Assembly: GCF_004799665.1 (NCBI RefSeq)
Contig: NZ_CP031310.1
Location: 2,348,887 to 2,412,886 of the forward strand
Direction of reading: 5' to 3'
Source of the DNA: Halapricum salinum
Lineage (GTDB): Archaea > Halobacteriota > Halobacteria > Halobacteriales > Haloarculaceae
Length of the DNA stretch: 64,000 bases
The position numbers and the translations under genes were made by a program. Positions 1-64,000 of the stretch are shown one piece after another (the stretch's first letter is position 1; each line of letters begins with the position of its first letter). The notes beneath the pieces are model-generated. The model was not told the origin of the DNA. It saw only the letters and a list, made by a program, of their open reading frames with translations, and did no database searches.

Positions 1-437
1 ACTTCGAACCCCAGATCGGTGTAGAATCCGGTGGCCCGCTCTAGGTCCGCGACCTCCAGGACCAGTTCGAAGATACCGTCGATTCCCGGCCCGGCGATGT
101 CGCGCTGACCTAGCTCGACGCAGTTGTCCGCCGGATCGTCGAGATAGAGCGAGCGTGCGTCGCCGAAGACTGCCTCGACCAGCTCGAAGGTCGAATCGAG
201 ACGGTTCCACCACGTCTCGTACTCCCCGGAGGGGATCGAGAACGCGTAATGTGTGTGGACGCCGCCTCGCGGGACCGCGCCCGGTCGGCGGATCACGAGT
301 TCGGTGTCGCCAGCGTCCAGTACCGTCTCGGTTTCGGTCCGCCTGACGACCGGCAGGTCGAGATCGGTGCGGTAGAAATCGACCACCGGCTCGCGGTGTT
401 TGGCCTCCAGCGCGACCCAGCCACAGGAACCGAGCAT
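1..437 (-). CDS. VOC (glyoxalase/bleomycin resistance/dioxygenase) superfamily protein, partial
   Basis: The frame opens with ATG at 437 and runs off the left edge, so only the first ~145 residues are visible. The start reads MLGSCGWVALEAKHREPVVD, followed by a beta-alpha-beta unit with FYRTDLDLPVV. A second module begins near residue 122 (GIFELVLEVADLERATGFY), so two betaalphabetabetabeta repeats are present, as in VOC proteins that bind a metal between paired modules. In this family the substrate varies widely (glyoxalases, extradiol dioxygenases, antibiotic-binding proteins) and nothing here fixes it. The gene is transcribed away from the GDT1-like gene. The fold is fairly secure; the function is unknown. 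Confidence 0.8.
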   Translation of the reverse strand, partial: MLGSCGWVALEAKHREPVVDFYRTDLDLPVVRRTETETVLDAGDTELVIRRPGAVPRGGVHTHYAFSIPSGEYETWWNRLDSTFELVEAVFGDARSLYLDDPADNCVELGQRDIAGPGIDGIFELVLEVADLERATGFYTDLGFE

Positions 438-479
438 ACTGCGAGTGTGGTACCCCGGGAGGAAAAACCTCGTCGTCGA

Positions 480-1178
480 TCAGACCGCAGCCGAGGCGTA
501 TCCGGTGATCGTACCGACGATCGTCTCCCAGACCGAGAAGCCGGTCGTGATCGCCAGTACGGTGTCGGCCGCGAAGAAAGCGAAGATCGCGGCACCGAAG
601 AAGTGTGCCTTCCGGAGGTCGAACGTGTGCGAGAAGGTGTGGAAGAAGTAGGCATTGGCGAGGCTCACGGGAACGATCGCGAGCATCTCGCCGACCCATA
701 TTCCGGGGTGTGCGCCGTACTCGACGGCGAGGCCGATCGTCACGAGTTGGGTCTTGTCGCCGACTTCGCCTGCGGCCATCATCGCGAAGATCGGAACGAA
801 TCCCCCGAGGGAGTTCGGGACGTCGTAGCCCAATAGCGTCACGTCAAGCTCGCCACTCGCCGTCGTCATTCCGCCGTCAGTCGTCGTCGGCTCGGCTGCC
901 GGGGCCGGTGCTGAACGGACGAGCAAGACTGCGAACACCGCGAACAGGACCACGGTGAACAGTTCGAGATACAGCTCCGGCAGCGCACCTCTGAGCGCGC
1001 TCCCCAGCCAGATCTCGACGGCCGTCCAGCCCGCGAAGGCCGCGCCAGCCGCCGAAACCACGAGCAGCGGGTGGTACCGCGTCGAGAGCCCCGCGATGAT
1101 GAACTGCACCTTCTCGCCCGGGAGCACCGCGAGCTGGGCCGTCGCGGCAGCGACGACGACCGCGAGCCACTCACTCAC
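480..1178 (-). CDS. TMEM165/GDT1 family cation transporter
   Basis: A 232-residue integral membrane protein beginning at GTG (1178). Two hydrophobic halves are separated by an acidic Ser/Thr-rich loop around residues 88-112. The second half has the family motif as GEVGDKTQ (about residue 137), the E-x-G-D-K-T/S signature that lines the cation path in GDT1 proteins, which move Mn2+ or Ca2+, usually against H+. The equivalent position in the first half reads LPGEKVQ, so one of the two normally duplicated motifs is degenerate. The family assignment is firm; the ion is inferred from the family only. It stands alone between the VOC fragment and tatCt. Confidence 0.85.
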   Translation of the reverse strand: MSEWLAVVVAAATAQLAVLPGEKVQFIIAGLSTRYHPLLVVSAAGAAFAGWTAVEIWLGSALRGALPELYLELFTVVLFAVFAVLLVRSAPAPAAEPTTTDGGMTTASGELDVTLLGYDVPNSLGGFVPIFAMMAAGEVGDKTQLVTIGLAVEYGAHPGIWVGEMLAIVPVSLANAYFFHTFSHTFDLRKAHFFGAAIFAFFAADTVLAITTGFSVWETIVGTITGYASAAV

Positions 1179-1293
1179 GCCTGCTCACCGCCCGACTGGC
1201 GATCCGTGCCGCTCGCATATACTCGAATTTAGATCCATCTAACACGTAAGCGTTGTGGACCAAACGAAAAATTGCTGTCTGGGAAACACCGTC

Positions 1294-3609
1294 TCAGGCC
1301 GGTTCTTCGACCTGTTCGTCGACGGTTCCGCCACCACCGCTACGGCCGCCGAAGGTGAGGACCCACAGGACGGCGAGCCCCAGATAGAATGCCAGCGTGA
1401 TCGGGATCGCGAGGATCAGCATCGTGAAGATTCCGCTCGGAGAGATGAACGCGGCAAAGGCGAAGATGGCGATGGTCACTTCGCGCCAGCGTCGCCACAT
1501 CGACTCGACCGAGATCAGGCCGCCGAAGTGGAACAACAGCATCGTCACCGGGATTTCGGCGAGGAGGCCGATTCCTACGGTCGTATAGACCACCATCCAG
1601 CCGTAGTACTTGATCCGGTAGGCGATGACCATGTTCGCCCCGAGCGCGTCCTGGGCCAGCCAGGAGATGACAGCAGGCGCGACCTGAGTGTAGCCGACGT
1701 AACTCCCGAGGGCGATCCCGGCGACGAGCGACCCGCCCCAGACGATCAGGACGCGTCGGTCGCCAGTGACCAGCCCGCGCGATTTGAGCGCTGGCCAGGC
1801 GTAGTAGACGATCAGCGGCAGCGTCACGGCGATGGCAACGAGCGCGCTGAACTTGATCTCGAAGATCAGGTGTTCGACGGGATGCAGCGCCACCGTCTGG
1901 ACGTCCTCGCTCCGCATGCCTTCAGGCAGGCGGGCGGTGAAGTCGTCGTTGATCTGCTTGATCCCGCCGCGATAGAGCCAGACGAACAGGCCACCGAGCA
2001 CGAGCATGAACAGGCCGACGATCCTGAAGGCCTTGGAAGTCAGCGACTCCAGGATGAACGTGATGTCGTAGTAGTAGCCGCCGATGTCCTCCTCGGTCGT
2101 CTCGTCGTCGGTGAAGGCGTCGACCACGCCCGCCGTCGTCTCGGTGACGACGTTGCCCGAGCCCTCCTCGCCACTGCCGCTGGCGGCTTGCTCGCTGTCG
2201 TCCTTGTACTTGTCTTCGGGCAGCGTGTCGCGTTCCTCCGGCGGCGGGCCGGCTTCGGGTGGGCGCTGTTCCTCGGCCGGCAGTTCGGTTGTCTCTGCGG
2301 TCGTCTCGGGCTGTTCGGCGGTCCCGGTCGGTTCGGCGGCTTCCTCGGTTCTCTCCTGAGCCTCGTCGAAGCGGTCGAGGATCGCTTCTGCCTTGTCGGG
2401 ATCGTTGTCCTCTATGGCCGTCGAAGCCAGCCCCATAGCCTCGTCTTCGCTCATCTCCTCGAACACTTCCGGCGGAGCGGCCCGGACGCCCGCGGCGTCG
2501 AGTTCGCTCACGTCGATCTCCGAGGGGTCACCGACGCTCGCGGGCGCCGTCGGTGCCAGCGCATCTAGTTCCCGGGAGACGAACCGGTAGAAGACGACGA
2601 TCGCGACGACAATCGCGACCGCGGTACCGACGAGTCCGGCGGCGATCTCCTCTTGCAGACCGGTGTACTCACCGAGCGGCGTGAGCGTCGGCCAGTACTC
2701 ACTGGAGCCGAACGTCTCGTTCAACGTCTCGATCCCGCCGGCGGTGAAGAACAGATAGATCGCGAGGAAGGCGACGACCGAGACGCCGGCGATGACGTTC
2801 CAGCGCGACCGTGCGATCGCGGCGAAATTCATCCGATCACTGCTGCGTTTGATCGTCACGACGACCCGGGTAAACTTCAGACTCGCCGCGTAGAGGACGA
2901 CCAGCGGCGTCGCCCACATCAGCTGGGTGATCGGGTCCGGCGGGGTGAACAGCGCGCCGGCGGCGTAGAGCCCGAAGACGGCGTGTTTCCAGCGATCACG
3001 AAAGGTCTCGTAGGGGACGATCTCGGCGTAGGCCAGCGTACTCATCACGAGCGGGAGCTGGGCGGCGATCCCGAAAGAGAGCGACAGCAGGATGATGAAC
3101 TCCATCCACTTGGTGATCGAATAGGTGGGGGTGAAGCCGGAGTTCACGGCCGTGTCGATGAGGAACTGGAACATGATCGGGAAAAAGAGAAGATAGGCGT
3201 AGGCGATCCCGACGACGAACAACGTGACGACGCCGAGACCGATGAACGCCAGCTTCCAGCGCGCGATCGGCGCTTTGGGCAACCAGCCCCGTCGCCGGAG
3301 TGCGTCCCGAGAGAGATATAGCAGCGTCGGAATCGCGAGGATCACACCGACGATGAGCCCGATCTTGAACTGCAGGAGGATGACTTCGAACGGCGTGACG
3401 GCGACGACTTCGGCTTCCTGAGTGAGGAGATCGTCTTTGAGCGCGTCCCACAGGTAGTTCTGCAGGAGGATGATGGTCCCGACGAGCGAGACGACGAAGA
3501 CGATGAAGACTTGCTGGAGATTGCGCTGGGCGGCTCTGAGAATCTGCCCAGCGGCTTCGCGACCGCCAGCGATCGTGCGACGTGTGTCTTCGTCGAGTGC
3601 GCCGGACAT
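1294..3609 (-). CDS. tatCt: Twin-arginine translocase TatCt (fused double TatC)
   Basis: A 771-residue protein with two complete TatC-like six-helix modules in one chain, the haloarchaeal TatCt architecture. The first spans roughly residues 20-265. Two extra membrane helices follow (about 270-355), then a long acidic Ser/Glu/Pro-rich linker (about 355-500). The second module occupies about 510-765. TatC recognises the RR motif of folded Tat substrates; haloarchaea export most secreted proteins this way and carry a single TatCo plus this fusion. ATG 3609 (MSGALDEDTRR) was chosen because it is followed directly by the first cytoplasmic helix and upstream in-frame codons are untypical. An ATAAATTG element near 3646 could be its TATA box. 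It is divergent from tatCo. Several window proteins carry Tat signals and are its likely clients. Confidence 0.93.
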   Translation of the reverse strand: MSGALDEDTRRTIAGGREAAGQILRAAQRNLQQVFIVFVVSLVGTIILLQNYLWDALKDDLLTQEAEVVAVTPFEVILLQFKIGLIVGVILAIPTLLYLSRDALRRRGWLPKAPIARWKLAFIGLGVVTLFVVGIAYAYLLFFPIMFQFLIDTAVNSGFTPTYSITKWMEFIILLSLSFGIAAQLPLVMSTLAYAEIVPYETFRDRWKHAVFGLYAAGALFTPPDPITQLMWATPLVVLYAASLKFTRVVVTIKRSSDRMNFAAIARSRWNVIAGVSVVAFLAIYLFFTAGGIETLNETFGSSEYWPTLTPLGEYTGLQEEIAAGLVGTAVAIVVAIVVFYRFVSRELDALAPTAPASVGDPSEIDVSELDAAGVRAAPPEVFEEMSEDEAMGLASTAIEDNDPDKAEAILDRFDEAQERTEEAAEPTGTAEQPETTAETTELPAEEQRPPEAGPPPEERDTLPEDKYKDDSEQAASGSGEEGSGNVVTETTAGVVDAFTDDETTEEDIGGYYYDITFILESLTSKAFRIVGLFMLVLGGLFVWLYRGGIKQINDDFTARLPEGMRSEDVQTVALHPVEHLIFEIKFSALVAIAVTLPLIVYYAWPALKSRGLVTGDRRVLIVWGGSLVAGIALGSYVGYTQVAPAVISWLAQDALGANMVIAYRIKYYGWMVVYTTVGIGLLAEIPVTMLLFHFGGLISVESMWRRWREVTIAIFAFAAFISPSGIFTMLILAIPITLAFYLGLAVLWVLTFGGRSGGGGTVDEQVEEPA

Positions 3610-3711
3610 AGCTCTCGGGGGCACTTGCCGACTCTCTGTTATCAATTTATTCATCCCCGACGCCCGTCAGCGGGCCAACGTTCATCCTGGGAGGGCGCGC
3701 AGAAAAGAAGG

Positions 3712-3720
3712 CTTACAATA
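3712..3720 (+). promoter_or_regulatory. TATA-like element of tatCo
   Basis: CTTACAATA is centred about 29 nt before the tatCo ATG (3745). That spacing would place transcription start at or next to the start codon, i.e. a leaderless mRNA. It lies in the 135-bp divergent region shared with tatCt. Confidence 0.5.
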
Positions 3721-3744
3721 GGGGGGGTACAAGCGGCGTCCACT

Positions 3745-5100
3745 ATGGGCGAGGGCGAGACTGGCGGCCCGGACGTGCCGGCCGAAGAGCCGACGGTCCC
3801 GGCCGAGCCGTACGAGCCTGACCCCGACGCGGGTCCGCCCGGCGGACTCGAAGGCGCGCCCGACGATCAGGAACTCCCGCTGACCGAGCACATCGAGGAG
3901 ATGTTCAGCCGGCTGCTGAAGGTGCTGGCCGTCATGGCACTCGCCAGCGCGATCGTCTTCCCCTTCGCCGAGGAGATCATCAACTTCCTGTGGTACTCCT
4001 ATCTCGAAGAAGCGACAGCCCAGACCTGTTCAGGCGGCGTCGGCATCGCGAGAGATAACGCCTGTCCTCGCGTCTATCACCCGCTGGGGCTGATCCTCGC
4101 TCGCCTGAAGGTCGCGACCCTGGCGGGGTTCGTCGTCGCGCTCCCGATGTTCGTCTACCAGAGCTACCTCTTCATGCGACCCGGGCTGTACCCGCGTGAG
4201 CGCCGGTACTACCTGGCGTCGGTCCCGACGAGTCTCGTGCTCGCATTCGTCGGGCTGCTGTTCGCGCACTTCGTCGTCCTGCGGGCGATATTCACGTACT
4301 TCATGTACTACTCCCAGGGCGCGGCAGAGATCGCGTTCAGTCTCGAACAGACCTTCGAGCTGATGGTGATGATGCTCGGGTTCTTCGCGATCATCTTCCA
4401 GATTCCGCTCTTCATCATGCTCGCGATCATGATGGGCGTGACGACCAGACAGTGGCTCGCCTCTCGGCGGTTGTACTTCTGGGCCGGCTTCGCCACCATC
4501 GCATTCATTTTCAATCCCGATCCGACCGGGATGGCACCCTTCGTCGTCACGGCGACGATGATCGCGCTGTTCGAGGGCACTCTCGCCATGCTGTACTGGA
4601 CCCGCGAGGGCGCGCTCGCACCCACTCTGGAGAACGCGACGGCGGCCCGGCCGCTGGTGTGGGGCGCAGCCGCTCTCGGTGGGTACGTCGCCAGTGGCCT
4701 GCCGCTGCCGGAAAGCTACTTCGGGTACCTTCCCACGGCGGCCGTCGACGCGCTGGCCTCGATCGGCGTCCTCACGTACCTGCCGGCGATCGTGGCCCTG
4801 CTGATCGTCGGACTGTTCGAGGGGACGATCCTCCTGCTCAAGCGCTATCCGAGTCGGCGGACCTACCGCATTCGACTGGCGATGTACCGAGTGCGACTTC
4901 TGGTCTGGATCGGCGCGGTCGCCGTGGGCTACTTCGCCAACCGCCGGCCGCCGCTGCTCGCGGAAGCGGCGTCGATCGAGTTCCCGACGATCCAGGTCGG
5001 GGCGGCCGTCCTCGGCGTCGTCGCCGTCTACGAACTCCTGCTGGCGATCTGGCGCTGGCGGGCCGGTCGGCAGTCCGAACCGAACCGCCCCGGGCGGTAA
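3745..5100 (+). CDS. tatCo: Sec-independent protein translocase TatC (TatCo)
   Basis: A 451-residue single TatC. A Pro/Glu-rich acidic N-terminal tail (~50 residues) precedes the conserved first cytoplasmic stretch ELPLTEHIEEMFSRLLK, matching the family's N-terminal HLxELRxR region. The six TatC helices follow, with the YQSYLFMRPGLYPRERR loop typical of TatC. About 150 further residues with additional hydrophobic segments extend the C-terminus. The product is the substrate-recognition subunit of the Tat pore in the cytoplasmic membrane. ATG 3745 is favoured over in-frame codons upstream because it fits the TATA-like element at 3712-3720 and the start of the acidic tail. tatCo and tatCt are divergent neighbours, as in other haloarchaea. 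Confidence 0.93.
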   Translation: MGEGETGGPDVPAEEPTVPAEPYEPDPDAGPPGGLEGAPDDQELPLTEHIEEMFSRLLKVLAVMALASAIVFPFAEEIINFLWYSYLEEATAQTCSGGVGIARDNACPRVYHPLGLILARLKVATLAGFVVALPMFVYQSYLFMRPGLYPRERRYYLASVPTSLVLAFVGLLFAHFVVLRAIFTYFMYYSQGAAEIAFSLEQTFELMVMMLGFFAIIFQIPLFIMLAIMMGVTTRQWLASRRLYFWAGFATIAFIFNPDPTGMAPFVVTATMIALFEGTLAMLYWTREGALAPTLENATAARPLVWGAAALGGYVASGLPLPESYFGYLPTAAVDALASIGVLTYLPAIVALLIVGLFEGTILLLKRYPSRRTYRIRLAMYRVRLLVWIGAVAVGYFANRRPPLLAEAASIEFPTIQVGAAVLGVVAVYELLLAIWRWRAGRQSEPNRPGR

Positions 5101-5193
5101 TCGCGCCACGCTAGTCGATATTCGACACTCTCGGTCTCGTTGCTAACTGAAACTGCACACCCTCAGCGACGACCAGCCGTCTCGCTGTCGTCG

Positions 5194-6066
5194 CTACTCC
5201 GAACGGGGATACTCGACGTCGAGAAGATCGTCCTCGGTGTCGCTGTCCGCGGGGCTCACGCTGCCCGTTCGGTAACCGTGCAGATCCAGCGTCACGTGCT
5301 CGAACCCGCAGTCCTTGAGGTGCTCGCGGGCCGCTCGGACGAAGTCGGGGTCGAGCGCGACGTCGAGTTCGTCCTCGCCGACTTCGATCCGCGCAAGCCC
5401 GTCGTGATCGCGCACTCGAAATTGCTCGAACCCCCAGGTTCGCAGGAGGCGTTCGGCCTTCTCGATCCGTGAGAGTTTCTCCTCGGTAACCTCCAACCCC
5501 GTGGGAATCCGCGAGGAGAGGCAGGCCATCGAGGGTTTGTCGGCCACAGAGAGGTCGTAGTGACGAGCGATCTCACGGACCTCCTCTTTGCTGATGTCGT
5601 GAGCCAGCAGCGGCGAGTACGCGTCGAGTTCGTCGACGGCCTGCAGGCCGGGGCGGTGGCCCTCGCCGGGGTCGTCGGCGTTCGTGCCGTCACAGACGGT
5701 CTCGATTCCGAGGTCGCGGGCGCGGTCGAACATCGCCGACAGTCGCATCGATCGGCAGTGATAGCAGCGCTGGTCGTCGTTTGCGGCGAATTCTTGACTA
5801 TCGAGTTCCGAGAAGGTGGTCTCCTCGTGGCGGATACCGATCTCTCCGGCCACGCGCCGGGCGTCGTCGAGTTCCTCGGCGGGCAGGGTTTCGCTTCGAG
5901 CGGTACACGCGACGGCGTCGCTCCCGAGGGCATCCTCGGCGATAGCGGCGACGACGCTGGAGTCGACGCCACCCGAAAAGGCGATCAGGACGCCGTCGTA
6001 GCCGGCCAGATCGGCCCGTGCGGCGTCGAGCTTGTTCGCGACAGCAGGAGCGAGATCCGCGGACAT
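5194..6066 (-). CDS. larE: LarE-type ATP-dependent sulfur transferase (PP-loop)
   Basis: A 290-residue ATP-pyrophosphatase. The PP-loop SGGVDSS is at about residues 28-34 (FSGGVDSSVVAAIAEDALG). QRCYHCRSMRL supplies a CxxC pair near residue 100 and MACLSSRIPTG a third cysteine near 180. LarE adenylates the nicotinate-derived cofactor precursor and inserts sulfur during nickel-pincer cofactor synthesis. As I recall the literature, one-cysteine LarE proteins sacrifice their own sulfur, while three-cysteine forms bind a [4Fe-4S] cluster. The pattern here matches the latter. No larB or larC lies nearby, so the cofactor could be made from dispersed genes, or the enzyme may thiolate another substrate (e.g. 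a tRNA). ATG 6066 begins MSADLAPAVANKLD. Confidence 0.85.
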   Translation of the reverse strand: MSADLAPAVANKLDAARADLAGYDGVLIAFSGGVDSSVVAAIAEDALGSDAVACTARSETLPAEELDDARRVAGEIGIRHEETTFSELDSQEFAANDDQRCYHCRSMRLSAMFDRARDLGIETVCDGTNADDPGEGHRPGLQAVDELDAYSPLLAHDISKEEVREIARHYDLSVADKPSMACLSSRIPTGLEVTEEKLSRIEKAERLLRTWGFEQFRVRDHDGLARIEVGEDELDVALDPDFVRAAREHLKDCGFEHVTLDLHGYRTGSVSPADSDTEDDLLDVEYPRSE

Positions 6067-6110
6067 GTCTCTGTGTACGTGTGCGTGAGCAAAAGCCCGT
6101 TGTGTCCTCC

Positions 6111-6881
6111 TCAGTTTCTGTCGACGACTTTCTCCTCGCCCTCGAAGTGTGCGGAGTTGTCCTGCGGGTCGTAGCCGAGCGCCTCGCGGGCGTGCTGGAT
6201 CGAGTAGTATTTCCGGTCGTTGTCGGAGATGCCGTAGACGATCTCGAAGTCGTACTCGGCTTCCAGGGCACACTGGTGAAGGTGGGCACAGTCGGGATAG
6301 GAGAGCCACATGGCCTGGCCGCGCTCGTAGTCGATCGGCGGGTGGTTCTTGGTGAGATTGCCGATCCGAACGTTACACACGTCGATCCCGTAGGTGTCGT
6401 GGTAGTATCGGCCCAGAACCTCGCCCGTCGCCTTGGAGACGCCATAGAGGTTGCCGGGGCGGGGGAGTTCGGTCCCGTCGAGCAGAAAGTCGTCCTCGGG
6501 GCGGTACATCTCGGGGGTGCGCGTCTCGGTCTCGAAGGCCCCGACGGCGTGGTTCGAGGAGGCGTAGACGAACTTCTCGACGCCCTCGGAGACGGCGGCC
6601 TCGTACATCTTCTGGGTCCCGTCGATGTTGTTCTCGAGGACGCTGTCCCAGGAGGCTTCCGGACGGGGATCACCAGCGAGGTGGATGATCGCCGAAACGC
6701 CCTCGACGGCGGCGTTGACCAACGCCTCGTCGGTGACGTCGCCGATCATGTACTCGTGGTCGGGTTCCTCGTCCGGGGGGCTGTGCAACAGCAGTCGCCA
6801 GTCGTAGTCCTCGGCGAGCCCGTCGAGGATCGCCTCGCCGACACGGCCGCCAGCACCCGTGAGCAGAACGGGATCGTCCAT
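6111..6881 (-). CDS. azf: NAD-dependent glucose-6-phosphate dehydrogenase (Azf-like, extended SDR)
   Basis: A 256-residue Rossmann protein. The N-terminus MDDPVLLTGAGGRVGEAIL has the GxxGxxG nucleotide-binding motif. The catalytic Tyr-x3-Lys is in NLYGVSKATGE. GNLTKNHPPIDYERGQAMWL and YGISDNDRKYYSI are close to my recollection of the haloarchaeal enzyme Azf, the NAD+-dependent glucose-6-phosphate dehydrogenase of the oxidative pentose phosphate pathway that replaces classical Zwf. Before that assignment such proteins were annotated as NAD-dependent epimerases, which remains the fallback. The gene is solitary, between larE and eif1A. Confidence 0.8.
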   Translation of the reverse strand: MDDPVLLTGAGGRVGEAILDGLAEDYDWRLLLHSPPDEEPDHEYMIGDVTDEALVNAAVEGVSAIIHLAGDPRPEASWDSVLENNIDGTQKMYEAAVSEGVEKFVYASSNHAVGAFETETRTPEMYRPEDDFLLDGTELPRPGNLYGVSKATGEVLGRYYHDTYGIDVCNVRIGNLTKNHPPIDYERGQAMWLSYPDCAHLHQCALEAEYDFEIVYGISDNDRKYYSIQHAREALGYDPQDNSAHFEGEEKVVDRN

Positions 6882-6956
6882 CGGGTGTATCTCTGCGACC
6901 GGCCAGTAAGTAAGATGCGGTTCGTGTCGCCACCCACCCGCTGTCGCTCCGGACGG

Positions 6957-7244
6957 TCAGTCGGTGATGTGACCTTCCTCGCGCAACTGGTCGGCGTCCT
7001 GTTTCTCGTAGCGCCAGGTGATGTCGGCTTTCTCGTCCTGCCAGTCCCAGGGCTCGACGAGCACGACGTCGTCCTCGCGGATCCAGATGCGCTTTTGCAT
7101 CTTGCCCGGGATGCGCGCGGTGCGTTCTTTCCCATCCATGCAACGGACCTTCACGCGGTTGGCCCCCAGCATGTTCGTGACGACGGCGAACACCTCGTCG
7201 TCGTCGGGCATGCGGAGATCCTTGCGCCCGCTGTCGTCGCTCAT
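6957..7244 (-). CDS. eif1A: Translation initiation factor eIF-1A
   Basis: A 95-residue OB-fold protein. The S1/IF1-like core [20 protein letters not shown] is followed by [20 protein letters not shown] and an acidic tail ending GHITD. It binds the ribosomal A site with the small subunit and promotes initiator tRNA binding and start-site selection. ATG 7244 lies about 31 nt downstream of a TATA-like AACTTAAG (7271-7279), so the message is probably leaderless. It is divergent from the SCP2 gene. The length matches haloarchaeal aIF1A. Confidence 0.95.
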
Positions 7245-7270
7245 ACCCGTCACTTCGACTGCCCGACGGC

Positions 7271-7279
7271 TTAAGTTTT
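7271..7279 (-). promoter_or_regulatory. TATA-like element of eif1A
   Basis: On the minus strand AACTTAAGC is centred about 31 nt upstream of the eIF1A ATG, the standard archaeal spacing for a transcript starting at the start codon. Confidence 0.5.
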
Positions 7280-7327
7280 CCACCTCGCGCCGACTCGCCA
7301 CTTGTGTAGGTTTTCCTGTATTTCCTG

Positions 7328-7357
7328 CCCTTGGAGAGAAGTCGATAACTCCAAGGG
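7328..7357 (+). promoter_or_regulatory. 9-bp perfect inverted repeat upstream of the SCP2 gene
   Basis: CCCTTGGAG (7328-7336) and CTCCAAGGG (7349-7357) are exact reverse complements separated by 12 nt. The second arm ends 26 nt before the ATG at 7384. It could be an operator over the promoter or a hairpin in a 5' leader; the sequence does not decide. Confidence 0.5.
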
Positions 7358-7383
7358 ACCGAGGCGACGACTTGCAGGGAGAG

Positions 7384-7815
7384 ATGGCGATTACGCTGCC
7401 CGACGAGGCCGAGGCGTGGATCAGCGCGTACCGGCGTCTCCTCAACGACAACGACGCGTTCGCCGAGGCCGCGTCCGGCTGGGGCGTCGACTTCGACGGC
7501 GACTTCGTCCTCGAGATCCACCCGGACGACACCTACGAGGGCGAGCCGATCTACTTCTATCTCGCGCTCCGTGACGGGGCGTGTCTCGACGTCGACGTCC
7601 TCGACGACCCGAACGCGGTTGCCCACGGCTACGCGATCCGCGGTGACTACGCCGACTGGAAGCGTCTCATCCGTGGTGACCTCGACATCGTCACTGGCGT
7701 GATGACGGGCGTGCTGGAGGCCGACGGCTCGACGATGCGGGCGATGCGCTACCAGGACGCCCTCGTCGAAATGGGCAACGTCGCCGCGCGGCTGGACACG
7801 GAGTTTCGGTACTGA
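7384..7815 (+). CDS. SCP2 sterol-binding domain protein
   Basis: A 143-residue soluble protein that fits the SCP2-like lipid-binding fold. An N-terminal helix ([19 protein letters not shown]) precedes strands including [11 protein letters not shown] and [29 protein letters not shown] comes next, and a C-terminal helix follows a glycine-rich [12 protein letters not shown] turn. Family members bind fatty acids, isoprenoids or CoA esters in a hydrophobic tunnel; archaeal ligands are uncertain. ATG 7384 follows AGGGAGAG, a fair Shine-Dalgarno, and an inverted repeat lies 26 nt upstream. The small membrane protein gene is 39 nt downstream on the same strand. Confidence 0.75.
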
Positions 7816-7854
7816 GTCGGCACTGTTTTAGCCTCCCCGCTCTCGCCCACGTAC

Positions 7855-8043
7855 ATGCTCGACAAACTCGGCGCACTCGGCATCGTCGGCCTCCTCCTGA
7901 CGCTGGGGGGGCTGGGTGTCGTCGCTTCGCAAAATTTGATCCTCGCCGGTGGCCTGGCACTCGTGCTGGTCGGCCTCGCTGTGACTGCGCTCGGTATCGT
8001 GCGGAACCTCCTCACCTCGCTCGGGATGGGCGGGATGGTCTAA
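7855..8043 (+). CDS. Small hydrophobic two-helix membrane protein
   Basis: A 62-residue protein consisting almost entirely of two transmembrane segments: residues ~6-26 (LGALGIVGLLLTLGGLGVVA) and ~28-48 (LILAGGLALVLVGLAVTALG). The tail is short (NLLTSLGMGGMV). The glycine-rich helices suggest tight packing or oligomerisation. I recall similar short proteins as an uncharacterised haloarchaeal family, but no function is known. Its stop codon overlaps the pdhC stop by 4 bp on the opposite strand. Codon use matches its neighbours, so it is likely real. Confidence 0.7.
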   Translation: MLDKLGALGIVGLLLTLGGLGVVASQNLILAGGLALVLVGLAVTALGIVRNLLTSLGMGGMV

Positions 8044-9602
8044 TCCAGCAACAACAGCGTCGGATCCTGCAGATACTCCTTGAGCGTGTTCACAAATCGT
8101 GCAGCGTCCGCGCCGTCGATCACGCGGTGGTCGATCGACAGCGACAGCGGCAGGACTGGCTTGGCGACGATCTCGCCGGGATCTTGGAGACTCCCGCCCT
8201 CGACCATGGGACGCTGTTCGAGCGCGCCCAGGCCCAGAACTGCGGTCTCTGGGTAGTTGATGATCGGCGTCGCGTACTCTCCACCGACAGAACCGAAGTT
8301 CGTGATGGTGAACGTCCCGCCCTGCATCTCCTCCAGCGTGATCGACCGGTCTCGGGCGCGCGCGACCAGATCGACTACCTCGTTGGCGACCTCCAGCAAC
8401 GTCTTCTCGTCGACGTCCTCGACGACGGGGACCATCAGCCCGGCGTCGGTCGCGACCGCGATTCCGACGTTGTAGTCGTAGTTGTAGACGATCTCTTCGT
8501 TGTCCTCGTCGAGCATCGTGTTGAGGACGGGATGGTCTTTCAACGCGCCGACGACGGCTTTCATCACGATCGGGAGGTACGTCAGCCGGACGCCGCGCTC
8601 CTCGGCCAGGGGTTTCAGTTTCTCGCGTGTCTCGACCAGGCCTGTGGCGTCGACCCGGTCGTGATGGGTGACGTGCGGCGCGGTGAACTTCGAGGTCGCC
8701 ATCGCCTCGCCGATCGTCTTCCTGACTCCGCGGTAGGGTTCGCGCTCGACGCGCTCGCCCGTGACAGCCTCTCTTGCGGCGGCCGCCTCACCCGCACTTT
8801 CGGCAGTGGCGAGACCCTCGGTTTCGGCGGCCTGGGCCTCCTGCTGTGTCTGGGCGTATTCGCGGACGGTCTCGGGCGTGACGAACGCCTCGCCGTCCCG
8901 TTGTTCGCTCGCCGGGACGGCATCGAGGTCGACACCCAACTCGGCGGCGAGCTTCCGCGTTGCAGGTGCGGCCAGCGTCCGGTCGCGGTCGGCCCCTCCC
9001 GGGGTCGCGCCCGTACTCGCTGACGGTTGCTCGACGGACTGCACCGCCTGGGCGGCCTGTCCGTCACCTGTGTCACCGGTCCCCGGCTCGCTGACTGGCT
9101 CGCTCTCGCTCGTTTCAGACTCGTCTTCACTGCCCGCAGCGGCCCGGACGTCCTGCTCGGTCACGCGTCCACCGGGTCCGCTGCCCGCGACTGTCTGGAG
9201 GTCGACGTCGAGTTCCCGGGCCAGGCGCTTGACGTGCGGCGGGGCGAAGACCGGTCCCTGATCCGGTTCGTCTCTCTCGTCCGCCGTCTCGCCAGCAGGC
9301 TCCGCTCCGTCGGCCAGTTCTCCCTCGGCTGGGTCGTCTTCGGACACTGCCTCGGCCTCTTCACCTTCCACGGCGAAGGTCACGAGGACGTCACCGACGG
9401 GCACGACGTCGCCCGGGTCGGCGTGCAACTCTTTGACGGTGCCGTTCACCGGCGAGGGGACGTCGACGACGGCCTTGTCGGTCTCGACCTCGGCGACTGG
9501 CTGATCCTCGCTGACGGTGTCGCCGACCGAGACCTTCCACTCGAGCAGTTCCCCTTCGGCGACGCCCTCGCCGACGTCGGGGAGGCGAAATTCGCGTGGC
9601 AT
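8040..9602 (-). CDS. pdhC: 2-oxoacid dehydrogenase E2, dihydrolipoamide acyltransferase
   Basis: A 520-residue E2 core protein. The lipoyl domain (1-80) has the lipoylated lysine in EVETDKAVVDVPSP (Lys43). A long acidic, Ala/Pro/Thr-rich linker follows. Two peripheral subunit-binding stretches appear: FAPPHVKRLARELDVDL near 125 and ATRKLAAELGVDLDAVPA near 220. The C-terminal acetyltransferase domain ends with the catalytic SIDHRVIDGADAARF. It transfers the acyl group from E1 to CoA. The gene is last in pdhA-pdhB-pdhC with 3-nt spacing. The lpd (E3) gene that often follows is absent here. Confidence 0.93.
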   Translation of the reverse strand: MPREFRLPDVGEGVAEGELLEWKVSVGDTVSEDQPVAEVETDKAVVDVPSPVNGTVKELHADPGDVVPVGDVLVTFAVEGEEAEAVSEDDPAEGELADGAEPAGETADERDEPDQGPVFAPPHVKRLARELDVDLQTVAGSGPGGRVTEQDVRAAAGSEDESETSESEPVSEPGTGDTGDGQAAQAVQSVEQPSASTGATPGGADRDRTLAAPATRKLAAELGVDLDAVPASEQRDGEAFVTPETVREYAQTQQEAQAAETEGLATAESAGEAAAAREAVTGERVEREPYRGVRKTIGEAMATSKFTAPHVTHHDRVDATGLVETREKLKPLAEERGVRLTYLPIVMKAVVGALKDHPVLNTMLDEDNEEIVYNYDYNVGIAVATDAGLMVPVVEDVDEKTLLEVANEVVDLVARARDRSITLEEMQGGTFTITNFGSVGGEYATPIINYPETAVLGLGALEQRPMVEGGSLQDPGEIVAKPVLPLSLSIDHRVIDGADAARFVNTLKEYLQDPTLLLLD

Positions 9603-9605
9603 GGT

Positions 9606-10619
9606 TCAGAAGTCCACGGCCTCCCGGATCCCGTCCTCGACGCGGTCGGCCTCTGGCAGGTAGTAGTCCTCCAGCGCATAGAGCGGGAACGGCGTGTCGA
9701 AGCCCGTGACGCGGGTGATCGGAGCCTCCTGGTACAAGAGTGATTCTTCCTGTAGCGTGGCGATGATCTCGCTGGCGAGTCCGCCTGTCTTGGGAGCCTC
9801 CTGGACGACGACCCCCCGCCCCGTCTTTTCGAAGGACTCGACGATCGTCTCGAAATCGAGGGGAGAGAGGGTTCGGAGATCGACGACTTCGACGTCGATC
9901 CTCCCTTCGAGACTCTCGGCGGCCTCCAGACTGGGCCGGGTCATCGCACCCCAGGTGAACACCGAGACGTCGCTGCCTTCCCGTCGGACTGCGGCCTCAC
10001 CGAGCGGCAGCGTGTAGGTGTCGTCGGGGACGTCCTCGCGGAAGGCCCGGTAGATGAGCTTGGGTTCGAGGAAGATAACTGGGTCAGGGTCGCGGATCGC
10101 CGAGGCGAGCAATCCCTTCGCGTCGTGGGGCGTGCTCGGGATCACCACTTTGAGCCCGGGTTCGTGGACGTACTGGATCTCCTTCGATTCCGAATGGAGT
10201 TCGGGCGCACGGATGCCGCCGCCGTAGGGTGCCCGGATGGTCATCGGGCAGGTGTATCGACCCCGCGAGCGATTCCGGAGGCGGGCGGCGTGGCTGGTGA
10301 TCTGGTCGAACGCGGGTGGCATGAAGCCCATGAACTGGATCTCCGGGACGGGCTTGAGGCCGTAGGCGGCCATGCCGACGGCGGTGCCGACGATGCCCGA
10401 TTCGGAGAGTGGCGTATCGATCACTCGATCCTGGCCGAACTCCTCGTGGAGGCCCTGCGTGGCTCGGAAGACGCCGCCGTTCTCGCCGACGTCTTCGCCC
10501 ATGATCAGGACGTCGTCGTCGCGTTCGAGCTCGCCGTAGAGACCGTCCCGAACGGCCTGGACGAGGGTGAGTCGCTGACTGTCGCCCGATACGTCTGTCG
10601 TAGTCGCTGTGTCACTCAT
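9606..10619 (-). CDS. pdhB: 2-oxoacid dehydrogenase E1 component, beta subunit
   Basis: 337 residues, the transketolase-like pyrimidine-binding and C-terminal halves of E1 beta. LTLVQAVRDGLYGELERDD, IMGEDVGENGGVFRATQGL and the DTPLSESGIVGTAVGMA region carry the conserved TPP-site glutamates. The C-terminal part includes VVVQEAPKTGGLASEI. With the alpha subunit it decarboxylates a 2-oxoacid and reductively acylates E2's lipoyl group. It is flanked by pdhA (2-nt gap) and pdhC (3-nt gap), so translation is probably coupled. Substrate preference (pyruvate or branched-chain oxoacids) cannot be read from the sequence. Confidence 0.93.
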   Translation of the reverse strand: MSDTATTTDVSGDSQRLTLVQAVRDGLYGELERDDDVLIMGEDVGENGGVFRATQGLHEEFGQDRVIDTPLSESGIVGTAVGMAAYGLKPVPEIQFMGFMPPAFDQITSHAARLRNRSRGRYTCPMTIRAPYGGGIRAPELHSESKEIQYVHEPGLKVVIPSTPHDAKGLLASAIRDPDPVIFLEPKLIYRAFREDVPDDTYTLPLGEAAVRREGSDVSVFTWGAMTRPSLEAAESLEGRIDVEVVDLRTLSPLDFETIVESFEKTGRGVVVQEAPKTGGLASEIIATLQEESLLYQEAPITRVTGFDTPFPLYALEDYYLPEADRVEDGIREAVDF

Positions 10620-10621
10620 GG

Positions 10622-11728
10622 TTACTCCAGGATGGCGTCGTCGCCGTGGCGTTCACGGAGTCGTCGCAGGTACTCGAGCTGTTCTTCCAGGCGCTGTGGC
10701 ATCTCCGCGTAGACGTGTGCGAACATCTCTTCCGGACTGGGGCGCTCGACCGATTCGGCCTCCTCGATGGCGGTCGCGACCTCCTCCTCGATCTCGGCCT
10801 CGATCGTCTCGATGAGGGCGTTGTCGAGCACCTCCTCGTCGCGGAGGTACAGTTCGAGTCGATCGATCGGGTCCTTGTCCTTCCAGCGCTGGACCTCCTC
10901 GTCGTCGCGGTACACCGATGGATCGTCCGCGGTCGTGTGTGCCCCGTAGCGATACTGAACGGCCTCGATCAGTGTCGGCCGTCGCTCGCCATCGCCGGGA
11001 TCGCGGGCCTTCTCGACGGCCTCGCGAGTGACCTGATACACCGCGAGGGGGTCCATCCCGTCGACCTGAATGCCGTCGAAACCGTAGGCCGTGGCTTTCT
11101 GCGCGATGGTCTCGGCAGCCGTCTGCTGCTCTCGGGGCACCGAGATCGCCCACTGGTTGTTGTTACAGAAGAATACCGCGGGCACGTCGAACACGCCCGC
11201 GAAGTTCAGCCCCTCGTGGAAGTCGCCCTCACTGGTCGCGCCGTCGCCGAAGTAACACAGGAAGGTCTTGTCCTCTCCTTTGAGCTTCGACGCCCAGGCC
11301 GCACCCGTCGCGTGTGGAATCTGGGTCGCGATGGGAACCGTGACGGTGAATATGTTGGTGTCCGGCGGCGGGCTGTTGCCGCTCTCGTGGCCCATCCAGT
11401 ACAGCAGGGTGCGCTTCAGCGGCCATCCGCGAATCTCGATCGCAGCGTGTTCGCGATAGCTCGGAAAGATCCAGTCCTCTTCACCGAGCGCCATCGCGCT
11501 GCCGACCTGTGCACCCTCCTGGCCGGCCATCGGGGGGTAGGTCCCCATCCGCCCCTGGCGCTGGAGGCTGACCGCCCGCTGGTCGAAGTGGCGCGCCCGT
11601 TTCATCGCCCGGTACATCTCGAGCAGCCGAGATTCAGATATGTTCGGGACTGTCGCATCGTCCCGAACCGACCCGTCCGTACCGAGGACCTGTACCATGT
11701 CGTCCGGGTCGCGCTGGATAATACTCAC
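10622..11728 (-). CDS. pdhA: 2-oxoacid dehydrogenase E1 component, alpha subunit
   Basis: 368 residues. The TPP motif begins [18 protein letters not shown] and ends at [31 protein letters not shown] and [16 protein letters not shown] are characteristic of the pyruvate/branched-chain E1 alpha family. The start is GTG at 11728 ([10 protein letters not shown]), supported by GGAGG 8 nt upstream; an internal ATG at 11698 would remove conserved N-terminal residues. It is the first gene of the pdhABC operon. The promoter is probably in the GC-rich stretch just upstream, which borders the AT-rich halocin insert. Confidence 0.93.
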
Positions 11729-11980
11729 GTAGGAACCCTCCGGACCTGCATGGTTCTACACACCCCCGCCACCACCAAAGGCGTTTCGCGGATTCATCCT
11801 GGGATTGTTCCAGACTAGGAGCAGAAGCTGCGAAATATTGTAATAATTAACACACTATTACAGACACTATCTAATTGAATCTCGACAGGATATTCTTCCG
11901 ATCCATATACTTCCTTTCAAGGTAGTTTGATCTACGCCGCCCGCAACAAAATTATGTTTTCAAGAAGAATAGTGGCTGAT

Positions 11981-12226
11981 TTAGCTGGTTCTCCCTTTCG
12001 ACTGGGTGGACTTCTGTTCGAGGCGGCCGAGTGCAAAGTAGGTTCCAATCGTGAATATCGACCCACCAATGACACAGAATAGAAGCACTGAATTCGTCTC
12101 TTGATTGGACTGGAGAACAGATGTCAGGGTAATAAGAGCATATCCGCCTGCAGCGCTAACGATACCTACAAGAACCGCCGCAATTACACGGATAGATGGC
12201 CGGAACGGTGACACATTCTCCTCCAT
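11981..12226 (-). CDS. Two-helix membrane protein downstream of the halocin gene
   Basis: 81 residues with two predicted transmembrane helices: about 15-37 (VIAAVLVGIVSAAGGYALIT) and about 48-67 (VLLFCVIGGSIFTIGTYFAL). The tail is basic (EQKSTQSKGRTS). ATG 12226 is preferred over GTG 12235 because AGAGGTG sits 6 nt upstream. It begins 13 nt after the halocin stop, so the two are almost surely co-transcribed. The position suggests a role in export, processing or self-protection for the bacteriocin, but there is no sequence motif to confirm it. AT-rich codon use matches the halocin gene. Confidence 0.65.
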   Translation of the reverse strand: MEENVSPFRPSIRVIAAVLVGIVSAAGGYALITLTSVLQSNQETNSVLLFCVIGGSIFTIGTYFALGRLEQKSTQSKGRTS

Positions 12227-12239
12227 ATTCAACACCTCT

Positions 12240-13073
12240 TTAGCAGAATCCTACTTCATCACAGATAAAGTCTACACCGTAGTAACAACCGAAAATGGAT
12301 ATGGTCCCCGCGATTGATGCACATGCACTGAAGCACCCGAATCCAAACCATGGGCCCCCACTCATGCAGCCAGCACCAATTTCGAAACATTTTGAAGCAG
12401 TCATGCCCAAACCACCTGCATTGCAGAGAGCACCTGCTATCGCTTTACAACTATCACACGAGATATCTGCATTCATTGTGCCAGATATATCTTGGACTTT
12501 CGTTCTCTCTGGCACATATTCAGATGGTTCGGCCCCTTCAGCTGCGTTACCATTGCTATAGAACCCAACAGTTCTCGCTGAACTTGAGGTGGAAAACGGC
12601 GCGTCAGGGGCTGTAGCAGTTCCAAGCTGAGCCACAGGCTGGCGATCACCATTCTGATCATCTGCGACAAGCAGGTGAAGAAATCCTCCCCCTGTTTTCT
12701 GTTTCGAATTGGTGTCATTTACCCGCCGGAAGGGGAGCATGACATATTTCGGGTCAGTTTCGTCAAGTTCGTCTACACCGACTGAAACGTCTCCAGCGAA
12801 AGTAGCATTCCAATTCGGCTCGAATCCATCTTGCCGAATTGTCTCGACCATATCCTCGAAGTGTTTGGTACCCCGAACGGAATCAAGCCATGTTTCTGTC
12901 TGACTGTTGTTCCAAGTCACTTCGACATCTTTTGGATCCACGGCTGTTTTATCTGCGAATCCAGCTTTATTCCTCAATTTTTCCCGCCCGACGGCCCCCA
13001 GCAAACCGACCGACCCAACGCTACTGCCGGTTGCTTTAAGAACACTACGACGGTTGATGTTGTTTTCCCCCAT
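12240..13073 (-). CDS. Halocin C8-family bacteriocin precursor (Tat-exported)
   Basis: 277 residues in three parts. A Tat signal lies at the N-terminus (NRRSVLKATGSSVGSVGLLG). A hydrophilic middle region spans ~30-200. The C-terminal ~76 residues contain ten cysteines and little charge, starting ADISCDSCKAIAGALC and ending DFICDEVGFC. This matches the preproprotein of halocin C8 as I know it: ~283 residues, Tat signal, an N-terminal immunity portion (HalI) and a 76-residue, ten-cysteine C-terminal peptide that begins with C-x2-C-x7-C and ends with a terminal Cys. The same C-x2-C-x7-C spacing is present here. Processing would release the antimicrobial peptide and the immunity protein. ATG 13073 lies about 31 nt from a strong TATA box, indicating a leaderless message. 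Confidence 0.85.
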   Translation of the reverse strand: MGENNINRRSVLKATGSSVGSVGLLGAVGREKLRNKAGFADKTAVDPKDVEVTWNNSQTETWLDSVRGTKHFEDMVETIRQDGFEPNWNATFAGDVSVGVDELDETDPKYVMLPFRRVNDTNSKQKTGGGFLHLLVADDQNGDRQPVAQLGTATAPDAPFSTSSSARTVGFYSNGNAAEGAEPSEYVPERTKVQDISGTMNADISCDSCKAIAGALCNAGGLGMTASKCFEIGAGCMSGGPWFGFGCFSACASIAGTISIFGCYYGVDFICDEVGFC

Positions 13074-13099
13074 AGAAAAAACGCTTTTTGTCAGACACC

Positions 13100-13108
13100 T
13101 ATAAAAAA
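13100..13108 (-). promoter_or_regulatory. TATA box of the halocin operon
   Basis: TTTTTTATA on the minus strand is centred about 31 nt upstream of the halocin ATG, in an AT-rich stretch. It is one of the strongest TATA matches in the window and should drive a leaderless halocin/membrane-protein transcript. Confidence 0.6.
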
Positions 13109-13333
13109 CTTCTTTTTGGATTGTATTTTAGATGCTTCCTAATGGTTTCCTATTGATTGTGTTAATTACTCTATAGCAATCTTCCCTCATAGCCAGTCTT
13201 GTAGGATCGATCTCGTCACTCGACAAGGAGTGTGGCCCCTTCTCAAGGCACAGCCGAATCAGTAGGACTGGCGCTCGCGGCCCGAGCGACCAACTTGAAG
13301 ACGGTCTCTCGAAGAACACTCGGGTTGAAGTGG

Positions 13334-14266
13334 TCACTCGGCGCGGACGGCGGTGCGGGCAGTCTCGGGGTCGTCACCCCGCCGGAGCGCTTCGACGAAC
13401 AGTTCACCGGCGCGATAGGAGGAGCGGACCAGCGGGCCGCTGGCACAGTAGGCAAAGCCGAGTTCGTCTTCGGCGACGCGCTGCCAGGTGTCGAAGGCGT
13501 CGGGGTGGACGTACTCGCTGACTTCGAGATGTGAGCGGGTGGGCTGGAGGTACTGGCCCAGCGTGACGATGTCGACGCCCACCGCCCGGAGGTCCGACAG
13601 GGCCTGGTAGATCTCGTAGTCGTACTCGCCGACGCCGAGCATCAGGCTGGTCTTGGCGTAGGGATCCGCGTTTGCGATCTGCCTCAGTACCGACAGCGAC
13701 TGCTCGTAGCCTGCCCGGCGATCCCGCACGGGCCACTGGAGGCGTTCGACGGTCTCGACGTTGTGCGCCAGCACGTCCGGCCCGGCGTCGACGACCTTTC
13801 CCACGAGGGCAGGTTCACCCTGGAAGTCCGGGATCAGCGCTTCGACGAGCGTCTCGGGCTGGCGTCGCTTGATCTCGCGGATCGTCTCGGCGAAGTGGCC
13901 CGCGCCCTGATCGTCGAGATCGTCGCGATCGACGGAGGTGAGGACGACGTAGTCCAGCCCGATCTCGGCGACGGCCGCGGCGACTTGCCGGGGTTCCTCG
14001 GGATCGAGCGCGTTCATCCCGCCGGTCTCGACGTCACAGAAGTTGCAACCGCGCGAGCAGCGATCGCCCATCAGCATGAACGTCGCCGTGCCGGGGCCGC
14101 TGCCGCCCGCGTCCGCACCGCTCCAACATTCACCCAGATTCGGACAGTTGGCCTCCTCACAGACGGTGTGGAGGTCGTGCTCCCGGAGGGTTTGCTTGAT
14201 CTCGGTGAAGCGTTCGCCAGTCGGTGGCTGGCTCTTGAGCCACCGCGGCTTCCGGGACCGACTCAT
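13334..14266 (-). CDS. lipA: Lipoyl synthase
   Basis: A 310-residue radical SAM enzyme. The auxiliary cluster motif is CEEANCPNLGEC (C-x4-C-x5-C). The radical SAM motif is CSRGCNFC. The C-terminal RSSYR motif (LVRSSYRAGE) ligates the auxiliary cluster. It inserts two sulfurs into octanoyl groups on lipoyl domains. The lipoyl domain of the nearby E2 (pdhC) is an obvious client. ATG 14266 gives MSRSRKPRWLKSQPP, a normal LipA N-terminus; upstream in-frame sequence does not look coding. The halocin insert lies immediately downstream. Confidence 0.95.
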   Translation of the reverse strand: MSRSRKPRWLKSQPPTGERFTEIKQTLREHDLHTVCEEANCPNLGECWSGADAGGSGPGTATFMLMGDRCSRGCNFCDVETGGMNALDPEEPRQVAAAVAEIGLDYVVLTSVDRDDLDDQGAGHFAETIREIKRRQPETLVEALIPDFQGEPALVGKVVDAGPDVLAHNVETVERLQWPVRDRRAGYEQSLSVLRQIANADPYAKTSLMLGVGEYDYEIYQALSDLRAVGVDIVTLGQYLQPTRSHLEVSEYVHPDAFDTWQRVAEDELGFAYCASGPLVRSSYRAGELFVEALRRGDDPETARTAVRAE

Positions 14267-14386
14267 ACCGCTGTCTGGGGCCCAAGAGGACAAAAGTCTG
14301 CGGACCGATGCTCGCCGTCGAACACTCTTCGCATACTTTGTGAGTGAGTACCATGGGTTATCCGTCAGCAGCGCCTCTGTTCCGGT

Positions 14387-14620
14387 ATGGCGCTGTGGGA
14401 AGCTCTCCTCGCGTACGCGCTCATCCTCGTCTGGGCAGCCTTGCTTGGGTGGCTCCCGTTTCGCCTGCTCGAATATATCTCGATCGTCGACCAGCTCCAG
14501 CCGATCAACGCCAGCCGCGTCACCAGCTCCTGGGTCGCCTGTCTGGCGTGCGGCCAAGCCAACGAACGAGGCTACGACTACTGTGAGTTCTGTGGCGCGA
14601 AGTTACCCACGACGGACTAA
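14387..14620 (+). CDS. Membrane-anchored zinc-ribbon protein
   Basis: 77 residues. An N-terminal hydrophobic helix (residues ~5-30, LLAYALILVWAALLGWLPFR) is joined by a short linker to a C-terminal zinc ribbon, CLACGQANERGYDYCEFCGA, with the two CxxC knuckles typical of small rubredoxin-like ribbons. It is probably a membrane-tethered zinc-binding domain of unknown partner. Families of this layout are common and uncharacterised in haloarchaea. It is divergent from lipA and convergent with the thermosome gene, with an elaborate hairpin region between. Confidence 0.75.
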   Translation: MALWEALLAYALILVWAALLGWLPFRLLEYISIVDQLQPINASRVTSSWVACLACGQANERGYDYCEFCGAKLPTTD

Positions 14621-14711
14621 CAGAGCGACGGTCAGGCTCGGTCCTCGAAAAAACGTCGTGTCGTTCGAAATACGGTGCGGCTGCGGTGCGGTAGGTCGAC
14701 AGGGAATGCAC

Positions 14712-14818
14712 CCGCTCGCGCCCGACCGGACGCGAGCGGCCTTTTTCCCCAAGTTTTTCGGCTGGAGCGGTCCGCCTCGCGCCGACAGGCGCGAGTGCGA
14801 GACCCGACAGCCGAAAAA
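14712..14818. terminator. Nested hairpins between convergent genes (putative bidirectional terminator)
   Basis: Three perfect inverted repeats lie here. CCGCTCGCG/CGCGAGCGG (14712-14720 and 14731-14739) is followed on the plus strand by CCTTTTT. CTCGCGCC/GGCGCGAG (14776-14783 and 14788-14795) has a 4-nt loop. Enclosing the latter is TTTTTCGGCT/AGCCGAAAAA (14754-14763 and 14809-14818). The outer repeat places a T-tract just past the end of each convergent gene (zinc-ribbon protein, thermosome). Confidence 0.6.
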
Positions 14819-14823
14819 GTGGC

Positions 14824-16509
14824 TTACATGGCGCCGCCCATACCGCCCATACCGCCCATGCCGCCGCCCATGCCGCCCATGCCGCCGCCGGGGCCGCCAG
14901 GGGCGTCGTCCTCGTCGTCGTCGGAGCCGCCGCCTTTGAGGTCGCCTGCGGCGATCACGTCGTCGATGCGCAGGATCATGACTGCGGCCTCGGTCGCGGA
15001 CTCGACAGCCTGGGTCTTCACGCGGAGGGGCTCGACGACGCCCTCGCCTTCCATGTCGATGATGTCGCCGGTGTAGGCGTCCAGCCCGACGCTGGTCTCG
15101 CCGCTGTCGTGCTGGCTGCGCAGATCCACGAGGGAGTCGATCGGGTCCAGCCCGGCGTTCTCGGCGAGCGTGCGCGGGACGACGTCGATGGCGTCGGCGA
15201 AGGCCTCGATGGCCAGCTGCTCGCGGCCGCCGACGGAGTCGGCGTAGTCACGCAGACCGAGCGAGAGCTCGGCCTCGGGTGCGCCACCGCCGGGCACGAC
15301 CTGCCCGTCTTCGAGGGTCACGCGGACGACGCCCAGCGCGTCCTCGACGGCGCGCTCGACCTCGTCGACGACGTGCTCGGTGCCGCCGCGCAGGACGAGC
15401 GTGACCGCTTTGGCGTCCTCGACGTCCTCGACGAAGATGCGCTCGTCACCGGCGATTTCCTTCTGGGAAACGGAGCCGGCGAAGCCGAGATCCTCGGCGG
15501 TGATGTCGTCGACGTTGGAGACGATCCGCGCACCCGTCGATCGCGAGAGGGCCTTGATGTCGGACTTCTTCGCGCGGCGGACGGCGATGATGCCCTCCTG
15601 GGCGAGGTAGTGCTGGGCCATGTCGTCGATGCCCTTCTGGCAGAAGACGACGTCCGCACCGGCCTCGCTGAGCTTGTCGACCATCTCTTTGAGCTGTTTC
15701 TCTTCCTGGTCGAGGAACTGCTGGAGCTGGTCGGGGTCGGTGACGTTGACCTCGGCGTCGAGTTCGGTCTCTTTGACCTCGATCGCGGTGTCCAGCAGCG
15801 CGATGTTGGCGTCCTCGACGCTGTAGGGCATGTTCTCGTGGACGCGCTCTTTGTCCACGATGACGCCCTCGACGAGTTCGGACTCGTCGATAGAGCCGCC
15901 GACGACGGTCTCGACGCTGACGTTGTCCGTGTCGATACCCTCGTCGTCGGCGACCGACTGGACGGCCTCGACCAGCAGCGAGGCGAGGGTGTCCTTGGCG
16001 GACTCGGCACCCTTGCCCGTCATCGCCGTCGCGGCGATGGATTCGAGGATCTCGGTGTCGTCCTCGTCGACGTCGATGGCGATGTCTTCGAGGATCTCCT
16101 CGGCCTTCTCGGCGGCCTGGCGGTAGCCCTGCGCGAGAATGGTGGCGTGGATATCCTGGTCGAGGAGGTCCTCGGCCTTCGCGAGGAGCTCACCCGCGAT
16201 GACGACGGAGGTCGTCGTGCCGTCGCCCACTTCGTCCTCCTGGGTCTGGGCGACCTCGACGATCATGTTCGCGGCGGGGTGCTCGATGTCCATCTCGTCG
16301 AGGATGGTGACGCCGTCGTTCGTGACGACGACATCGCCCGCGTCGGAGACGAGCATCTTGTCCATCCCCTTCGGACCGAGCGTGGTCCGAACGGATTCCG
16401 CGACGGCCTTGCCGGCCGTGATATTCATAGACTGGGCGTCTTTCCCGGATGTCCGCTGGGAATCCTCGGACAGTACGATGAGGGGCTGGTTACCCATCTG
16501 CTGAGCCAT
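14824..16509 (-). CDS. Thermosome subunit (group II chaperonin)
   Basis: 561 residues, a group II chaperonin subunit. The equatorial ATP site carries [14 protein letters not shown] and the N-terminal [32 protein letters not shown] is in the apical region, and [20 protein letters not shown] is followed by the C-terminal equatorial segment. The tail ends in Gly-Gly-Met repeats, as in haloarchaeal CCT proteins and GroEL. It folds proteins in a double-ring ATPase. ATG 16509 (MAQQMGNQ) is chosen over ATG 16515, which would add Met-Thr. A textbook BRE/TATA lies upstream. Which paralogue this is cannot be settled from one sequence. Confidence 0.95.
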
Positions 16510-16536
16510 AGTCATCGCGAGGATTGAATGTGATTC

Positions 16537-16551
16537 TATATAAAGCTTTCG
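16537..16551 (-). promoter_or_regulatory. BRE/TATA promoter of the thermosome gene
   Basis: Minus-strand CGAAAGCTTTATATA joins a BRE-like CGAAA to a perfect TTTATATA box (16537-16544), about 30 nt before the start codons. The arrangement resembles the heat-responsive cct promoters described in haloarchaea, so heat-shock control is plausible. Confidence 0.7.
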
Positions 16552-16628
16552 TTGGAGCTCGACAGAGGTCGAAACCCGGGGTGGCTACTCGGGGATGTGT
16601 GAACGCCTACCGCACCGCCCTTTAAATA

Positions 16629-17690
16629 TTAGTATTCCATGCCGAATCGCCGATGTCGGAGGTCGGGGGTGATCTGGATGCGCTCGATGTCCTGGCCGGT
16701 GCGGTACCAGACGAACGCCGCCCGGATGAACAGTTCCCGGCACTCGATACGAACGTCACGAGGATTGCCCTCGGTCCGCTCGTGGATGTCGCGGATCGCC
16801 TCCCTGGTAAAGAGGTCGGGGAACTCGCCGTCGTACTCCTCCTCGCGGAAGTACGCCAGCGAACGGCCGACGTACTCGGCGATATCCGAGGGTTCGAACG
16901 GCTCGATCCGCTCGTAGTACCGGAGCCTGGAGCCGAGGGTGCCGCGCAACTCCGCGACGCGACGCTTGCCCTCAGGAGTGCCCATCAAGAAGAGGCGGAC
17001 GCCCATGTCACCGGCCACCTGCAAGGTCGAGAGCAGTCCCTCCGGGAGGACCTCGATCTCGTCGACGAGCAGGAGGAGGGTCTTGCCCTCCTCGCGAATC
17101 TCGGTGACGATGTCCCGCACGGCGGCTTTGGCCTCCTCGGTCACCCACGGGACGCCGTCGCGAACCTGTTCGTACTCTTCGGGATCGATCTCGTAGCCGG
17201 CCTCGGCCGCGGCGTTCAACAGCGTCGCGTAGAGCTTCCGGGGCGTGGTTTCGCGGGGGTTGTCAAGATACGCGAGGACGTAGCCGTCGTGTTTACCCAG
17301 GTCCCGACGCACGATCTCACGGAACGCCGTCTTGCCGGTTCCGTAGGGACTGACGAGGCCGATGTGCTGGTCCTGCAGCAACCACGAGGTCACCTGGTTG
17401 AGCATCTCGGTGTCGTGACGGACGTACAGCGGTTCGGGCATCCGCGAGAGTCCGGCCTCCTCTGTAAAGGGGAGGTCGGTTACGTCGTCCGGATCGCCGC
17501 CGATCTCCTGGCCGAAGGAGAGCAAGCGCTCTTTGACCTCTTTGAGCTGGTCGAGCAGTACTCCCTCCGAGGGCGACTCCGAGCGGCGTTGCTCGTCGTC
17601 TTTGAGCTTCTGCAGGCGCTCGACGACGTCGCCGACGCGCTGGCCGTCGTCGCGGGTCACGTTGACGGCCGAATCGGATTTTTCGGTCAC
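16629..17690 (-). CDS. AAA/ORC-like ATPase, uncharacterised
   Basis: 353 residues. An acidic coiled N-terminal region (1-85) leads to an ATPase domain with Walker A SPYGTGKTAF (near residue 115) and Walker B LLLLVDEIEVL (near 215). A sensor-like FLMGTPEG follows, then a C-terminal helical lid (FTREAIRDIHERTEGNPRDV) of the ORC/Cdc6-STAND type. No winged-helix DNA-binding domain is obvious, so an initiator role is unlikely; chaperone-like or regulatory ATPase activity is more plausible. The start is GTG 17690, preceded by GGGGAG. It is monocistronic, between the thermosome and the Bat-type regulator. Confidence 0.75.
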   Translation of the reverse strand: MTEKSDSAVNVTRDDGQRVGDVVERLQKLKDDEQRRSESPSEGVLLDQLKEVKERLLSFGQEIGGDPDDVTDLPFTEEAGLSRMPEPLYVRHDTEMLNQVTSWLLQDQHIGLVSPYGTGKTAFREIVRRDLGKHDGYVLAYLDNPRETTPRKLYATLLNAAAEAGYEIDPEEYEQVRDGVPWVTEEAKAAVRDIVTEIREEGKTLLLLVDEIEVLPEGLLSTLQVAGDMGVRLFLMGTPEGKRRVAELRGTLGSRLRYYERIEPFEPSDIAEYVGRSLAYFREEEYDGEFPDLFTREAIRDIHERTEGNPRDVRIECRELFIRAAFVWYRTGQDIERIQITPDLRHRRFGMEY

Positions 17691-17882
17691 TGTCTCCCCT
17701 CTATGCGATCGGTTGTACTGGGGTTTTCGGTGCGGCCGGATATATTTTCCGTCTCTACAGGCAGCGAAATCGACGAAAGAAGAGTCGAACAGGCGTCTGA
17801 CGCAGCTTTGATTGTCTCCTATAGATCATCTCTGAATGACCTTTCCCAGTTAGAGAGAACCAACCATAGCACTACCATTCCT

Positions 17883-17898
17883 GCTAGTCTAAACTAGC
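17883..17898 (+). promoter_or_regulatory. Palindrome abutting the start codon of the Bat-type regulator
   Basis: GCTAGT (17883-17888) and ACTAGC (17893-17898) form a perfect 6-bp inverted repeat with a 4-nt spacer, ending one base before ATG 17900. It could be an operator or a small hairpin at the ribosome entry site. Confidence 0.4.
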
Positions 17899-17899
17899 C

Positions 17900-20800
17900 A
17901 TGGAAACGGTACTGTCGCCTCTCCAAATAGTTTATATAAGGGGAACTGAGACGTCGGCGGAGAACGTCCGGTGCGCTCTCGAATCCGCAGATCCGGCCGT
18001 CGATCTCACCGTCGTCGATAGCGGTACGGACACGGGCTCTCTGCTCGACGAGCGTTCGATCGACTGTGTTCTCTCGGAGTACCCGGCAGAGAGCGGTACG
18101 GAGATCATCGAACGGCTCCGAGAGGCATATCCCGATCTCCCGGTCGTATTCGTGCTCACCGACGAGCGGGCGACGGTCGCCGACGACGCCGTCGCGGCGG
18201 GCGCGACCGAGTACGTCCGGCAATCGGCACTCCGCGATCGCCCCGAGATCTTCCGCAGGCGGATTCGCGCGGCCGTCGAGCACGCCAGGAGGGCAGCGAC
18301 CGGATCATCGAGGCCCACTGCAGCCACGCCCGACGAGATCACGTTCGAGGGGGCGTTGCGAGAACACGTCGCCGAAGCGGTCGTCGGAAACTTCCCGAAC
18401 GGTGCGGTGACGCTGGTCGGTACTGATCTCCGGTATCGACTGGCCGGTGGGCAGTTGTTCGAGAAACTACCGAGCGATCCTGACGACGTGATCGATACGC
18501 ACGTCGGCGACCTCGAATCCGGGGATCGGGACGTGTTCGTCCAGTCCTACAGGGACGCGCTCGATGGCACTGAAACGGCCACCGAAACCCTTGTCGAGGG
18601 AGTTACTCTCCTGCACCGAACCGTTCCAGTGTACGACGCCGATGGGTCTGTCGTCGCCGCAGTCGGGATGACACAGGATATCACCGACCGGAAAGAACAC
18701 GAGCGAGAGCTCGAGCGTAATCGAGAGTTCCTCGACAGCGTTCAGTCGGTCGCGAACATCGGTGGCTGGGAAGTCGATCTCCGGTCGGAGACGCTGCGCT
18801 GGACGGACGAGGTGTACCGGATCCACGAGATACCGAGCGAGTACGACCCGATCCTAGCGGAGGGGATGGAGTTCTACCATCCCGACGACCGTGAGACGAT
18901 TGAACAGGCCTACGAGGAGCTGGTTTCGACCGGGGAGTCTTTCGACATGGAACTGCGCATCGTGACGGCCAACGACACCGTCCGGTGGGTCCGAACGCGG
19001 GGGGAACCCTGGACCGACGACGAAGGGAAGGTCGTCGGCGCGCGCGGGACGTTCCAGGACATCACAGAACGAAGAGAGCACGAACAGGAACTCCAGCGAA
19101 AGAGTCGAGCGATCGAGGCAGCGCCGATCGGCATCACGATGACGGACCCGGAACAAGACGACAATCCGCTCATCTATGCGAACCAGCAGTTCCTCGAGAC
19201 GTCGGGATACGATCGGGAGGAAGTGCTCGGTCGGAACTGTCGGTTCATGCAGGGCGAGGAGACCGACCCGGAGACAGTCGCCAGGATCAGGGAGGGCATC
19301 GACGCCGAAGAACCCGTGGCCGTCGGGATCAAGAACTACAGGAAGGACGGGACCACGTTCTGGAACCATCTCGAGATCGCACCGGTCCACGACGATCACG
19401 GCGAACTCATCAACTACGTCGGCTTCCAGAAGGACATCACCGAACGAGTCGAATACGAACGGGAACTGGAGAAGTCACGAAGTCGATATCGGACCCTCGT
19501 CGAGCACTTCCCGAACGGGGCCGTCGCCCTCGTCGACGAGGAGCTTCGCTATATCACCGTCGGTGGGACACCGATCGACGCAGCCTGGGACGCGGAGACG
19601 GAACTCACGGGCCAACCGCTCGCGGAGGTGCTCACCGACGAGATGGCCGCCGAACTCCGCCCGCGGTACGCCGACGCACTCGAGGGCGACCAGTGTTCGT
19701 TCGAAACGGAGGTCGGCGACCGATGCTACCAGTTCCGTATCGTCCCGGTACGCGCCGACGACGGGTCCGTGTTCGCCGCGATGGGGGTCTCTCAGGACAT
19801 CACTGAACAGAAAGAACGCGAACGGTCTCTCCAGAAACGGGAGCGGGTCCTTCGGGAGTTACACGCCGCGTCGAGAGAGTTCTACCCGCCGGATTCGATG
19901 GCAGATATCTCGCCGTTCGTCGTCGACTTCCTCCAGCATGCGTTCGATTTCAGCTACGTCAGCGTCAAGCGCTTCGACGAGGGAGAGGGCGTCCTGCAAC
20001 CCGTCGCGACGTCTGCACTGCCCGAGCAGGGAATAGAGCAGCTGGGACCGGTCGAACCCGGTGACAATCCGCTCTGGAACGCGTATCGGGACGGCGAGTC
20101 GGTGCAATTTAGCGGTGAACTCCTGCTCGAACTGTTCGACGCGGACGGCACCGTCGGCGATCACTGTCTGGCCGTTCCGATCGGGAACTTCGGCCTGATC
20201 GTCGTGGTGACGGCCGGGGATCGATCGTTCGACGGTGCCGATCGCGATCTCCTCGAGGTGCTCGCGACCAACGCAGAGGCTATCTTCCAGAGTCTCCAGC
20301 ACGACCGGGAACGGGAGACCCTCGCCGAGCGAGTCGAGACACAGCAGCAGACGCTCGAGGAATTACGGGGGGTCATCGACGCGGTACAGGCGATTCAGGC
20401 TCGTGTCGCTAACAGCGAGACCCGGGACGAACTCGAGACGGGCGTCTGTACAGAGCTGGTCGAGACCGACAGCATCGACTTCGCCTGGATCGGGCGTCCG
20501 AAGGGCAGCGATACCGATCTCGACCCGACGGCGTGGACTGGGGAGCGCCCGGACTATCTCGACTCGGTGCTACAGACGACTGGGGCGGCCACACTACCGG
20601 CCGAGCATGCCGCAGCACGGCGGGAGCCCTACGCAGTCGACAGCATCCCGAAACGGGTCATGGACGAGCAGTGGGCCAAAGAAGCGCTCTCCCGGAACTT
20701 CCGATCGGCGCTGAGTGTCCCGCTCATCTACGACGACGTGCTGTACGGTGTGTTGACGGTCTACTCCAGCCGGGAAGCGGCCTTCGAGGAGCAGTACCGG

Positions 20801-21547
20801 AATCTCGTCACCGACGTCGGATCGCTGCTGGTGACCTACAGTCGCGTCTTGCAGCAGCGCTACGCGTCCGATCAGGCGTTTGTCGAACTGGAGTTCGAAC
20901 TCGACGATCCGACCTATCCGCTGCAGCGACTCGCCAGAGAGACTGGGAGCCGGATAGAGTACGACACGGTCACTGAAACCGTCGACGGAGGGGTCAGGAC
21001 GCTCGTCACCGTCACCGAGGGCGACCCGCAGTCGGTGCTGGCGTTGGCGGACTCGACCCCCAGCATCGCCGGTGCCAGCCAGTTCGGCGATGACACGTCG
21101 CGACAGCTCCGTCTGACCATCGCCGAGCCGTTCCTGGCCTCGGAAGTCGGGAAACACGGTGGACGTCTTCTCGAGGCCGCCTCGACGGAGACGGGCACTC
21201 GGTTGCGGATCGCGCTCCCGGAGAGCGTCTCCTCGCGCCCGCTGTTCGATACGCTGACGACACAGTACCGGGAGATCGACCTGCTCGCACAGCGCCAGAG
21301 GGTCTACGAAACCGAACCGGCGGCCGAGGCGCTCACCGACCGCCAGTACGAAATCCTGAACGCCGCGTACCACAGTGGCTACTACGACGTCCCCCGAAAC
21401 GTGACCGGCGAAGCGCTCGCGGCCGAGTTCGACATCTCCGGGCCGGCACTCTACAAACACCTCCAGGCCGCACACAGCAAAGTGTTCGAACAGTACCTCC
21501 GCCCAGAGACGAGTAGCATGGTTGATAATGGAGGGTTAGACGCTTAA
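17900..21547 (+). CDS. Bat-type multi-PAS/LOV/GAF transcriptional regulator
   Basis: 1215 residues. In order: a degenerate receiver (1-115, phospho-acceptor region CVLSEYPAE lacks the usual Asp); PAS (~150-265); PAS (~275-395); a LOV-type PAS (~398-515); PAS (~520-640); two GAF-like domains (~650-805, ~825-985); a bacterio-opsin-activator domain (~990-1130); and a C-terminal HTH_10 (LTDRQYEILNAAYHSGYYDV). The LOV domain has GRNCRFMQG with candidate flavin-adduct Cys447, preceded by DNPLIYANQQF and followed by NYRKDGTTFWN. The protein should integrate light/redox and ligand signals and bind DNA. ATG 17900 precedes the first receiver strand (LQIVYI). It heads a sensory cluster with a transducer, CheW and a kinase. 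Confidence 0.88.
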   Translation: METVLSPLQIVYIRGTETSAENVRCALESADPAVDLTVVDSGTDTGSLLDERSIDCVLSEYPAESGTEIIERLREAYPDLPVVFVLTDERATVADDAVAAGATEYVRQSALRDRPEIFRRRIRAAVEHARRAATGSSRPTAATPDEITFEGALREHVAEAVVGNFPNGAVTLVGTDLRYRLAGGQLFEKLPSDPDDVIDTHVGDLESGDRDVFVQSYRDALDGTETATETLVEGVTLLHRTVPVYDADGSVVAAVGMTQDITDRKEHERELERNREFLDSVQSVANIGGWEVDLRSETLRWTDEVYRIHEIPSEYDPILAEGMEFYHPDDRETIEQAYEELVSTGESFDMELRIVTANDTVRWVRTRGEPWTDDEGKVVGARGTFQDITERREHEQELQRKSRAIEAAPIGITMTDPEQDDNPLIYANQQFLETSGYDREEVLGRNCRFMQGEETDPETVARIREGIDAEEPVAVGIKNYRKDGTTFWNHLEIAPVHDDHGELINYVGFQKDITERVEYERELEKSRSRYRTLVEHFPNGAVALVDEELRYITVGGTPIDAAWDAETELTGQPLAEVLTDEMAAELRPRYADALEGDQCSFETEVGDRCYQFRIVPVRADDGSVFAAMGVSQDITEQKERERSLQKRERVLRELHAASREFYPPDSMADISPFVVDFLQHAFDFSYVSVKRFDEGEGVLQPVATSALPEQGIEQLGPVEPGDNPLWNAYRDGESVQFSGELLLELFDADGTVGDHCLAVPIGNFGLIVVVTAGDRSFDGADRDLLEVLATNAEAIFQSLQHDRERETLAERVETQQQTLEELRGVIDAVQAIQARVANSETRDELETGVCTELVETDSIDFAWIGRPKGSDTDLDPTAWTGERPDYLDSVLQTTGAATLPAEHAAARREPYAVDSIPKRVMDEQWAKEALSRNFRSALSVPLIYDDVLYGVLTVYSSREAAFEEQYRNLVTDVGSLLVTYSRVLQQRYASDQAFVELEFELDDPTYPLQRLARETGSRIEYDTVTETVDGGVRTLVTVTEGDPQSVLALADSTPSIAGASQFGDDTSRQLRLTIAEPFLASEVGKHGGRLLEAASTETGTRLRIALPESVSSRPLFDTLTTQYREIDLLAQRQRVYETEPAAEALTDRQYEILNAAYHSGYYDVPRNVTGEALAAEFDISGPALYKHLQAAHSKVFEQYLRPETSSMVDNGGLDA

Positions 21548-21630
21548 CCCGAACGAACCCGTCTGCGTTACGCGTGTAACGATTATCCTCACAATACTTT
21601 CGAATCAATAGCTGGGGTGTAGAGTCAGAA

Positions 21631-23967
21631 ATGTCCTTGATCGATACCATCAAACTCGACCGATTCGACCTGCGGCCCAAACTGATACTCGCGTTCGTGC
21701 TCGTGGCGGTACTAGTCGGAGTGACTGGTTTCCTCGGGTATACCAGCGTTTCGGCGGTCGATGCTCAGACCCACTCGATCGTCGAGGACGACGTCGCGGA
21801 GGCGGACGCGGCGATGGAGATGAAGTACGACCTCGAAAAAGAGCGGCGGGCATTGTTCGCGGTGCTGGCTGGTGATATGGATGCCGCCGACGAGTTCCGC
21901 GCTGCATCAGCGGATTTCGAGGAGTGGTACTCGACGCTGGCCGAACGTGACGACCTGACGGACGCACAGACACAACGTCTCTCCGAGATGGAACAGCAAC
22001 ACGAGCAAGCGGGCGAGACAGCCGAAGAAGCGATCGCCGCCATGGAGGCTGGCAACGAGCAACTCGCTCGAGACGAGATATCGGGGATTGACGAGACCTA
22101 TGCCGAGCTCGAAGAGGACACGGTCGTCTTCGAGGAGAGCGCCGACGAGAAGATGGCCGCCTCCGTTGCCGCGGCCGACGCGACGACCGACGAGAGCCAC
22201 CTGCTCATCATCGGGTTGACCATCGCCGCGTTCGTCGCGGCGATCGCGATCGGGCTGTTCGTCGCCCGTCGGATCACGAAACCGGTCCAGCAACTCGAGG
22301 AAGCGTCGGTCGCCATGAGCGAGGGCGACCTGACGACCGAGGTCGACGACCACATCGAGAACGACGAAATCGGTCGGATGACTGACGCATTCAGCGAGAT
22401 GCAGGCCAACCTCCGAACGGTGTTCGAGGAGATCGACGTCTTCAGCAACAACCTCGCGGCCGGTGACGACGCCCTCCAGACCCGCGAACGAAAGACGGAC
22501 TTCCCCGGCACGTACGGCGAGGTCATGACGAATCTGGACAACGGTGCCACCGAGATGGTCGGCGGCTTCGAGGAGATCCGGACGGCCAGCCAGGACCTGA
22601 AACAGGGGCGACTCGACCAGGACATCGACACTGACCGACCGGGCAACTACGGCGAGATTCTCGAGCGCTTCGACGATGGGATGACGACGCTCTCGGCGAG
22701 TTTCGACGAGATCGCCGACGCGAGCGCCGGACTCAAAGACGGCGACCTCGATCAGCGACTGGAGACTGACAAGCCCGGCCAGTACGGCGATGCCCTCGCG
22801 GACCTCCAGGCCGGCATCCAGCAGCTGGGCGACAGCATCGACTCCGTCCAGTCGATCGCCAACGAGGTCGCTGCCTCCAGCGAGGAAGTGACCGCCAGCA
22901 CCGAGGAGATCCAGGCCGCCAGCCAGGAGGTGGCCAACTCCGTCGAGGAGATCTCACACGGTGCCGAGTTACAGAGCGAGAACCTCGAAGAGGTCGCCAG
23001 CGAGATGAACGACATGTCCGCGACCGTCGAGGAGATCGCCTCTTCCTCTGAAGAGGTCGCCGCCACCGCGACGACCGCCGTCGAACGGAGCGAAACCGGT
23101 CGCGATCACGCGGCCGAGGCCTCCGAGGAGATCGAGAGTATCGAGGAGACGGCCCAGGAGGCGACCGCCCAGGTCCAGACCCTCGACGACAAGATGGACG
23201 AGATCGGGGAGATCGTCGACATGATCACCGGGATCGCCGAGCAGACCAACATGCTCGCGCTGAACGCCTCGATCGAGGCCGCGCGGGCGGGCGAAGCAGG
23301 TGAGGGCTTCGGCGTCGTCGCCAGCGAGATCAAGTCCCTCGCCGAGGAAGCCGGACAGGCGACCACCGAGATCGAAGACCGGATCGAGGAGATCCAGTCG
23401 ACGACCGACGAGACAGTCGACGAGATGGAGGAGATGCGAGAACGCGTCGAGAGCGGGTCCGAAACCATCGAGGACGCGATCGAGATGTTCGACGACATCG
23501 CCAATGCTGTCAGCGAAGCCGAGGGCGGCATCCGAGAGATCAGCGACGCGACCGACGACCAGGCCGCCTCCAGCGAGGAGGTTGTCTCGATGGTCGACGA
23601 GGTCTCGGGCGTGAGCCAGCAGACCAGTGCGGAAGCGAGTAACGTTTCGGCTGCAACCGAAGAGCAGGCCTCCTCGCTGTCGGAGGCTTCCCAGAACCTC
23701 CAGCAACTGTCCGGACTGGCCGACACCCTCCACGAGGAGGTTTCGGACTTCGAGGTCGACGGGACGGGTCAGCGACGGTCGTCGCCGACCGTCGATAGGA
23801 CCGACTCGCGTGACGTTCGATCGACGGAGACCGTCCAGACCGACACCGCCGACGAACAGGACTCGGGCCCCAGAACCATCGAACCGGGGACAAAACTCAC
23901 GGCCTCCTCCGACGGTGGCCGCGACATCAACGCCCCCAACGAGCAGTCAAACGGGAGGAAACACTGA
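21631..23967 (+). CDS. Halobacterial transducer (methyl-accepting chemotaxis protein)
   Basis: 778 residues. TM1 is at ~17-38 ([20 protein letters not shown]). An extracellular helical-bundle region (40-185) is rich in Glu/Ala. TM2 is at ~192-213 ([20 protein letters not shown]). HAMP begins [15 protein letters not shown]. Three HAMP-like repeats follow, each ending in a G-x-YGE/D turn (PGTYGEV, PGNYGEI, PGQYGDA). The cytoplasmic signalling hairpin has the hallmark tip [20 protein letters not shown]. It should bind CheW/CheA and control CheA autophosphorylation. The extracellular part lacks a recognisable Cache domain. Its stop overlaps the cheW start (ATGA). Confidence 0.93.
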
Positions 23968-24398
23968 TGGCCAGCGCTGAACCGACTGTCGAGATGCCCG
24001 AGCAGGCACTCGTCTTCGCACTGGGTGCGGACGATTTCTGTGTCGGGATCGAGTGGGTCGACGAGATCGTCAAGCCAGAGGAAGTCAGTTCGGTCCCGGA
24101 CATGCCCCCGATGGTCGAGGGCGTGATGGATCTCCGCGGCAAGACGACCACGATCGTCGACCCGAAGGTGACCTTCGGGCTCCCCGAGACGGACACCGAT
24201 CAGCAGGTGATCATCTTCGATACCGACGGCGAGACCAGCGTCGGCTGGCTCGTCGATTACGCCTACCGCGTCAGGGACTTCGAGGACCCGGAACTCGAGG
24301 CCGTCGAAGACAACCGCTACATCGAGGGTATCCTGAAAGACGGAGACGAGTTCACGCTCTGGGTGGACCCCGAGCGTGTCAACGGCCAACTCACGTGA
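23967..24398 (+). CDS. cheW: CheW-like chemotaxis coupling protein
   Basis: 143 residues with the CheW SH3-like fold. It starts near EQALVFALGADDFCVGIEWV, followed by the family core VVDPxMPPxVEGVxDLRGK represented by PDMPPMVEGVMDLRGKTTTI. IIFDTDGETSVGWLVDYAYRV and YIEGILKDGDEFTLWVDPER follow. CheW links transducers to the kinase CheA. The start ATG overlaps the transducer's TGA, so this copy probably serves that transducer specifically. The histidine kinase begins 8 nt downstream. A dedicated CheW next to one Htr and outside a che operon hints at a specialised array. Confidence 0.9.
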   Translation: MASAEPTVEMPEQALVFALGADDFCVGIEWVDEIVKPEEVSSVPDMPPMVEGVMDLRGKTTTIVDPKVTFGLPETDTDQQVIIFDTDGETSVGWLVDYAYRVRDFEDPELEAVEDNRYIEGILKDGDEFTLWVDPERVNGQLT

Positions 24399-24406
24399 CT
24401 GACCCG

Positions 24407-26563
24407 ATGTCCGATGCCTCAACGGAGCCGAAACCGTCTTCCGAGCACGTGTTTCTCTGGGTAGAGTCGGAACTGCGTTCGCTCGACCGTCCGCTCGCCT
24501 CAACACGTCAGGTACCGGCCATCGAGAGCGGCGCGACCGTGTCGGTCCCGGGCGCACTGGAGCGACTCCGACGTGGGGCCGACGTTTCGGCGATCGTGTG
24601 CGAGCAACCGCTTCCGAATGCCGATGCGGTTGCCTTTCTGGAAGCGGTACGCGTTCAGGAGCCAGCAGTTCCAGTCTTTCTCGTAACGGGCGACCACGAC
24701 GAGACGACTGCCAATCGCGCACGGCAGGCCGGCGTGACGGAATATCTCGTCGAAGCGGACCACGAGGGCTGGTGGAACGAGGTTATCGAACTCCTCGAGA
24801 TGGCCGACCAGTACCATCGCCGCTCTCGAACGGTCGGAGCGGCTGGGCCGTCGCTGGAGGCGGTCCTCGAGACCGCTCCCGACGGGCTCGGCATCGTCCG
24901 AGACGGACGGTTCGTGGACTGGAACGGACAGCTGTGCGATCTCCTCGGGGTCGCCGACTGTACGCTCAGTGACGTTGAACCGGACGACATCGTCGACCCG
25001 AAACTCCTCTCGGTCGGGGCTGAGGGCGATACGTACCGACACGAGAGCGGCGTTCCGATCACTCGGCCGAGCTGCGGCTCCCTCGTGGCGGAGGTGACGA
25101 CCGCGTCGATTCAGTGGGACGGGGCGCCGGCGACGCTCCTGATCTGTCGCGACCGCTCCCCGGCGGCTGCCGATCCAACGCTGAGTTCGGGGAAACGACT
25201 CCAGCAGGCGATCGAAGACGCGGGTCACGCCGTGTACATGACGGCGCCCGACGGGACGATCAGGTACGTCAACGCCGCGTTCGAGACTATCACCGGCTAC
25301 GCTGCGCGGGAGGCACTGGGTCAAACGCCACAGCTACTCAACTCCGGCCTGACACCGTCGTCGTATTACGAGGGCCTGTGGGAGACGATAACGGCGGGTG
25401 ACGTGTGGCAAGAAACCGTGACGAACCGGCGGAAAAACGGCGAGATCTACCACGCCGACCAAACGATTGCTCCAGTGACAGCTGACGGTACCGTCCATGG
25501 ATTTATCGCAATACAGTCCGACGTGACCGCGAAAAAAGAGATGGAAGACGACCTCCGAACGTTCAAATCGATCGTCGAGCGGATCGACGACCCGATCATG
25601 ATTCAGGATTCGGCGGGTCGGTTCCAGGTCGTCAACGACGCGGTCTCGGAGCTTGCCGGGCTATCGAGAGGCGAGTTGATCGGCACCGACGAGTTCGCGT
25701 TCATGGACGACGCCACCGCCGAACAGATTCAGACGATGAAATCACGTGTGCTCGAACGCGGCGACCCCGTCACCTATGAGGTGTCACCTGAACTTCCCGG
25801 GAACGGCGAGCGGCGGTTTTCGACGGTCAGATACCCACAGTACGACGACGACGGCACCCCCGCCGGGACGCTAGCGATCTGCCGAGACGTCACGGATATA
25901 AAGAAACACCAACGCCAGTTCCGCGTCATCGAGCGGGTGTTACGACACAACCTTCGGAACCATTTTCAGGTGATTCGAGGAGTTGCTGAATCCATCGAAG
26001 CAGAAGGATCCGGGCGTGTCGCGGAGAACGCACAGACGGTCGTCCGAACGACTGACGCGGTGCTCGAGACCGTCGACAAGGAACGACAGATCACCGAGTT
26101 CCTCTCCGAACCCGAGCCGGCCGGGACGGTCGACCTCGCCCAGGTAGCGGTGTCGGTGGCCGAGCAGGCCCGACGAAACCACGAGGATGCGGCGGTTGCA
26201 GTCGACAGTCCGGGACAGTGCAACGCGGTTGCGGTCAACTTGATCGACCGAGCCGTCGAGGAGCTCGTCGAAAACGCCATTGTCCACTCCGACGGTGACT
26301 CTCCGACTGTCACCGTGACCGTGACCTGTGATGGCGACTGGGCGCAGGTGGCGGTCGCCGATGACGGGCCAGGGATCCCAGCGATGGAACGGGACGTACT
26401 GACTGGTCGTAGAGAGATCGGGCCGCTGAACCACGGCCAGGGGATCGGGATGTGGATAGTTCACTTGATCGTCCAGGAGAGCGACGGGAGACTCGAGTTC
26501 ACGGAAAACGAACCACGGGGAAGCGTCGTGACCGTCGCAGTACCACGACCGGACAGGACCTGA
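24407..26563 (+). CDS. PAS-containing sensor histidine kinase
   Basis: 718 residues. An N-terminal receiver-like domain (~15-125, VPVFLVTGDHD) lacks a clear phosphorylation site. Two or three PAS domains follow (~150-260, ~265-385 with YVNAAFETITGYAAREALGQ, ~388-500). The dimerisation/phospho-acceptor helix is RVLRHNLRNHFQVI with His514. The HATPase domain has ENAIVHSD (N box), DDGPGIP (G1) and GQGIGMWIVHLIVQ (G2). The H-box form RHNLRN is typical of haloarchaeal soluble kinases. There are no transmembrane segments, so it senses cytoplasmic or diffusible signals. ATG 24407 is used; an overlapping GTG (24395) is the alternative. No cognate response regulator is adjacent. Confidence 0.88.
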   Translation: MSDASTEPKPSSEHVFLWVESELRSLDRPLASTRQVPAIESGATVSVPGALERLRRGADVSAIVCEQPLPNADAVAFLEAVRVQEPAVPVFLVTGDHDETTANRARQAGVTEYLVEADHEGWWNEVIELLEMADQYHRRSRTVGAAGPSLEAVLETAPDGLGIVRDGRFVDWNGQLCDLLGVADCTLSDVEPDDIVDPKLLSVGAEGDTYRHESGVPITRPSCGSLVAEVTTASIQWDGAPATLLICRDRSPAAADPTLSSGKRLQQAIEDAGHAVYMTAPDGTIRYVNAAFETITGYAAREALGQTPQLLNSGLTPSSYYEGLWETITAGDVWQETVTNRRKNGEIYHADQTIAPVTADGTVHGFIAIQSDVTAKKEMEDDLRTFKSIVERIDDPIMIQDSAGRFQVVNDAVSELAGLSRGELIGTDEFAFMDDATAEQIQTMKSRVLERGDPVTYEVSPELPGNGERRFSTVRYPQYDDDGTPAGTLAICRDVTDIKKHQRQFRVIERVLRHNLRNHFQVIRGVAESIEAEGSGRVAENAQTVVRTTDAVLETVDKERQITEFLSEPEPAGTVDLAQVAVSVAEQARRNHEDAAVAVDSPGQCNAVAVNLIDRAVEELVENAIVHSDGDSPTVTVTVTCDGDWAQVAVADDGPGIPAMERDVLTGRREIGPLNHGQGIGMWIVHLIVQESDGRLEFTENEPRGSVVTVAVPRPDRT

Positions 26564-26566
26564 TCG

Positions 26567-27115
26567 TTACCCGGTGTACTGGTGGTACTCCATGCCCTTG
26601 TGCTTCATCTCGTTGTGCTTGCGTTCGAGGAACGAGTAGACCGATCCGTGAGGTGCGCCTTCGATGATCATCTCGGCGGCTTCGCGGGCGGCCTCGACCT
26701 GCTGGGGCTCGCCGATCATCCCGAACGTCGAACCGTAGATGGCGACCGACGCGCCCGAGAGTTCTTCCATCAGTTCCCGAGTACGCCCGTTCTCGCCGAT
26801 GAGCCGACCCTTGATCCGCTTGAGATCTTTCTTGTTGCGAGCGACTTCGTCGATGTCGATCAGGTCGAACAGCCGAAGCTCGCCGTCCAGTAGCGTGAGC
26901 GCGTCCTCGGGGTGGAAGCCGCGCCCGATCGCCTTCACGATGTCGGGGCCTTTCAGCGCCGTCACCGGGTCGCCGACGGACTCGACTTTGACCGCGCCGG
27001 TCTCGCTGTCGATGTCCAGGCGGACCTCCGCCTGCTCTTCGATCTCGCGCATCGTCTCACCTCCTTCGCCGATCAGAACGCCGATCCGATCCTGCGGAAT
27101 CGTCACGTGTTGCAT
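26567..27115 (-). CDS. KH-domain RNA-binding protein (archaeal Dim2/Pno1-like)
   Basis: 182 residues with two KH modules. The first carries DRIGVLIGEGGETMREIEEQ, the GxxG loop being GEGG. The second carries KDLKRIKGRLIGENGRTREL with GENG. The spacing and ending (EMIIEGAPHGSVYSFLERKH) fit the archaeal Krr1/Dim2/Pno1 family, which in eukaryotes acts in 18S rRNA processing and small-subunit assembly; the archaeal role is inferred from that. ATG 27115 (MQHVTIPQDRIG) is the natural N-terminus. It is downstream of, and co-directional with, the class V aminotransferase, with a tandem repeat in between. Confidence 0.88.
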   Translation of the reverse strand: MQHVTIPQDRIGVLIGEGGETMREIEEQAEVRLDIDSETGAVKVESVGDPVTALKGPDIVKAIGRGFHPEDALTLLDGELRLFDLIDIDEVARNKKDLKRIKGRLIGENGRTRELMEELSGASVAIYGSTFGMIGEPQQVEAAREAAEMIIEGAPHGSVYSFLERKHNEMKHKGMEYHQYTG

Positions 27116-27198
27116 GCGCGAGAATATGCGATGGGATAGGATAAGTGTTCGGCACTGTCCGCCTGAACGGCCTCCTGGACGGCCGCTCAGCGGTCGGT

Positions 27199-27276
27199 GA
27201 CGTCCTCGACAGCGTCGCGCTACAGGGCGACGTCCTCGACAGCGTCGCACTACAGGGCGACGTCCTCGATGGCGTC
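27199..27276 (-). repeat. 30-bp tandem repeat triplicating the aminotransferase gene end
   Basis: A 30-bp unit repeats at 27199, 27229 and 27259 (third copy diverging after ~18 bp). The copy at 27259 is the last coding part of the aminotransferase (DAIEDVAL then TAG). The two downstream copies repeat that end, including an in-frame TAG at 27220-27222. The C-terminal codons and stop have thus been duplicated past the gene, most simply by replication slippage. Confidence 0.75.
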
Positions 27277-28401
27277 GGTCAGCTCCTTGACGCTCTCGAC
27301 GTCGTGCTCGCCCATGTGGCCGATCCGGAAGGTCTGCTCGCCCAGCTGGGAGCCGTAGCCGTTCGAAAAGACCATGTCGTACTCTTCTGCGACCTGTTCG
27401 ATAGTCGCGGCGACGTCGATCCCCTGGGTGTTCTCGATGCAGGACACAGTCTGGGAGCGATATCCCTCCTCCGCGAAGAGGTCGAAGTGCTGGCGGGCCC
27501 AGTCGTGGACGTACTCGGTCATCTCGCGGTGGCGCTGGTCGCGGGCGTCGTGGCCTTCTTCGAGCATGTGTTTCATCTGTTTGTGATAGGCGAGCATGAT
27601 CGGGATGGCGGGCGTCGAGTGGGTCTGGCCCTTCCGGTCGTAGTAGTCCAGACAGCGCTGGAAGCCGCCGTACCACGAGGCCGAGTCCTTGCCGACCTCT
27701 CGGTCGTAGGCGTCGTCGCTGACGACACAGACGGCGAGGCCGGGCGGCATCGCGAAGGCCTTCTGGGTCGAGGTGAAGATCACGTCGATGTCGTGCTCGT
27801 CGATGTCGACGTAGTCCCCACCCAGCGCGGAGACGGCGTCGACGACGAAGTAGGTGTCCGGGTACTCGGCGATGACGTCGCCGATCTCCTCGATGGGGTT
27901 GCGCACGCCGGTCGAGGACTCGTTCATGACCGTGGCGACGACGTCGTAGTGTTTGTCCGTCGATTCGAGGTGCTCGCGGATGTCCTCGGGCTTGATGGCC
28001 CGGCCCCACTCGTACTCCAGGCGGTCGACGTCTTTGCCGAGGCGTTCGGCGACGTTGGCGTGGCGCTCGCTGAAGCTCCCGCAGGTCGGCACGAGGATGT
28101 TCTCGTCGACGAGGTTCAGGGTCGACGCCTCCCAGAACTCCGTGCCCGACCCCGTGAGGATGATGACGTCGTGTTGGGTGTCGAGAAACGTCTTGGTGTC
28201 CTCGACAATTGTCGTGTAGAGGTCGGTCATGCGGTCCATGCGGTGACCGAACATCGGCTGGGCCATCGTCTCGATCACGTCCTCGCGGACTTCTGTCGGA
28301 CCGGGGATATACAGCGTCTTCTCCGGGTAGTGGTCTTTGTATTCCTGTTTTTTCGTCACCGGAACCACCTGTGTGTGCTGTCCTCCGCGGGCGGGGGCCA
28401 T
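27250..28401 (-). CDS. Class V aminotransferase (alanine/serine-glyoxylate or pyruvate aminotransferase)
   Basis: 383 residues of fold-type I PLP enzyme. YIPGPTEVREDVIETMAQPM and FGHRMDRM are at the start, the substrate/PLP loop LTGSGTEFWEA follows, VVDAVSALGG carries the PLP-ring Asp, and the Schiff-base lysine is in TSTQKAFAMPPG. It resembles alanine-glyoxylate/serine-pyruvate transaminases; a role in serine-glycine interconversion is inferred. ATG 28401 is chosen; an in-frame TTG at 28443 and a GTG at 28359 (VTKKQEYKD) are alternatives. A TTTTATT-like element near 28,445 would start transcription ~20 nt before this ATG. It is divergent from the STAND protein gene. Confidence 0.88.
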   Translation of the reverse strand: MAPARGGQHTQVVPVTKKQEYKDHYPEKTLYIPGPTEVREDVIETMAQPMFGHRMDRMTDLYTTIVEDTKTFLDTQHDVIILTGSGTEFWEASTLNLVDENILVPTCGSFSERHANVAERLGKDVDRLEYEWGRAIKPEDIREHLESTDKHYDVVATVMNESSTGVRNPIEEIGDVIAEYPDTYFVVDAVSALGGDYVDIDEHDIDVIFTSTQKAFAMPPGLAVCVVSDDAYDREVGKDSASWYGGFQRCLDYYDRKGQTHSTPAIPIMLAYHKQMKHMLEEGHDARDQRHREMTEYVHDWARQHFDLFAEEGYRSQTVSCIENTQGIDVAATIEQVAEEYDMVFSNGYGSQLGEQTFRIGHMGEHDVESVKELTDAIEDVAL

Positions 28402-28476
28402 GGGAGTTTTGATGCCGTTCGCAGGCTCGGCCGTGTCGTTCAACTTTTATTACTGTCGGTCGATTGGTATGCAACG

Positions 28477-31400
28477 ATGGATATCCCCGAGGACGTCGCC
28501 GATATCGAGGTCCTGACCCGTCGCCGTGACTTTTTGTCGTGTCTCGATGGCGAACCGGCGGAGAAACCGACGATCGTCGAGAATCTCGATCACTCCCGCT
28601 CGACGGTCGATCGCGCGATCCGGGCCCTCGAAGACGCGGGATTCGTCGAACGCACTACCGGGGGGTACGCCACGACGCTGACTGGGCGCCTCGCCATGGA
28701 GCGGTACGACTCGTTTCTGGCCGAGAGCGAGGCGATTCTCGACGCGAAACCGGTGATCGACGCGCTTCCGAGTACCGTCGAGTTGCCACAGGGCGCGGTC
28801 ACCGACGGCGCGGTCGAACACTTCGACGACCAGTACGAACTGTTCGAGGTCCTGATCGAGACGCTTCCGGTCGCAGACAACTGCCGTGTACTGTTGCCAC
28901 ATGTCTCCGACAGCCGACATTTCCGGTTGCTCCACTCGCAGGTCACCGACGGCGAGCTCGACGTGACGTTCTGTTCCTGCGAGCAGACGTATCGCCAACT
29001 CGCCAGGGAGTTTCCGTACCTCGCAGCGGACCTCGAAGAAACGGCGTCGTTCACGCCCGTTCGGACGCAGGCGCTCGACTTCGGACTCGTGTTGATCGAC
29101 GCCGGTGGGGACCGGACGGCAGTGATCGTCGCCTACGACGACCAGTCGGTCGTCGGGGTCGTCCGTACCGACGAGCCGACCGTGATCGAGTGGGCGAGCG
29201 ACGTGGCCGATCGCGTGCTCGCGGACGCTACGCCGGTCGAGACGTTCGGTACCGCTCCCGACCGCGGGACGTTTCACGAGATGGACGACCAGCGGCTTCC
29301 GGCACCGCTGCGATCCCAGGGCTTCGAGCGCCTCGACGAGACGTTCTTCGAGAACAGAACGACGCTCGATCCCGTGACTGCCTGGCGGGCCGGCCTCTCC
29401 CTATCGGAGGTCGCGGCAGGGTACGCCATCGATCGGTTCCGCGAGAGCGAGGGCGATCGCGAGTCGGTCGTCCAGTCGCTTCTCGACGCGCTCGACGACG
29501 GTGCGGACCTCGCGCTGCTCGGGCCGCCCGGATCGGGCAAGTCGACGGTCTGCAAGCAGGTCGCCTACCAGTGGTTCGACAGCCAGCGTGGGACAGTGCT
29601 GTACCGAGAGAGCGGCCGTGGCCAGTCGTTCGACGACGTCGGGTCGCTGGAGGCGACGATCGGCCGCGGAGAGGGACACACGCTGATCGTCGTCGAGGAC
29701 GCCGTGCGGGCGGAGGCCAACGTGATCTTCGAGGTGATGCAGTCGTTCAGCGGTCGGACGGACGTCACGTTCCTGCTCGATGCGAGGGAAGCCGAATGGA
29801 ACGACGCCGAAGAGTTCCCCATCGACGCTCGTCTGGAGACGTTTCGCCAGCGCCACGTCAACACAGTTCAGATGCCGTCGCTCGACGACGCCGAACGTCG
29901 AGCGATTCTCGATCGATTCGCCGACATCGCGGACGTCGAACGTGACGGGCTCCCGGCGACGTTTGAGGACGCTGCCGCAACGTCGTCGGTCACCGGAACG
30001 GCGTTTCTGTTCTTCCATCGGTTGGCCCGATTCGCCCAACCCGTTGGCGAAGACGCGACGCCGACGACGCTGGAGGAGCACGTCGAACGCGTCCGTGATC
30101 GACTGGTCGCCGCGGGCGAGCCGACACTCGACGTCGGTGTGCTCGCGAACACGCTGAACGCTGCCGGGATCGGCGTGACGCCCGTTGCTCTGCACGCGGT
30201 TGCGGCAGGACTGGAGCACGTCGATCACACCACCGTTCGGCGGGCTATCGACGCACTCGATGGAGAGGTCCTGTTCGGTGACGCCGATGACGGTGCCTTC
30301 CGGACGGTACACGCCGCCTGGTCGGTCGAGTTCCTCGACCAGTTGGCCGAGACGGACGAGGCCGCTGCCGACCGGTTCGGCCGGACCGTCACTGCGCTGT
30401 TATCACTGGCGGATCACGGCGACCGTCGTGAGGCGGTCGCCAGTGCTGTCACCGGCTCGACGGACCTCCTCGGGACGATCGCGGCCGAGCCGACGGGGTG
30501 GGCCGACGACGTCGCCGGGCAGCTGTTCGATCTCGGCGAGTCGTATCCACGATTGGCCGGGCTGTTCGACACCACAGACCGATCGACGCTGACGCTCCCG
30601 GCAGCCTGTCGTCGTGAGACTGCGCTCCGCCAGCGGGTTGTCCGCGGCTACATGTTCAACTGGGCTGGTCAGTTCGATCGGGCGGCCGAGGAGTTCGGGT
30701 GGCTGATAGAGACACTGCCCGATCCGACCACCTCCCACGATCCGGATGCCCTGTCCGGACGGCTGTACGCCCGCGCGAAACTGGGCATGACCCGGGTCGA
30801 GAATGCTTCGGACGTCGCTGCCGCGAAAGAGCGCGGCGAGGAGGCGCTGGCGGCCCACCGCGCCGTCGAGGACGACAGAGGCGCAGTCGAGACGATGATC
30901 GAACTCGTCACTCTCGAGCTACACGCCGGCAACCTCGACGCGGCACAGGAGTACGCTGACCGAGCGTCCGCACTCGCCGATCAGTTAGACGACGACGGTC
31001 TGAAAGCGAGAGCCCTGAAGGGTGCGGTCATGGTTGCGGATACGAACGACGAGTACGAACGAGTCGCCGAACTCGCCGAGCGAGGGATCGACCTGGCGAG
31101 AGACGTTGCAGCGATCCGGGCTGAACGGCGTCTCATTCACTATCTGGCGTTGTCCAATCACCGCATGGGAAAGCTCGAACGCGCTGTCGAATACAATCAA
31201 CGGTCGGCACACCTTTCGAGACGCCTGGGCGACTGGCACATGGCGTGTGCTTCACAGGTCGCACAGGCCATGTGTGTACTCGATCAGGGACAGTTCGATC
31301 GGGCACGGCAACTGCTCGACAGCCTCAAGGACGCGCCTGCGGAGTCGTTCGTCGCGATCGAGGCAGCTGCGACTGCCATACGGGGCTTGATCGAGTTGTA

Positions 31401-31998
31401 CACCGATCGACCCGAACAGGCGATCGCGCAGTTCCGCTCACTCGTCGACGGTGACGATGCGACCGCGCGTGCACTGACGTTCGCCCACGTCGGGCTCACC
31501 GACGCCGTCCTCGATAGCAACGATCCCGATCCCGACCGTGCCGCCCAGCACGCCGAGACGGCGCTGGATCTCGCAGAACAGGCTGGGACCTCTCGATTTG
31601 TTTCCCGGGCCGAGCGCGCTCGGGGCCGGGCCGCGCTCGTCGCCGGCGACCTCGACGCCGCTGAGCGTCGCTACCGTCACGCGAAATCCATCGCAACCGA
31701 CAACTCGCTCCGACTGCGGGCGCTAGAGGCTGAACGTGGTCTCGGCCACGTCGCTCGCGAGCGTGGCACCCACGATCAGGCTCGTGAACACTACGAGTCC
31801 GTCCTCGACGGCGCCCGGGAGACCGGCGCGATCCGAATCGCGCTCGACGTCGTCGCCGACCTCGCCGAGATCGACGGGTCCGAGTGGTACGCTCTCGGTG
31901 CGGATATCGCCGCGGAGGCAGACCTCGACGACAGGGCTGACGAACTGCGCGAGCGAGCAGACGCCCGCGAGCACGAACAGCGGCCCGAAACCGACTGA
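28477..31998 (+). CDS. Winged-HTH regulator fused to STAND-type P-loop ATPase and TPR repeats
   Basis: 1173 residues. Residues 1-80 form a winged HTH (IVENLDHSRSTVDRAIRALEDAGF). About 90-260 resembles the sensor domain of FilR1/DUF1724-type haloarchaeal regulators. An ATPase follows with Walker A LGPPGSGKSTVCKQ (Lys355), Walker B-like LIVVEDAVRAE (about 402-412) and a sensor FLLDAREAEW. A winged-helix/helical lid comes next. About 725-1165 is helical repeats of TPR type (for example RAVEYNQRSAHLSRRLGDWH and AERRYRHAKSIA). The layout is that of a STAND switch: ligand on repeats, ATP-driven oligomerisation, effector at one end. Here the effector is DNA binding. It could be a transcription switch or a defence sensor. 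It has no operon partner. Confidence 0.8.
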   Translation: MDIPEDVADIEVLTRRRDFLSCLDGEPAEKPTIVENLDHSRSTVDRAIRALEDAGFVERTTGGYATTLTGRLAMERYDSFLAESEAILDAKPVIDALPSTVELPQGAVTDGAVEHFDDQYELFEVLIETLPVADNCRVLLPHVSDSRHFRLLHSQVTDGELDVTFCSCEQTYRQLAREFPYLAADLEETASFTPVRTQALDFGLVLIDAGGDRTAVIVAYDDQSVVGVVRTDEPTVIEWASDVADRVLADATPVETFGTAPDRGTFHEMDDQRLPAPLRSQGFERLDETFFENRTTLDPVTAWRAGLSLSEVAAGYAIDRFRESEGDRESVVQSLLDALDDGADLALLGPPGSGKSTVCKQVAYQWFDSQRGTVLYRESGRGQSFDDVGSLEATIGRGEGHTLIVVEDAVRAEANVIFEVMQSFSGRTDVTFLLDAREAEWNDAEEFPIDARLETFRQRHVNTVQMPSLDDAERRAILDRFADIADVERDGLPATFEDAAATSSVTGTAFLFFHRLARFAQPVGEDATPTTLEEHVERVRDRLVAAGEPTLDVGVLANTLNAAGIGVTPVALHAVAAGLEHVDHTTVRRAIDALDGEVLFGDADDGAFRTVHAAWSVEFLDQLAETDEAAADRFGRTVTALLSLADHGDRREAVASAVTGSTDLLGTIAAEPTGWADDVAGQLFDLGESYPRLAGLFDTTDRSTLTLPAACRRETALRQRVVRGYMFNWAGQFDRAAEEFGWLIETLPDPTTSHDPDALSGRLYARAKLGMTRVENASDVAAAKERGEEALAAHRAVEDDRGAVETMIELVTLELHAGNLDAAQEYADRASALADQLDDDGLKARALKGAVMVADTNDEYERVAELAERGIDLARDVAAIRAERRLIHYLALSNHRMGKLERAVEYNQRSAHLSRRLGDWHMACASQVAQAMCVLDQGQFDRARQLLDSLKDAPAESFVAIEAAATAIRGLIELYTDRPEQAIAQFRSLVDGDDATARALTFAHVGLTDAVLDSNDPDPDRAAQHAETALDLAEQAGTSRFVSRAERARGRAALVAGDLDAAERRYRHAKSIATDNSLRLRALEAERGLGHVARERGTHDQAREHYESVLDGARETGAIRIALDVVADLAEIDGSEWYALGADIAAEADLDDRADELRERADAREHEQRPETD

Positions 31999-32031
31999 AA
32001 CCGCCGCGTTTTGTGCCTGTGATTGACACAC

Positions 32032-32063
32032 ACTGAGATTTTTGCCGTAACTCTCAGTTATAG
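32032..32063 (+). promoter_or_regulatory. Promoter of metY with overlapping inverted repeat
   Basis: ACTGAG (32032-32037) and CTCAGT (32053-32058) form a 6-bp inverted repeat whose right arm runs into TTATAG (32058-32063), a TATA-like element about 30 nt before the metY ATG at 32091. A repressor bound to the repeat would occlude the TATA box. The transcript would be leaderless. Confidence 0.45.
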
Positions 32064-32090
32064 ACATCTGGAGACGTATGAGTGTGGTAC

Positions 32091-33386
32091 ATGACCAACG
32101 ACGAATCTCGGGAACCCCAGCACTTCGGGACACGGTGTGTTCACGCCGGTCACGAGCCAGACCCGGCGACGGGCGCTGTCGCACCGCCGATCTACCAGAC
32201 CTCCTCCTATGCTTTCGGTGACGCCGACTACGCCGCGGATCTCTACGCGCTCGAAGCCGAGGGCAACGTCTACTCGCGGTTCGACAATCCCACGGTTCGC
32301 ATGCTCGAAAAGCGACTCGCCGACCTCGAACGCGGCGTCGACGCCGTCGCCACTGGCTCGGGAATGGCCGCACTCGACGCCGCCACGTTCGTCCTCGCGG
32401 AGGCCGGCGACAACATCGTCTCTGCCTCGTCTATCTACGGCGGCACCCACAGTTACTTCGCGAAAGCCGCCGCGCGACGCGGGATCGACGCCCGGTTCGT
32501 CGACACGCTGGAGTACGACGCCTACGCCGAGGCCATCGACGACGACACGGCCTACGTCCACCTCGAAACGATCGGCAACCCCTCGCTGGTGACCCCGGAC
32601 ATCGAGCGCGTGGCCGAGGTCGCCCACGATCACGGCGTCCCCCTGTTCGTCGACAACACGTTCGCGACGCCCGCGCTCTGTCGACCGCTCGAACACGGCG
32701 CGGATCTGGTCTGGGAGTCGACGACCAAGTGGATCCACGGGTCGGGAACCACCATCGGCGGCATCCTCGTCGACGGCGGGAGTTTCCCCTGGGCCGACTA
32801 TCCCGAGAAGTACCCCGAGATCGCCGCGGAGAACCCGGCGTTCGACACCAACTTCGCCGAGCGATTCGGCGACCGCGCGTTCACTGTGGCCGCACGCCAG
32901 CGCGCCGTCCGGAGTCTCGGCGACGGGCAGGCCCCTTTCGACGCCTGGCAGACCCTGCAGGGAAGCGAAACCCTCTCGCTGCGGATGGAGCGCCACTGCG
33001 AGAACGCCGCGGAGGTCGCGTCGTGGCTCGACGACCACCCGGACGTCGCGTGGGTCACCTATCCCGGCCTCGAATCTCACGAGACTCACGACAACGCCCA
33101 GCGCTATCTGGAGGGTGGCTACGGCGGGATGGTCGCGTTCGGCCTCGAACGCGGGTTCGAAGGCGGCAAGACCCTCTGTGAGGAGACCGAGCTGGCGCAG
33201 TTCATCGCCAACATCGGCGACGCCAAGACGTTGATCATCCACCCCGCATCGACGACGCACGCACAGTTGAGCGAGGCCGAGCAGCGCGAGAGCGGCGTCA
33301 CGCCCGACCTGATTCGGCTGTCGGTCGGGATCGAAGACGCCAGAGACATCATCGCTGACCTCGAAGCGGGGATCGAACAGGTATGA
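32091..33386 (+). CDS. metY: O-acetylhomoserine aminocarboxypropyltransferase (sulfhydrylase)
   Basis: 431 residues, Cys/Met metabolism PLP family. It begins [20 protein letters not shown] and includes [31 protein letters not shown] and [12 protein letters not shown]. The PLP lysine is in [16 protein letters not shown]. The ~430-residue length and large insert after the lysine ([19 protein letters not shown]) fit O-acetylhomoserine sulfhydrylase rather than the shorter cystathionine lyases. It makes homocysteine from O-acetylhomoserine and sulfide. The start is ATG 32091. It overlaps metX by 4 bp (ATGA), so the two form a methionine operon. Confidence 0.93.
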
Positions 33387-34591
33387 ACGTCGAGCGCGGG
33401 ACGGTTTCGCTGGGCGAGTTCGAGTTCGAGTGCGGGGAGTCGATTCCGGATCTGGAGGTCGCTTACGAGGCCTACGGTGAGTTTACCGGTGACAACGCGG
33501 TACTGGTGTGTCACGCCCTGACCGGGAGTTCACACGTCGCCAGCCACCGCGAGGCCGCCGGCACGAGCGGGCAGGCCCGGGCCTGGTGGGACGACATCGT
33601 CGGTCCCGGCAAGGCCATCGACACCAACGACTACTACGTCGTCTGCGCGAACATCCCCGGGTCGTGCTACGGGACGACCGGTCCCGCAAGCGAGCACCCC
33701 GAGACGGGCGAGCCCTATGGGACTGATTTCCCTGCTGTCACGGTCCGGGACTGGACGGACGCCCAGCGCGAACTGCTCGACGAACTCGGTGTCCCCGCGT
33801 TGCACGCGGTCGTCGGCGGCAGCGTCGGCGGCATGAACGTCCTCGAATGGGCGAAACGCCACCCCGATCACGTCGACCGGATCGTGCCGATCGCCACCGC
33901 CGGTCGGGTCGACCCGCAGTGTCTCGCTCTCGACGCCATCGCCCGGCGGGCGATCACGACCGACTGCAACTGGAACGGCGGCGACTACTACGGTGACGGT
34001 CCCAAACCCGACGAGGGGCTGGGACTCGCCCGCCAGATCGGCCACGTGATGTACCTCTCGAAGGCCAGCATGCAGAAGAAGTTCGGCCGCCGTTCGGCCG
34101 GCCGCGACGCCGTCCGGACCTTCCCGACCGATCCCGCGGCCGGCTTCTTCCCCTACCGGGACGTCGAGTCCTATCTCGACTACCAGGCTGAGCGCTTCGT
34201 CGAGCGCTTCGACGCCAACAGCTATCTCTATCTCACACGTGCGATGGACAACTACGACCTCGCCTCGGGGTTCGAGGACGACGCCGACGCCCTCGCCGCC
34301 TTCTCGGGCCAGTCTCTCGTCATGTCTTTCACTGCGGACTGGCACTTCACCGTCGATCAGGCCGAAGACCTCGCCGAGTCGCTCCGGGAGGCCGACGTCC
34401 GGACCGCCCACCACGTCGTCGAATCGGACCACGGCCACGACGCCTTCCTCGTCGAGCCAGAGAACGTCGGCCCGCCGCTCGCGGACTTCCTCAGTTCGGG
34501 TGTCGAAGGGACGGCCATATCAGACACCGAGGACGAAGAGATCGACGAGGGCCGGGACTTCGCGCCCGTGCACAACAGCCTGTTCTCCTGA
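33383..34591 (+). CDS. metX: Homoserine O-acetyltransferase
   Basis: 402 residues of alpha/beta-hydrolase Met[17 protein letters not shown] is the oxyanion region. [20 protein letters not shown] is the conserved MetX loop. [14 protein letters not shown] holds the nucleophilic serine, and [12 protein letters not shown] supplies the C-terminal Asp/His. It transfers acetyl from acetyl-CoA to homoserine, making the substrate for metY directly upstream. The ATGA overlap suggests translational coupling. The C-terminus has a short acidic extension. Confidence 0.93.
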
Positions 34592-34606
34592 CGTGGGTAT
34601 CTGCAG

Positions 34607-35257
34607 TCACGCAACTAGCCTGGCGATCAGGCCGGAAACGTACTCGATTTCGTCGTCGTTGACGCCGTGGCCCATCCCCGGATAGAGCCGTTTCTCGACG
34701 TCGCCGTTCAGTCGCCCGAAGACCTTCGCCGAGACGTGAACGCGCTCTGCGGGGATGTGCGGGTCGACGTCGCTACAGCCGAAGAACACGGGCGTGCCTT
34801 CGAGGTCACCCTCGTAGTCCTCGACGTCGATCGACTGGCCGATGAGACCACCGCTCAGGGCGACGACCCCGCCGTAGCGGCGCGGATTGCGCGCGACGAA
34901 CTCGCTGGCGAGGCAGGCTCCCTGGGAGAATCCCAGAATCACGATCTTCTCGGCCGGAATGTCGGCGTCTTCGACATTCGCGACAGCGTCGGCGACGGCC
35001 TGCAGCCCCGAGGAGCGGCCGGGTTCGTTGGACTCGACGGGCGCGGTGAAGGGGTTGGGATACCAGGTGTTGCGGGTGGCCTGGGGTGCGAGATAGGCGA
35101 CGCCGTCGGCGCCGAACTGACTGGCCATCTGGAGGATGCTCTGGGCGGTCGCGCCGCGGCCGTGGACGAGGATCATCGCTGCCTCGGCGTTCTCGAGGTC
35201 CGCGCCGGCGGTCACGAGTGGCTGGTTCTGATGCGGGCCGTTGATTCTCTCGGTCAC
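34607..35257 (-). CDS. Alpha/beta hydrolase, phospholipase/carboxylesterase family
   Basis: 216 residues. AAMILVHGRGATAQSIL forms the oxyanion strand. The nucleophile elbow is ILGFSQGACLASEF, the acid is likely in FFGCSDVDPHIP, and the histidine is in YPGMGHGVNDDEI. This resembles YpfH/acyl-protein-thioesterase-like carboxylesterases. The YLAPQATRNTWYPNPFTAP segment is characteristic of a common haloarchaeal subgroup. The natural ester is unknown. The start is GTG 35257. It is convergent with metX. Confidence 0.85.
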   Translation of the reverse strand: MTERINGPHQNQPLVTAGADLENAEAAMILVHGRGATAQSILQMASQFGADGVAYLAPQATRNTWYPNPFTAPVESNEPGRSSGLQAVADAVANVEDADIPAEKIVILGFSQGACLASEFVARNPRRYGGVVALSGGLIGQSIDVEDYEGDLEGTPVFFGCSDVDPHIPAERVHVSAKVFGRLNGDVEKRLYPGMGHGVNDDEIEYVSGLIARLVA

Positions 35258-35485
35258 AGCAGTGTTTGGGCCGCAATCCTCTCAAGCGTTGCGTAGAGTG
35301 ACATCGATGTCACCACGCCGACGACGGTCGCACCGGTAACGTTTTTGAGGACTATCCCGTCACTACGTGCGAAGACAGCGCCCCCACCACAGGTCGGCTG
35401 TTTCTCGGTCGCAGACATTCGAGGCTCCGAGAGACGCCGTCTGTGGCGGGTGCGCACCCGGCACGAGACGGGGGAGTACACCAAC

Positions 35486-37648
35486 GTGACCGATACCTGG
35501 CCGATGACCGACGGCGGCACGTCCGTCCAGATGCAAGGGACGCGTCCGCGGATAGAGACACATCCGCTGTTCGGCGGCGTCCGCATCGTCGATCCGATCG
35601 AGGGCTCGCAGTTCACACTCCTGACGCCCAGTAGCGTCGAACCGACCGACGCCGACACCGACCAGTTCTACTTTCCGGTCGACACCGCAGCCACGATCTG
35701 CACCACCGAGATCGAGACGCCCTATCTGGTCGATATCTGGATCCGCGACACCGAGGGCAATCTGGTCGCCCAGAGCACCAACGAGGAGTCGATCGACGTC
35801 CCGCCCGGCCGGTACAACCTGGAAGTCTCCTCGGCCCAGATGAAGCTCTACCTCGCGATCGACGGCGGCGTCAGCGTCGAGTCCAGGGACGATCGGATGT
35901 ACCTCGCGTTCGACCAAACCAGTTGCGTCACCGTCGGCGTGCGATCGCTGCACGAACAGCCGGCAGCGACGATCACGACGACGGACGACCCGGAGGATCT
36001 GATGACCGCGATTTCGGCTTTCGGATCGGCGCTGAAGACGACGACCTGCGAACGGTCGTTCCCGACGCTGCGGGGCCATCCGCCACTGCTCGAACGCGGC
36101 GCGGAGCTGTCGATCCCGGAGTCGCTGGACATCCCTGACACCGGGATTCGGATCGTCGTCCCGCCCGAGCACGAGTACATCTACCCGATCGCGTCGCTGG
36201 CGTATTACCTGGGCGCGACGGTCGAACCCGGGCCCGAACCCTGCCTGTACGCCGACGGGGTCCCGTTCTCGCTGACCGCGGACGGCGACTTCGAGTCGAC
36301 GGTCGCCCGCGTCCTCAAGCAGGTCTTCCTGCTGGACTGTGTGACCCGGACTGAGGGGTACTATACGGTCGACTTGCACGAGCGCGAGGTCGTCGAGGAG
36401 CAGGTCGATCTGGATTTCGCGGAACTGTACGAGCAGTCGGTCGCCGAGCAGGTGCGGGCCTATCTCTCGATTCCCTACGAGAAGATCGAGGATGCTGTCC
36501 CGCGATGGAAACTGACCGCGGACGTTATCCCCGAATCAGGCCACGCCGAGACGCTGCCGTTCCTGGCGAACGACCTCGCGGTGATTCGGTGTCCCTCCTG
36601 TGCGGACATCGAGTCGCGGTCGGTCCACGGCGGCGCGACGACTGTCGAGGACTTCTTCGGATCGAGTTCGGGGACGGCACGTGGCGGGCTGACGCGGGCG
36701 ACGCGATCGGCGAGTGACGAAGAGCGCCCCTTCGAGGAGCACGTCTTCCGGCCGCCCGAGGCGGACAGTATCGAGCAGGCTTATGTTGGTGAGGGGGTTC
36801 CTCTGGGCGCTAGTAAGATGACGGTGGAGGCGTTCAATCGTCGTTTGTCCTATTCTCCATCGGAGAATGCGAGGACGAGTGTCGTTGTCGTCTGTAATGA
36901 ACAAGAGATGGCAGACGAGAATACAGTTTCTGAAATATACGGGACCCGGGAGTGGCTGGATTTCGATATAACCATCCGAAATAATCTCAAAACTGATGAA
37001 CTAGCCGATCTGTTAGCGACTGATGCAGACTTTTTTCACTATATTGGCCACGTTGATGATGATGGAATTCGATGTGCTGATGGATGGCTGGATTGTCGCG
37101 ATCTTGAGGAAGTAAATGTTAGCGCATTTTTATTAAATGCCTGTAAGTCGTATGAGCAAGGTAATGCTCTGGTAAAGAATGGTGCAATTGGTGGGATCGT
37201 AACTGTTGCTGATTTGTTAAATAAAACAGCAACGAAGCTCGGTCAGACCCTTGCCCATTTATTAGACGGTGGATTTTCACTGTTCACAGCCTTGGAGATC
37301 TTGGAAAAACGTAGTATTATTGGGAACCACTACCTTATTGTTGGGGACGGGAATACACAGGTCGTCGAAAGTAGAACCGGATCTCCATATCTGGCCAAAG
37401 TCAGCAAGATACGCGATTGCTTTGGTGTTCAGTTCGAGTTCTACCCTTCAAAAAATTACTCTATTGGGTCAATGGTGATACCAAAAATAAAAAAGGAGTC
37501 ACCAAAGTACCTCGCTGGTAACCGAACAGAGGAATATGTTTTATCAGAGTACGATCTGGAAGAGTTCTTGATGACTCATGGCTTCCCGGTCGAATTTGAT
37601 GATACTATTTATTGGAGCATGGATCTACTAGCCCACTTATCCGATTAA
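35486..37648 (+). CDS. CHAT-domain (caspase-like) protease, first copy
   Basis: 720 residues from GTG 35486; GGGGGAG lies about 9 nt upstream and the paralogue starts with the same GTG-AC-GA pattern. The N-terminal ~200 residues look beta-rich (RIETHPLFGGVRIVDPIEGS). A central region carries CERSFPTLRGHPPLLE and LDCVTRTEGYYTVDLHE. The C-terminal CHAT-like domain has FFHYIGHVDDDGI (His522) and FLLNACKSYEQG (Cys553), the His-Cys dyad of this caspase-like clan. CHAT proteins usually cut partner proteins when triggered, often in defence or death pathways. Codon use switches from GC-rich to AT-rich near codon 431, so the protease half appears to be of different origin. A 45-residue membrane peptide overlaps its 3' end. 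Confidence 0.8.
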   Translation: MTDTWPMTDGGTSVQMQGTRPRIETHPLFGGVRIVDPIEGSQFTLLTPSSVEPTDADTDQFYFPVDTAATICTTEIETPYLVDIWIRDTEGNLVAQSTNEESIDVPPGRYNLEVSSAQMKLYLAIDGGVSVESRDDRMYLAFDQTSCVTVGVRSLHEQPAATITTTDDPEDLMTAISAFGSALKTTTCERSFPTLRGHPPLLERGAELSIPESLDIPDTGIRIVVPPEHEYIYPIASLAYYLGATVEPGPEPCLYADGVPFSLTADGDFESTVARVLKQVFLLDCVTRTEGYYTVDLHEREVVEEQVDLDFAELYEQSVAEQVRAYLSIPYEKIEDAVPRWKLTADVIPESGHAETLPFLANDLAVIRCPSCADIESRSVHGGATTVEDFFGSSSGTARGGLTRATRSASDEERPFEEHVFRPPEADSIEQAYVGEGVPLGASKMTVEAFNRRLSYSPSENARTSVVVVCNEQEMADENTVSEIYGTREWLDFDITIRNNLKTDELADLLATDADFFHYIGHVDDDGIRCADGWLDCRDLEEVNVSAFLLNACKSYEQGNALVKNGAIGGIVTVADLLNKTATKLGQTLAHLLDGGFSLFTALEILEKRSIIGNHYLIVGDGNTQVVESRTGSPYLAKVSKIRDCFGVQFEFYPSKNYSIGSMVIPKIKKESPKYLAGNRTEEYVLSEYDLEEFLMTHGFPVEFDDTIYWSMDLLAHLSD

Positions 37649-37782
37649 GGTCCGGCGACAGTAGAAGCGTTCCCCGCAGCAGCCCCGGCCTCCATCATCA
37701 ACACAGTCAGCCAGAAGAGGACGCCGATCCATTTGGGGTGCTCTGCGACGAAACTTCGGATGGGGGAGGCACTTTTGCTCAT
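37645..37782 (-). CDS. 45-residue single-helix membrane peptide between the CHAT genes
   Basis: MSKSASPIRSFVAEHPKW is followed by a hydrophobic segment (IGVLFWLTVLMMEAGAAAG) and a short NASTVAGP tail: an N-terminal polar helix ending EHPKW and one transmembrane or signal-like helix. I recall short haloarchaeal peptides of this pattern (polar-EHP-hydrophobic-Gly/Pro end), often in several copies, of unknown function. It is antisense to and overlaps the first CHAT gene by 4 bp, and the second CHAT gene begins 256 bp away. It may be a CHAT substrate or an unrelated conserved peptide. Confidence 0.6.
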   Translation of the reverse strand: MSKSASPIRSFVAEHPKWIGVLFWLTVLMMEAGAAAGNASTVAGP

Positions 37783-38037
37783 GTTACGACTACACGTACC
37801 ACGCGATGCGAAATGAATTTTTCTAAAGAAATTCAACAGAAAATTGTCTGGAATATGGGCGCAAATTAATTATCGGCTACCAACTGTTGTCTCCTACGTA
37901 GGAAGTAAGAGAGTCTCTGTGAGTGGGGATGTACGAGATACGAGCGATAGACCGGCGTGCGCGCAAGGTTTTTGTGCTGTGCGGTATCACTCAGTGACGC
38001 GAATTCATGTCGAACGAGGCCAGGAGGCGACCGATAC

Positions 38038-40164
38038 GTGACTGACGACTGGCGTGCGGAGTTTCAGGAGTCGCGGGCGGATGGCGTTGCTAAACCGCGG
38101 ATCGAGACTCATCCAGAGAGAGATGGTGTGCGGCTGGTCGATCCGATCGAAGGTGTCGATTTTGCCTTTTTCACTCCAGAACCGACTCATCCCGTCGAGT
38201 GTGAGACCGACGAATTCTATTTTCCAGTCGACACAGCTGCAGTCGTCGGAGTCAATAGACTCAAAGCAACATATAATCTGGATGTCTGGATACGCAATTC
38301 CAATGGGGAACTAGTCGCTCAAAACGAAACTGGTTCCGTTGTCAACGTCTCACCAGGGACCTACAATGCCGAGATTGGATCTGCTCACCTCAAAATATAT
38401 TTACTTGTCGAAGGTGGGCTTGAAATCGACTCACGCGGTGACAGAGACGAGATTACCTGTACAGAGACAGATCAAATTAAAATCGGCATTCGGTCGAGCC
38501 ACGAGCAACCGGCGGCGACGATAACGACGACGGAAGATCCACTCGACCTGATGGATGCTATATCCTGTTTCAGTTCTGCCCTGAAAACGACGACGTGCGA
38601 ACGGTCATTTCCGACCTTACGTGGCCATCCGCCGCTACTGGAATGGGGTGATTCATTGACAATTCCAGACTCGGTTGAACCGCCTCAAACGGATATCTCC
38701 ATCCGAATACCCCCGCAGTACGAATACCTATTCCCTGTTGCGCCTCTTGCGTATTATCTTGGTGCGACACTGGAACCTGGTGACACCCCGGAGCTATCGG
38801 CAGACGATGAAACGTTTTCGTTGGGTGGAGCCGACGAGTTCGAAGAAACCGTTGCGAACGTGTTGAAACAGATCTTTCTGTTCGACTGCGTCACACGTAC
38901 TGAGGGATTTTATCAGATTGATCTCCAAGAGCGAGCATTGGTAGAGGACCGGGTCGATTTTGATTTTTCGCAGCTCTACGAGACTGACCTCGCAGAGCAA
39001 ATTCAGACGTATCTTTCGGTTCCGTACGAGACAATCGAAGATGCTGTCCCGCAGTGGAGGCTCACTGCAGATGTACTTCCCGAGTTTGAATACGCAGAAA
39101 CTCTCCCCTTTTTCATCGACGAATTGGCGATTATCCGCTGTCCTTCAATCGAGGAGATTGATGAAGCGTCGCCTGACGTAATATCTCACCGAGTCCAGAA
39201 CTTCTTCGATACGATGGGTTCGGACGATATGGACGTATTTTGTCGGGGAGATGGTAGTCTCCCGGAAGTCTTTCGGCCAACCCCTGCTCATAGCACCGAA
39301 CACGTATTCGTGGGGGAGGGTACACCTCTCGGTACCGGGAAGGTAACGGCCGATGCACTCCGCCGCAGATTGGATTCCGAAGTCTCGGCCACAGTGACGA
39401 CAGATATCGTCGTCGTCTGTAACGACCCCTCGATGGCCGAAGAGAGCACGGTTACAGACATCTATGAAGGACCAGGTTGGATTGATTCTGATGTTTCTAT
39501 TCGAAATGATGTTTCGACATCTGAACTGCGGTCACTACTACAGCGAGATATCGACTTTCTACACTACGTTGGACATGTGGATGACAGTGGAATCGACTGC
39601 CCTGATGGATATCTTGATACCCAATCACTCGACGAGGTACATATCGAATCATTTCTACTCAATGCCTGTCGTTCGTATCATCAAGGGAGAGGTTTGGTGA
39701 CAAACGGGGCGCGAGGTGGTGTGGTAACCCTGTCAAAAATATCTAATAAAGATGGTATTCTGTTCGGGAAGATTTTTGCTGGCTTATTATCGAAGGGCGT
39801 CACTCTTGGACAGTCGCTTTCCCTGATGGACGATCTCGAAGAGATAGAATCCGAATATCTCGTTCTCGGTGATCCGACCACGCAAATACTCAGGGCGCAG
39901 TCTGCAATAACTGAAATATATCACATTCAATCCGAGAATGATCGTTACTCTCTCTCAGCAGAACAGGGTTTCACTGACTGGTGCCGAATTGGTACGTTTG
40001 TAACTGATAAATACTTCGACGACTCTAAGGAGATATTGTGTGGCAATGAATTTAGTAGATCTGATGCCACCGAGAATGAAGTGGCAGATCTCATCGAGAA
40101 CACGACCTCTATTGTTCTGTTAGACGGTGAAGTAGCCGGACTTAATTCTCATTTGAGGAGTTGA
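38038..40164 (+). CDS. CHAT-domain (caspase-like) protease, second copy
   Basis: 708 residues, paralogous over its full length to the preceding CHAT protein. Shared blocks include DPIEG, EFYFPVDTAA, EQPAATITTT, CERSFPTLRGHPPLLE and FDCVTRTEGFYQ. The catalytic candidates are FLHYVGHVDDSGI (His513) and FLLNACRSYHQG (Cys544), with the same 31-residue spacing as in the first copy. C-terminal to the dyad the two diverge. GTG 38038 follows GGAGG and lies inside a 12-codon upstream frame (ATG 38007), so coupling is possible. The gene is AT-rich throughout, unlike the GC-rich core of the window, which points to transfer. Confidence 0.8.
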   Translation: MTDDWRAEFQESRADGVAKPRIETHPERDGVRLVDPIEGVDFAFFTPEPTHPVECETDEFYFPVDTAAVVGVNRLKATYNLDVWIRNSNGELVAQNETGSVVNVSPGTYNAEIGSAHLKIYLLVEGGLEIDSRGDRDEITCTETDQIKIGIRSSHEQPAATITTTEDPLDLMDAISCFSSALKTTTCERSFPTLRGHPPLLEWGDSLTIPDSVEPPQTDISIRIPPQYEYLFPVAPLAYYLGATLEPGDTPELSADDETFSLGGADEFEETVANVLKQIFLFDCVTRTEGFYQIDLQERALVEDRVDFDFSQLYETDLAEQIQTYLSVPYETIEDAVPQWRLTADVLPEFEYAETLPFFIDELAIIRCPSIEEIDEASPDVISHRVQNFFDTMGSDDMDVFCRGDGSLPEVFRPTPAHSTEHVFVGEGTPLGTGKVTADALRRRLDSEVSATVTTDIVVVCNDPSMAEESTVTDIYEGPGWIDSDVSIRNDVSTSELRSLLQRDIDFLHYVGHVDDSGIDCPDGYLDTQSLDEVHIESFLLNACRSYHQGRGLVTNGARGGVVTLSKISNKDGILFGKIFAGLLSKGVTLGQSLSLMDDLEEIESEYLVLGDPTTQILRAQSAITEIYHIQSENDRYSLSAEQGFTDWCRIGTFVTDKYFDDSKEILCGNEFSRSDATENEVADLIENTTSIVLLDGEVAGLNSHLRS

Positions 40165-40262
40165 TATCTTCGATATTCTGTTTCTCTCTCCCCATCAGAA
40201 AACTCTTGGTACTGCCCGTATATATGATAGCTAATGACTCCCGACACGCCGAGGTGGCGACG

Positions 40263-40901
40263 GTGAGCGACGAGTCGTCGGGAGACCTTCGTGGCGCATC
40301 GAACGTCCTCGTGCTGGCTCCGAGTGTCGCCGACGCGGGAATCGACGCCTGCACCAACCTGCTGGTCGACGCGACCGACCGCGTCGACCGCTTGCTCGTC
40401 GTCACTGTGGGGACCCACCCCTCAGTATGGCACGACCGACTCACCGAGCGCTCGGCCGGGCCGCTCGCGCCGGTCAGCTACGTCGACGTGAAGACGCTGG
40501 TCCGCTCGACCAGCACCGCCGCGAGCGACGGGACCGACGTTCCGTCCCCGGTCGCGACTGTTTCGAGTCCGGCGGACCTGCTGACACTCGGGAAGTCGGT
40601 CAACTCGCTGCTGGGTGACGCCGCCGCGGACGGCGACCGAGTCGCGCTGTGTATCCACTCGATCTCGGAGATGCTGCAGTTCGTCGATCGGGAGTTTTTG
40701 TTCAAGTTCCTCCACGCGGTCAGCGCGCGCGTCCGCAGCGTCGACGGCGTGGCGTTCTACCACCTCGACAACGACGCGCCCGACGAGGAGCTTCAGATCA
40801 TGTTCGCCCACCTCTGTGATACCGTGGCGACCTTCGAAGGCGAGCAGATGGACGTCTCGGCGGGCTACTACGCGCCGGCGGGCGAGCAATCCGAGAGCTG
40901 A
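40263..40901 (+). CDS. RecA-like haloarchaeal protein (DUF7504-type), first copy
   Basis: 212 residues beginning VSDESSGDLRGASNVLVLAP. The pattern is that of a RecA/KaiC-like alpha/beta domain without an obvious Walker A: a strand (SNVLVLAPSV), later RVALCIHSISEMLQFVDREF, then KFLHAVSARVRSVDGVAFYH, ending in a disordered acidic tail. GTG 40263 has GAGGTGG 7 nt upstream and a TATA-like GTATATAT (40219-40226) at suitable distance; an in-frame ATG at 40224 overlaps that TATA box and is less likely. The related gene follows 59 nt on. I recall this as an uncharacterised halobacterial family, often near signalling genes. Confidence 0.65.
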   Translation: MSDESSGDLRGASNVLVLAPSVADAGIDACTNLLVDATDRVDRLLVVTVGTHPSVWHDRLTERSAGPLAPVSYVDVKTLVRSTSTAASDGTDVPSPVATVSSPADLLTLGKSVNSLLGDAAADGDRVALCIHSISEMLQFVDREFLFKFLHAVSARVRSVDGVAFYHLDNDAPDEELQIMFAHLCDTVATFEGEQMDVSAGYYAPAGEQSES

Positions 40902-40960
40902 TCGACCTGGGATCACAATCTACTTGAGGCCGCCTCAGGATCGTTTCGCAGGGGGAGAAC

Positions 40961-41527
40961 ATGACCGGGGGAGCAGAGACAGGAGGCGACGAGCCGACGG
41001 TCCCATCGCGAGTCTTGCTCGTGAGTGGCTACCGTGCCAGCGCGTCGACGGCGGCGCGTTCGATCGTCGATCATTGCGACGGGACGCCGGCGAGTGCCGT
41101 CGGTGTCGTGCTGGGCGATTCGACAGCGCCGTGGACCGAAGCCTTCGAATCGTCAGGCGTCCAGACGATAGCGATCGATGTCGATACGTGTACTCGATCG
41201 ACGACTGTGTCTTCCAACTCGGGTGAATCCGAGCGAGCGGATTCGACTCCAGCGTCGCTGTCGGCGATCGGAACGCGAGTGCTGGAGGCGCTTGAGGGCC
41301 AGGGCACACCAGTCGTGCTCTGGATCGACTCGTTGTCGGTCCTGTTGGCACACTTCGAGCGCGAGCGCGTCTTCCGGTTCGTCCACGTGGCTGGCGAACT
41401 GGCGGCACGATGTGGCGGCACGTGCTATCTGCCGGTGTCGACGGGTCGTCACGACCCGGAGACGATCGAGATTTTCGGGACGATCTGTGACGTCATCCGT
41501 CTCGACGATCCGGATGCACTTGTGTAG
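40961..41527 (+). CDS. RecA-like haloarchaeal protein (DUF7504-type), second copy
   Basis: 188 residues. SRVLLVSGYRASASTAARSI at the N-terminus and TPVVLWIDSLSVLLAHFERE later parallel the upstream gene's SNVLVLAPS and RVALCIHSISEMLQF blocks. It also shares the FRFVHVAGELAARCGGTCYLP strand-helix pattern. Together with its neighbour it makes a diverged tandem pair, perhaps a heterodimer. No Walker A is visible. It starts at ATG 40961, preceded by GGGGGAG. Function unknown; it precedes the HalX gene by 66 nt. Confidence 0.65.
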   Translation: MTGGAETGGDEPTVPSRVLLVSGYRASASTAARSIVDHCDGTPASAVGVVLGDSTAPWTEAFESSGVQTIAIDVDTCTRSTTVSSNSGESERADSTPASLSAIGTRVLEALEGQGTPVVLWIDSLSVLLAHFERERVFRFVHVAGELAARCGGTCYLPVSTGRHDPETIEIFGTICDVIRLDDPDALV

Positions 41528-41593
41528 TGACGTGCGTGAAACCACGGGACGGCGACCACATCTCATTTATACACGGCCGTCGAGAGTTCATGT

Positions 41594-42139
41594 ATGGCCT
41601 CCGCTCGGGGTGCGGTGATCGTCGGTGGCGCGACGCCGGACGCGACCGACCGTCTCGCCGAGGTGCTCCGGGCCGGATATCCCGCTCACACCGCCTACGA
41701 CGGCGACGCCGTCCTGGCGAGTCTCGACAACTCCGTCGACGTCGTCCTCGTCGACACGCGACTCGCCGATCTCTCGCTCCATTCGCTCTACGAGCGACGC
41801 GCCAACAGCGAGCCGTACTTCCAGATCGGCCTTTTGGCTGCCAGCGGCGAGACACCACAGTGGATCGATGCCGTGATCGACCCTTCGATCGGCGACGAAG
41901 ACCTCCGGCAGGTCGCCGACTGGTTGGCAACGCGAGCGACCTATCGGAAGTGCCTCGATACGTTCTACAACCTGGCGAGCAAACACGCCAGTCTCGCCGA
42001 CGAAGAGGACTCGGTCGATCCGGCCCAGCTGGAAGCCCGGCTCGATCGACTCCGAGCCGAGATCGACGACGCCGTCGCCGATCTCGACGACGAGTCGCTA
42101 TTCGAGGTCGCGCTGGACGGCTTCGAGAACGAAGAGTGA
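41594..42139 (+). CDS. Receiver-like protein with C-terminal HalX domain
   Basis: 181 residues. The N-terminal ~115 residues follow the receiver fold: AVIVGGATPDATDRLAEVL replaces the usual acidic Asp pair, but Asp54 is kept in DVVLVDTRLAD. The C-terminal ~65 residues are the HalX helical hairpin (ATRATYRKCLDTFYNLASKH, then a coiled acidic segment). HalX proteins are haloarchaeal response regulators. Without the metal-binding acidic pair, phosphorylation is doubtful. A TTTATAC box (41566-41572) lies about 25 nt upstream of ATG 41594, indicating a leaderless transcript. It is convergent with leuD. Confidence 0.78.
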   Translation: MASARGAVIVGGATPDATDRLAEVLRAGYPAHTAYDGDAVLASLDNSVDVVLVDTRLADLSLHSLYERRANSEPYFQIGLLAASGETPQWIDAVIDPSIGDEDLRQVADWLATRATYRKCLDTFYNLASKHASLADEEDSVDPAQLEARLDRLRAEIDDAVADLDDESLFEVALDGFENEE

Positions 42140-42149
42140 AAACCGGCGC

Positions 42150-42758
42150 TTAGACGTACGGCAGGGAGTCGGCCGTCTCCTGGATGGCGTTCTGGTTGGC
42201 CTTCATCAGCGCCGTCGTGTCCCAGATCCCCTCGACCAGGGCCTGTCGCTGGGCGTTGTCGACGCTGACTGAGATTTCGTTGCTTCCGTAGCGGACGGTC
42301 TCGGCTTCGACGTCGACTTCGATCTCACCGTCGGGGTTGTCGTCGACCCATTGCTGGAGAGCGTTGATCGTCTCGTGATCCGCAGTGACGGTTGGGATAC
42401 CCAGCGCGAGACAGTTGCCCGCGAAGATCTCGGCGAAGCCTTCGCCGATGATGGCGTCGATACCCCAGCGCATCAAGGCCTGGGGGGCGTGCTCGCGGGA
42501 GGAGCCACAGCCGAAGTTGTTGTTGACGACCATGACCGAGGCTTCCTTGAACCGATCCTCGTTCATGGGATGATCTTTCTCGTTGTCGTCGTCGTCGTAC
42601 CGGAGGTCGAAAAACGAGAACTGGCCCAGCCCGTCGAAGGTGACGACCTTCATGAACCGCGCCGGGATGATCTGGTCGGTGTCGATGTCGTTGCCCCGGA
42701 TCGGAATACCGGTCCCTTCGACGTAGTCGACTTCGGGGATGTCCTCGGTTCCGCTCAT
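42150..42758 (-). CDS. leuD: 3-isopropylmalate dehydratase small subunit
   Basis: 202 residues of swivelling aconitase domain: GTGIPIRGNDIDTDQIIPAR, then NNFGCGSSREHAPQALMRWG and GNCLALGIPTVTADHE. With LeuC it isomerises 2- to 3-isopropylmalate in leucine synthesis. It is the last gene of the minus-strand branched-chain cluster. A 100-nt gap with a perfect hairpin separates it from leuC. leuB, which commonly follows leuD, is absent here. Confidence 0.95.
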   Translation of the reverse strand: MSGTEDIPEVDYVEGTGIPIRGNDIDTDQIIPARFMKVVTFDGLGQFSFFDLRYDDDDNEKDHPMNEDRFKEASVMVVNNNFGCGSSREHAPQALMRWGIDAIIGEGFAEIFAGNCLALGIPTVTADHETINALQQWVDDNPDGEIEVDVEAETVRYGSNEISVSVDNAQRQALVEGIWDTTALMKANQNAIQETADSLPYV

Positions 42759-42835
42759 GCGACCACCTCCGTCGCTTCGATCGGAGGATGCTGCATGGTC
42801 CGCTCACGGGTCGCGTCGCTCCCCGTTCGCGTGTT

Positions 42836-42854
42836 CGAGATGCGTGGCATCTCG
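42836..42854 (-). promoter_or_regulatory. 8-bp hairpin in the leuC-leuD junction
   Basis: CGAGATGC (42836-42843) and GCATCTCG (42847-42854) pair perfectly around a 3-nt loop, starting five bases past the leuC stop codon. No T-tract follows. It could stabilise or process the message, or tune leuD expression relative to leuC. Confidence 0.5.
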
Positions 42855-42858
42855 CTTC

Positions 42859-44280
42859 TCATGCCAGGTTCACCTCCTTCAGGTCGCGTACGTCTGTGAC
42901 CTCTCCCGTCACCGCGGCAGCGGCGACCATTCGCGGGTTCATCAGCACAGTTCTCCCGTCCTTGCTGCCCTGGCGGCCGATGAAGTTCCGGTTCGAGGAG
43001 CTGGCACAGGCCTCGTCGCCCTCCAGCTGGTCCTCGTTCATGCCCAGACACATCGAACAGCCGGCGTTGCGCCACTCGAAGCCGGCCTCCTCGAAGGTGT
43101 CTTTCAGGCCTTCTTCCTCGGCGGCTTTCTGGACACGCTGGCTGCCGGGAACGACCATCGCACGCACGTCCTCGTCGACCTGCCGGCCCTCGACGATCCG
43201 GGCCGCGCGGCGCAGGTCGGGCAGGCGAGCGTTCGTGCACGAACCCAGGAAGGCCACGTCGATGTCGTAGCCGTTCATCGTCTCGCCGGGCTCGACGCGC
43301 ATGTGCTTCTGGGCGCGCCGGGCGGTGTCGACCTTGTCGTCGGCCAGATCCTCGGGGGCCGGGATCGGATCGTTGATGCCGATCCCCTGGCCGGGCGTGG
43401 TGCCCCACGTGACGACCGGGTCCAGCTCGCCGGCGTCGATGTGGACGACGTCGTCGTACTCGGCGCCGTCGTCGGACTGGATGGACTCCCAATAGGGCTT
43501 CAGGTTCTCGAACTCCTCGGGGTTGTCCTGGAAGTAGTCGGTCTCTTTCAACCAGGCGAAGGTGGTCTCGTCGGGATTGACGTAGCCCGCGCGAGCGCCG
43601 CCCTCGATGGACATGTTACAGATGGACATTCGGCCTTCCATCCCCAGGTCCTCGATGGCCTCGCCGGCGTACTCGTAGACGTAGCCGACGCCGCCTTCCG
43701 TACCGAGTCGACGAATAATTTCGAGGATGATGTCCTTGGCCTCGACGCCCTCGCCGAGCTCGCCGTCGACCTGGATCTTGCGTACTTTCTGCTTCTCCAT
43801 CGCGATGGTCTGGGTGGCCAGGACGTCCCGGATCTGGGAGGTCCCGATCCCAAAGGCCAGCGCGCCAAAGGCGCCGTGGGTCGACGTATGAGAGTCACCG
43901 CAGACGATGGTCTTGCCCGGCTGGGTCAGGCCCTGCTCCGGACCGACGACGTGGACGATGCCCTGATCCCCGGTGGTGGGGTCCAGGAAGTTGATGCCCG
44001 CGTCCCGAACGTTCTCTTCGAGTTCGGACATCATGGTCTCGGCGGCGTCGTCGGTGTAGGGTCGCGACTGGTCGGCCGTCGGGACGATGTGGTCGACAGT
44101 GGCGAGCGTCAGGTCCGGTCGCGCGACCTCGATGTCCCGTTCCCGGAGCATACCGAACGCCTGCGGGCTGGTGACCTCGTGGATGAGGTGGAGTCCGACG
44201 AACAGCTGATCCTGCCCGTTGGGCAGGGTCGTCACCTTGTGGCGATCCCACACCTTGTCGTACAGTGTTCCCTGACTCAT
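42859..44280 (-). CDS. leuC: 3-isopropylmalate dehydratase large subunit
   Basis: 473 residues. [13 protein letters not shown] and [12 protein letters not shown] are at the N-terminus, followed by [20 protein letters not shown]. The [4Fe-4S] cysteines sit in [10 protein letters not shown] and [11 protein letters not shown]. Together with LeuD it forms the isomerase of leucine biosynthesis. It starts at ATG 44280. The 79 nt between the upstream small acidic protein gene and leuC contain two small inverted repeats (ATCAC/GTGAT at 44285-44297; GCTCGC/GCGAGC near 44323-44342) that may modulate translation. Confidence 0.95.
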
Positions 44281-44359
44281 GCGAAATCACTCCGTGATTG
44301 AGCATGAGGTCGATAGTCACAGCTCGCGAAGCGCAGCGAGCGGGAATGTCTATCGGAAC

Positions 44360-44573
44360 TCATACTGAATCCGCTCGTCCTTCGGTGCCGCGCTCGAAGG
44401 CGGGGTTGGCACCCTCGCCGGGCGGCTCGTGGTCGACGTCTTCCATGGTCTCTTCCTCTGTTTCTTCGGCGTTCGCTCGGCCACCGTCGGCGGCCACGTC
44501 CGGGCCGCGCTTGAAGGCCGCGCCGAAGGTCTTGTCCGTGTGTGGATGCGTGTGATCCACGTCTTTCATCTCG

Positions 44574-44581
<8 letters not shown>
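44360..44581 (-). CDS. Small acidic protein between ilvC and leuC, internally repeated
   Basis: 73 residues, strongly acidic and His/Glu-rich. Two imperfect copies of one motif are visible: [20 protein letters not shown] near the start and [19 protein letters not shown] in the second half (DVDH...AFxRG). The start ATG 44581 overlaps the ilvC stop (ATGACTGA), implying translational coupling. No known domain is recognised and it is probably largely disordered. Its position inside a conserved biosynthetic operon suggests an accessory role for IlvC or the isomerase. An alternative is a non-functional spacer frame, but the base composition and coupling favour a gene. Confidence 0.5.
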
Positions 44582-45605
<1,024 letters not shown>

Positions 45606-45626
45606 AGCTAAATCCTCGGGAATCCC

Positions 45627-46247
45627 TCAGTTATCGCTTTCCATTGTCTTCGACCCGTTCTCCATGGTCTTTGATCCACGTTCGAGCGCAGCTGCGCCCG
45701 TGCGGACGACCTCGAGGATCTCGAACTGCTCGAAAGCCTCGACGGCAGCGTCGATCTTCTGCTTGCTGCCGGTGACTTCGACCGTGACGGCGTCCTTGCT
45801 GGCGTCGACGGCGTCGCCGCCGTACATCCCTGCGACCGCCTGGACGTCGTCGGGCTTCTCGCCGGCGACCTTGATCAGCGCCAGTTCACGACGCATGGCC
45901 GCCGACTCCAGTTCCTCGACCTCGATGACCGGGATGAGCTTCTTCAACTGCTTTTTGGCCTGCTGGACGCCCGGTTCGGGCTCCTCGATGACGATCGTCA
46001 TCCGGGCGATATCGTCGTCTTTCGTCGGTCCAACAGTCAGACTCTCGATGTTGAACTGCCGGCGGCTGAAGAGTCCGGACACTTCCGAGAGGACGCCGGG
46101 CTCGTGTTTCACGCGCGCCGACAGCACGGCCAGACGTGGTTCGTGTGTCGCTTCCGCTTCGGGATCGATCCTGATTCCTTGGGTGTTGCGCCGACCGCTC
46201 GGACGCATCCGCTCGTCCGGGGCCGGTCCGGGCATGTCTCCAGGCAT
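45627..46247 (-). CDS. ilvN: Acetolactate synthase regulatory (small) subunit
   Basis: 206 residues. The ACT domain begins LAVLSARVKHEPGVLSEVSG with FSRRQFNIESLTVG, the motif that binds feedback-inhibiting valine in IlvH/IlvN. A second ferredoxin-like C-terminal domain follows (RRELALIKVAGEKPDDVQAV). The tail contains a near-perfect repeat, GSKTMENGSKTMESDN, probably a slippage product. It starts one nucleotide after the ilvB stop. Confidence 0.94.
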   Translation of the reverse strand: MPGDMPGPAPDERMRPSGRRNTQGIRIDPEAEATHEPRLAVLSARVKHEPGVLSEVSGLFSRRQFNIESLTVGPTKDDDIARMTIVIEEPEPGVQQAKKQLKKLIPVIEVEELESAAMRRELALIKVAGEKPDDVQAVAGMYGGDAVDASKDAVTVEVTGSKQKIDAAVEAFEQFEILEVVRTGAAALERGSKTMENGSKTMESDN

Positions 46248-46248
46248 C

Positions 46249-48018
46249 TCAGATCATCTCCAGGTGGTCCTCGTTCAGTGCGAATAGGCCGTTGTCCCCG
46301 CCACTGGGGACCATCGGGTAGACGTTCTCGGCGGGGTCGATGATCGCGTCGACGACTGCGGGGCCGTCGTACTCGCGGGCGGCCTGGATCGTCGACTCGA
46401 CCTCGTCGGGATCCTCCAGACGGAACCCGCGCGCACCGAACGCCTCCGCCAGCTTGTCGAACTCCGGGATCCACGGATATTCGGAGGCCATCCGGCGGCC
46501 CTCGTAGAAGCCGTCCTGCCACTGCCGGACCATCCCGACGGCCTCGTTGTTCAGGACGACGTAGGTGATATCCAGATTCTCCCGCACGGCCACGGAGAGT
46601 TCCTGAACGGTCATCAGGAAGGATCCGTCACCGTCGAAACAGACGACTTCCTTCTCGGGAGCCCCCAGTTTCGCGCCGATCGCGGATGGGACGCCGTAGC
46701 CCATCGTCCCCAGTCCGTTCGAGGAGACCCACGTGCGCGGATACTCGTAGGTCCAGAACTGGCAGGCCCACATCTGATGCTGGCCGACGCCGGTCGTGAC
46801 GATGGCGTCGTCGTCGGCCAGTTCGTCGAATTTCTCGACGACGTACTGTGGTTTGAGCGGCTCGTCGTCGGGCATCTCGTACTCCAGCGGATACTCGTCT
46901 TTCCAGGTCTGGCACTGCTCGCGCCACTCGTCGGCGTCGGGCGCGCGGGTCATCGCGTCGTCGAGCTGTTCGAGGACGCGCTCTGCGTCGCCGATCAGCG
47001 GGTAGTCCGCCTCGATGTTCTTGGAGATCTCGGCGGGATCGATCTCGACGTGGATGATGTCCGCATCGGGTGCGAAGGTCTCGACGCCACCAGTGAGGCG
47101 GTCGTCGAAGCGGGTCCCGACGCCGAGCAGGCAGTCGGTGTTGGTGACCGCCATGTTGGCCGCGCCGGTCCCGTGCATGCCGGCCATGCCCACCGAGAGG
47201 TCGTCGGTCTCGGGGAAGCAACCCAGGCCGGGCATCGTCGTGATGACCGGGATCTCGTACTCGCGAGCGAAGTGCCGCAGTTCGTCGCTGGCCTCGCTCT
47301 TGATGACGCCCCCACCAGCCAGGATGGCCGGTTTCTCGGCCTGTCGCAGGGCTTCGGCGGCTGCCTCGACGATGACCTCGTCGGCCTCGACTGGCTCCTG
47401 GTGGGTGTCGGGCGTCTCGGGCTTCTCGGGCCATTCCGTCGTCGGCCCTTTGGTAATGTCCTTGGGCAAGTCGACCAGCGTCGGGCCCTGCCGCCCCTTC
47501 TCGGCCAGCGCGAACGCCTCGCTGACGTCGTCGCCGACGGTGTCGGAGTCGTCGGAGAAGTAGTTCTCCTTGGTGACTGGCATCGTGATGCCCGTCGTGT
47601 CGACTTCCTGGAAGGCGTCGTTACCGACGAAGTCGGTTGCGACCTGTCCAGTGAGGGCGATTATCGGGTCCGAATCCATCGCCGCGTCGGCGAGACCGGT
47701 CACGAGATTTGTCGCGCCGGGGCCGGAGGTGGCAAGCGCCAGCCCGGGCTCGCCGGTGACGATACCGTAGGCGTCCGCAGCGTGGGATGCGCCCTGCTCG
47801 TGGGCCATCGTGATGTGGTCGATCGACGAATCGTACAGCGCGTCGTAGACGGGCATGATCGCCCCGCCCTGCACGCCGAAGGCGTGGGAGACGCCGGCCT
47901 GTTCGAGGGCGGCGATCACGGACTGTGCGCCGGTCGTCACCTCGTCGATGCCGCGCTGTTCGGTCTCGTCTGTGTCTTCTGTCGCGTCCTCTTTGGGGAT
48001 CGATGCACGTTCGCTCAT
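46249..48018 (-). CDS. ilvB: Acetolactate synthase catalytic (large) subunit
   Basis: 589 residues, TPP/FAD-dependent. An acidic N-terminal extension precedes VIAALEQAGVSHAFGVQGG. It contains the TPP glutamate region ITMAHEQGASHAADAYG, the central FAD-binding domain, and a C-terminal TPP motif beginning CFDGDGSFLMTVQELSVAV and closing at YVVLNNEAVGMVRQWQ. It condenses pyruvate to acetolactate, or with 2-oxobutyrate to acetohydroxybutyrate. ATG 48018. The 331 nt upstream hold a TATA box, a 27-codon leader frame and hairpins, suggesting control separate from leuA. Confidence 0.96.
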   Translation of the reverse strand: MSERASIPKEDATEDTDETEQRGIDEVTTGAQSVIAALEQAGVSHAFGVQGGAIMPVYDALYDSSIDHITMAHEQGASHAADAYGIVTGEPGLALATSGPGATNLVTGLADAAMDSDPIIALTGQVATDFVGNDAFQEVDTTGITMPVTKENYFSDDSDTVGDDVSEAFALAEKGRQGPTLVDLPKDITKGPTTEWPEKPETPDTHQEPVEADEVIVEAAAEALRQAEKPAILAGGGVIKSEASDELRHFAREYEIPVITTMPGLGCFPETDDLSVGMAGMHGTGAANMAVTNTDCLLGVGTRFDDRLTGGVETFAPDADIIHVEIDPAEISKNIEADYPLIGDAERVLEQLDDAMTRAPDADEWREQCQTWKDEYPLEYEMPDDEPLKPQYVVEKFDELADDDAIVTTGVGQHQMWACQFWTYEYPRTWVSSNGLGTMGYGVPSAIGAKLGAPEKEVVCFDGDGSFLMTVQELSVAVRENLDITYVVLNNEAVGMVRQWQDGFYEGRRMASEYPWIPEFDKLAEAFGARGFRLEDPDEVESTIQAAREYDGPAVVDAIIDPAENVYPMVPSGGDNGLFALNEDHLEMI

Positions 48019-48078
48019 GCTCGATCACCGCGTGTTGGGTGTCGTTGGTACATTGGTGGATTGCTGTCTGGCTGGTCG

Positions 48079-48133
48079 AAAACGGTACGAACCGGGTCGA
48101 AGGAGACGGGTGAAGTGGGGCCTAGACAGCCCC
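48079..48133 (-). promoter_or_regulatory. Hairpins between the leader frame and ilvB (attenuator-like)
   Basis: In the minus-strand transcript GGGGC and GCCCC (48129-48133 and 48117-48121) pair around a 7-nt loop that contains the leader's TAG stop codon. Further on, CGGTTCGTACCG is a 4-bp hairpin (48083-48094) followed by UUUU (48079-48082), resembling a small terminator. Ribosome position on the leader would determine whether the first hairpin forms. No alternative antiterminator pairing was proven by eye. Confidence 0.4.
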
Positions 48134-48205
48134 TACAATAGCGCCGAGAAGGACGAGCGCGCCGCTGGTGACGGGGCGATCCCGGACGCCAGCGGTCTGT
48201 GTCAT
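48122..48205 (-). CDS. Putative branched-chain amino-acid leader peptide upstream of ilvB
   Basis: A 27-codon frame starting at ATG 48205 and ending at TAG 48122-48124. It opens MTQTAGVRDRPVTSGA and closes LVLLGAIVGAV: seven of its last eleven residues are Leu, Val or Ile. Three of these use codons unusual for this GC-rich genome (CTT, ATT, GTA). The ATG is about 29 nt from a TATA box, so the mRNA would begin at this frame. Leader peptides of the regulated amino acids control ilvB, ilvGMEDA and leu operons in bacteria by attenuation. It could instead be a tiny membrane protein. Confidence 0.5.
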   Translation of the reverse strand: MTQTAGVRDRPVTSGALVLLGAIVGAV

Positions 48206-48349
48206 CAGTATGTGTCTGTAATCGCCCCGAATAATAAGGTTTCTGTGAGAGACGCTGACGAGGACTCGTTCGAGCGACCGTCGTGGCGCCCGCTGGCGAA
48301 CGGGACAGCGGCCGCTGGGCCGCTCGTGCAGACGGTGTGGCCGACATCG
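48134..48349 (-). other. leuA-ilvB intergenic region
   Basis: The 331 nt between the leuA stop (48350) and the ilvB start (48018) hold, in transcription order, about 110 nt with no recognisable feature (48239-48349), the TATA box, the leader frame and the hairpins. No RNA gene was recognised. Confidence 0.5.
48231..48238 (-). promoter_or_regulatory. TATA box of the ilvB leader transcript
   Basis: CTTATTAT on the minus strand, centred about 29 nt upstream of the leader ATG at 48205 and about 215 nt upstream of ilvB. It implies an internal promoter in the leu-ilv cluster and a transcript that starts at the leader peptide. Confidence 0.55.
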
Positions 48350-49577
48350 TCAGGCGTGGACCTCCTCGGTCCCGGCGCGCTCGACGCCGACCTCGTCGGC
48401 GAACCGTTCGAGGACGTCCATCGTGACCTGCCGTTTCTCCGCGCCGTAGTCCTTGACGCGGCGGGTCACCTGTCGGACCTCCTCGTCGGTCGGATTGTAG
48501 CCCGCCTCGATCAGTCGCTCGCGTACCGAGTGGGTGCCGGTGTGCTTGCCCAGCACCAACTCGCGAGTCGCGCCGACCATCTCCGGGGTCATCACGCCTG
48601 GCTCGAAGGTGTCGGCGTTCTCGATGACGCCCGCTGCGTGGATCCCGCTCTCGTGGGAGAAGGCGTTCCCGCCGACGACCGGCTTGTTGCCGGGAACGTC
48701 GATCGAACTCTTCTCTTCGATCACCCGGGAGAGCTCGGTGATCCGGGTCGTGTCGATCCCGGTATCGACGTCGTACAGCGATTCGAGGGCCATGACGACT
48801 TCCTCGTAGGCGGCGTTGCCCGCCCGTTCGCCGATCCCGTTGACCGAGACCTGCGCCTGGGCCGCGCCGGCCTCGTAGCCCGACAGCGCGTTGGCTGCTG
48901 CCAGCCCGAAGTCGTCGTGGGTGTGGACGTCCACGCGAGCGTCCGTGTGCGCGACGACTTTCCCGACCATTTTCTCGAACCGGCCAGGGGTCGCGACGCC
49001 CGTGGTGTCCGGGATGTTGATCCAGTCTGTGCCCGCGTCCGTGACGGCCTCGACGACGTCGATCAGGAACGCTTCCTCCGTGCGGGTCGCGTCCATCGGC
49101 GAGAACATGCACTCGACGCCCGCGTCTTTGACGCGCTCGACGGACGTGACTGCCCGTTGTAGTGCGTCTTCGCGGGTGGCGTGCATGCTGTCCTGGAGCT
49201 GGATGTCGCTGGTCGAGACGAAGACGTGGACCAGTTCGACCCCGGAGTCGAGCGCCGCCTCGACGTCTTCCTCGACGACGCGGGCGAGCCCGCAGACCGT
49301 CGTGGACGTCGAGTTGGCGATGTCACGGACGGCCTCGAACTCCGCGTCGGAGTTGACCGGGAACCCCGCCTCGATGACGTGGGTCCCCATCTCGTCCAGC
49401 AGCGCCGCTATCTCGCGTTTGTCTTCGTAACTGAACGACGTGCCGGGCGATTGCTCTCCGTCGCGGAGCGTCGTGTCGAAAATTCGTGCCTCGTCGATTT
49501 CAGAGGTGCTATCGAGTGTGCCCTGGAAGAACTCGATCCGCCGGAGACTCCGACGTACCCTCAGTGTGTTGGGTCAT
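48350..49577 (-). CDS. leuA: 2-isopropylmalate synthase, apparently frameshifted near the 5' end
   Basis: The long frame covers the LeuA/HMGL TIM barrel. It includes the active-site RIFDTTLRDGEQSPGTSFSY, then GTHVIEAGFPVNSDAEFEAV, WINIPDTTGVATPGR and the metal motif VDVHTHDDFGLAAANALSG. The downstream accessory domain starts SHESGIHAAGVIE. Upstream of ATG 49390 this frame has no ATG, GTG or TTG before a TGA at about 49574-49576. Starting at 49390 would discard the catalytic DTTLRDGEQ. The plausible start, ATG 49577, fits a TATA box 30 nt away but is in another frame (MTQHTEGTSESPADRV, then stop). The frames would join near 49530, as if 5 bp (TCGAG) were lost. Either the gene is mutated or the sequence has an error. 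Confidence 0.75.
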
Positions 49578-49603
49578 TTGCGTCCGAATAGGGTCGCTCA
49601 CGC

Positions 49604-49611
49604 TATAAAAA
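49604..49611 (-). promoter_or_regulatory. TATA box of leuA
   Basis: TTTTTATA on the minus strand, centred about 30 nt upstream of ATG 49577. The spacing supports 49577 as the true, leaderless start of leuA and is the main argument that the catalytic frame is disrupted rather than merely lacking a start. Confidence 0.6.
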
Positions 49612-49727
49612 GGTTGTTCTCCGCGTGCGAGGCCCTCGATTTCACCCAGCAAACGGATCGTCGGCTCTTCGATACCAGCGACCCCCCGACACGAGCTTTT
49701 AGTGGTCTGCAGTGGGAGATGGTATCA

Positions 49728-49865
49728 ATGACCGTTCGGCTCGGATGTGTGTCAAACCGACGCGACTACACGCCGAAGTCGCACGACGCGACACCGGACG
49801 CCGCCCCGGTCGCGGGCGTGGACACGAGGGGAGGGGGGTCGTCGGCGGTGAGGACTGATGGGTGA
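49728..49865 (+). CDS. Possible 45-codon frame overlapping the kinase start
   Basis: MTVRLGCVSNRRDYTPKSHD begins a frame that ends 8 nt past the kinase ATG (49858). A TTTTAG element (49697-49702) lies about 29 nt upstream, the right distance for a leaderless mRNA beginning at this ATG. The peptide has no recognisable domain. If translated, it would couple to the kinase. It may equally be the kinase's 5' leader with a chance frame. Confidence 0.3.
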   Translation: MTVRLGCVSNRRDYTPKSHDATPDAAPVAGVDTRGGGSSAVRTDG

Positions 49866-51666
49866 CCGGCAGGTCCCGCTGTTGTCGACGGTCCGTGAGT
49901 CGCTGTGGTTGCGCCTGGCCGTCGCATTGACGCTGCTGATACTGCTGATCGGTATTGTGGGCGGCGCGGTGACGCTCGCGGTGACGGACACGATCCGGGA
50001 CGACGTCGACGGGGACTTCCGACTCCAGGCAGAGGCCGAGGCTGGCGAAATCCGGGAGTGGTACGACGGCAACAGCCGGTTCGTGCGCTCGATCTCCGAC
50101 AGCCAGCTCTTTGAGGAGGGGGGCGATAGCGAGATCACGGCCTTCCTGAATCGCGAAGTGGACAACGCGCCCTCGGTGCGGACGATTCACTACGTCGATA
50201 TCGCCGACCGGACGATTCGAAGTAGTACGAACGGGGCCAGGGTCGGTACCGGTGTGAACGCGAGCCTGGCGGTCAACGACCGGACCTTCACCGACTACGA
50301 CGACACGGCGCTGGTCGGCCCCTTCGGCGCACCGGACGGGGCCACAGTCGTCGCGTTTCTCAGCCCGGTCAGGACAAGTCCCGAACACCTTCTGGTCACG
50401 ATCGTCGAGGTCGAGGAGTTCGACGAGCGGTTCAGACAACCGATCGCAGGTGGGTTCACACAGGTGATCGACCCGGCAAACGATATCGTGTTCTCGGGAG
50501 CGACTGGATCGACGTCCCCCACTGAGCGACAATTGAGTCGACTCCGGGAAGGGGTGGGCGGCGAGACCGGTATCCGGCAACTTGGCCTGTCCGGCGACGA
50601 ACGCTACGTCGCTGCGGTCACGCCCGTCGATGTCGGCGACGCGAACTGGCTGCTCGTCAAGTACGCGCCGACCGACAACGCGTACTCGCTCGCCCGGACG
50701 ATCCGCACCGGCCTGCTGGCGTTCGTGTTCGTCGCACTCGTCGGCGTGCTCGGGATCGGCTGGCGGTTCGGCCGCGGGACCGTCCGGGAGGTGACCGCCC
50801 TCTCGGCAGCGGCCCGCCGCGTCACCGACGGCGAGTACGACGTCGAGTTCCCGAGCGATAGATCGGACGAACTCGGACGTCTGGGGACCTCACTCGCGGA
50901 GATGCGCGACGCGCTCGCCGACCGCATCTCGGAACTGGAATCGACGAAAGCGGCCGTCGACGAGGCCAACGCCGAACTGGACACACAGCGGACGATGATC
51001 TCCGTGCTCAACCGCGTGCTCCGGCACAACCTCCGGAACGCCGGACACGTGATTCGCGCTCGGGCGGAACTGCTCGCCAGTACCGAGCCGACCGAGCGAC
51101 GCGAGCATACCGACCAGATCATCGAGACGGTCGAGGAGTTGCTGGACCAGGCGTCGAAAGCACGCGAGATCGAGTCCCTGGCCAGTGAGAACCGCAAGAC
51201 GGGTCCGGTCGATCTGGTCCCGTTTGTCGAGCGAGCGATCGCGGAGGCCACCGGGGCGGCGACCGTCGAACGCTCGACCCCCGAGGAGGCGTACGTCCGG
51301 GGACATCCCGCCCTCGAGACGGCCGTCCTGAATCTCGTCGAGAACGCGATCGAGCACACCGACGCCGAGACGCCGACGGTCGCGATCTCGATCACGGTCG
51401 GTGCGGATCGGACGACGCTTTCGATCGCCGACGACGGACCGGGGATCCCGGAGGCGGAGGCGAGCGTCATCGAGGAGGCGGCCGTCGAGGGGCCACTGGA
51501 ACACTCCTCCGGGCTCGGACTGTGGACGACGAACTGGATCGTCGAGCACGTCGGTGGGACGCTCACGTTCGAGGAGAGTCGGCTCGGCGGGACCGAGGCA
51601 CTGCTGGCGTTCGAACGTGTCCCGTCCCCCTCCGAGACGGACGAGTCGGACTCGACGGACAGTTAG
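49858..51666 (+). CDS. Membrane sensor histidine kinase (Cache-HAMP-HisKA-HATPase)
   Basis: 602 residues. TM1 is at ~19-43 (LAVALTLLILLIGIVGGAVT). An extracellular ~235-residue sensor with a Cache-like pattern follows (RLQAEAEAGEIREWYD, IHYVDIADRTIR). TM2 is at ~281-302 (LLAFVFVALVGVLGIGWRFG). HAMP is at ~303-355. The H-box RVLRHNLRNAGHVI has His390. The HATPase has ENAIEHTD (N box), DDGPGIPEAE and SSGLGLWTTNWIV. It should sense an extracellular solute. Its stop overlaps by 3 bp the stop of a convergent OpuAC-type binding protein gene. No response regulator is adjacent, as usual in haloarchaea. Confidence 0.88.
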   Translation: MGDRQVPLLSTVRESLWLRLAVALTLLILLIGIVGGAVTLAVTDTIRDDVDGDFRLQAEAEAGEIREWYDGNSRFVRSISDSQLFEEGGDSEITAFLNREVDNAPSVRTIHYVDIADRTIRSSTNGARVGTGVNASLAVNDRTFTDYDDTALVGPFGAPDGATVVAFLSPVRTSPEHLLVTIVEVEEFDERFRQPIAGGFTQVIDPANDIVFSGATGSTSPTERQLSRLREGVGGETGIRQLGLSGDERYVAAVTPVDVGDANWLLVKYAPTDNAYSLARTIRTGLLAFVFVALVGVLGIGWRFGRGTVREVTALSAAARRVTDGEYDVEFPSDRSDELGRLGTSLAEMRDALADRISELESTKAAVDEANAELDTQRTMISVLNRVLRHNLRNAGHVIRARAELLASTEPTERREHTDQIIETVEELLDQASKAREIESLASENRKTGPVDLVPFVERAIAEATGAATVERSTPEEAYVRGHPALETAVLNLVENAIEHTDAETPTVAISITVGADRTTLSIADDGPGIPEAEASVIEEAAVEGPLEHSSGLGLWTTNWIVEHVGGTLTFEESRLGGTEALLAFERVPSPSETDESDSTDS

Positions 51667-52610
51667 ATCTCGATCCTCTCGATAAAGGAACGAGCGACGG
51701 TCTGGGGATCCTCGCCGTCGATGGCGACCCGTCCGTTGAGTCGCTGGATCGTGTCGAACCCACCGATCTGCGATCCCAGGCGTTCGAGCACAGTAGCGAC
51801 GGGACCGTCCGCCGGGACCGCATCCGCGTTGGCCATCGGAGTCGGATTGTACGTCGGAAACACGTCCCGGTCGTCGTCCAGCAGCGTCAATCCGAGCCTC
51901 GACCGCTGTGGGTCGGTCGCGTAGCCCATCACGACGGTGGCCCGATCGTCGCGGTACAGCTGGTAGGTCAGTCCGAGCGGGACCTCCAGGATGGACGACT
52001 CCAGCGCCGCCAGCGAGTCCGCGCGAACCTCGTAGGTGTCGACGATCCGTGGCCAGCCGTCCGGCCGTCGTGCGAAGTCGGTCCCGAGCGCGATCCTGAC
52101 GTCGGTGTTCCCAGCGTTGATGCGTCGGGCGAACTCGCTCAGCGTCTCCACTCCGGTCTGGGCGGCCCACTCCGGATCGGCGAGCAGGACGAACGAATTG
52201 TCGAACGGTGCGGGTGGATAGGCGCGGATCCCGGCGTCAGCGGCATCGGCTCGAACCGCCTCGAAGAGCCGCTGGGGATCCGTCGGGTGGTCCGTCCGCT
52301 GTGGCGGTAACACCGCGAAATGCGTGCCCGTGTACTCCCAGTAGAGGTCCAGATCGCCGGCGACCAGGGCGTCCCAGTTGTCGCGACTCCCGCCGAAGCC
52401 GATCTCGTCGATCGGATCGACGTCGGTCGCTTTCCCGATCGCCTCGTATGCGAGATAGCCCAGCAGCCGGCTCTCGGGAAGCCCCTTCGAGCCGATCGTG
52501 AGTGTCTCCCCTGGCGTCCGGTCCGTCGAGCTCGAACACCCGCCGACGAGACCGCCGACAGAAACTGCGCCGGCAGTGACCAGATACTGCCGTCTCCCCA
52601 GACGCGTCAT
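51663..52610 (-). CDS. OpuAC-type substrate-binding lipoprotein, orphan
   Basis: 315 residues. The Tat-type lipoprotein signal has RRQYLVTAGAVSVGGLVGGC, with Cys ~26 for lipidation. The mature protein begins LTIGSKGLPESRLLGYLAYE and includes GDLDLYWEYTGT, the aromatic, acidic pattern of OpuAC/OsmF/ProX glycine-betaine and choline binding proteins. ABC permease and ATPase genes are missing on both sides. The gene is convergent with, and overlaps the stop of, a Cache-domain kinase gene. It may feed an unlinked transporter or present solute to that kinase. Ligand is uncertain. Confidence 0.85.
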   Translation of the reverse strand: MTRLGRRQYLVTAGAVSVGGLVGGCSSSTDRTPGETLTIGSKGLPESRLLGYLAYEAIGKATDVDPIDEIGFGGSRDNWDALVAGDLDLYWEYTGTHFAVLPPQRTDHPTDPQRLFEAVRADAADAGIRAYPPAPFDNSFVLLADPEWAAQTGVETLSEFARRINAGNTDVRIALGTDFARRPDGWPRIVDTYEVRADSLAALESSILEVPLGLTYQLYRDDRATVVMGYATDPQRSRLGLTLLDDDRDVFPTYNPTPMANADAVPADGPVATVLERLGSQIGGFDTIQRLNGRVAIDGEDPQTVARSFIERIEI

Positions 52611-52692
52611 CCTCTAAACGTGTGGTGGCCGTCAACAAATAACATCTGGATGAACTAGACGACTGCCGAGAGTCATCCCCGCGGACCACGAG

Positions 52693-53916
52693 TCACTGAA
52701 ACTCGTCCAGCGTGGCGTGGACGCCCGTCCGCACGTCGCTCACGAGGGTGTCCTCGACGTCTAGCCCGAGCACGCGGACGGCGGCGTCTCCGACCCGGTC
52801 GCTGACGTCCTCGGGGGCGTAGACGCCCAGCCGCCACTGGTCGTACTGGGCGGCTCGCAGCGCCTGGACGAGCGTCGACTGCTCTTCGAGCCGGCGGACC
52901 TCCCCGGCGACGATCACGCGACTGGAGGTCTCTTTCATCTCGGGTTCCTCTGGCACGTCGAGGATCACTAGCTCGGGGTCGACGCCCGACGCGGTGGCGA
53001 TTTCCTCTTCGAACGCCCGTACCTCGTCGTGGTCGGCCGCCAGCAGGTCCTCGGGGACCGCTTCCATCTCCGCCCAGACCGCCCGTTTGAACAGGTCGCG
53101 GTAGCTCAGCCGCCTGCCGTACCCCGCGGTGGCCTCGTGTGAGCGGAGCGCGACCAGCAGATCCTTATCGTCCATCCGTCGGAGTTCATTGGGCGTCACG
53201 TCGGTCTCGGCGAGCAGTCGCTCGGTCCCGCGCCGGAGCATCCCCTTGGCGATCCGGGCGACGTGGTGGGAGTAGACGACCGGATTCATCAGCGCCCGCG
53301 CCAGCAGCAGTGACTCGGCGGTCTGGACGTTGCCCTCGTCGAGCACGAGGTCGCCGTCGACGAATCGCAACTCCCGGACGAGCCGGCCGTGATCGATCGT
53401 GCCGTAGGGGACGCCGGTGTGGTGGGCGTCCCGGACGAGATAGTCCATCCGGTCGACGTCGAGTTCGCCCGAGACGAGTTGCCCGAGCTCGCCGTCGCCA
53501 GCGACCAGATCCGCGACGCGGTCGGGGTTGAGGCCGTGCTCGGAGAGGATTCCAGCCACCTCGCCCTCGCCGATCAGGTCGTGGACCTCGTCGTGGTATT
53601 TGCCTGTATGGCGGTAGATCAGGTCCTCGACGTTGTGGCTGTAGGGGCCGTGGCCGACGTCGTGCAGGAGCGCGGCCGCGCGGACGCGTTCGGCCTGCTG
53701 GCCCTCGATTCCGAGGTGGCCGAGCGCACGGTTGGCGAGGTGGTAGACCCCCAGCGAGTGCTCGAAGCGGGTGTGGTTCGCGGAGGGGTAGACCAGCGTC
53801 ACGGTTCCGAGCTGTGAGATGTGCCGGAGGCGCTGGAGGGGCGCGGTGTCCAGCAGGTCCAGCGCGACGCCCTCGACTTCGATGTAGTCGTGGACGCTGT
53901 CCTTGATCGTCTTCAT
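52693..53916 (-). CDS. HD-domain phosphohydrolase
   Basis: 407 residues from ATG 53916 (MKTIKDSVHDYIEVEGVALD). The HD metal site is built from YPSANHTRFEHSLGVYHLA and AALLHDVGHGPYSHNVEDL, with a later VDRMDYLVRDAHHTGVPYG supplying the last Asp. This matches archaeal/bacterial HD phosphohydrolases related to dGTPase/SAMHD1 (YdhJ-like). Nucleotide hydrolysis is inferred. The C-terminal third is a family-typical alpha/beta region. An in-frame upstream codon (54000) adds a basic, Pro-rich stretch unlike homologues, so it is rejected as start. Confidence 0.88.
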   Translation of the reverse strand: MKTIKDSVHDYIEVEGVALDLLDTAPLQRLRHISQLGTVTLVYPSANHTRFEHSLGVYHLANRALGHLGIEGQQAERVRAAALLHDVGHGPYSHNVEDLIYRHTGKYHDEVHDLIGEGEVAGILSEHGLNPDRVADLVAGDGELGQLVSGELDVDRMDYLVRDAHHTGVPYGTIDHGRLVRELRFVDGDLVLDEGNVQTAESLLLARALMNPVVYSHHVARIAKGMLRRGTERLLAETDVTPNELRRMDDKDLLVALRSHEATAGYGRRLSYRDLFKRAVWAEMEAVPEDLLAADHDEVRAFEEEIATASGVDPELVILDVPEEPEMKETSSRVIVAGEVRRLEEQSTLVQALRAAQYDQWRLGVYAPEDVSDRVGDAAVRVLGLDVEDTLVSDVRTGVHATLDEFQ

Positions 53917-54079
53917 TGGACGGGGATTGGGCGGCTTGTGACATGAAGGGTCGGACTGGTCGGGTTTCTGGCCGAGTGTCGCCAGTGGCAGGAACGACAT
54001 CGCAGTCCGGAATCCCGAATATGAGCGACGGATTCAGCGCAAACGATAGCGAACGGCCGTAGCGACGGAGATCGCGGCG

Positions 54080-54463
54080 TTGCCGATCCAGGACTCCACT
54101 GAGAACTCAACGTATAACTGTGTGTTCGGGTTCAGGCAGGATATAAATGATCCGGGTAGTGTTCCGGAATCTGATCTGTACCAGTGGATGTACATCGGCG
54201 GCCTCGACTACGGAGAATGGAACACAAGCAAAAGCGACCTGCAATCCGCCTCCAACTTGATGATCTATGAAGGAACCGACAACCAATTCACCGGGATAGA
54301 AGTAGAGACAACGGATATTTCAGAACCAGTCGACAACCTCCAACCCGATTCCCGGCAGGAAACCATCAACGGACCACTCTTCACAGACTACCCCAACGGC
54401 AGCGAAGAAGGAGAGTTTGGTAGTGGACAAGCGGTAGTAAGTCGTAATCCGCTAAGCGAGTGA
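54080..54463 (+). pseudogene. Probable gene fragment, AT-rich, unrecognised
   Basis: An open frame of up to ~137 codons without a convincing start (TTG 54080, or ATG 54188 within WMYIGGLDYGEWN). It opens just past an in-frame TAG at 54047. The visible protein is acidic and Asn/Thr-rich (SDLYQWMYIGGLDYGEWNTS, TISEPVDNLQ-like). Composition is AT-richer than flanking core genes and matches the convergent lipoprotein gene next door. It looks like the 3' part of a transferred gene that lost its beginning, but a small intact gene from ATG 54188 cannot be excluded. Confidence 0.35.
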
Positions 54464-55597
54464 TTATTCTTCCAAGTACTCGCTGAAGAGTCTGTGTTCT
54501 AACTCTTCTTTTCTATCTTTGTGTACGATATTGTAGGTGAAGTCTTCGCCATCGTGTCCGATTGCTAGGAAGTCACCGTTCTCTCTGTCAACATTATTGT
54601 GATACTGCTTGGAAGCGTTGACGACAAGATCCCATGCCTGAACTCCTACTGTTTGCGGATTAGCATTGATGTTTGTCGGATCAAGAACTTCTCCAACCTG
54701 CTCAAACGCTGATTCAGTGTAGACGACTTCACCACCCTTCTCAGGGTCAGCATGATTTTCAGATTCATATCCTATTACCAAGTCATCGTTTAATCGGCTG
54801 AGAGTATTCTGACCGCCTTCCGTAATATAACCGTCTCCAATGTGAGCAATCAAACCATCATGATCAAGCCAACTTCTTATGCCCGTTTCTTCTGAGTTCC
54901 AGATGTCTTTGAGGCTTTGTTCTCTGGGTGAGAGGTTGGTGTTTTCGTCGTGTCTTTTGTAGCCGGGGTTTCCTTCTTCGAGTGGGTCGCTGTCGATGGG
55001 TAGGTCTGTGTCTTTGACGACGCCGCCGTCGCTTTGTTTGATTAGTATTGAGGTCATGTGGCCTTGTGTTCCGTCGTTGGCAGTCCTTGCGTCGACGATG
55101 ACCTGGTCTGTTCCGACGTCGAATTCTTCGTAGAGGCCGTATGCAAGTGCTTCAGCTGCTACGTAGTCGTCTTTGTAGTTGTTTACCCAGGAGGCGAGGT
55201 CTTCGATGAATCTGCTGTCGACTTCTAGGTTATCTAGGTCGTGGCCGTTTTCGTTTTCTAGTTTTCTTTTAATCTGATCCCAGTTAGTGTTTTCTCCGGC
55301 ACCCCTAGCGTATACCATGTTCTCTTCGTATATTTCTTCAAAATCTTTCTCAGGATCAGGTTCAGGTGTTGGTTCGGGAGTGTCGGTTGGTGTATCCTCC
55401 GGAGGTGTTTCTGTCGGAGTATCTGTTTCTGTTGGTGTGTCTGTAGGCGTGTCTGTGGGTGTTTCTGTTGTCGGCGTGTCGTCCGTGGTCGACGTGGCAG
55501 GCCCGTCGGTGGTCCCGTTTTCGCCGTCGTCGTCCGTACAGCCAGCCAGTGCGATCGCAGCACTCAGCCCAGCGAGCAGTTCCCGGCGCGTTCGCAT
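54464..55597 (-). CDS. Tat lipoprotein with Thr/Pro stalk and unknown C-terminal domain
   Basis: 377 residues. RTRRELLAGLSAAIALAGC is a Tat signal with lipobox, lipid site Cys20. Residues ~30-82 are a Thr/Pro/Asp/Glu stalk built of TPTDTPT-like repeats. The mature domain (~85-377) is unrecognised. It includes VNNYKDDYVAAEALAYGLYE and a possible transglutaminase-like pattern in YVAAEAL...DARTANDGTQGHMTS that is too weak to call. The coding sequence becomes AT-rich past the stalk, suggesting a foreign domain attached to a host-like lipoprotein N-terminus. It faces the cell exterior. It is convergent with the fragment at 54.1-54.5 kb. Confidence 0.7.
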   Translation of the reverse strand: MRTRRELLAGLSAAIALAGCTDDDGENGTTDGPATSTTDDTPTTETPTDTPTDTPTETDTPTETPPEDTPTDTPEPTPEPDPEKDFEEIYEENMVYARGAGENTNWDQIKRKLENENGHDLDNLEVDSRFIEDLASWVNNYKDDYVAAEALAYGLYEEFDVGTDQVIVDARTANDGTQGHMTSILIKQSDGGVVKDTDLPIDSDPLEEGNPGYKRHDENTNLSPREQSLKDIWNSEETGIRSWLDHDGLIAHIGDGYITEGGQNTLSRLNDDLVIGYESENHADPEKGGEVVYTESAFEQVGEVLDPTNINANPQTVGVQAWDLVVNASKQYHNNVDRENGDFLAIGHDGEDFTYNIVHKDRKEELEHRLFSEYLEE

Positions 55598-55697
55598 TAC
55601 CCGAGAGTTGTCGAGGAATCGTATAGTTCTACTGGACGGTTTTCGTGCCGTGGAACCACTGGCTTCCTACGCTGGACACGCTACCCGGGCCCCGACA

Positions 55698-55746
55698 ATT
55701 GGTCTCCTGACCAATAGAACTATGCTATTGGCCGCACAACCAATAG
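55698..55746 (+). promoter_or_regulatory. Repeated operator-like sites upstream of the DUF6516/HTH pair
   Basis: CCAATAG occurs at 55711-55717, inverted as CTATTGG at 55725-55731, and again direct at 55740-55746, ending seven bases before ATG 55753. A further half site, ATTGGT (55698-55703), pairs with ACCAAT (55710-55715). The 7-bp palindrome with 7-nt spacer plus flanking half sites is a typical cooperative autorepressor array for a toxin-antitoxin operon. The HTH protein downstream is the likely ligand. Confidence 0.6.
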
Positions 55747-55752
55747 ACGAGG

Positions 55753-56121
55753 ATGAGTCCCCTGCCGGAGGACCAACTGGACGGGATCAGTCGGACCATG
55801 AAGTACGAGGACGGGACGCTCGTCCGCGTCTTCGTGATTCGGACGGACCGCGATGTATACCCCTCCGGGTGGGCGTACAACCTCCACTACGGGGCGACCG
55901 AACCGAACCCGCCGGCGACGCTCGAAGACGGGACGATCCGGCGGTAGGACAACGCACACGAAGACACGAAAGGCCACGAACTCCACGCAGCCCCAGATCC
56001 CGAACCGGTCCAGGTCGAGTTTCCCGGCATGGTCGATCTCTGGGATCGGTTCTGGCGCGAGATCCCCAAAGCAGCGTTCGAGATCGCCGACGACCCCCAG
56101 CGAGGTGACCCCCATGACTGA
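55753..56121 (+). pseudogene. DUF6516-like toxin gene interrupted by an amber codon
   Basis: Reading from ATG 55753 gives MSPLPEDQLDGISRTMKYED and, at codon 65, TAG (55945-55947). The same frame continues as DNAHEDTKGHELHAAPDPEP to a TGA at 56119. The stretch across the stop, TIRR-*-DNAHEDTKGHELH, matches the RYDNAH-type motif of DUF6516 proteins, where Tyr is expected. A single TAC/TAT to TAG change explains it. DUF6516 genes are found next to HVO_A0114-type HTH genes, as here, in putative toxin-antitoxin pairs. No pyrrolysine genes are in view, so loss of function is the simplest reading. Confidence 0.65.
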
Positions 56122-56560
56122 CACGCCACCGTTGCATCCGATGGAACGCGAACAGCTCCAGCACGAATCGACGCTCGTCGTTACCGTCGGCCCCTCGTCG
56201 GCGTTTCACGACGACGTCCGAGCGGCGATTCGAGGTCTTCAGGCGGACGAAGACATCGACTCACCGCCGACGATCTGCTTCGAGAGCTACGACGACTTGC
56301 TGTCGACGTTCACGCCGCGGACGCTCGATCTGATCGAGGCAGTTCGGCGCGACCGACCGGCGAGCATCAACGAGACAGCCCGTGTCGTCGATCGAGACGT
56401 CAAGAACGTCCACGAGGAACTCACGCGACTCGCGCGACTCGGTATCGTCTACTTCGTCGATGAAGCACAACGAAAGCGACCGGTCGTGTGGTTCGACGAA
56501 CTCCGGATCGATCTACCCTTCGAACGTGACGGTAGTGACACCGCCGCGGCGCCGTCGTGA
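56114..56560 (+). CDS. HVO_A0114-type HTH protein (putative antitoxin/repressor)
   Basis: 148 residues. The C-terminal half is a winged HTH: LDLIEAVRRDRPASINETAR, VVDRDVKNVHEELTRLARLG and a wing YFVDEAQRKRPVVWFDELRI. The N-terminal half contains LVVTVGPSSAFHDDVRAAIR. Its ATG lies within the final codons of the DUF6516-like frame (8-nt overlap), so the genes were translationally coupled. The HTH probably binds the CCAATAG sites upstream. With the toxin frame interrupted, this protein may persist as a solo regulator. Confidence 0.75.
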   Translation: MTDTPPLHPMEREQLQHESTLVVTVGPSSAFHDDVRAAIRGLQADEDIDSPPTICFESYDDLLSTFTPRTLDLIEAVRRDRPASINETARVVDRDVKNVHEELTRLARLGIVYFVDEAQRKRPVVWFDELRIDLPFERDGSDTAAAPS

Positions 56561-56587
56561 GGGCTTTTCCAGCTCTGACAGGAAGCG

Positions 56588-56743
56588 ATGAGTGCCCGCG
56601 AGCGCGTCCGTGCAGTCGCGGACACGCTCTCGGAACCGCGCTCCACGAACTGGATCAGCGAGCAGGCAGACGCCGCCTGGAGTACGACGGACGAGGAACT
56701 CCAGGCCATGGTCGAGCAGCCTACCGGTACGTTTCGACCGTGA
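56588..56743 (+). pseudogene. Truncated HTH regulator (DUF7342-like N-terminus)
   Basis: 51 codons, MSARERVRAVADTLSEPRST then NWISEQADAAWSTTDEELQ. This is the first helix-turn-helix half of haloarchaeal regulators that normally continue to about 150 residues or more. After DEELQAMVEQ the frame degrades (PTGTFRP) and stops inside the 3' end of the convergent vapC gene. The break coincides with the vapC boundary, as if arrival of the vapBC module removed the rest. Confidence 0.5.
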
Positions 56744-57128
56744 CGCCGGGGATCTGCTCGTAGTGTCGGTCCGCGGCGAGTACAGGTTCGTCACGCTCCA
56801 GTGCCGTCGCGGCGATCGCCGCGTCCCCCTTTCCGATTCCGGGGCCCTCATCGTCCGGTCCATCGGCCATCCGTTCGCCCAGCAGCCGGCCGGCACGCCG
56901 CGCGATACTCGGCGTCAGATTCGCCACCGGATACGAGTCCAGCACGGCCTCGACCCGCCGACGCTCTGCCTGTGTCTGCGCGACGTTTCCGATGCCGATG
57001 TACAGTTCCAGCACTGTCATCGACGGGATCACCAGCGGGACGCCCTCTGATTCCAGCGCTCGTTCTTTCTCGACGGCTGCCTCGACGCCGTCGATGACGT
57101 CGAGGACGAAACTCGTGTCGACGATCAT
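56721..57128 (-). CDS. vapC: VapC-type PIN-domain ribonuclease toxin
   Basis: 135 residues. The PIN acidic residues are visible: MIVDTSFVLDVIDG (Asp4), PSMTVLELYIGIGN (Glu41), GIGKGDAAIAATALERDE and LAADRHYEQIPGV (Asp). This is a normal-length intact VapC that should cleave RNA when freed from its antitoxin. The start overlaps the vapB stop by 4 bp (ATGA), the standard arrangement. The 3' end overlaps the truncated HTH gene on the other strand. Confidence 0.92.
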   Translation of the reverse strand: MIVDTSFVLDVIDGVEAAVEKERALESEGVPLVIPSMTVLELYIGIGNVAQTQAERRRVEAVLDSYPVANLTPSIARRAGRLLGERMADGPDDEGPGIGKGDAAIAATALERDEPVLAADRHYEQIPGVTVETYR

Positions 57129-57355
57129 TCGAAGCGCTCCGCAACCTCGCGGACCGCCTGCCGATCCTCACGATCCGCGTCCTCGATGGCCTCCCGCATC
57201 GCTGTCACCTGGTCGTCGTCGAACACGTCGCGGAGGTCCCGGAGAGATCTTCCCCCGATCAGGCGATCGACGGCCTCCGAAAACGTCTCGTCTTCTCGCT
57301 TGTGGCTCTTGATCCGCTCGTAGACGTCGTCGCTCAACCGGACCTGGTGGCTCAT
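57125..57355 (-). CDS. vapB: VapB-type antitoxin
   Basis: 76 residues starting MSHQVRLSDDVYERIKSHKR. The first strand is followed by an amphipathic helix, as in the archaeal VapB/DUF217 family (ribbon or swapped-hairpin DNA binding), then SEAVDRLIGGRSLRDLRDVF and an acidic toxin-binding tail ending VREVAERFE. It precedes and overlaps vapC. ATG 57355 gives the family-like start. Confidence 0.88.
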   Translation of the reverse strand: MSHQVRLSDDVYERIKSHKREDETFSEAVDRLIGGRSLRDLRDVFDDDQVTAMREAIEDADREDRQAVREVAERFE

Positions 57356-57487
57356 GCGAATACGTCGTTGACAGAGATAGATAGGTGTATCGCCGCTCGG
57401 GAAATCCGTGGTGTTGCGATAGCACGGCGTCCCGAAGTAGCGTTCGAGGCCACCGACCTTTTCAATCTGGACGAACATCCGCCGGAT

Positions 57488-57706
57488 ATGGACGAGGTAC
57501 TCGACGTGTTCGAACTCGATCTGGGCGAACTCGTAGAGGGCGGCTTCCAGCTGCTGGTCGCGGGCCTGTTGCTCGTGGTCGGCGTCGTGCTGATGGTGGC
57601 CGAACTGCTCGTCGACGGGACGTTCATCTGGGGAGTCGCGCTGTTCGTCCTCGGCATCGTCGCGGGGCTGTTCGCCGTCGTGAGCTTCCTCGACATCTTC
57701 TTCTAG
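57488..57706 (+). CDS. Small two-helix membrane protein
   Basis: 72 residues. An acidic amphipathic start (MDEVLDVFELDLGELVEGGF) is followed by two transmembrane helices, ~21-43 (LLVAGLLLVVGVVLMVAELL) and ~48-69 (IWGVALFVLGIVAGLFAVVS). GC-rich codon use matches core genes. It sits alone between two toxin-antitoxin pairs, and the family is unknown to me. ATG 57488 is the first start directly preceding the acidic helix. Confidence 0.65.
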   Translation: MDEVLDVFELDLGELVEGGFQLLVAGLLLVVGVVLMVAELLVDGTFIWGVALFVLGIVAGLFAVVSFLDIFF

Positions 57707-57736
57707 CGACGTGGTCGGTCAAATTCCCCATCGCGA

Positions 57737-58021
57737 TCAATCGTCGTCGGCCGTGTACGCGCCGCCACGCCGTTTGATCCGGGCGACGACCAGCCGCGTT
57801 TCGTCCTGCCGGAACGTCACCGAGAGGCGAAACTCCCCGACGCGAATCTTCCGGTAGGGACTGTTCTGCAGTGGCTCTCCGTACTCGGGCGGGTCGCGCC
57901 ACGGCGAGTCGACGATCTCGTCGAGCTTTTCGAGAATACGGTCCTGCACTGTCGGATCAAGTTTGTCGAGATCGTCCCGCGCTTTTCGGGCGAGTTCCCA
58001 CTCCCACCCCTCGCTATTCAT
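57737..58021 (-). CDS. RelE/ParE-family toxin
   Basis: 94 residues: WELARKARDDLDKLDPTVQD (N-terminal helices), EKLDEIVDSPWRDPPEYGEP, then the strand-rich core PYRKIRVGEFRLSVTFRQDE and VVARIKRRGGAY. This matches the RelE/ParE fold. The conserved Arg/Lys of the core (RKIRVGEFR) are present, so it is probably active, as a ribosome-dependent RNase or gyrase poison. It overlaps its RHH antitoxin gene by 8 bp. Confidence 0.88.
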   Translation of the reverse strand: MNSEGWEWELARKARDDLDKLDPTVQDRILEKLDEIVDSPWRDPPEYGEPLQNSPYRKIRVGEFRLSVTFRQDETRLVVARIKRRGGAYTADDD

Positions 58022-58295
58022 CGTCCGTTCCGAACCGTTCGCGTGCCCTCTCGGCGCTCATCGTCTGGTCGTTTCGCACGTCTTCCTCGGCCGCGAGGAG
58101 AGCGAGCAGTTCGTCGCGGTCGAACGTCGGGAACTCGACCGCGTCCCGGAGCGTGTACCGGATGAACTCGCTCCGGCTGTTGAAGCCACGCCCCTGCCAC
58201 GTGTCGTCGATCTCTTCGAGGAACGACTCGGTGAGCTTGAAGTTCACCGTGACGATGTCGTCCTCGCCGTCACCGTTCGTAGCTGCTTCGGACAT
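58014..58295 (-). CDS. Ribbon-helix-helix antitoxin partner of the RelE-like toxin
   Basis: 93 residues from ATG 58295. The ribbon strand IVTVNFKLTESFLEEIDDTW is followed by GFNSRSEFIRYTLRDAV, the classic RHH pattern, then a Glu-rich C-terminal tail (LLALLAAEEDVRNDQTMSAE) that would wrap the toxin. It should repress its own operon as a dimer. A TATA-like ACTATAGT-type palindromic stretch lies immediately upstream at about 58,295-58,303. Confidence 0.85.
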   Translation of the reverse strand: MSEAATNGDGEDDIVTVNFKLTESFLEEIDDTWQGRGFNSRSEFIRYTLRDAVEFPTFDRDELLALLAAEEDVRNDQTMSAERARERFGTDDE

Positions 58296-58390
58296 ACTAT
58301 AGTAACACGCACGTACTACCAAAAGTCGTTTCGGCGGGTCAGATCTCACGAATGCGGTGTCTCATCATACCGTCGCCACTGTCGAAAGCG

Positions 58391-58396
58391 TTTATC
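58391..58396 (+). promoter_or_regulatory. TATA-like element of cofD
   Basis: AAGCG-TTTATC: a BRE-like purine stretch followed by TTTATC (58391-58396), centred about 27 nt before ATG 58420, implying a leaderless cofD operon transcript. Confidence 0.5.
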
Positions 58397-58419
58397 CAGT
58401 CCCCTGCGTGCACTCGAAC

Positions 58420-59415
58420 ATGGTGACGTTTCTCTCGGGCGGGACGGGCACGCCCAAACTCCTCGCGGGAGCCGACGCGGTCTTCGACCCCGCGGAGACG
58501 ACCGTCGTCGCGAACACTGGCGACGATATCGAGTTAGGGGGCCATCTCGTCTGTCCGGACGTCGACACCGTTCTCTTTCTCGACGGTGACGTCCTCGACC
58601 GCGAGACCTGGTGGGGCATCGACGGCGACACCGCCGCGACCCACGACGAACTTCGTCGACTCGCGGACGCCGCGGGACTCGCTTCGGGTCCGCGATATCT
58701 CTCCAAAAGCGAGCAGACTACGGGTCGTGACATCTCGCGCTGGCGGCGCTTCTCTGCGGTCGGGGAGTTCATGCACATCGGCGACAGGGATCGGGCGATC
58801 CACCTCACCCGCACGGGGTTGCTCGACGAAGGTCGCTCTCTCACCGAGGCCACCCGGACGCTCGCCGACGCGCTCGGTGTCGACCGGCCGATCCTGCCGA
58901 TGAGCGACGATCCCGTGGCGAGTCTGATCCACACGCCCGACGGCGTCCAGCACTTTCAGGAGTGGTGGGTCGCCCGTCAGGGCGAACCCAGCGTCGAGCG
59001 CGTCGAGTTTCGCGGTGCCGAGGACGCCCGGCCGACGGACGCAGTGCTGAAAGCGCTCGACGACCCGGTGGTGATCGGGCCGTCGAACCCGGTGACGAGT
59101 ATCGGTCCCATGCTTGCGCTGGACGACTTCCGAGAGGCGCTCGAATCGACGCCCGTGGTCGCCGTCTCGCCGTTCGTCGAGGATCGGGTCTTCTCTGGTC
59201 CCGCCGCCAAACTCATGGCCGCCGAGGGGATGGATCCCTCGACGGCCGGCGTCGCGGCGGCATACCCCTTCGCGGACGCGTTCGTCCTCGACGAGGCTGA
59301 CGGGACCGAACTGAGCCGGCCGGTCGTCCGGACCGACACCGAACTGGACACCGAAGCAGACGCCGAGCGGGTCGCGAGCGCGGTGGCGGACGCGCTCGCG
59401 GAGGTGACAGCGTGA
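58420..59415 (+). CDS. cofD: 2-phospho-L-lactate transferase (F420 biosynthesis)
   Basis: 331 residues. [20 protein letters not shown] contains the GGTG-PKL substrate motif, and [13 protein letters not shown] the NTGDD motif. It continues with [20 protein letters not shown] and [16 protein letters not shown], all CofD hallmarks. It joins a phospholactate/phosphoenolpyruvate-derived unit to the deazaflavin Fo, making F420-0. It heads a four-gene run (cofD, MJ0144-like, CitG-like, DUF447) whose members overlap by 4 bp. Confidence 0.95.
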
Positions 59416-60176
59416 GTTTCGACGTCCAGCCACGCCTCGCGCTGGCGAGTCTCTCCGGGCAGTCCGATGTCGCCTGGGCCGCTGCCGGCAGCGAGTACGC
59501 TGGCGCGGCGTTTCTCGGGGGAATCGCGCTCGACGGGCCGACCCGCGAGGCCGCCCGCGAGCTGGTCGAGCGCGACCGAACCGAGTTCCTGCCGTCGGAT
59601 CCGTTCGTCTTCGTCGACGTCCAGTTGGCTGCGCTGGACCCGATAGCGGTGCGCCCGGGCTTCAACGTCCGGGCCAGTTCGGCCCCGCCGATCCGGGAGG
59701 CCGCACGGATCTGTGCCAGTCACGATGCGATCATCGAGATCAACGCCCACTGCCGACAGGACGAGATGTGCCGTGCGGGTGCGGGCGAGTCACTCCTTCA
59801 CGACCCCGCACGACTCGCTGCACAGGTCCGGGCCGCCAGTGAGACGGGCGCGACGGTGAGCGTCAAGGTCCGGACTGAAGTGGACGGTGTCGACTTGCCA
59901 GCGGTCGCGGGCCGCGCGGTCGAGGCCGGCGCGGACGTCCTCCACGTCGACGCGATGGACAGCGAGGGCGTCGTTGCTGACGTGGTCGAGGCCGCTGACG
60001 ACGGAACGTTCGTGATCGCCAACAACGGCGTCCGGGATCGCGAGACGGTCCGGGAGTATCTCGACTACGGCGCTGATGCCGTGAGCGTCGGCCGGCCGAG
60101 CGACGATCCGACTGTTCTCGATCGAGTTCGACGGGCCATCGACGAGTACCTCGCGGCGGTGGAGGGGTCGGTATGA
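59412..60176 (+). CDS. MJ0144-like dihydrouridine synthase-family TIM barrel
   Basis: 254 residues, GTG start (GTGA overlap with cofD). The FMN-dependent Dus/dihydroorotate-dehydrogenase-like barrel is suggested by [20 protein letters not shown] with the catalytic-type Cys, [29 protein letters not shown] and [20 protein letters not shown]. Archaeal members of this group are annotated variously as tRNA-dihydrouridine synthase or methanopterin-linked enzymes; the substrate is unsettled. Its place in this overlapping cluster suggests a cofactor rather than a tRNA role. Confidence 0.75.
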
Positions 60177-61012
60177 GAACGACAGGTGAAAACGCCGAAC
60201 TGGCACTCCTGCTGGAAGTCGCGGGGACGCCCAAACCCGGCAACGTCGACCGCCACCGCGAGTACGACGACCTCCGATTCGAGCACTTTCTGGCGGGTGC
60301 AGTTGGATCGCAGCGCGGTCTCCGGGCGGCCGCGAAGGCTGATGGACCGCCCGTCGGTGAGGCCTTCGAGCGCGCCGTCGCGGGGATGAGCGAGCAGTCC
60401 GGCGGCAACACCCAGTTCGGCGCGCTCCTGTTGGTCGTGCCGCTCGCTCGCGCTGCCGGTCGCGGAACACTGGCCCCTGAGGGTGTCTCCGCGGTCGTCG
60501 ACTCGACGACCGTCACCGACGCGGCCGGCTTCTACAGGGCGTTCGAGCACGTCGACGTCTCCGTCGACGACCCCCCCGAGGATATGGACGCGCTGGACGT
60601 CCGTCGGGGGAGCGACGCCGTCCCGGAACTCCACGCCCGCGACCTGACGCTCGAAGCGATCATGGAACGGTCGGCCGCCCACGACGGCGTCGCCCGCGAG
60701 TGGGTCGGCGGCTTCGAGCGTAGCTTCTGGACCGCTGATCGACTCTCGGATCTCGACGGGCCGGTGGCCGACCGCGCGTCGCGGGTCTTCCTCGAAGCGC
60801 TGGCCGAGGAACCTGACACGTTCGTCGCCATCAACCACGACGAGACGACCGCAGAACGCGTCAGCGAGCGGGCGGCGGCCGTGCTGGAGGGCGACGAGGA
60901 CGCCGAAACGATGGCCGACGACCTCGTCGAGCGGGGGGTCAACCCCGGGACGACCGCCGACATCGTGGCGGCGGGCCTGTTCATCGCGCTCGAACGGGGG
61001 CTGGACGTGTGA
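60173..61012 (+). CDS. CitG/MdcB-like triphosphoribosyl-dephospho-CoA synthase family protein
   Basis: 279 residues with the family's EVAGTPKPGNVDRHREYDDL at the start, then FLAGAVGSQRGLRAAAKADG, SEQSGGNTQFGALLLVVPLA and a C-terminal GVNPGTTADIVAAGLFIALE. Bacterial CitG makes the prosthetic group of citrate lyase, but archaea lack that enzyme, and this archaeal branch is thought to act in tetrahydromethanopterin-like cofactor chemistry. The 4-bp overlaps with both neighbours support a shared pathway. Confidence 0.8.
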   Translation: MRTTGENAELALLLEVAGTPKPGNVDRHREYDDLRFEHFLAGAVGSQRGLRAAAKADGPPVGEAFERAVAGMSEQSGGNTQFGALLLVVPLARAAGRGTLAPEGVSAVVDSTTVTDAAGFYRAFEHVDVSVDDPPEDMDALDVRRGSDAVPELHARDLTLEAIMERSAAHDGVAREWVGGFERSFWTADRLSDLDGPVADRASRVFLEALAEEPDTFVAINHDETTAERVSERAAAVLEGDEDAETMADDLVERGVNPGTTADIVAAGLFIALERGLDV

Positions 61013-61596
61013 CCGGCGAGGACACCACGAGCGGCGACGGATGGCTGGTCGCCCTGCGCGGGGTCACCGAGTCGGTCGTGACGACGCTCGGCCCCAACGG
61101 CCGGTGGAACGTCGCTGCGCTGGGCCTGCACGCTGGCGAGCCCGTCACGGCGACGACGTGGGGCCGGACCCGGACCTGGCGGAATTTCCGCGAGCGCGGC
61201 CACGGCTACGTCCAGTTCACGCCCGATCCTGTGGACTTCGCCGAGGCCGCGATGACGATTCGCGAGGAAGACGAGCCGATCCTCGCGAGTGCCGACGCCT
61301 GGGTCGAAGTCGAGACTGAACGCCGCGACGCTGGCGAGGAGGGCGGTACGCAGTGGGTCGAGTGGGCGCTGGAACCCGTGGACGGGGCGGTCGCGAATCG
61401 CAGCGTCCGGACGACCAATCGCGGCTACTACGCCGTGATCGAGGCGACCGTCGCGGCCTCGCGACTCGGTGTGGAAGCCTACGACCAGGAGCGTCTCCGG
61501 GAGCGTCTGTCCTACTTCGAGGACGTCGTCGAGACGTGTGGCGGGGAGCGCGAGCAGGCCGCGTTCGATGTGGTCCGTGAGAACGCCGAGTGGTGA
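61009..61596 (+). CDS. DUF447 family flavin-reductase-like protein
   Basis: 195 residues, GTG start overlapping the CitG-like stop. It has a split-barrel flavin-binding look: LRGVTESVVTTLGPNGRWNV, TTWGRTRTWRNFRERGHGYV, then TTNRGYYAVIEATVAASRLG. DUF447 proteins are archaeal and co-occur with methanopterin/F420 genes; the reaction is unassigned. The last gene of the cofD run; rps17e follows after 48 nt with its own start. Confidence 0.82.
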   Translation: MTGEDTTSGDGWLVALRGVTESVVTTLGPNGRWNVAALGLHAGEPVTATTWGRTRTWRNFRERGHGYVQFTPDPVDFAEAAMTIREEDEPILASADAWVEVETERRDAGEEGGTQWVEWALEPVDGAVANRSVRTTNRGYYAVIEATVAASRLGVEAYDQERLRERLSYFEDVVETCGGEREQAAFDVVRENAEW

Positions 61597-61644
61597 GTCG
61601 CGCTTCGAATCCTTTTTGAGCACTGTCCGGTTACGTGGGGCCAC

Positions 61645-61836
61645 ATGGCGATCAAACCGGCCTACGTCAAGAAGACAGGAACGATCCTGATGGAAAAGTA
61701 CCCCGACGCCTTCAGCAGCGACTTCGAGCAGAACAAGGAACTCGTGACCGAACTCACGAACATCGAGTCCAAGGGCGTCCGCAACCGGATCGCGGGCTAC
61801 GTCACGCGCAAGCAGAACCGACCCGTCGAAGCCTAA
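61645..61836 (+). CDS. rps17e: 30S ribosomal protein S17e
   Basis: 63 residues: MAIKPAYVKKTGTILMEKYP, then FEQNKELVTELTNIESKGVR and NRIAGYVTRKQNR. This is the short archaeal S17e, a small-subunit protein lacking the eukaryotic C-terminal extension. Its stop overlaps the ABC ATPase stop on the opposite strand by 4 bp. Confidence 0.96.
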   Translation: MAIKPAYVKKTGTILMEKYPDAFSSDFEQNKELVTELTNIESKGVRNRIAGYVTRKQNRPVEA

Positions 61837-62522
61837 TCTCTCCTCTCTGCGATCGCTCGTCGGTAGACGCGCTCGATCTGCTTTGGGCCGACGCCGTCGA
61901 TAGCCTCGCGCCGTTCGTCGTAGACGACGCGCCCGCCGTCCATCACGGTCAGTCGATCGAGCGTGGCCGCGAACTCTGCGATCCGGTGGCTCGACACCAG
62001 CACGGCGTTGCCCGCGTCGGCGTACGATTCCAGAAACGACAGTAGCGACTCGGTCGTCACGTCGTCGAGGTCGGTCAGTGGTTCGTCCAGCAGCAGGTAC
62101 TCCGGTTCGTTCAGCAGGCCGAGCGCCAGGTCGAGTTGCTTGCTGTATCCCCCCGAGAGGTCGCCGGCCTGGCGTTCGAGCACCTTCGGGAGGTTGAACA
62201 CGCGGACGACCCGCCTGACCCACTCCAGGTCGGGATTGCCGGCCAGTCCACGAAAGACCTCGATGTTCTCGCCGACCGTGAGCGAGGGGTAGAAGGCCGG
62301 TTCCTGAAAGCTCGTTCCGAGTTGCCCACTCGGCGGTCGCGCGACCTCGCCGCTGGTCGGACTCGTCAGCCCGAGGAAAACGCGAAAGAGCGTCGACTTC
62401 CCGGAGCCGTTCGGGCCGGCCAGACAGTGCAGTTCGCCGGGGTCGACCGACAGCGAGACGTCGTCCAGCGCGAGGACGGTCCCGTAGTCTTTACTCACGC
62501 GCTCGACAGCGAGGTCCGACAT
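61833..62522 (-). CDS. ABC transporter ATP-binding protein
   Basis: 229 residues. Walker A LAGPNGSGKSTLFRVFLGL, Q-loop in LGTSFQEPAFYPS, signature DLSGGYSKQLDLALGLL, Walker B YLLLDEPLTDLDD and H-loop SSHRIAE are all present. It is the motor of an exporter with the permease 2 nt upstream. The gene order (partial protein, permease, ATPase) forms one minus-strand operon. Drug, lipid or peptide export is typical of such ABC-2 systems, but no substrate can be named. Confidence 0.92.
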   Translation of the reverse strand: MSDLAVERVSKDYGTVLALDDVSLSVDPGELHCLAGPNGSGKSTLFRVFLGLTSPTSGEVARPPSGQLGTSFQEPAFYPSLTVGENIEVFRGLAGNPDLEWVRRVVRVFNLPKVLERQAGDLSGGYSKQLDLALGLLNEPEYLLLDEPLTDLDDVTTESLLSFLESYADAGNAVLVSSHRIAEFAATLDRLTVMDGGRVVYDERREAIDGVGPKQIERVYRRAIAERRD

Positions 62523-62524
62523 GG

Positions 62525-63592
62525 TCAGTCACCCCTCCGGTAGGCGACGATGCCGAGTTTCAGCGCGCCCAGTGCGGCCAGCGCTGTGCCCCCGATGATG
62601 AGCAGGAAGTCCGAGTAGACCGACAGCGGGACGTCCCGAAGCATCTCCCCGCGGGTGACGATCGTCGCGTAGTGCAGCGGGACCGAGCGGACGATCGACC
62701 GCCGCAGCGGCGAGAAGAACCCTGCGGGGTAGATGATCCCGCCAAACGAGAGCAATCCGAACATGACGATCACGCAAATAAACCGGCCGGCCGTCCCGAA
62801 GCGCGTCAGGAGCATGATCGTCATGGCGACGGCAGTCATCGCGACGAACGACAACAGAAGGATGGCCACGAGGCCGATCGACGCCGGCGTGATCGCATAG
62901 CCCAGCGCCCTCGTCACGAGCCCGAAGACGGCGATGGGGACCAGCATGAGTGCGGTGAAGTAGACGAGTTTCGCGGTGACGAGCGCCTCCAGAGAGGACT
63001 CGGTACGGACGCGCTCGATGGCGCGTGATTCCGCGGCGAGGTTGTAGGGAACGTAGGTAAAGGCGAACAGCATCAGCGTCCCGATCAGCAAGATCGGGAT
63101 GAGATACTCCGCCAGGGTGTGGCTGTCGCCGACGACGCGGTGCTGGACCGAGACGTCCCCGATCGGAACCGAACCCAACCGGTAGTTGAGGACGTTCACC
63201 ATCGCCCGGGAGGGCTCTTCGAACAGGACCATACTCCCGTCGACGGAAAGCTGTATCTCGGTCGCTTTCGATCCATTGGCCAGTCCCGGCGGGACCGTGA
63301 TCATGGCGTAGACCTCCTCGCGGTGGAGTCCACGAGTCGCTGCCGCCTCGGAGTCGTAGCGTCGGGGCGCTCCGAAACTCGACACCGCCGTCTCGACGAC
63401 GGTGAGGCTGGCGTCGTCGACACTCTCGTCGCCGGCGACGACTGCCACGGGGGCGTCCTGCGGGATCACCGTCTGAAAGGCGACGCTCGCGTAGCCGAAT
63501 GTCGCCGGCAACACGAGCACTAACACCAGCAGGGCAGCGGCGTTGTGCTTGCTCCAGCGAACCTCCTTGCCCAGCAGCGCACGCAGACTCAC
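62525..63592 (-). CDS. ABC-2 type transporter permease
   Basis: 355 residues. TM1 is at ~19-38 (ALLVLVLVLPATFGYASVAF). A ~140-residue extracytoplasmic domain follows, then a cluster of five helices beginning YLIPILLIGTLMLFAFTYVP and including LVAILLLSFVAMTAVAMTIM. TM1, then a large external loop, then five helices is the NatB/YhgE-like ABC-2 export layout. The ATPase gene is immediately downstream. The start overlaps the upstream partial gene by 4 bp. Confidence 0.88.
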   Translation of the reverse strand: MSLRALLGKEVRWSKHNAAALLVLVLVLPATFGYASVAFQTVIPQDAPVAVVAGDESVDDASLTVVETAVSSFGAPRRYDSEAAATRGLHREEVYAMITVPPGLANGSKATEIQLSVDGSMVLFEEPSRAMVNVLNYRLGSVPIGDVSVQHRVVGDSHTLAEYLIPILLIGTLMLFAFTYVPYNLAAESRAIERVRTESSLEALVTAKLVYFTALMLVPIAVFGLVTRALGYAITPASIGLVAILLLSFVAMTAVAMTIMLLTRFGTAGRFICVIVMFGLLSFGGIIYPAGFFSPLRRSIVRSVPLHYATIVTRGEMLRDVPLSVYSDFLLIIGGTALAALGALKLGIVAYRRGD

Positions 63593-64000
63593 GGTTGTTC
63601 ACCTGCAGGTGCCGGGTCACCGGGCAAAAGCGTTGTCAGTCCGGTCGCTGATTGGGCCTGCTCTCCCCCGGCGAGCCGGTCGACGAGCGCGAGCAACGTC
63701 TCGGGATCGGTCCGTGCCGTCACCGTGACGACGCGCCCGTCCTGGCTCACCGTCGCCGATTCGAGCAACTGGCGAACCTGCTCGTCGTCGATCGCACCGC
63801 CACCGAGGGTCAACACCGCCCCGAGGACGTCTGCGGCCTCGTCGGCCCGCGACTCGGTGCGGAAGTGCAGGTCGATCCGGCCGACGACTCGGTCGTCGAC
63901 GGACTCGTAGCTCGCGCCGAGCACGTCGACGTCCCCGACGACTTCCGAGAACGGGCCAGCAGCGTCGGTCGCTGCCTCGGGCACCACCGAGGCGGCCCGG
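63589..64000 (-). CDS. Partial protein, first gene of the ABC export operon in view
   Basis: The frame is open to the right edge; about 137 C-terminal residues are visible, including VVGDVDVLGASYESVDDRVV, RTESRADEAADVLGAVLTLG and DEQVRQLLESATVSQDGRVV. This has the alternating strand-helix look of a soluble extracytoplasmic domain without obvious motifs. A GTG at 63987 is a possible start, but the frame continues upstream of it. The 4-bp overlap with the permease gene makes it a likely component of the exporter. Unrecognised family. Confidence 0.55.
   Translation of the reverse strand, partial: RAASVVPEAATDAAGPFSEVVGDVDVLGASYESVDDRVVGRIDLHFRTESRADEAADVLGAVLTLGGGAIDDEQVRQLLESATVSQDGRVVTVTARTDPETLLALVDRLAGGEQAQSATGLTTLLPGDPAPAGEQP

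Follow-up and report, generated by a model that had tools for sequence, protein, structure and literature searches.

Leader-peptide control through ribosome stalling is a textbook bacterial mechanism. The bacterial ilv attenuators combine mutually exclusive antiterminator and terminator hairpins with a U-run directly after the terminator hairpin, and in E. coli tnaC arrest is triggered by free tryptophan and termination is brought about by Rho. We know of no demonstrated archaeal case of control by a leader peptide through ribosome stalling. The ilv attenuators described in bacteria (ivbL/ilvL; the Corynebacterium ilvBNC uORF, PMC10272879, PMC11857589) have, like the locus considered here, a short ORF rich in codons for branched-chain amino acids (BCAA) ahead of the same target operon, and they also place hairpins between the leader ORF and ilvB.

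In haloarchaea, dRNA-Seq of Haloferax volcanii revealed uORFs in long 5'-UTRs with mapped transcription start sites (PMC4983044, Table 2), among them one of 26 aa ahead of pheS and one of 23 aa ahead of a gene for tryptophan-tRNA ligase. That list does not contain ilvB, and neither cognate codons nor a regulatory role is described there. For leuA2 (HVO_1510), a neighbouring BCAA gene, slippage has already been proposed together with leucine dependence, i.e., translation that would vary with the leucine available (PMC8305020); the proposed slippage is inside the gene itself, in contrast to the separate leader peptide at ilvB. Full-text literature searches, with subscription papers and preprints outside their scope, gave no description of an ilvB leader of this kind in haloarchaea, in line with the first-pass annotation of this DNA, and no archaeal leader-peptide attenuation.

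The ilvB leader and its operon

The window, i.e., the whole stretch of DNA that was analysed (64,000 nucleotides), comprises bases 2348887-2412886 of the 3.45 Mb genome of Halapricum salinum, and the ilvB leader region lies on its minus strand. Compared by ilvB, the closest named relatives belong to Halapricum. The genes that follow 3' of the leader, ilvB-ilvN-ilvC-leuC, make up the cognate operon for biosynthesis of the BCAA (Ile, Leu and Val):

46249 to 48018, minus strand: ilvB, acetolactate synthase large subunit (TIGR00118, 698 bits against a cut-off of 538)
45627 to 46247, minus strand: ilvN, acetolactate synthase small subunit (TIGR00119, above cut-off)
44574 to 45605, minus strand: ilvC, ketol-acid reductoisomerase (TIGR00465, above cut-off)
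42859 to 44280, minus strand: leuC, 3-isopropylmalate dehydratase large subunit (TIGR00170, above cut-off)

From gene order and spacing alone, leuC is presumed to be co-transcribed as a downstream member of the ilvB operon. A 93-aa ORF between ilvC and leuC (44360-44641, minus strand) has no NCBIfam match. The features of the leader itself, from its promoter toward ilvB, are:

48230 to 48237, minus strand: putative TATA box of the leader promoter, TTATTATT, matching the consensus
48122 to 48205, minus strand: uORF1, a predicted leaderless leader peptide of 27 codons, MTQTAGVRDRPVTSGALVLLGAIVGAV, with an in-frame TATA-spaced ATG
48134 to 48157, minus strand: control codons CTC GTC CTT CTC GGC GCT ATT GTA (L V L L G A I V), enriched in Ile, Leu and Val and containing rare codons
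48117 to 48133, minus strand: GC hairpin GGGGCU-GUCUA-GGCCCC, the sole conserved helix, holding the stop codon of uORF1 in its loop and 3' side
48098 to 48116, minus strand: G-poor, pyrimidine-rich stretch holding the first T-tract position, which is weak here (CTCCTTC)
48079 to 48089, minus strand: CGYAYCG element (here CGTACCG, 48083-48089) and then TTTT, about 27 nt past the hairpin
48015 to 48053, minus strand: uORF2, MYQRHPTRGDRA, whose stop codon TGA overlaps the ilvB start codon (ATGA)

A BRE-like sequence, CACAGAAA, precedes the TATA box, which starts 32 nt before the ATG at 48205, the same distance as the modal spacing among relatives. The peptide ends in LVLLGAIVGAV at a TAG stop codon (48124-48122), and the hairpin arms GGGGCU (48133-48128) and GGCCCC (48122-48117) span this stop codon. 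The first-pass annotation had reported the TATA box, the 27-codon frame with this ending and the GC hairpin over its stop codon, all of which we find on the minus strand as described, and had missed uORF2. It had also reported a small hairpin and U-tract before ilvB; the sequence CGGT-TCGT-ACCG followed by TTTT (CGGTTCGTACCGTTTT) is indeed present at 48094-48079 (minus strand), but among relatives only the CGYAYCG sequence within it is conserved and not the structure. A search of Rfam 15 for known elements (T-box, riboswitches, ilv motifs) gave no match at E up to 1 in the region 47700-48400.

Conservation across Halobacteria

A leader of this type, i.e., a TATA-spaced short ORF ending in IVGA, IVGV or a close variant, is present at 145 of 153 ilvB loci, a set in which some species occur twice and which consists of 54 loci from named genomes and more obtained by pattern and protein searches. 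Of 292 genomes in the class, 237 (66 of 77 genera) match a degenerate pattern for the core, nearly all of them at a single site; the same pattern reversed matches 2 of 292. In a sample of the phylum the core pattern occurs in 41 of the 53 genomes that belong to the same order and in 1 of 242 others. We examined 30 pattern-negative genomes by way of ilvB itself, and most of them carry variants, for example Leu-Val (L088), Val-Val (L096, L104) or Met-Val (L089) in the core, or TGA as the uORF1 stop codon (e.g., L099-L102). In a deep branch (L115-L117) the leader is absent and ilvB lies directly 3' of a gene-coding frame, which appears leuA-like in our own reading of its translation. The alignment across Halobacteria that the first pass had proposed as a check thus finds conservation of the reading frame, of the run of Leu, Val and Ile with its rare codons, and of the hairpin.

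The reading frame is tied to the promoter. With the TATA box picked blind to reading frame, the first ATG past it (mostly 29-36 nt downstream) shares the frame of the Ile-Val core in 105 of 107 leaders, a nonredundant set from across Halobacteria in which leader length varies; 107 of 111 nonredundant leaders score 5-6 of 6 for the TATA box, and the consensus upstream of the TATA box is CACGGAA. Given this agreement of frames, and with 81% of the class carrying about one core match each, the predicted leader uORF is not a product of chance. Ile, Leu and Val make up 41% of the seven codons preceding the core in the uORF1 frame versus 8% and 4% in the other frames, and their share drops to about 10% further upstream in uORF1. 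There, in the N-terminal part, third-position bias is absent (102/105/100 differences), as expected if the control codons alone matter, and without it purifying selection over the entire peptide is ruled out.

The control codons are also unusual in kind, as the first pass had noticed for CTT, ATT and GTA: in seven large ORFs of the window these account for 2.5% of Leu, 5% of Ile and 1.6% of Val codons respectively. The Ile-Val core is near-invariant, with substitutions limited to Val, Leu or Met, and where uORF1 reaches the hairpin's 5' arm it ends in a near-invariant Ile-Val(GUA)-Gly(GGG). Specifically, the core Ile codon is ATT in 106 of 145 leaders, far above its use in the large ORFs, and CTT and GTT are enriched too. 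The core Val codon is GTA, an invariance that in the table of 145 loci is partly by construction because GTAGGG[GC] was required in building it; in a search for GGGG...CCCC alone, GTA again precedes the hairpin in ilvB leaders.

The loop of the hairpin varies from 5 to 9 nt among leaders. The stop codon begins within it in 105 of 110 leaders and beyond the hairpin in five nonredundant leaders, a shift seen at loci L090-L094. The inner pair of the stem alternates between C-G and U-A, in step with codon four and with the stop codon, giving 89 Watson-Crick pairs compared with at most 85 in 5000 shuffles, a contrast that is inflated by relatedness, and compensatory stem variants (GGGCC/GGCCC) are found at loci L103 and L038. 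The 15 nt that follow the hairpin contain 2-5% G (110 leaders). T-rich 4-mers are commonest at +10-14 past the hairpin, with a lesser peak at +35-39, the tracts being short (3-4 T). Further downstream, the CGYAYCG element has an information content of 10 bits versus 3.4-3.8 in shuffles and is often followed by T or C. A uORF2 promoter would have its TATA box close to this element, but the element keeps no steadier distance from the ATG than the hairpin does, and we rejected this assignment.

Proposed mechanism and its alternatives

The haloarchaeal leader shares with the bacterial ilv attenuators a run of codons for the end products, placed directly upstream of the cognate operon. Unlike them, it is predicted to sit on a leaderless mRNA, and its stop codon lies in the loop of a single hairpin. 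Folding of three clade alignments gave this single hairpin and no conserved competing or antiterminator helix, and the intrinsic-terminator arrangement of a GC hairpin followed directly by a U-run was not found, the T-rich positions being offset by 10-14 nt. Judged by its sequence, the leader is like a bacterial attenuator in its sensor and departs from it in structure, and because antiterminator and adjacent U-run are both missing we set it apart from the bacterial family; no sequence relation to the bacterial ilv leaders was found. What stands of the first-pass reading is a BCAA leader peptide for ilvB in a haloarchaeon, conserved across Halobacteria, while the detailed match to the bacterial attenuators is not supported for the leaderless, antiterminator-free leader with its displaced T-tract.

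That the leader peptide is real and conserved is clear from the comparison of genomes, which also shows selection for Ile, Leu and Val, with rare codons, at the end of uORF1, and the peptide is very probably BCAA-sensing. We are confident that a translated BCAA leader regulates ilvB in cis. Our preferred account, toward which we lean with moderate confidence, is a cis-acting, ribosome-sensing leader in which stalling on uORF1 and transcription termination together would control the ilvB operon; for termination as the regulatory output, taken separately, we consider the case only slightly favourable. The signal would be where on uORF1 the first ribosome stands. When charged tRNA-Ile, -Val and -Leu are plentiful, this ribosome would complete uORF1 and depart, the hairpin would form, and RNA polymerase would halt at the T-stretch/C motifs just 3' of it, alone or with FttA/aCPSF1, leaving little ilvB mRNA. 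When the tRNAs are uncharged, the ribosome would stall at Ile-Val. Given its usual footprint, a ribosome whose A site holds the Ile or Val codon should cover the 5' arm and block the hairpin, such that transcription goes on, and on the read-through mRNA ilvB would be translated via the BCAA-poor, start-coupled uORF2.

The fixed spacing from hairpin to T-tract and the G-poor stretch speak for this account. The offset of the T-tract leaves termination possible because archaeal termination differs from bacterial, and hairpin plus T-tract form a plausible attenuator because in Hfx. volcanii a T-stretch with a final C acts as a transcription terminator, as did one hairpin element (PMC7237163). FttA, a candidate termination factor here, prefers and binds U-rich RNA, and its exclusion by a coupled ribosome is a hypothesis of the same study (PMC11616081). 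As in tnaC, we infer that a stalled ribosome would mask a termination region adjoining the leader stop codon, where the G-poor stretch and both T-tract positions would make a candidate loading region for the factor; unlike in tnaC, the trigger would be uncharged tRNA and termination would involve FttA or a T-stretch. Several observations speak against attenuation: there is no alternative antiterminator helix, and the T-tracts are short, the first one in this genome being CTCCTTC. Furthermore, the Ile, Leu and Val codons at -3 to -7 would stall the ribosome too early for it to cover the hairpin, the strict GTA and the CGYAYCG element fall outside the explanation, and in the five leaders noted above the stop codon comes only after the hairpin.

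The role of uORF2 bears on a tentative alternative that we regard as unlikely, namely that the stalling leader acts on the full-length mRNA by translational control, without transcription attenuation: finishing or stalling on uORF1 would alter the hairpin and hence initiation at the ATGA-coupled uORF2. The ATGA overlap with the ilvB start occurs in 74 of 109 leaders, and the first ATG past the hairpin usually lies at +59 to +73 (+62 to +71 in the middle half of leaders). The ilvB gene often starts with ATGAGC, so that an ORF in this frame would stop at the ilvB start by default, and the evidence for the overlap is instead that the first ATG falls in that frame far more often than one time in three. 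The uORF2 codons avoid Ile, Leu and Val (1.8% versus 6.5% expected from composition and 8-10% in other frames). These features and the single hairpin without antiterminator suit translational control, which leaves the T-tract at fixed spacing past the hairpin unexplained and has to contend with some 20 leaders that have no uORF2, where ilvB itself starts in its place. Neither uORF2 nor ilvB has a promoter of its own in the leaders compared, TATA scores being low. The coupling of uORF2 to ilvB, its avoidance of these codons and the missing ilvB promoter also fit the predicted leader in the termination model, and the two kinds of control may both act.

Arrest by the nascent peptide seems to us quite improbable. 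Here the C-terminal IVGA or IVGV would stall the ribosome on free BCAA or another ligand, as in TnaC, rather than on uncharged tRNA, which would suit the almost invariant IVG[AV] end and the free N-terminal part. What is conserved, however, is codons (GTA, GGG, ATT) and not residues alone, the upstream residues that would line the tunnel are conserved merely as any of Ile, Leu and Val, and the core Ile is swapped for Val, Leu or Met in some leaders. We reject, as having next to no likelihood, the reading of the strongly conserved inverted repeat near the promoter (GTAGGGGC...GCCCCTAC) as a repressor binding site with an incidental ORF, since the arm spacing is not fixed (loops of 5-9), the in-frame TATA-spaced ATG and the in-frame enrichment of Ile, Leu and Val would be unexplained, the outer GTA is conserved though each of its bases could pair in only about half of leaders, and about one site per genome leaves no regulon.

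Leaders of other genes and significance

Cognate leaders of other genes lend support to the predicted ilvB leader. Before pheS (loci L158-L180 scanned), about 15 of 23 relatives have leaderless ORFs ending in GFGFFF-like runs, this genome among them (L176, near -957), and before trpS short ORFs with WRWR-like runs occur in about 10 of 24, again including this genome (L264, near -452). These predicted leaders are the Phe and Trp counterparts of the ilvB leader; the same kind of scan among relatives found nothing conserved before trpC, hisG or ilvD. At some pheS loci, the Phe codons include CGGTTTC, the complement of a GAAACCG further downstream. In trpS leaders (loci among L257-L280) the WRWR is followed by DS[LV]AA.

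At leuA2 (about 49577 to 48350 of the window, minus strand) a TATA-spaced leaderless ATG opens a frame of 20-25 codons (...SPADRVLPGH... and a stop), and the catalytic LeuA frame is in +1 at 53 of 53 related loci, across the sequence CGA GTT CTT CC, which is conserved. At many loci a canonical in-frame start is lacking close by. These features point to a possible programmed +1 frameshift, at rare codons for Val and Leu.

We consider about as likely as not a broader reading, in which haloarchaea would possess a general and independently evolved system of amino-acid-sensing leaders (ilvB, pheS, trpS and possibly the leuA2 frameshift) whose stalling controls transcription termination, which would be the first ribosome-mediated attenuation in Archaea. 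If true, it would point to more than one origin of attenuation, in this case on leaderless mRNA with no antiterminator, and it would provide a natural regulatory readout for archaeal transcription-translation coupling and for termination by FttA and T-stretches in a tractable genus (Haloferax).
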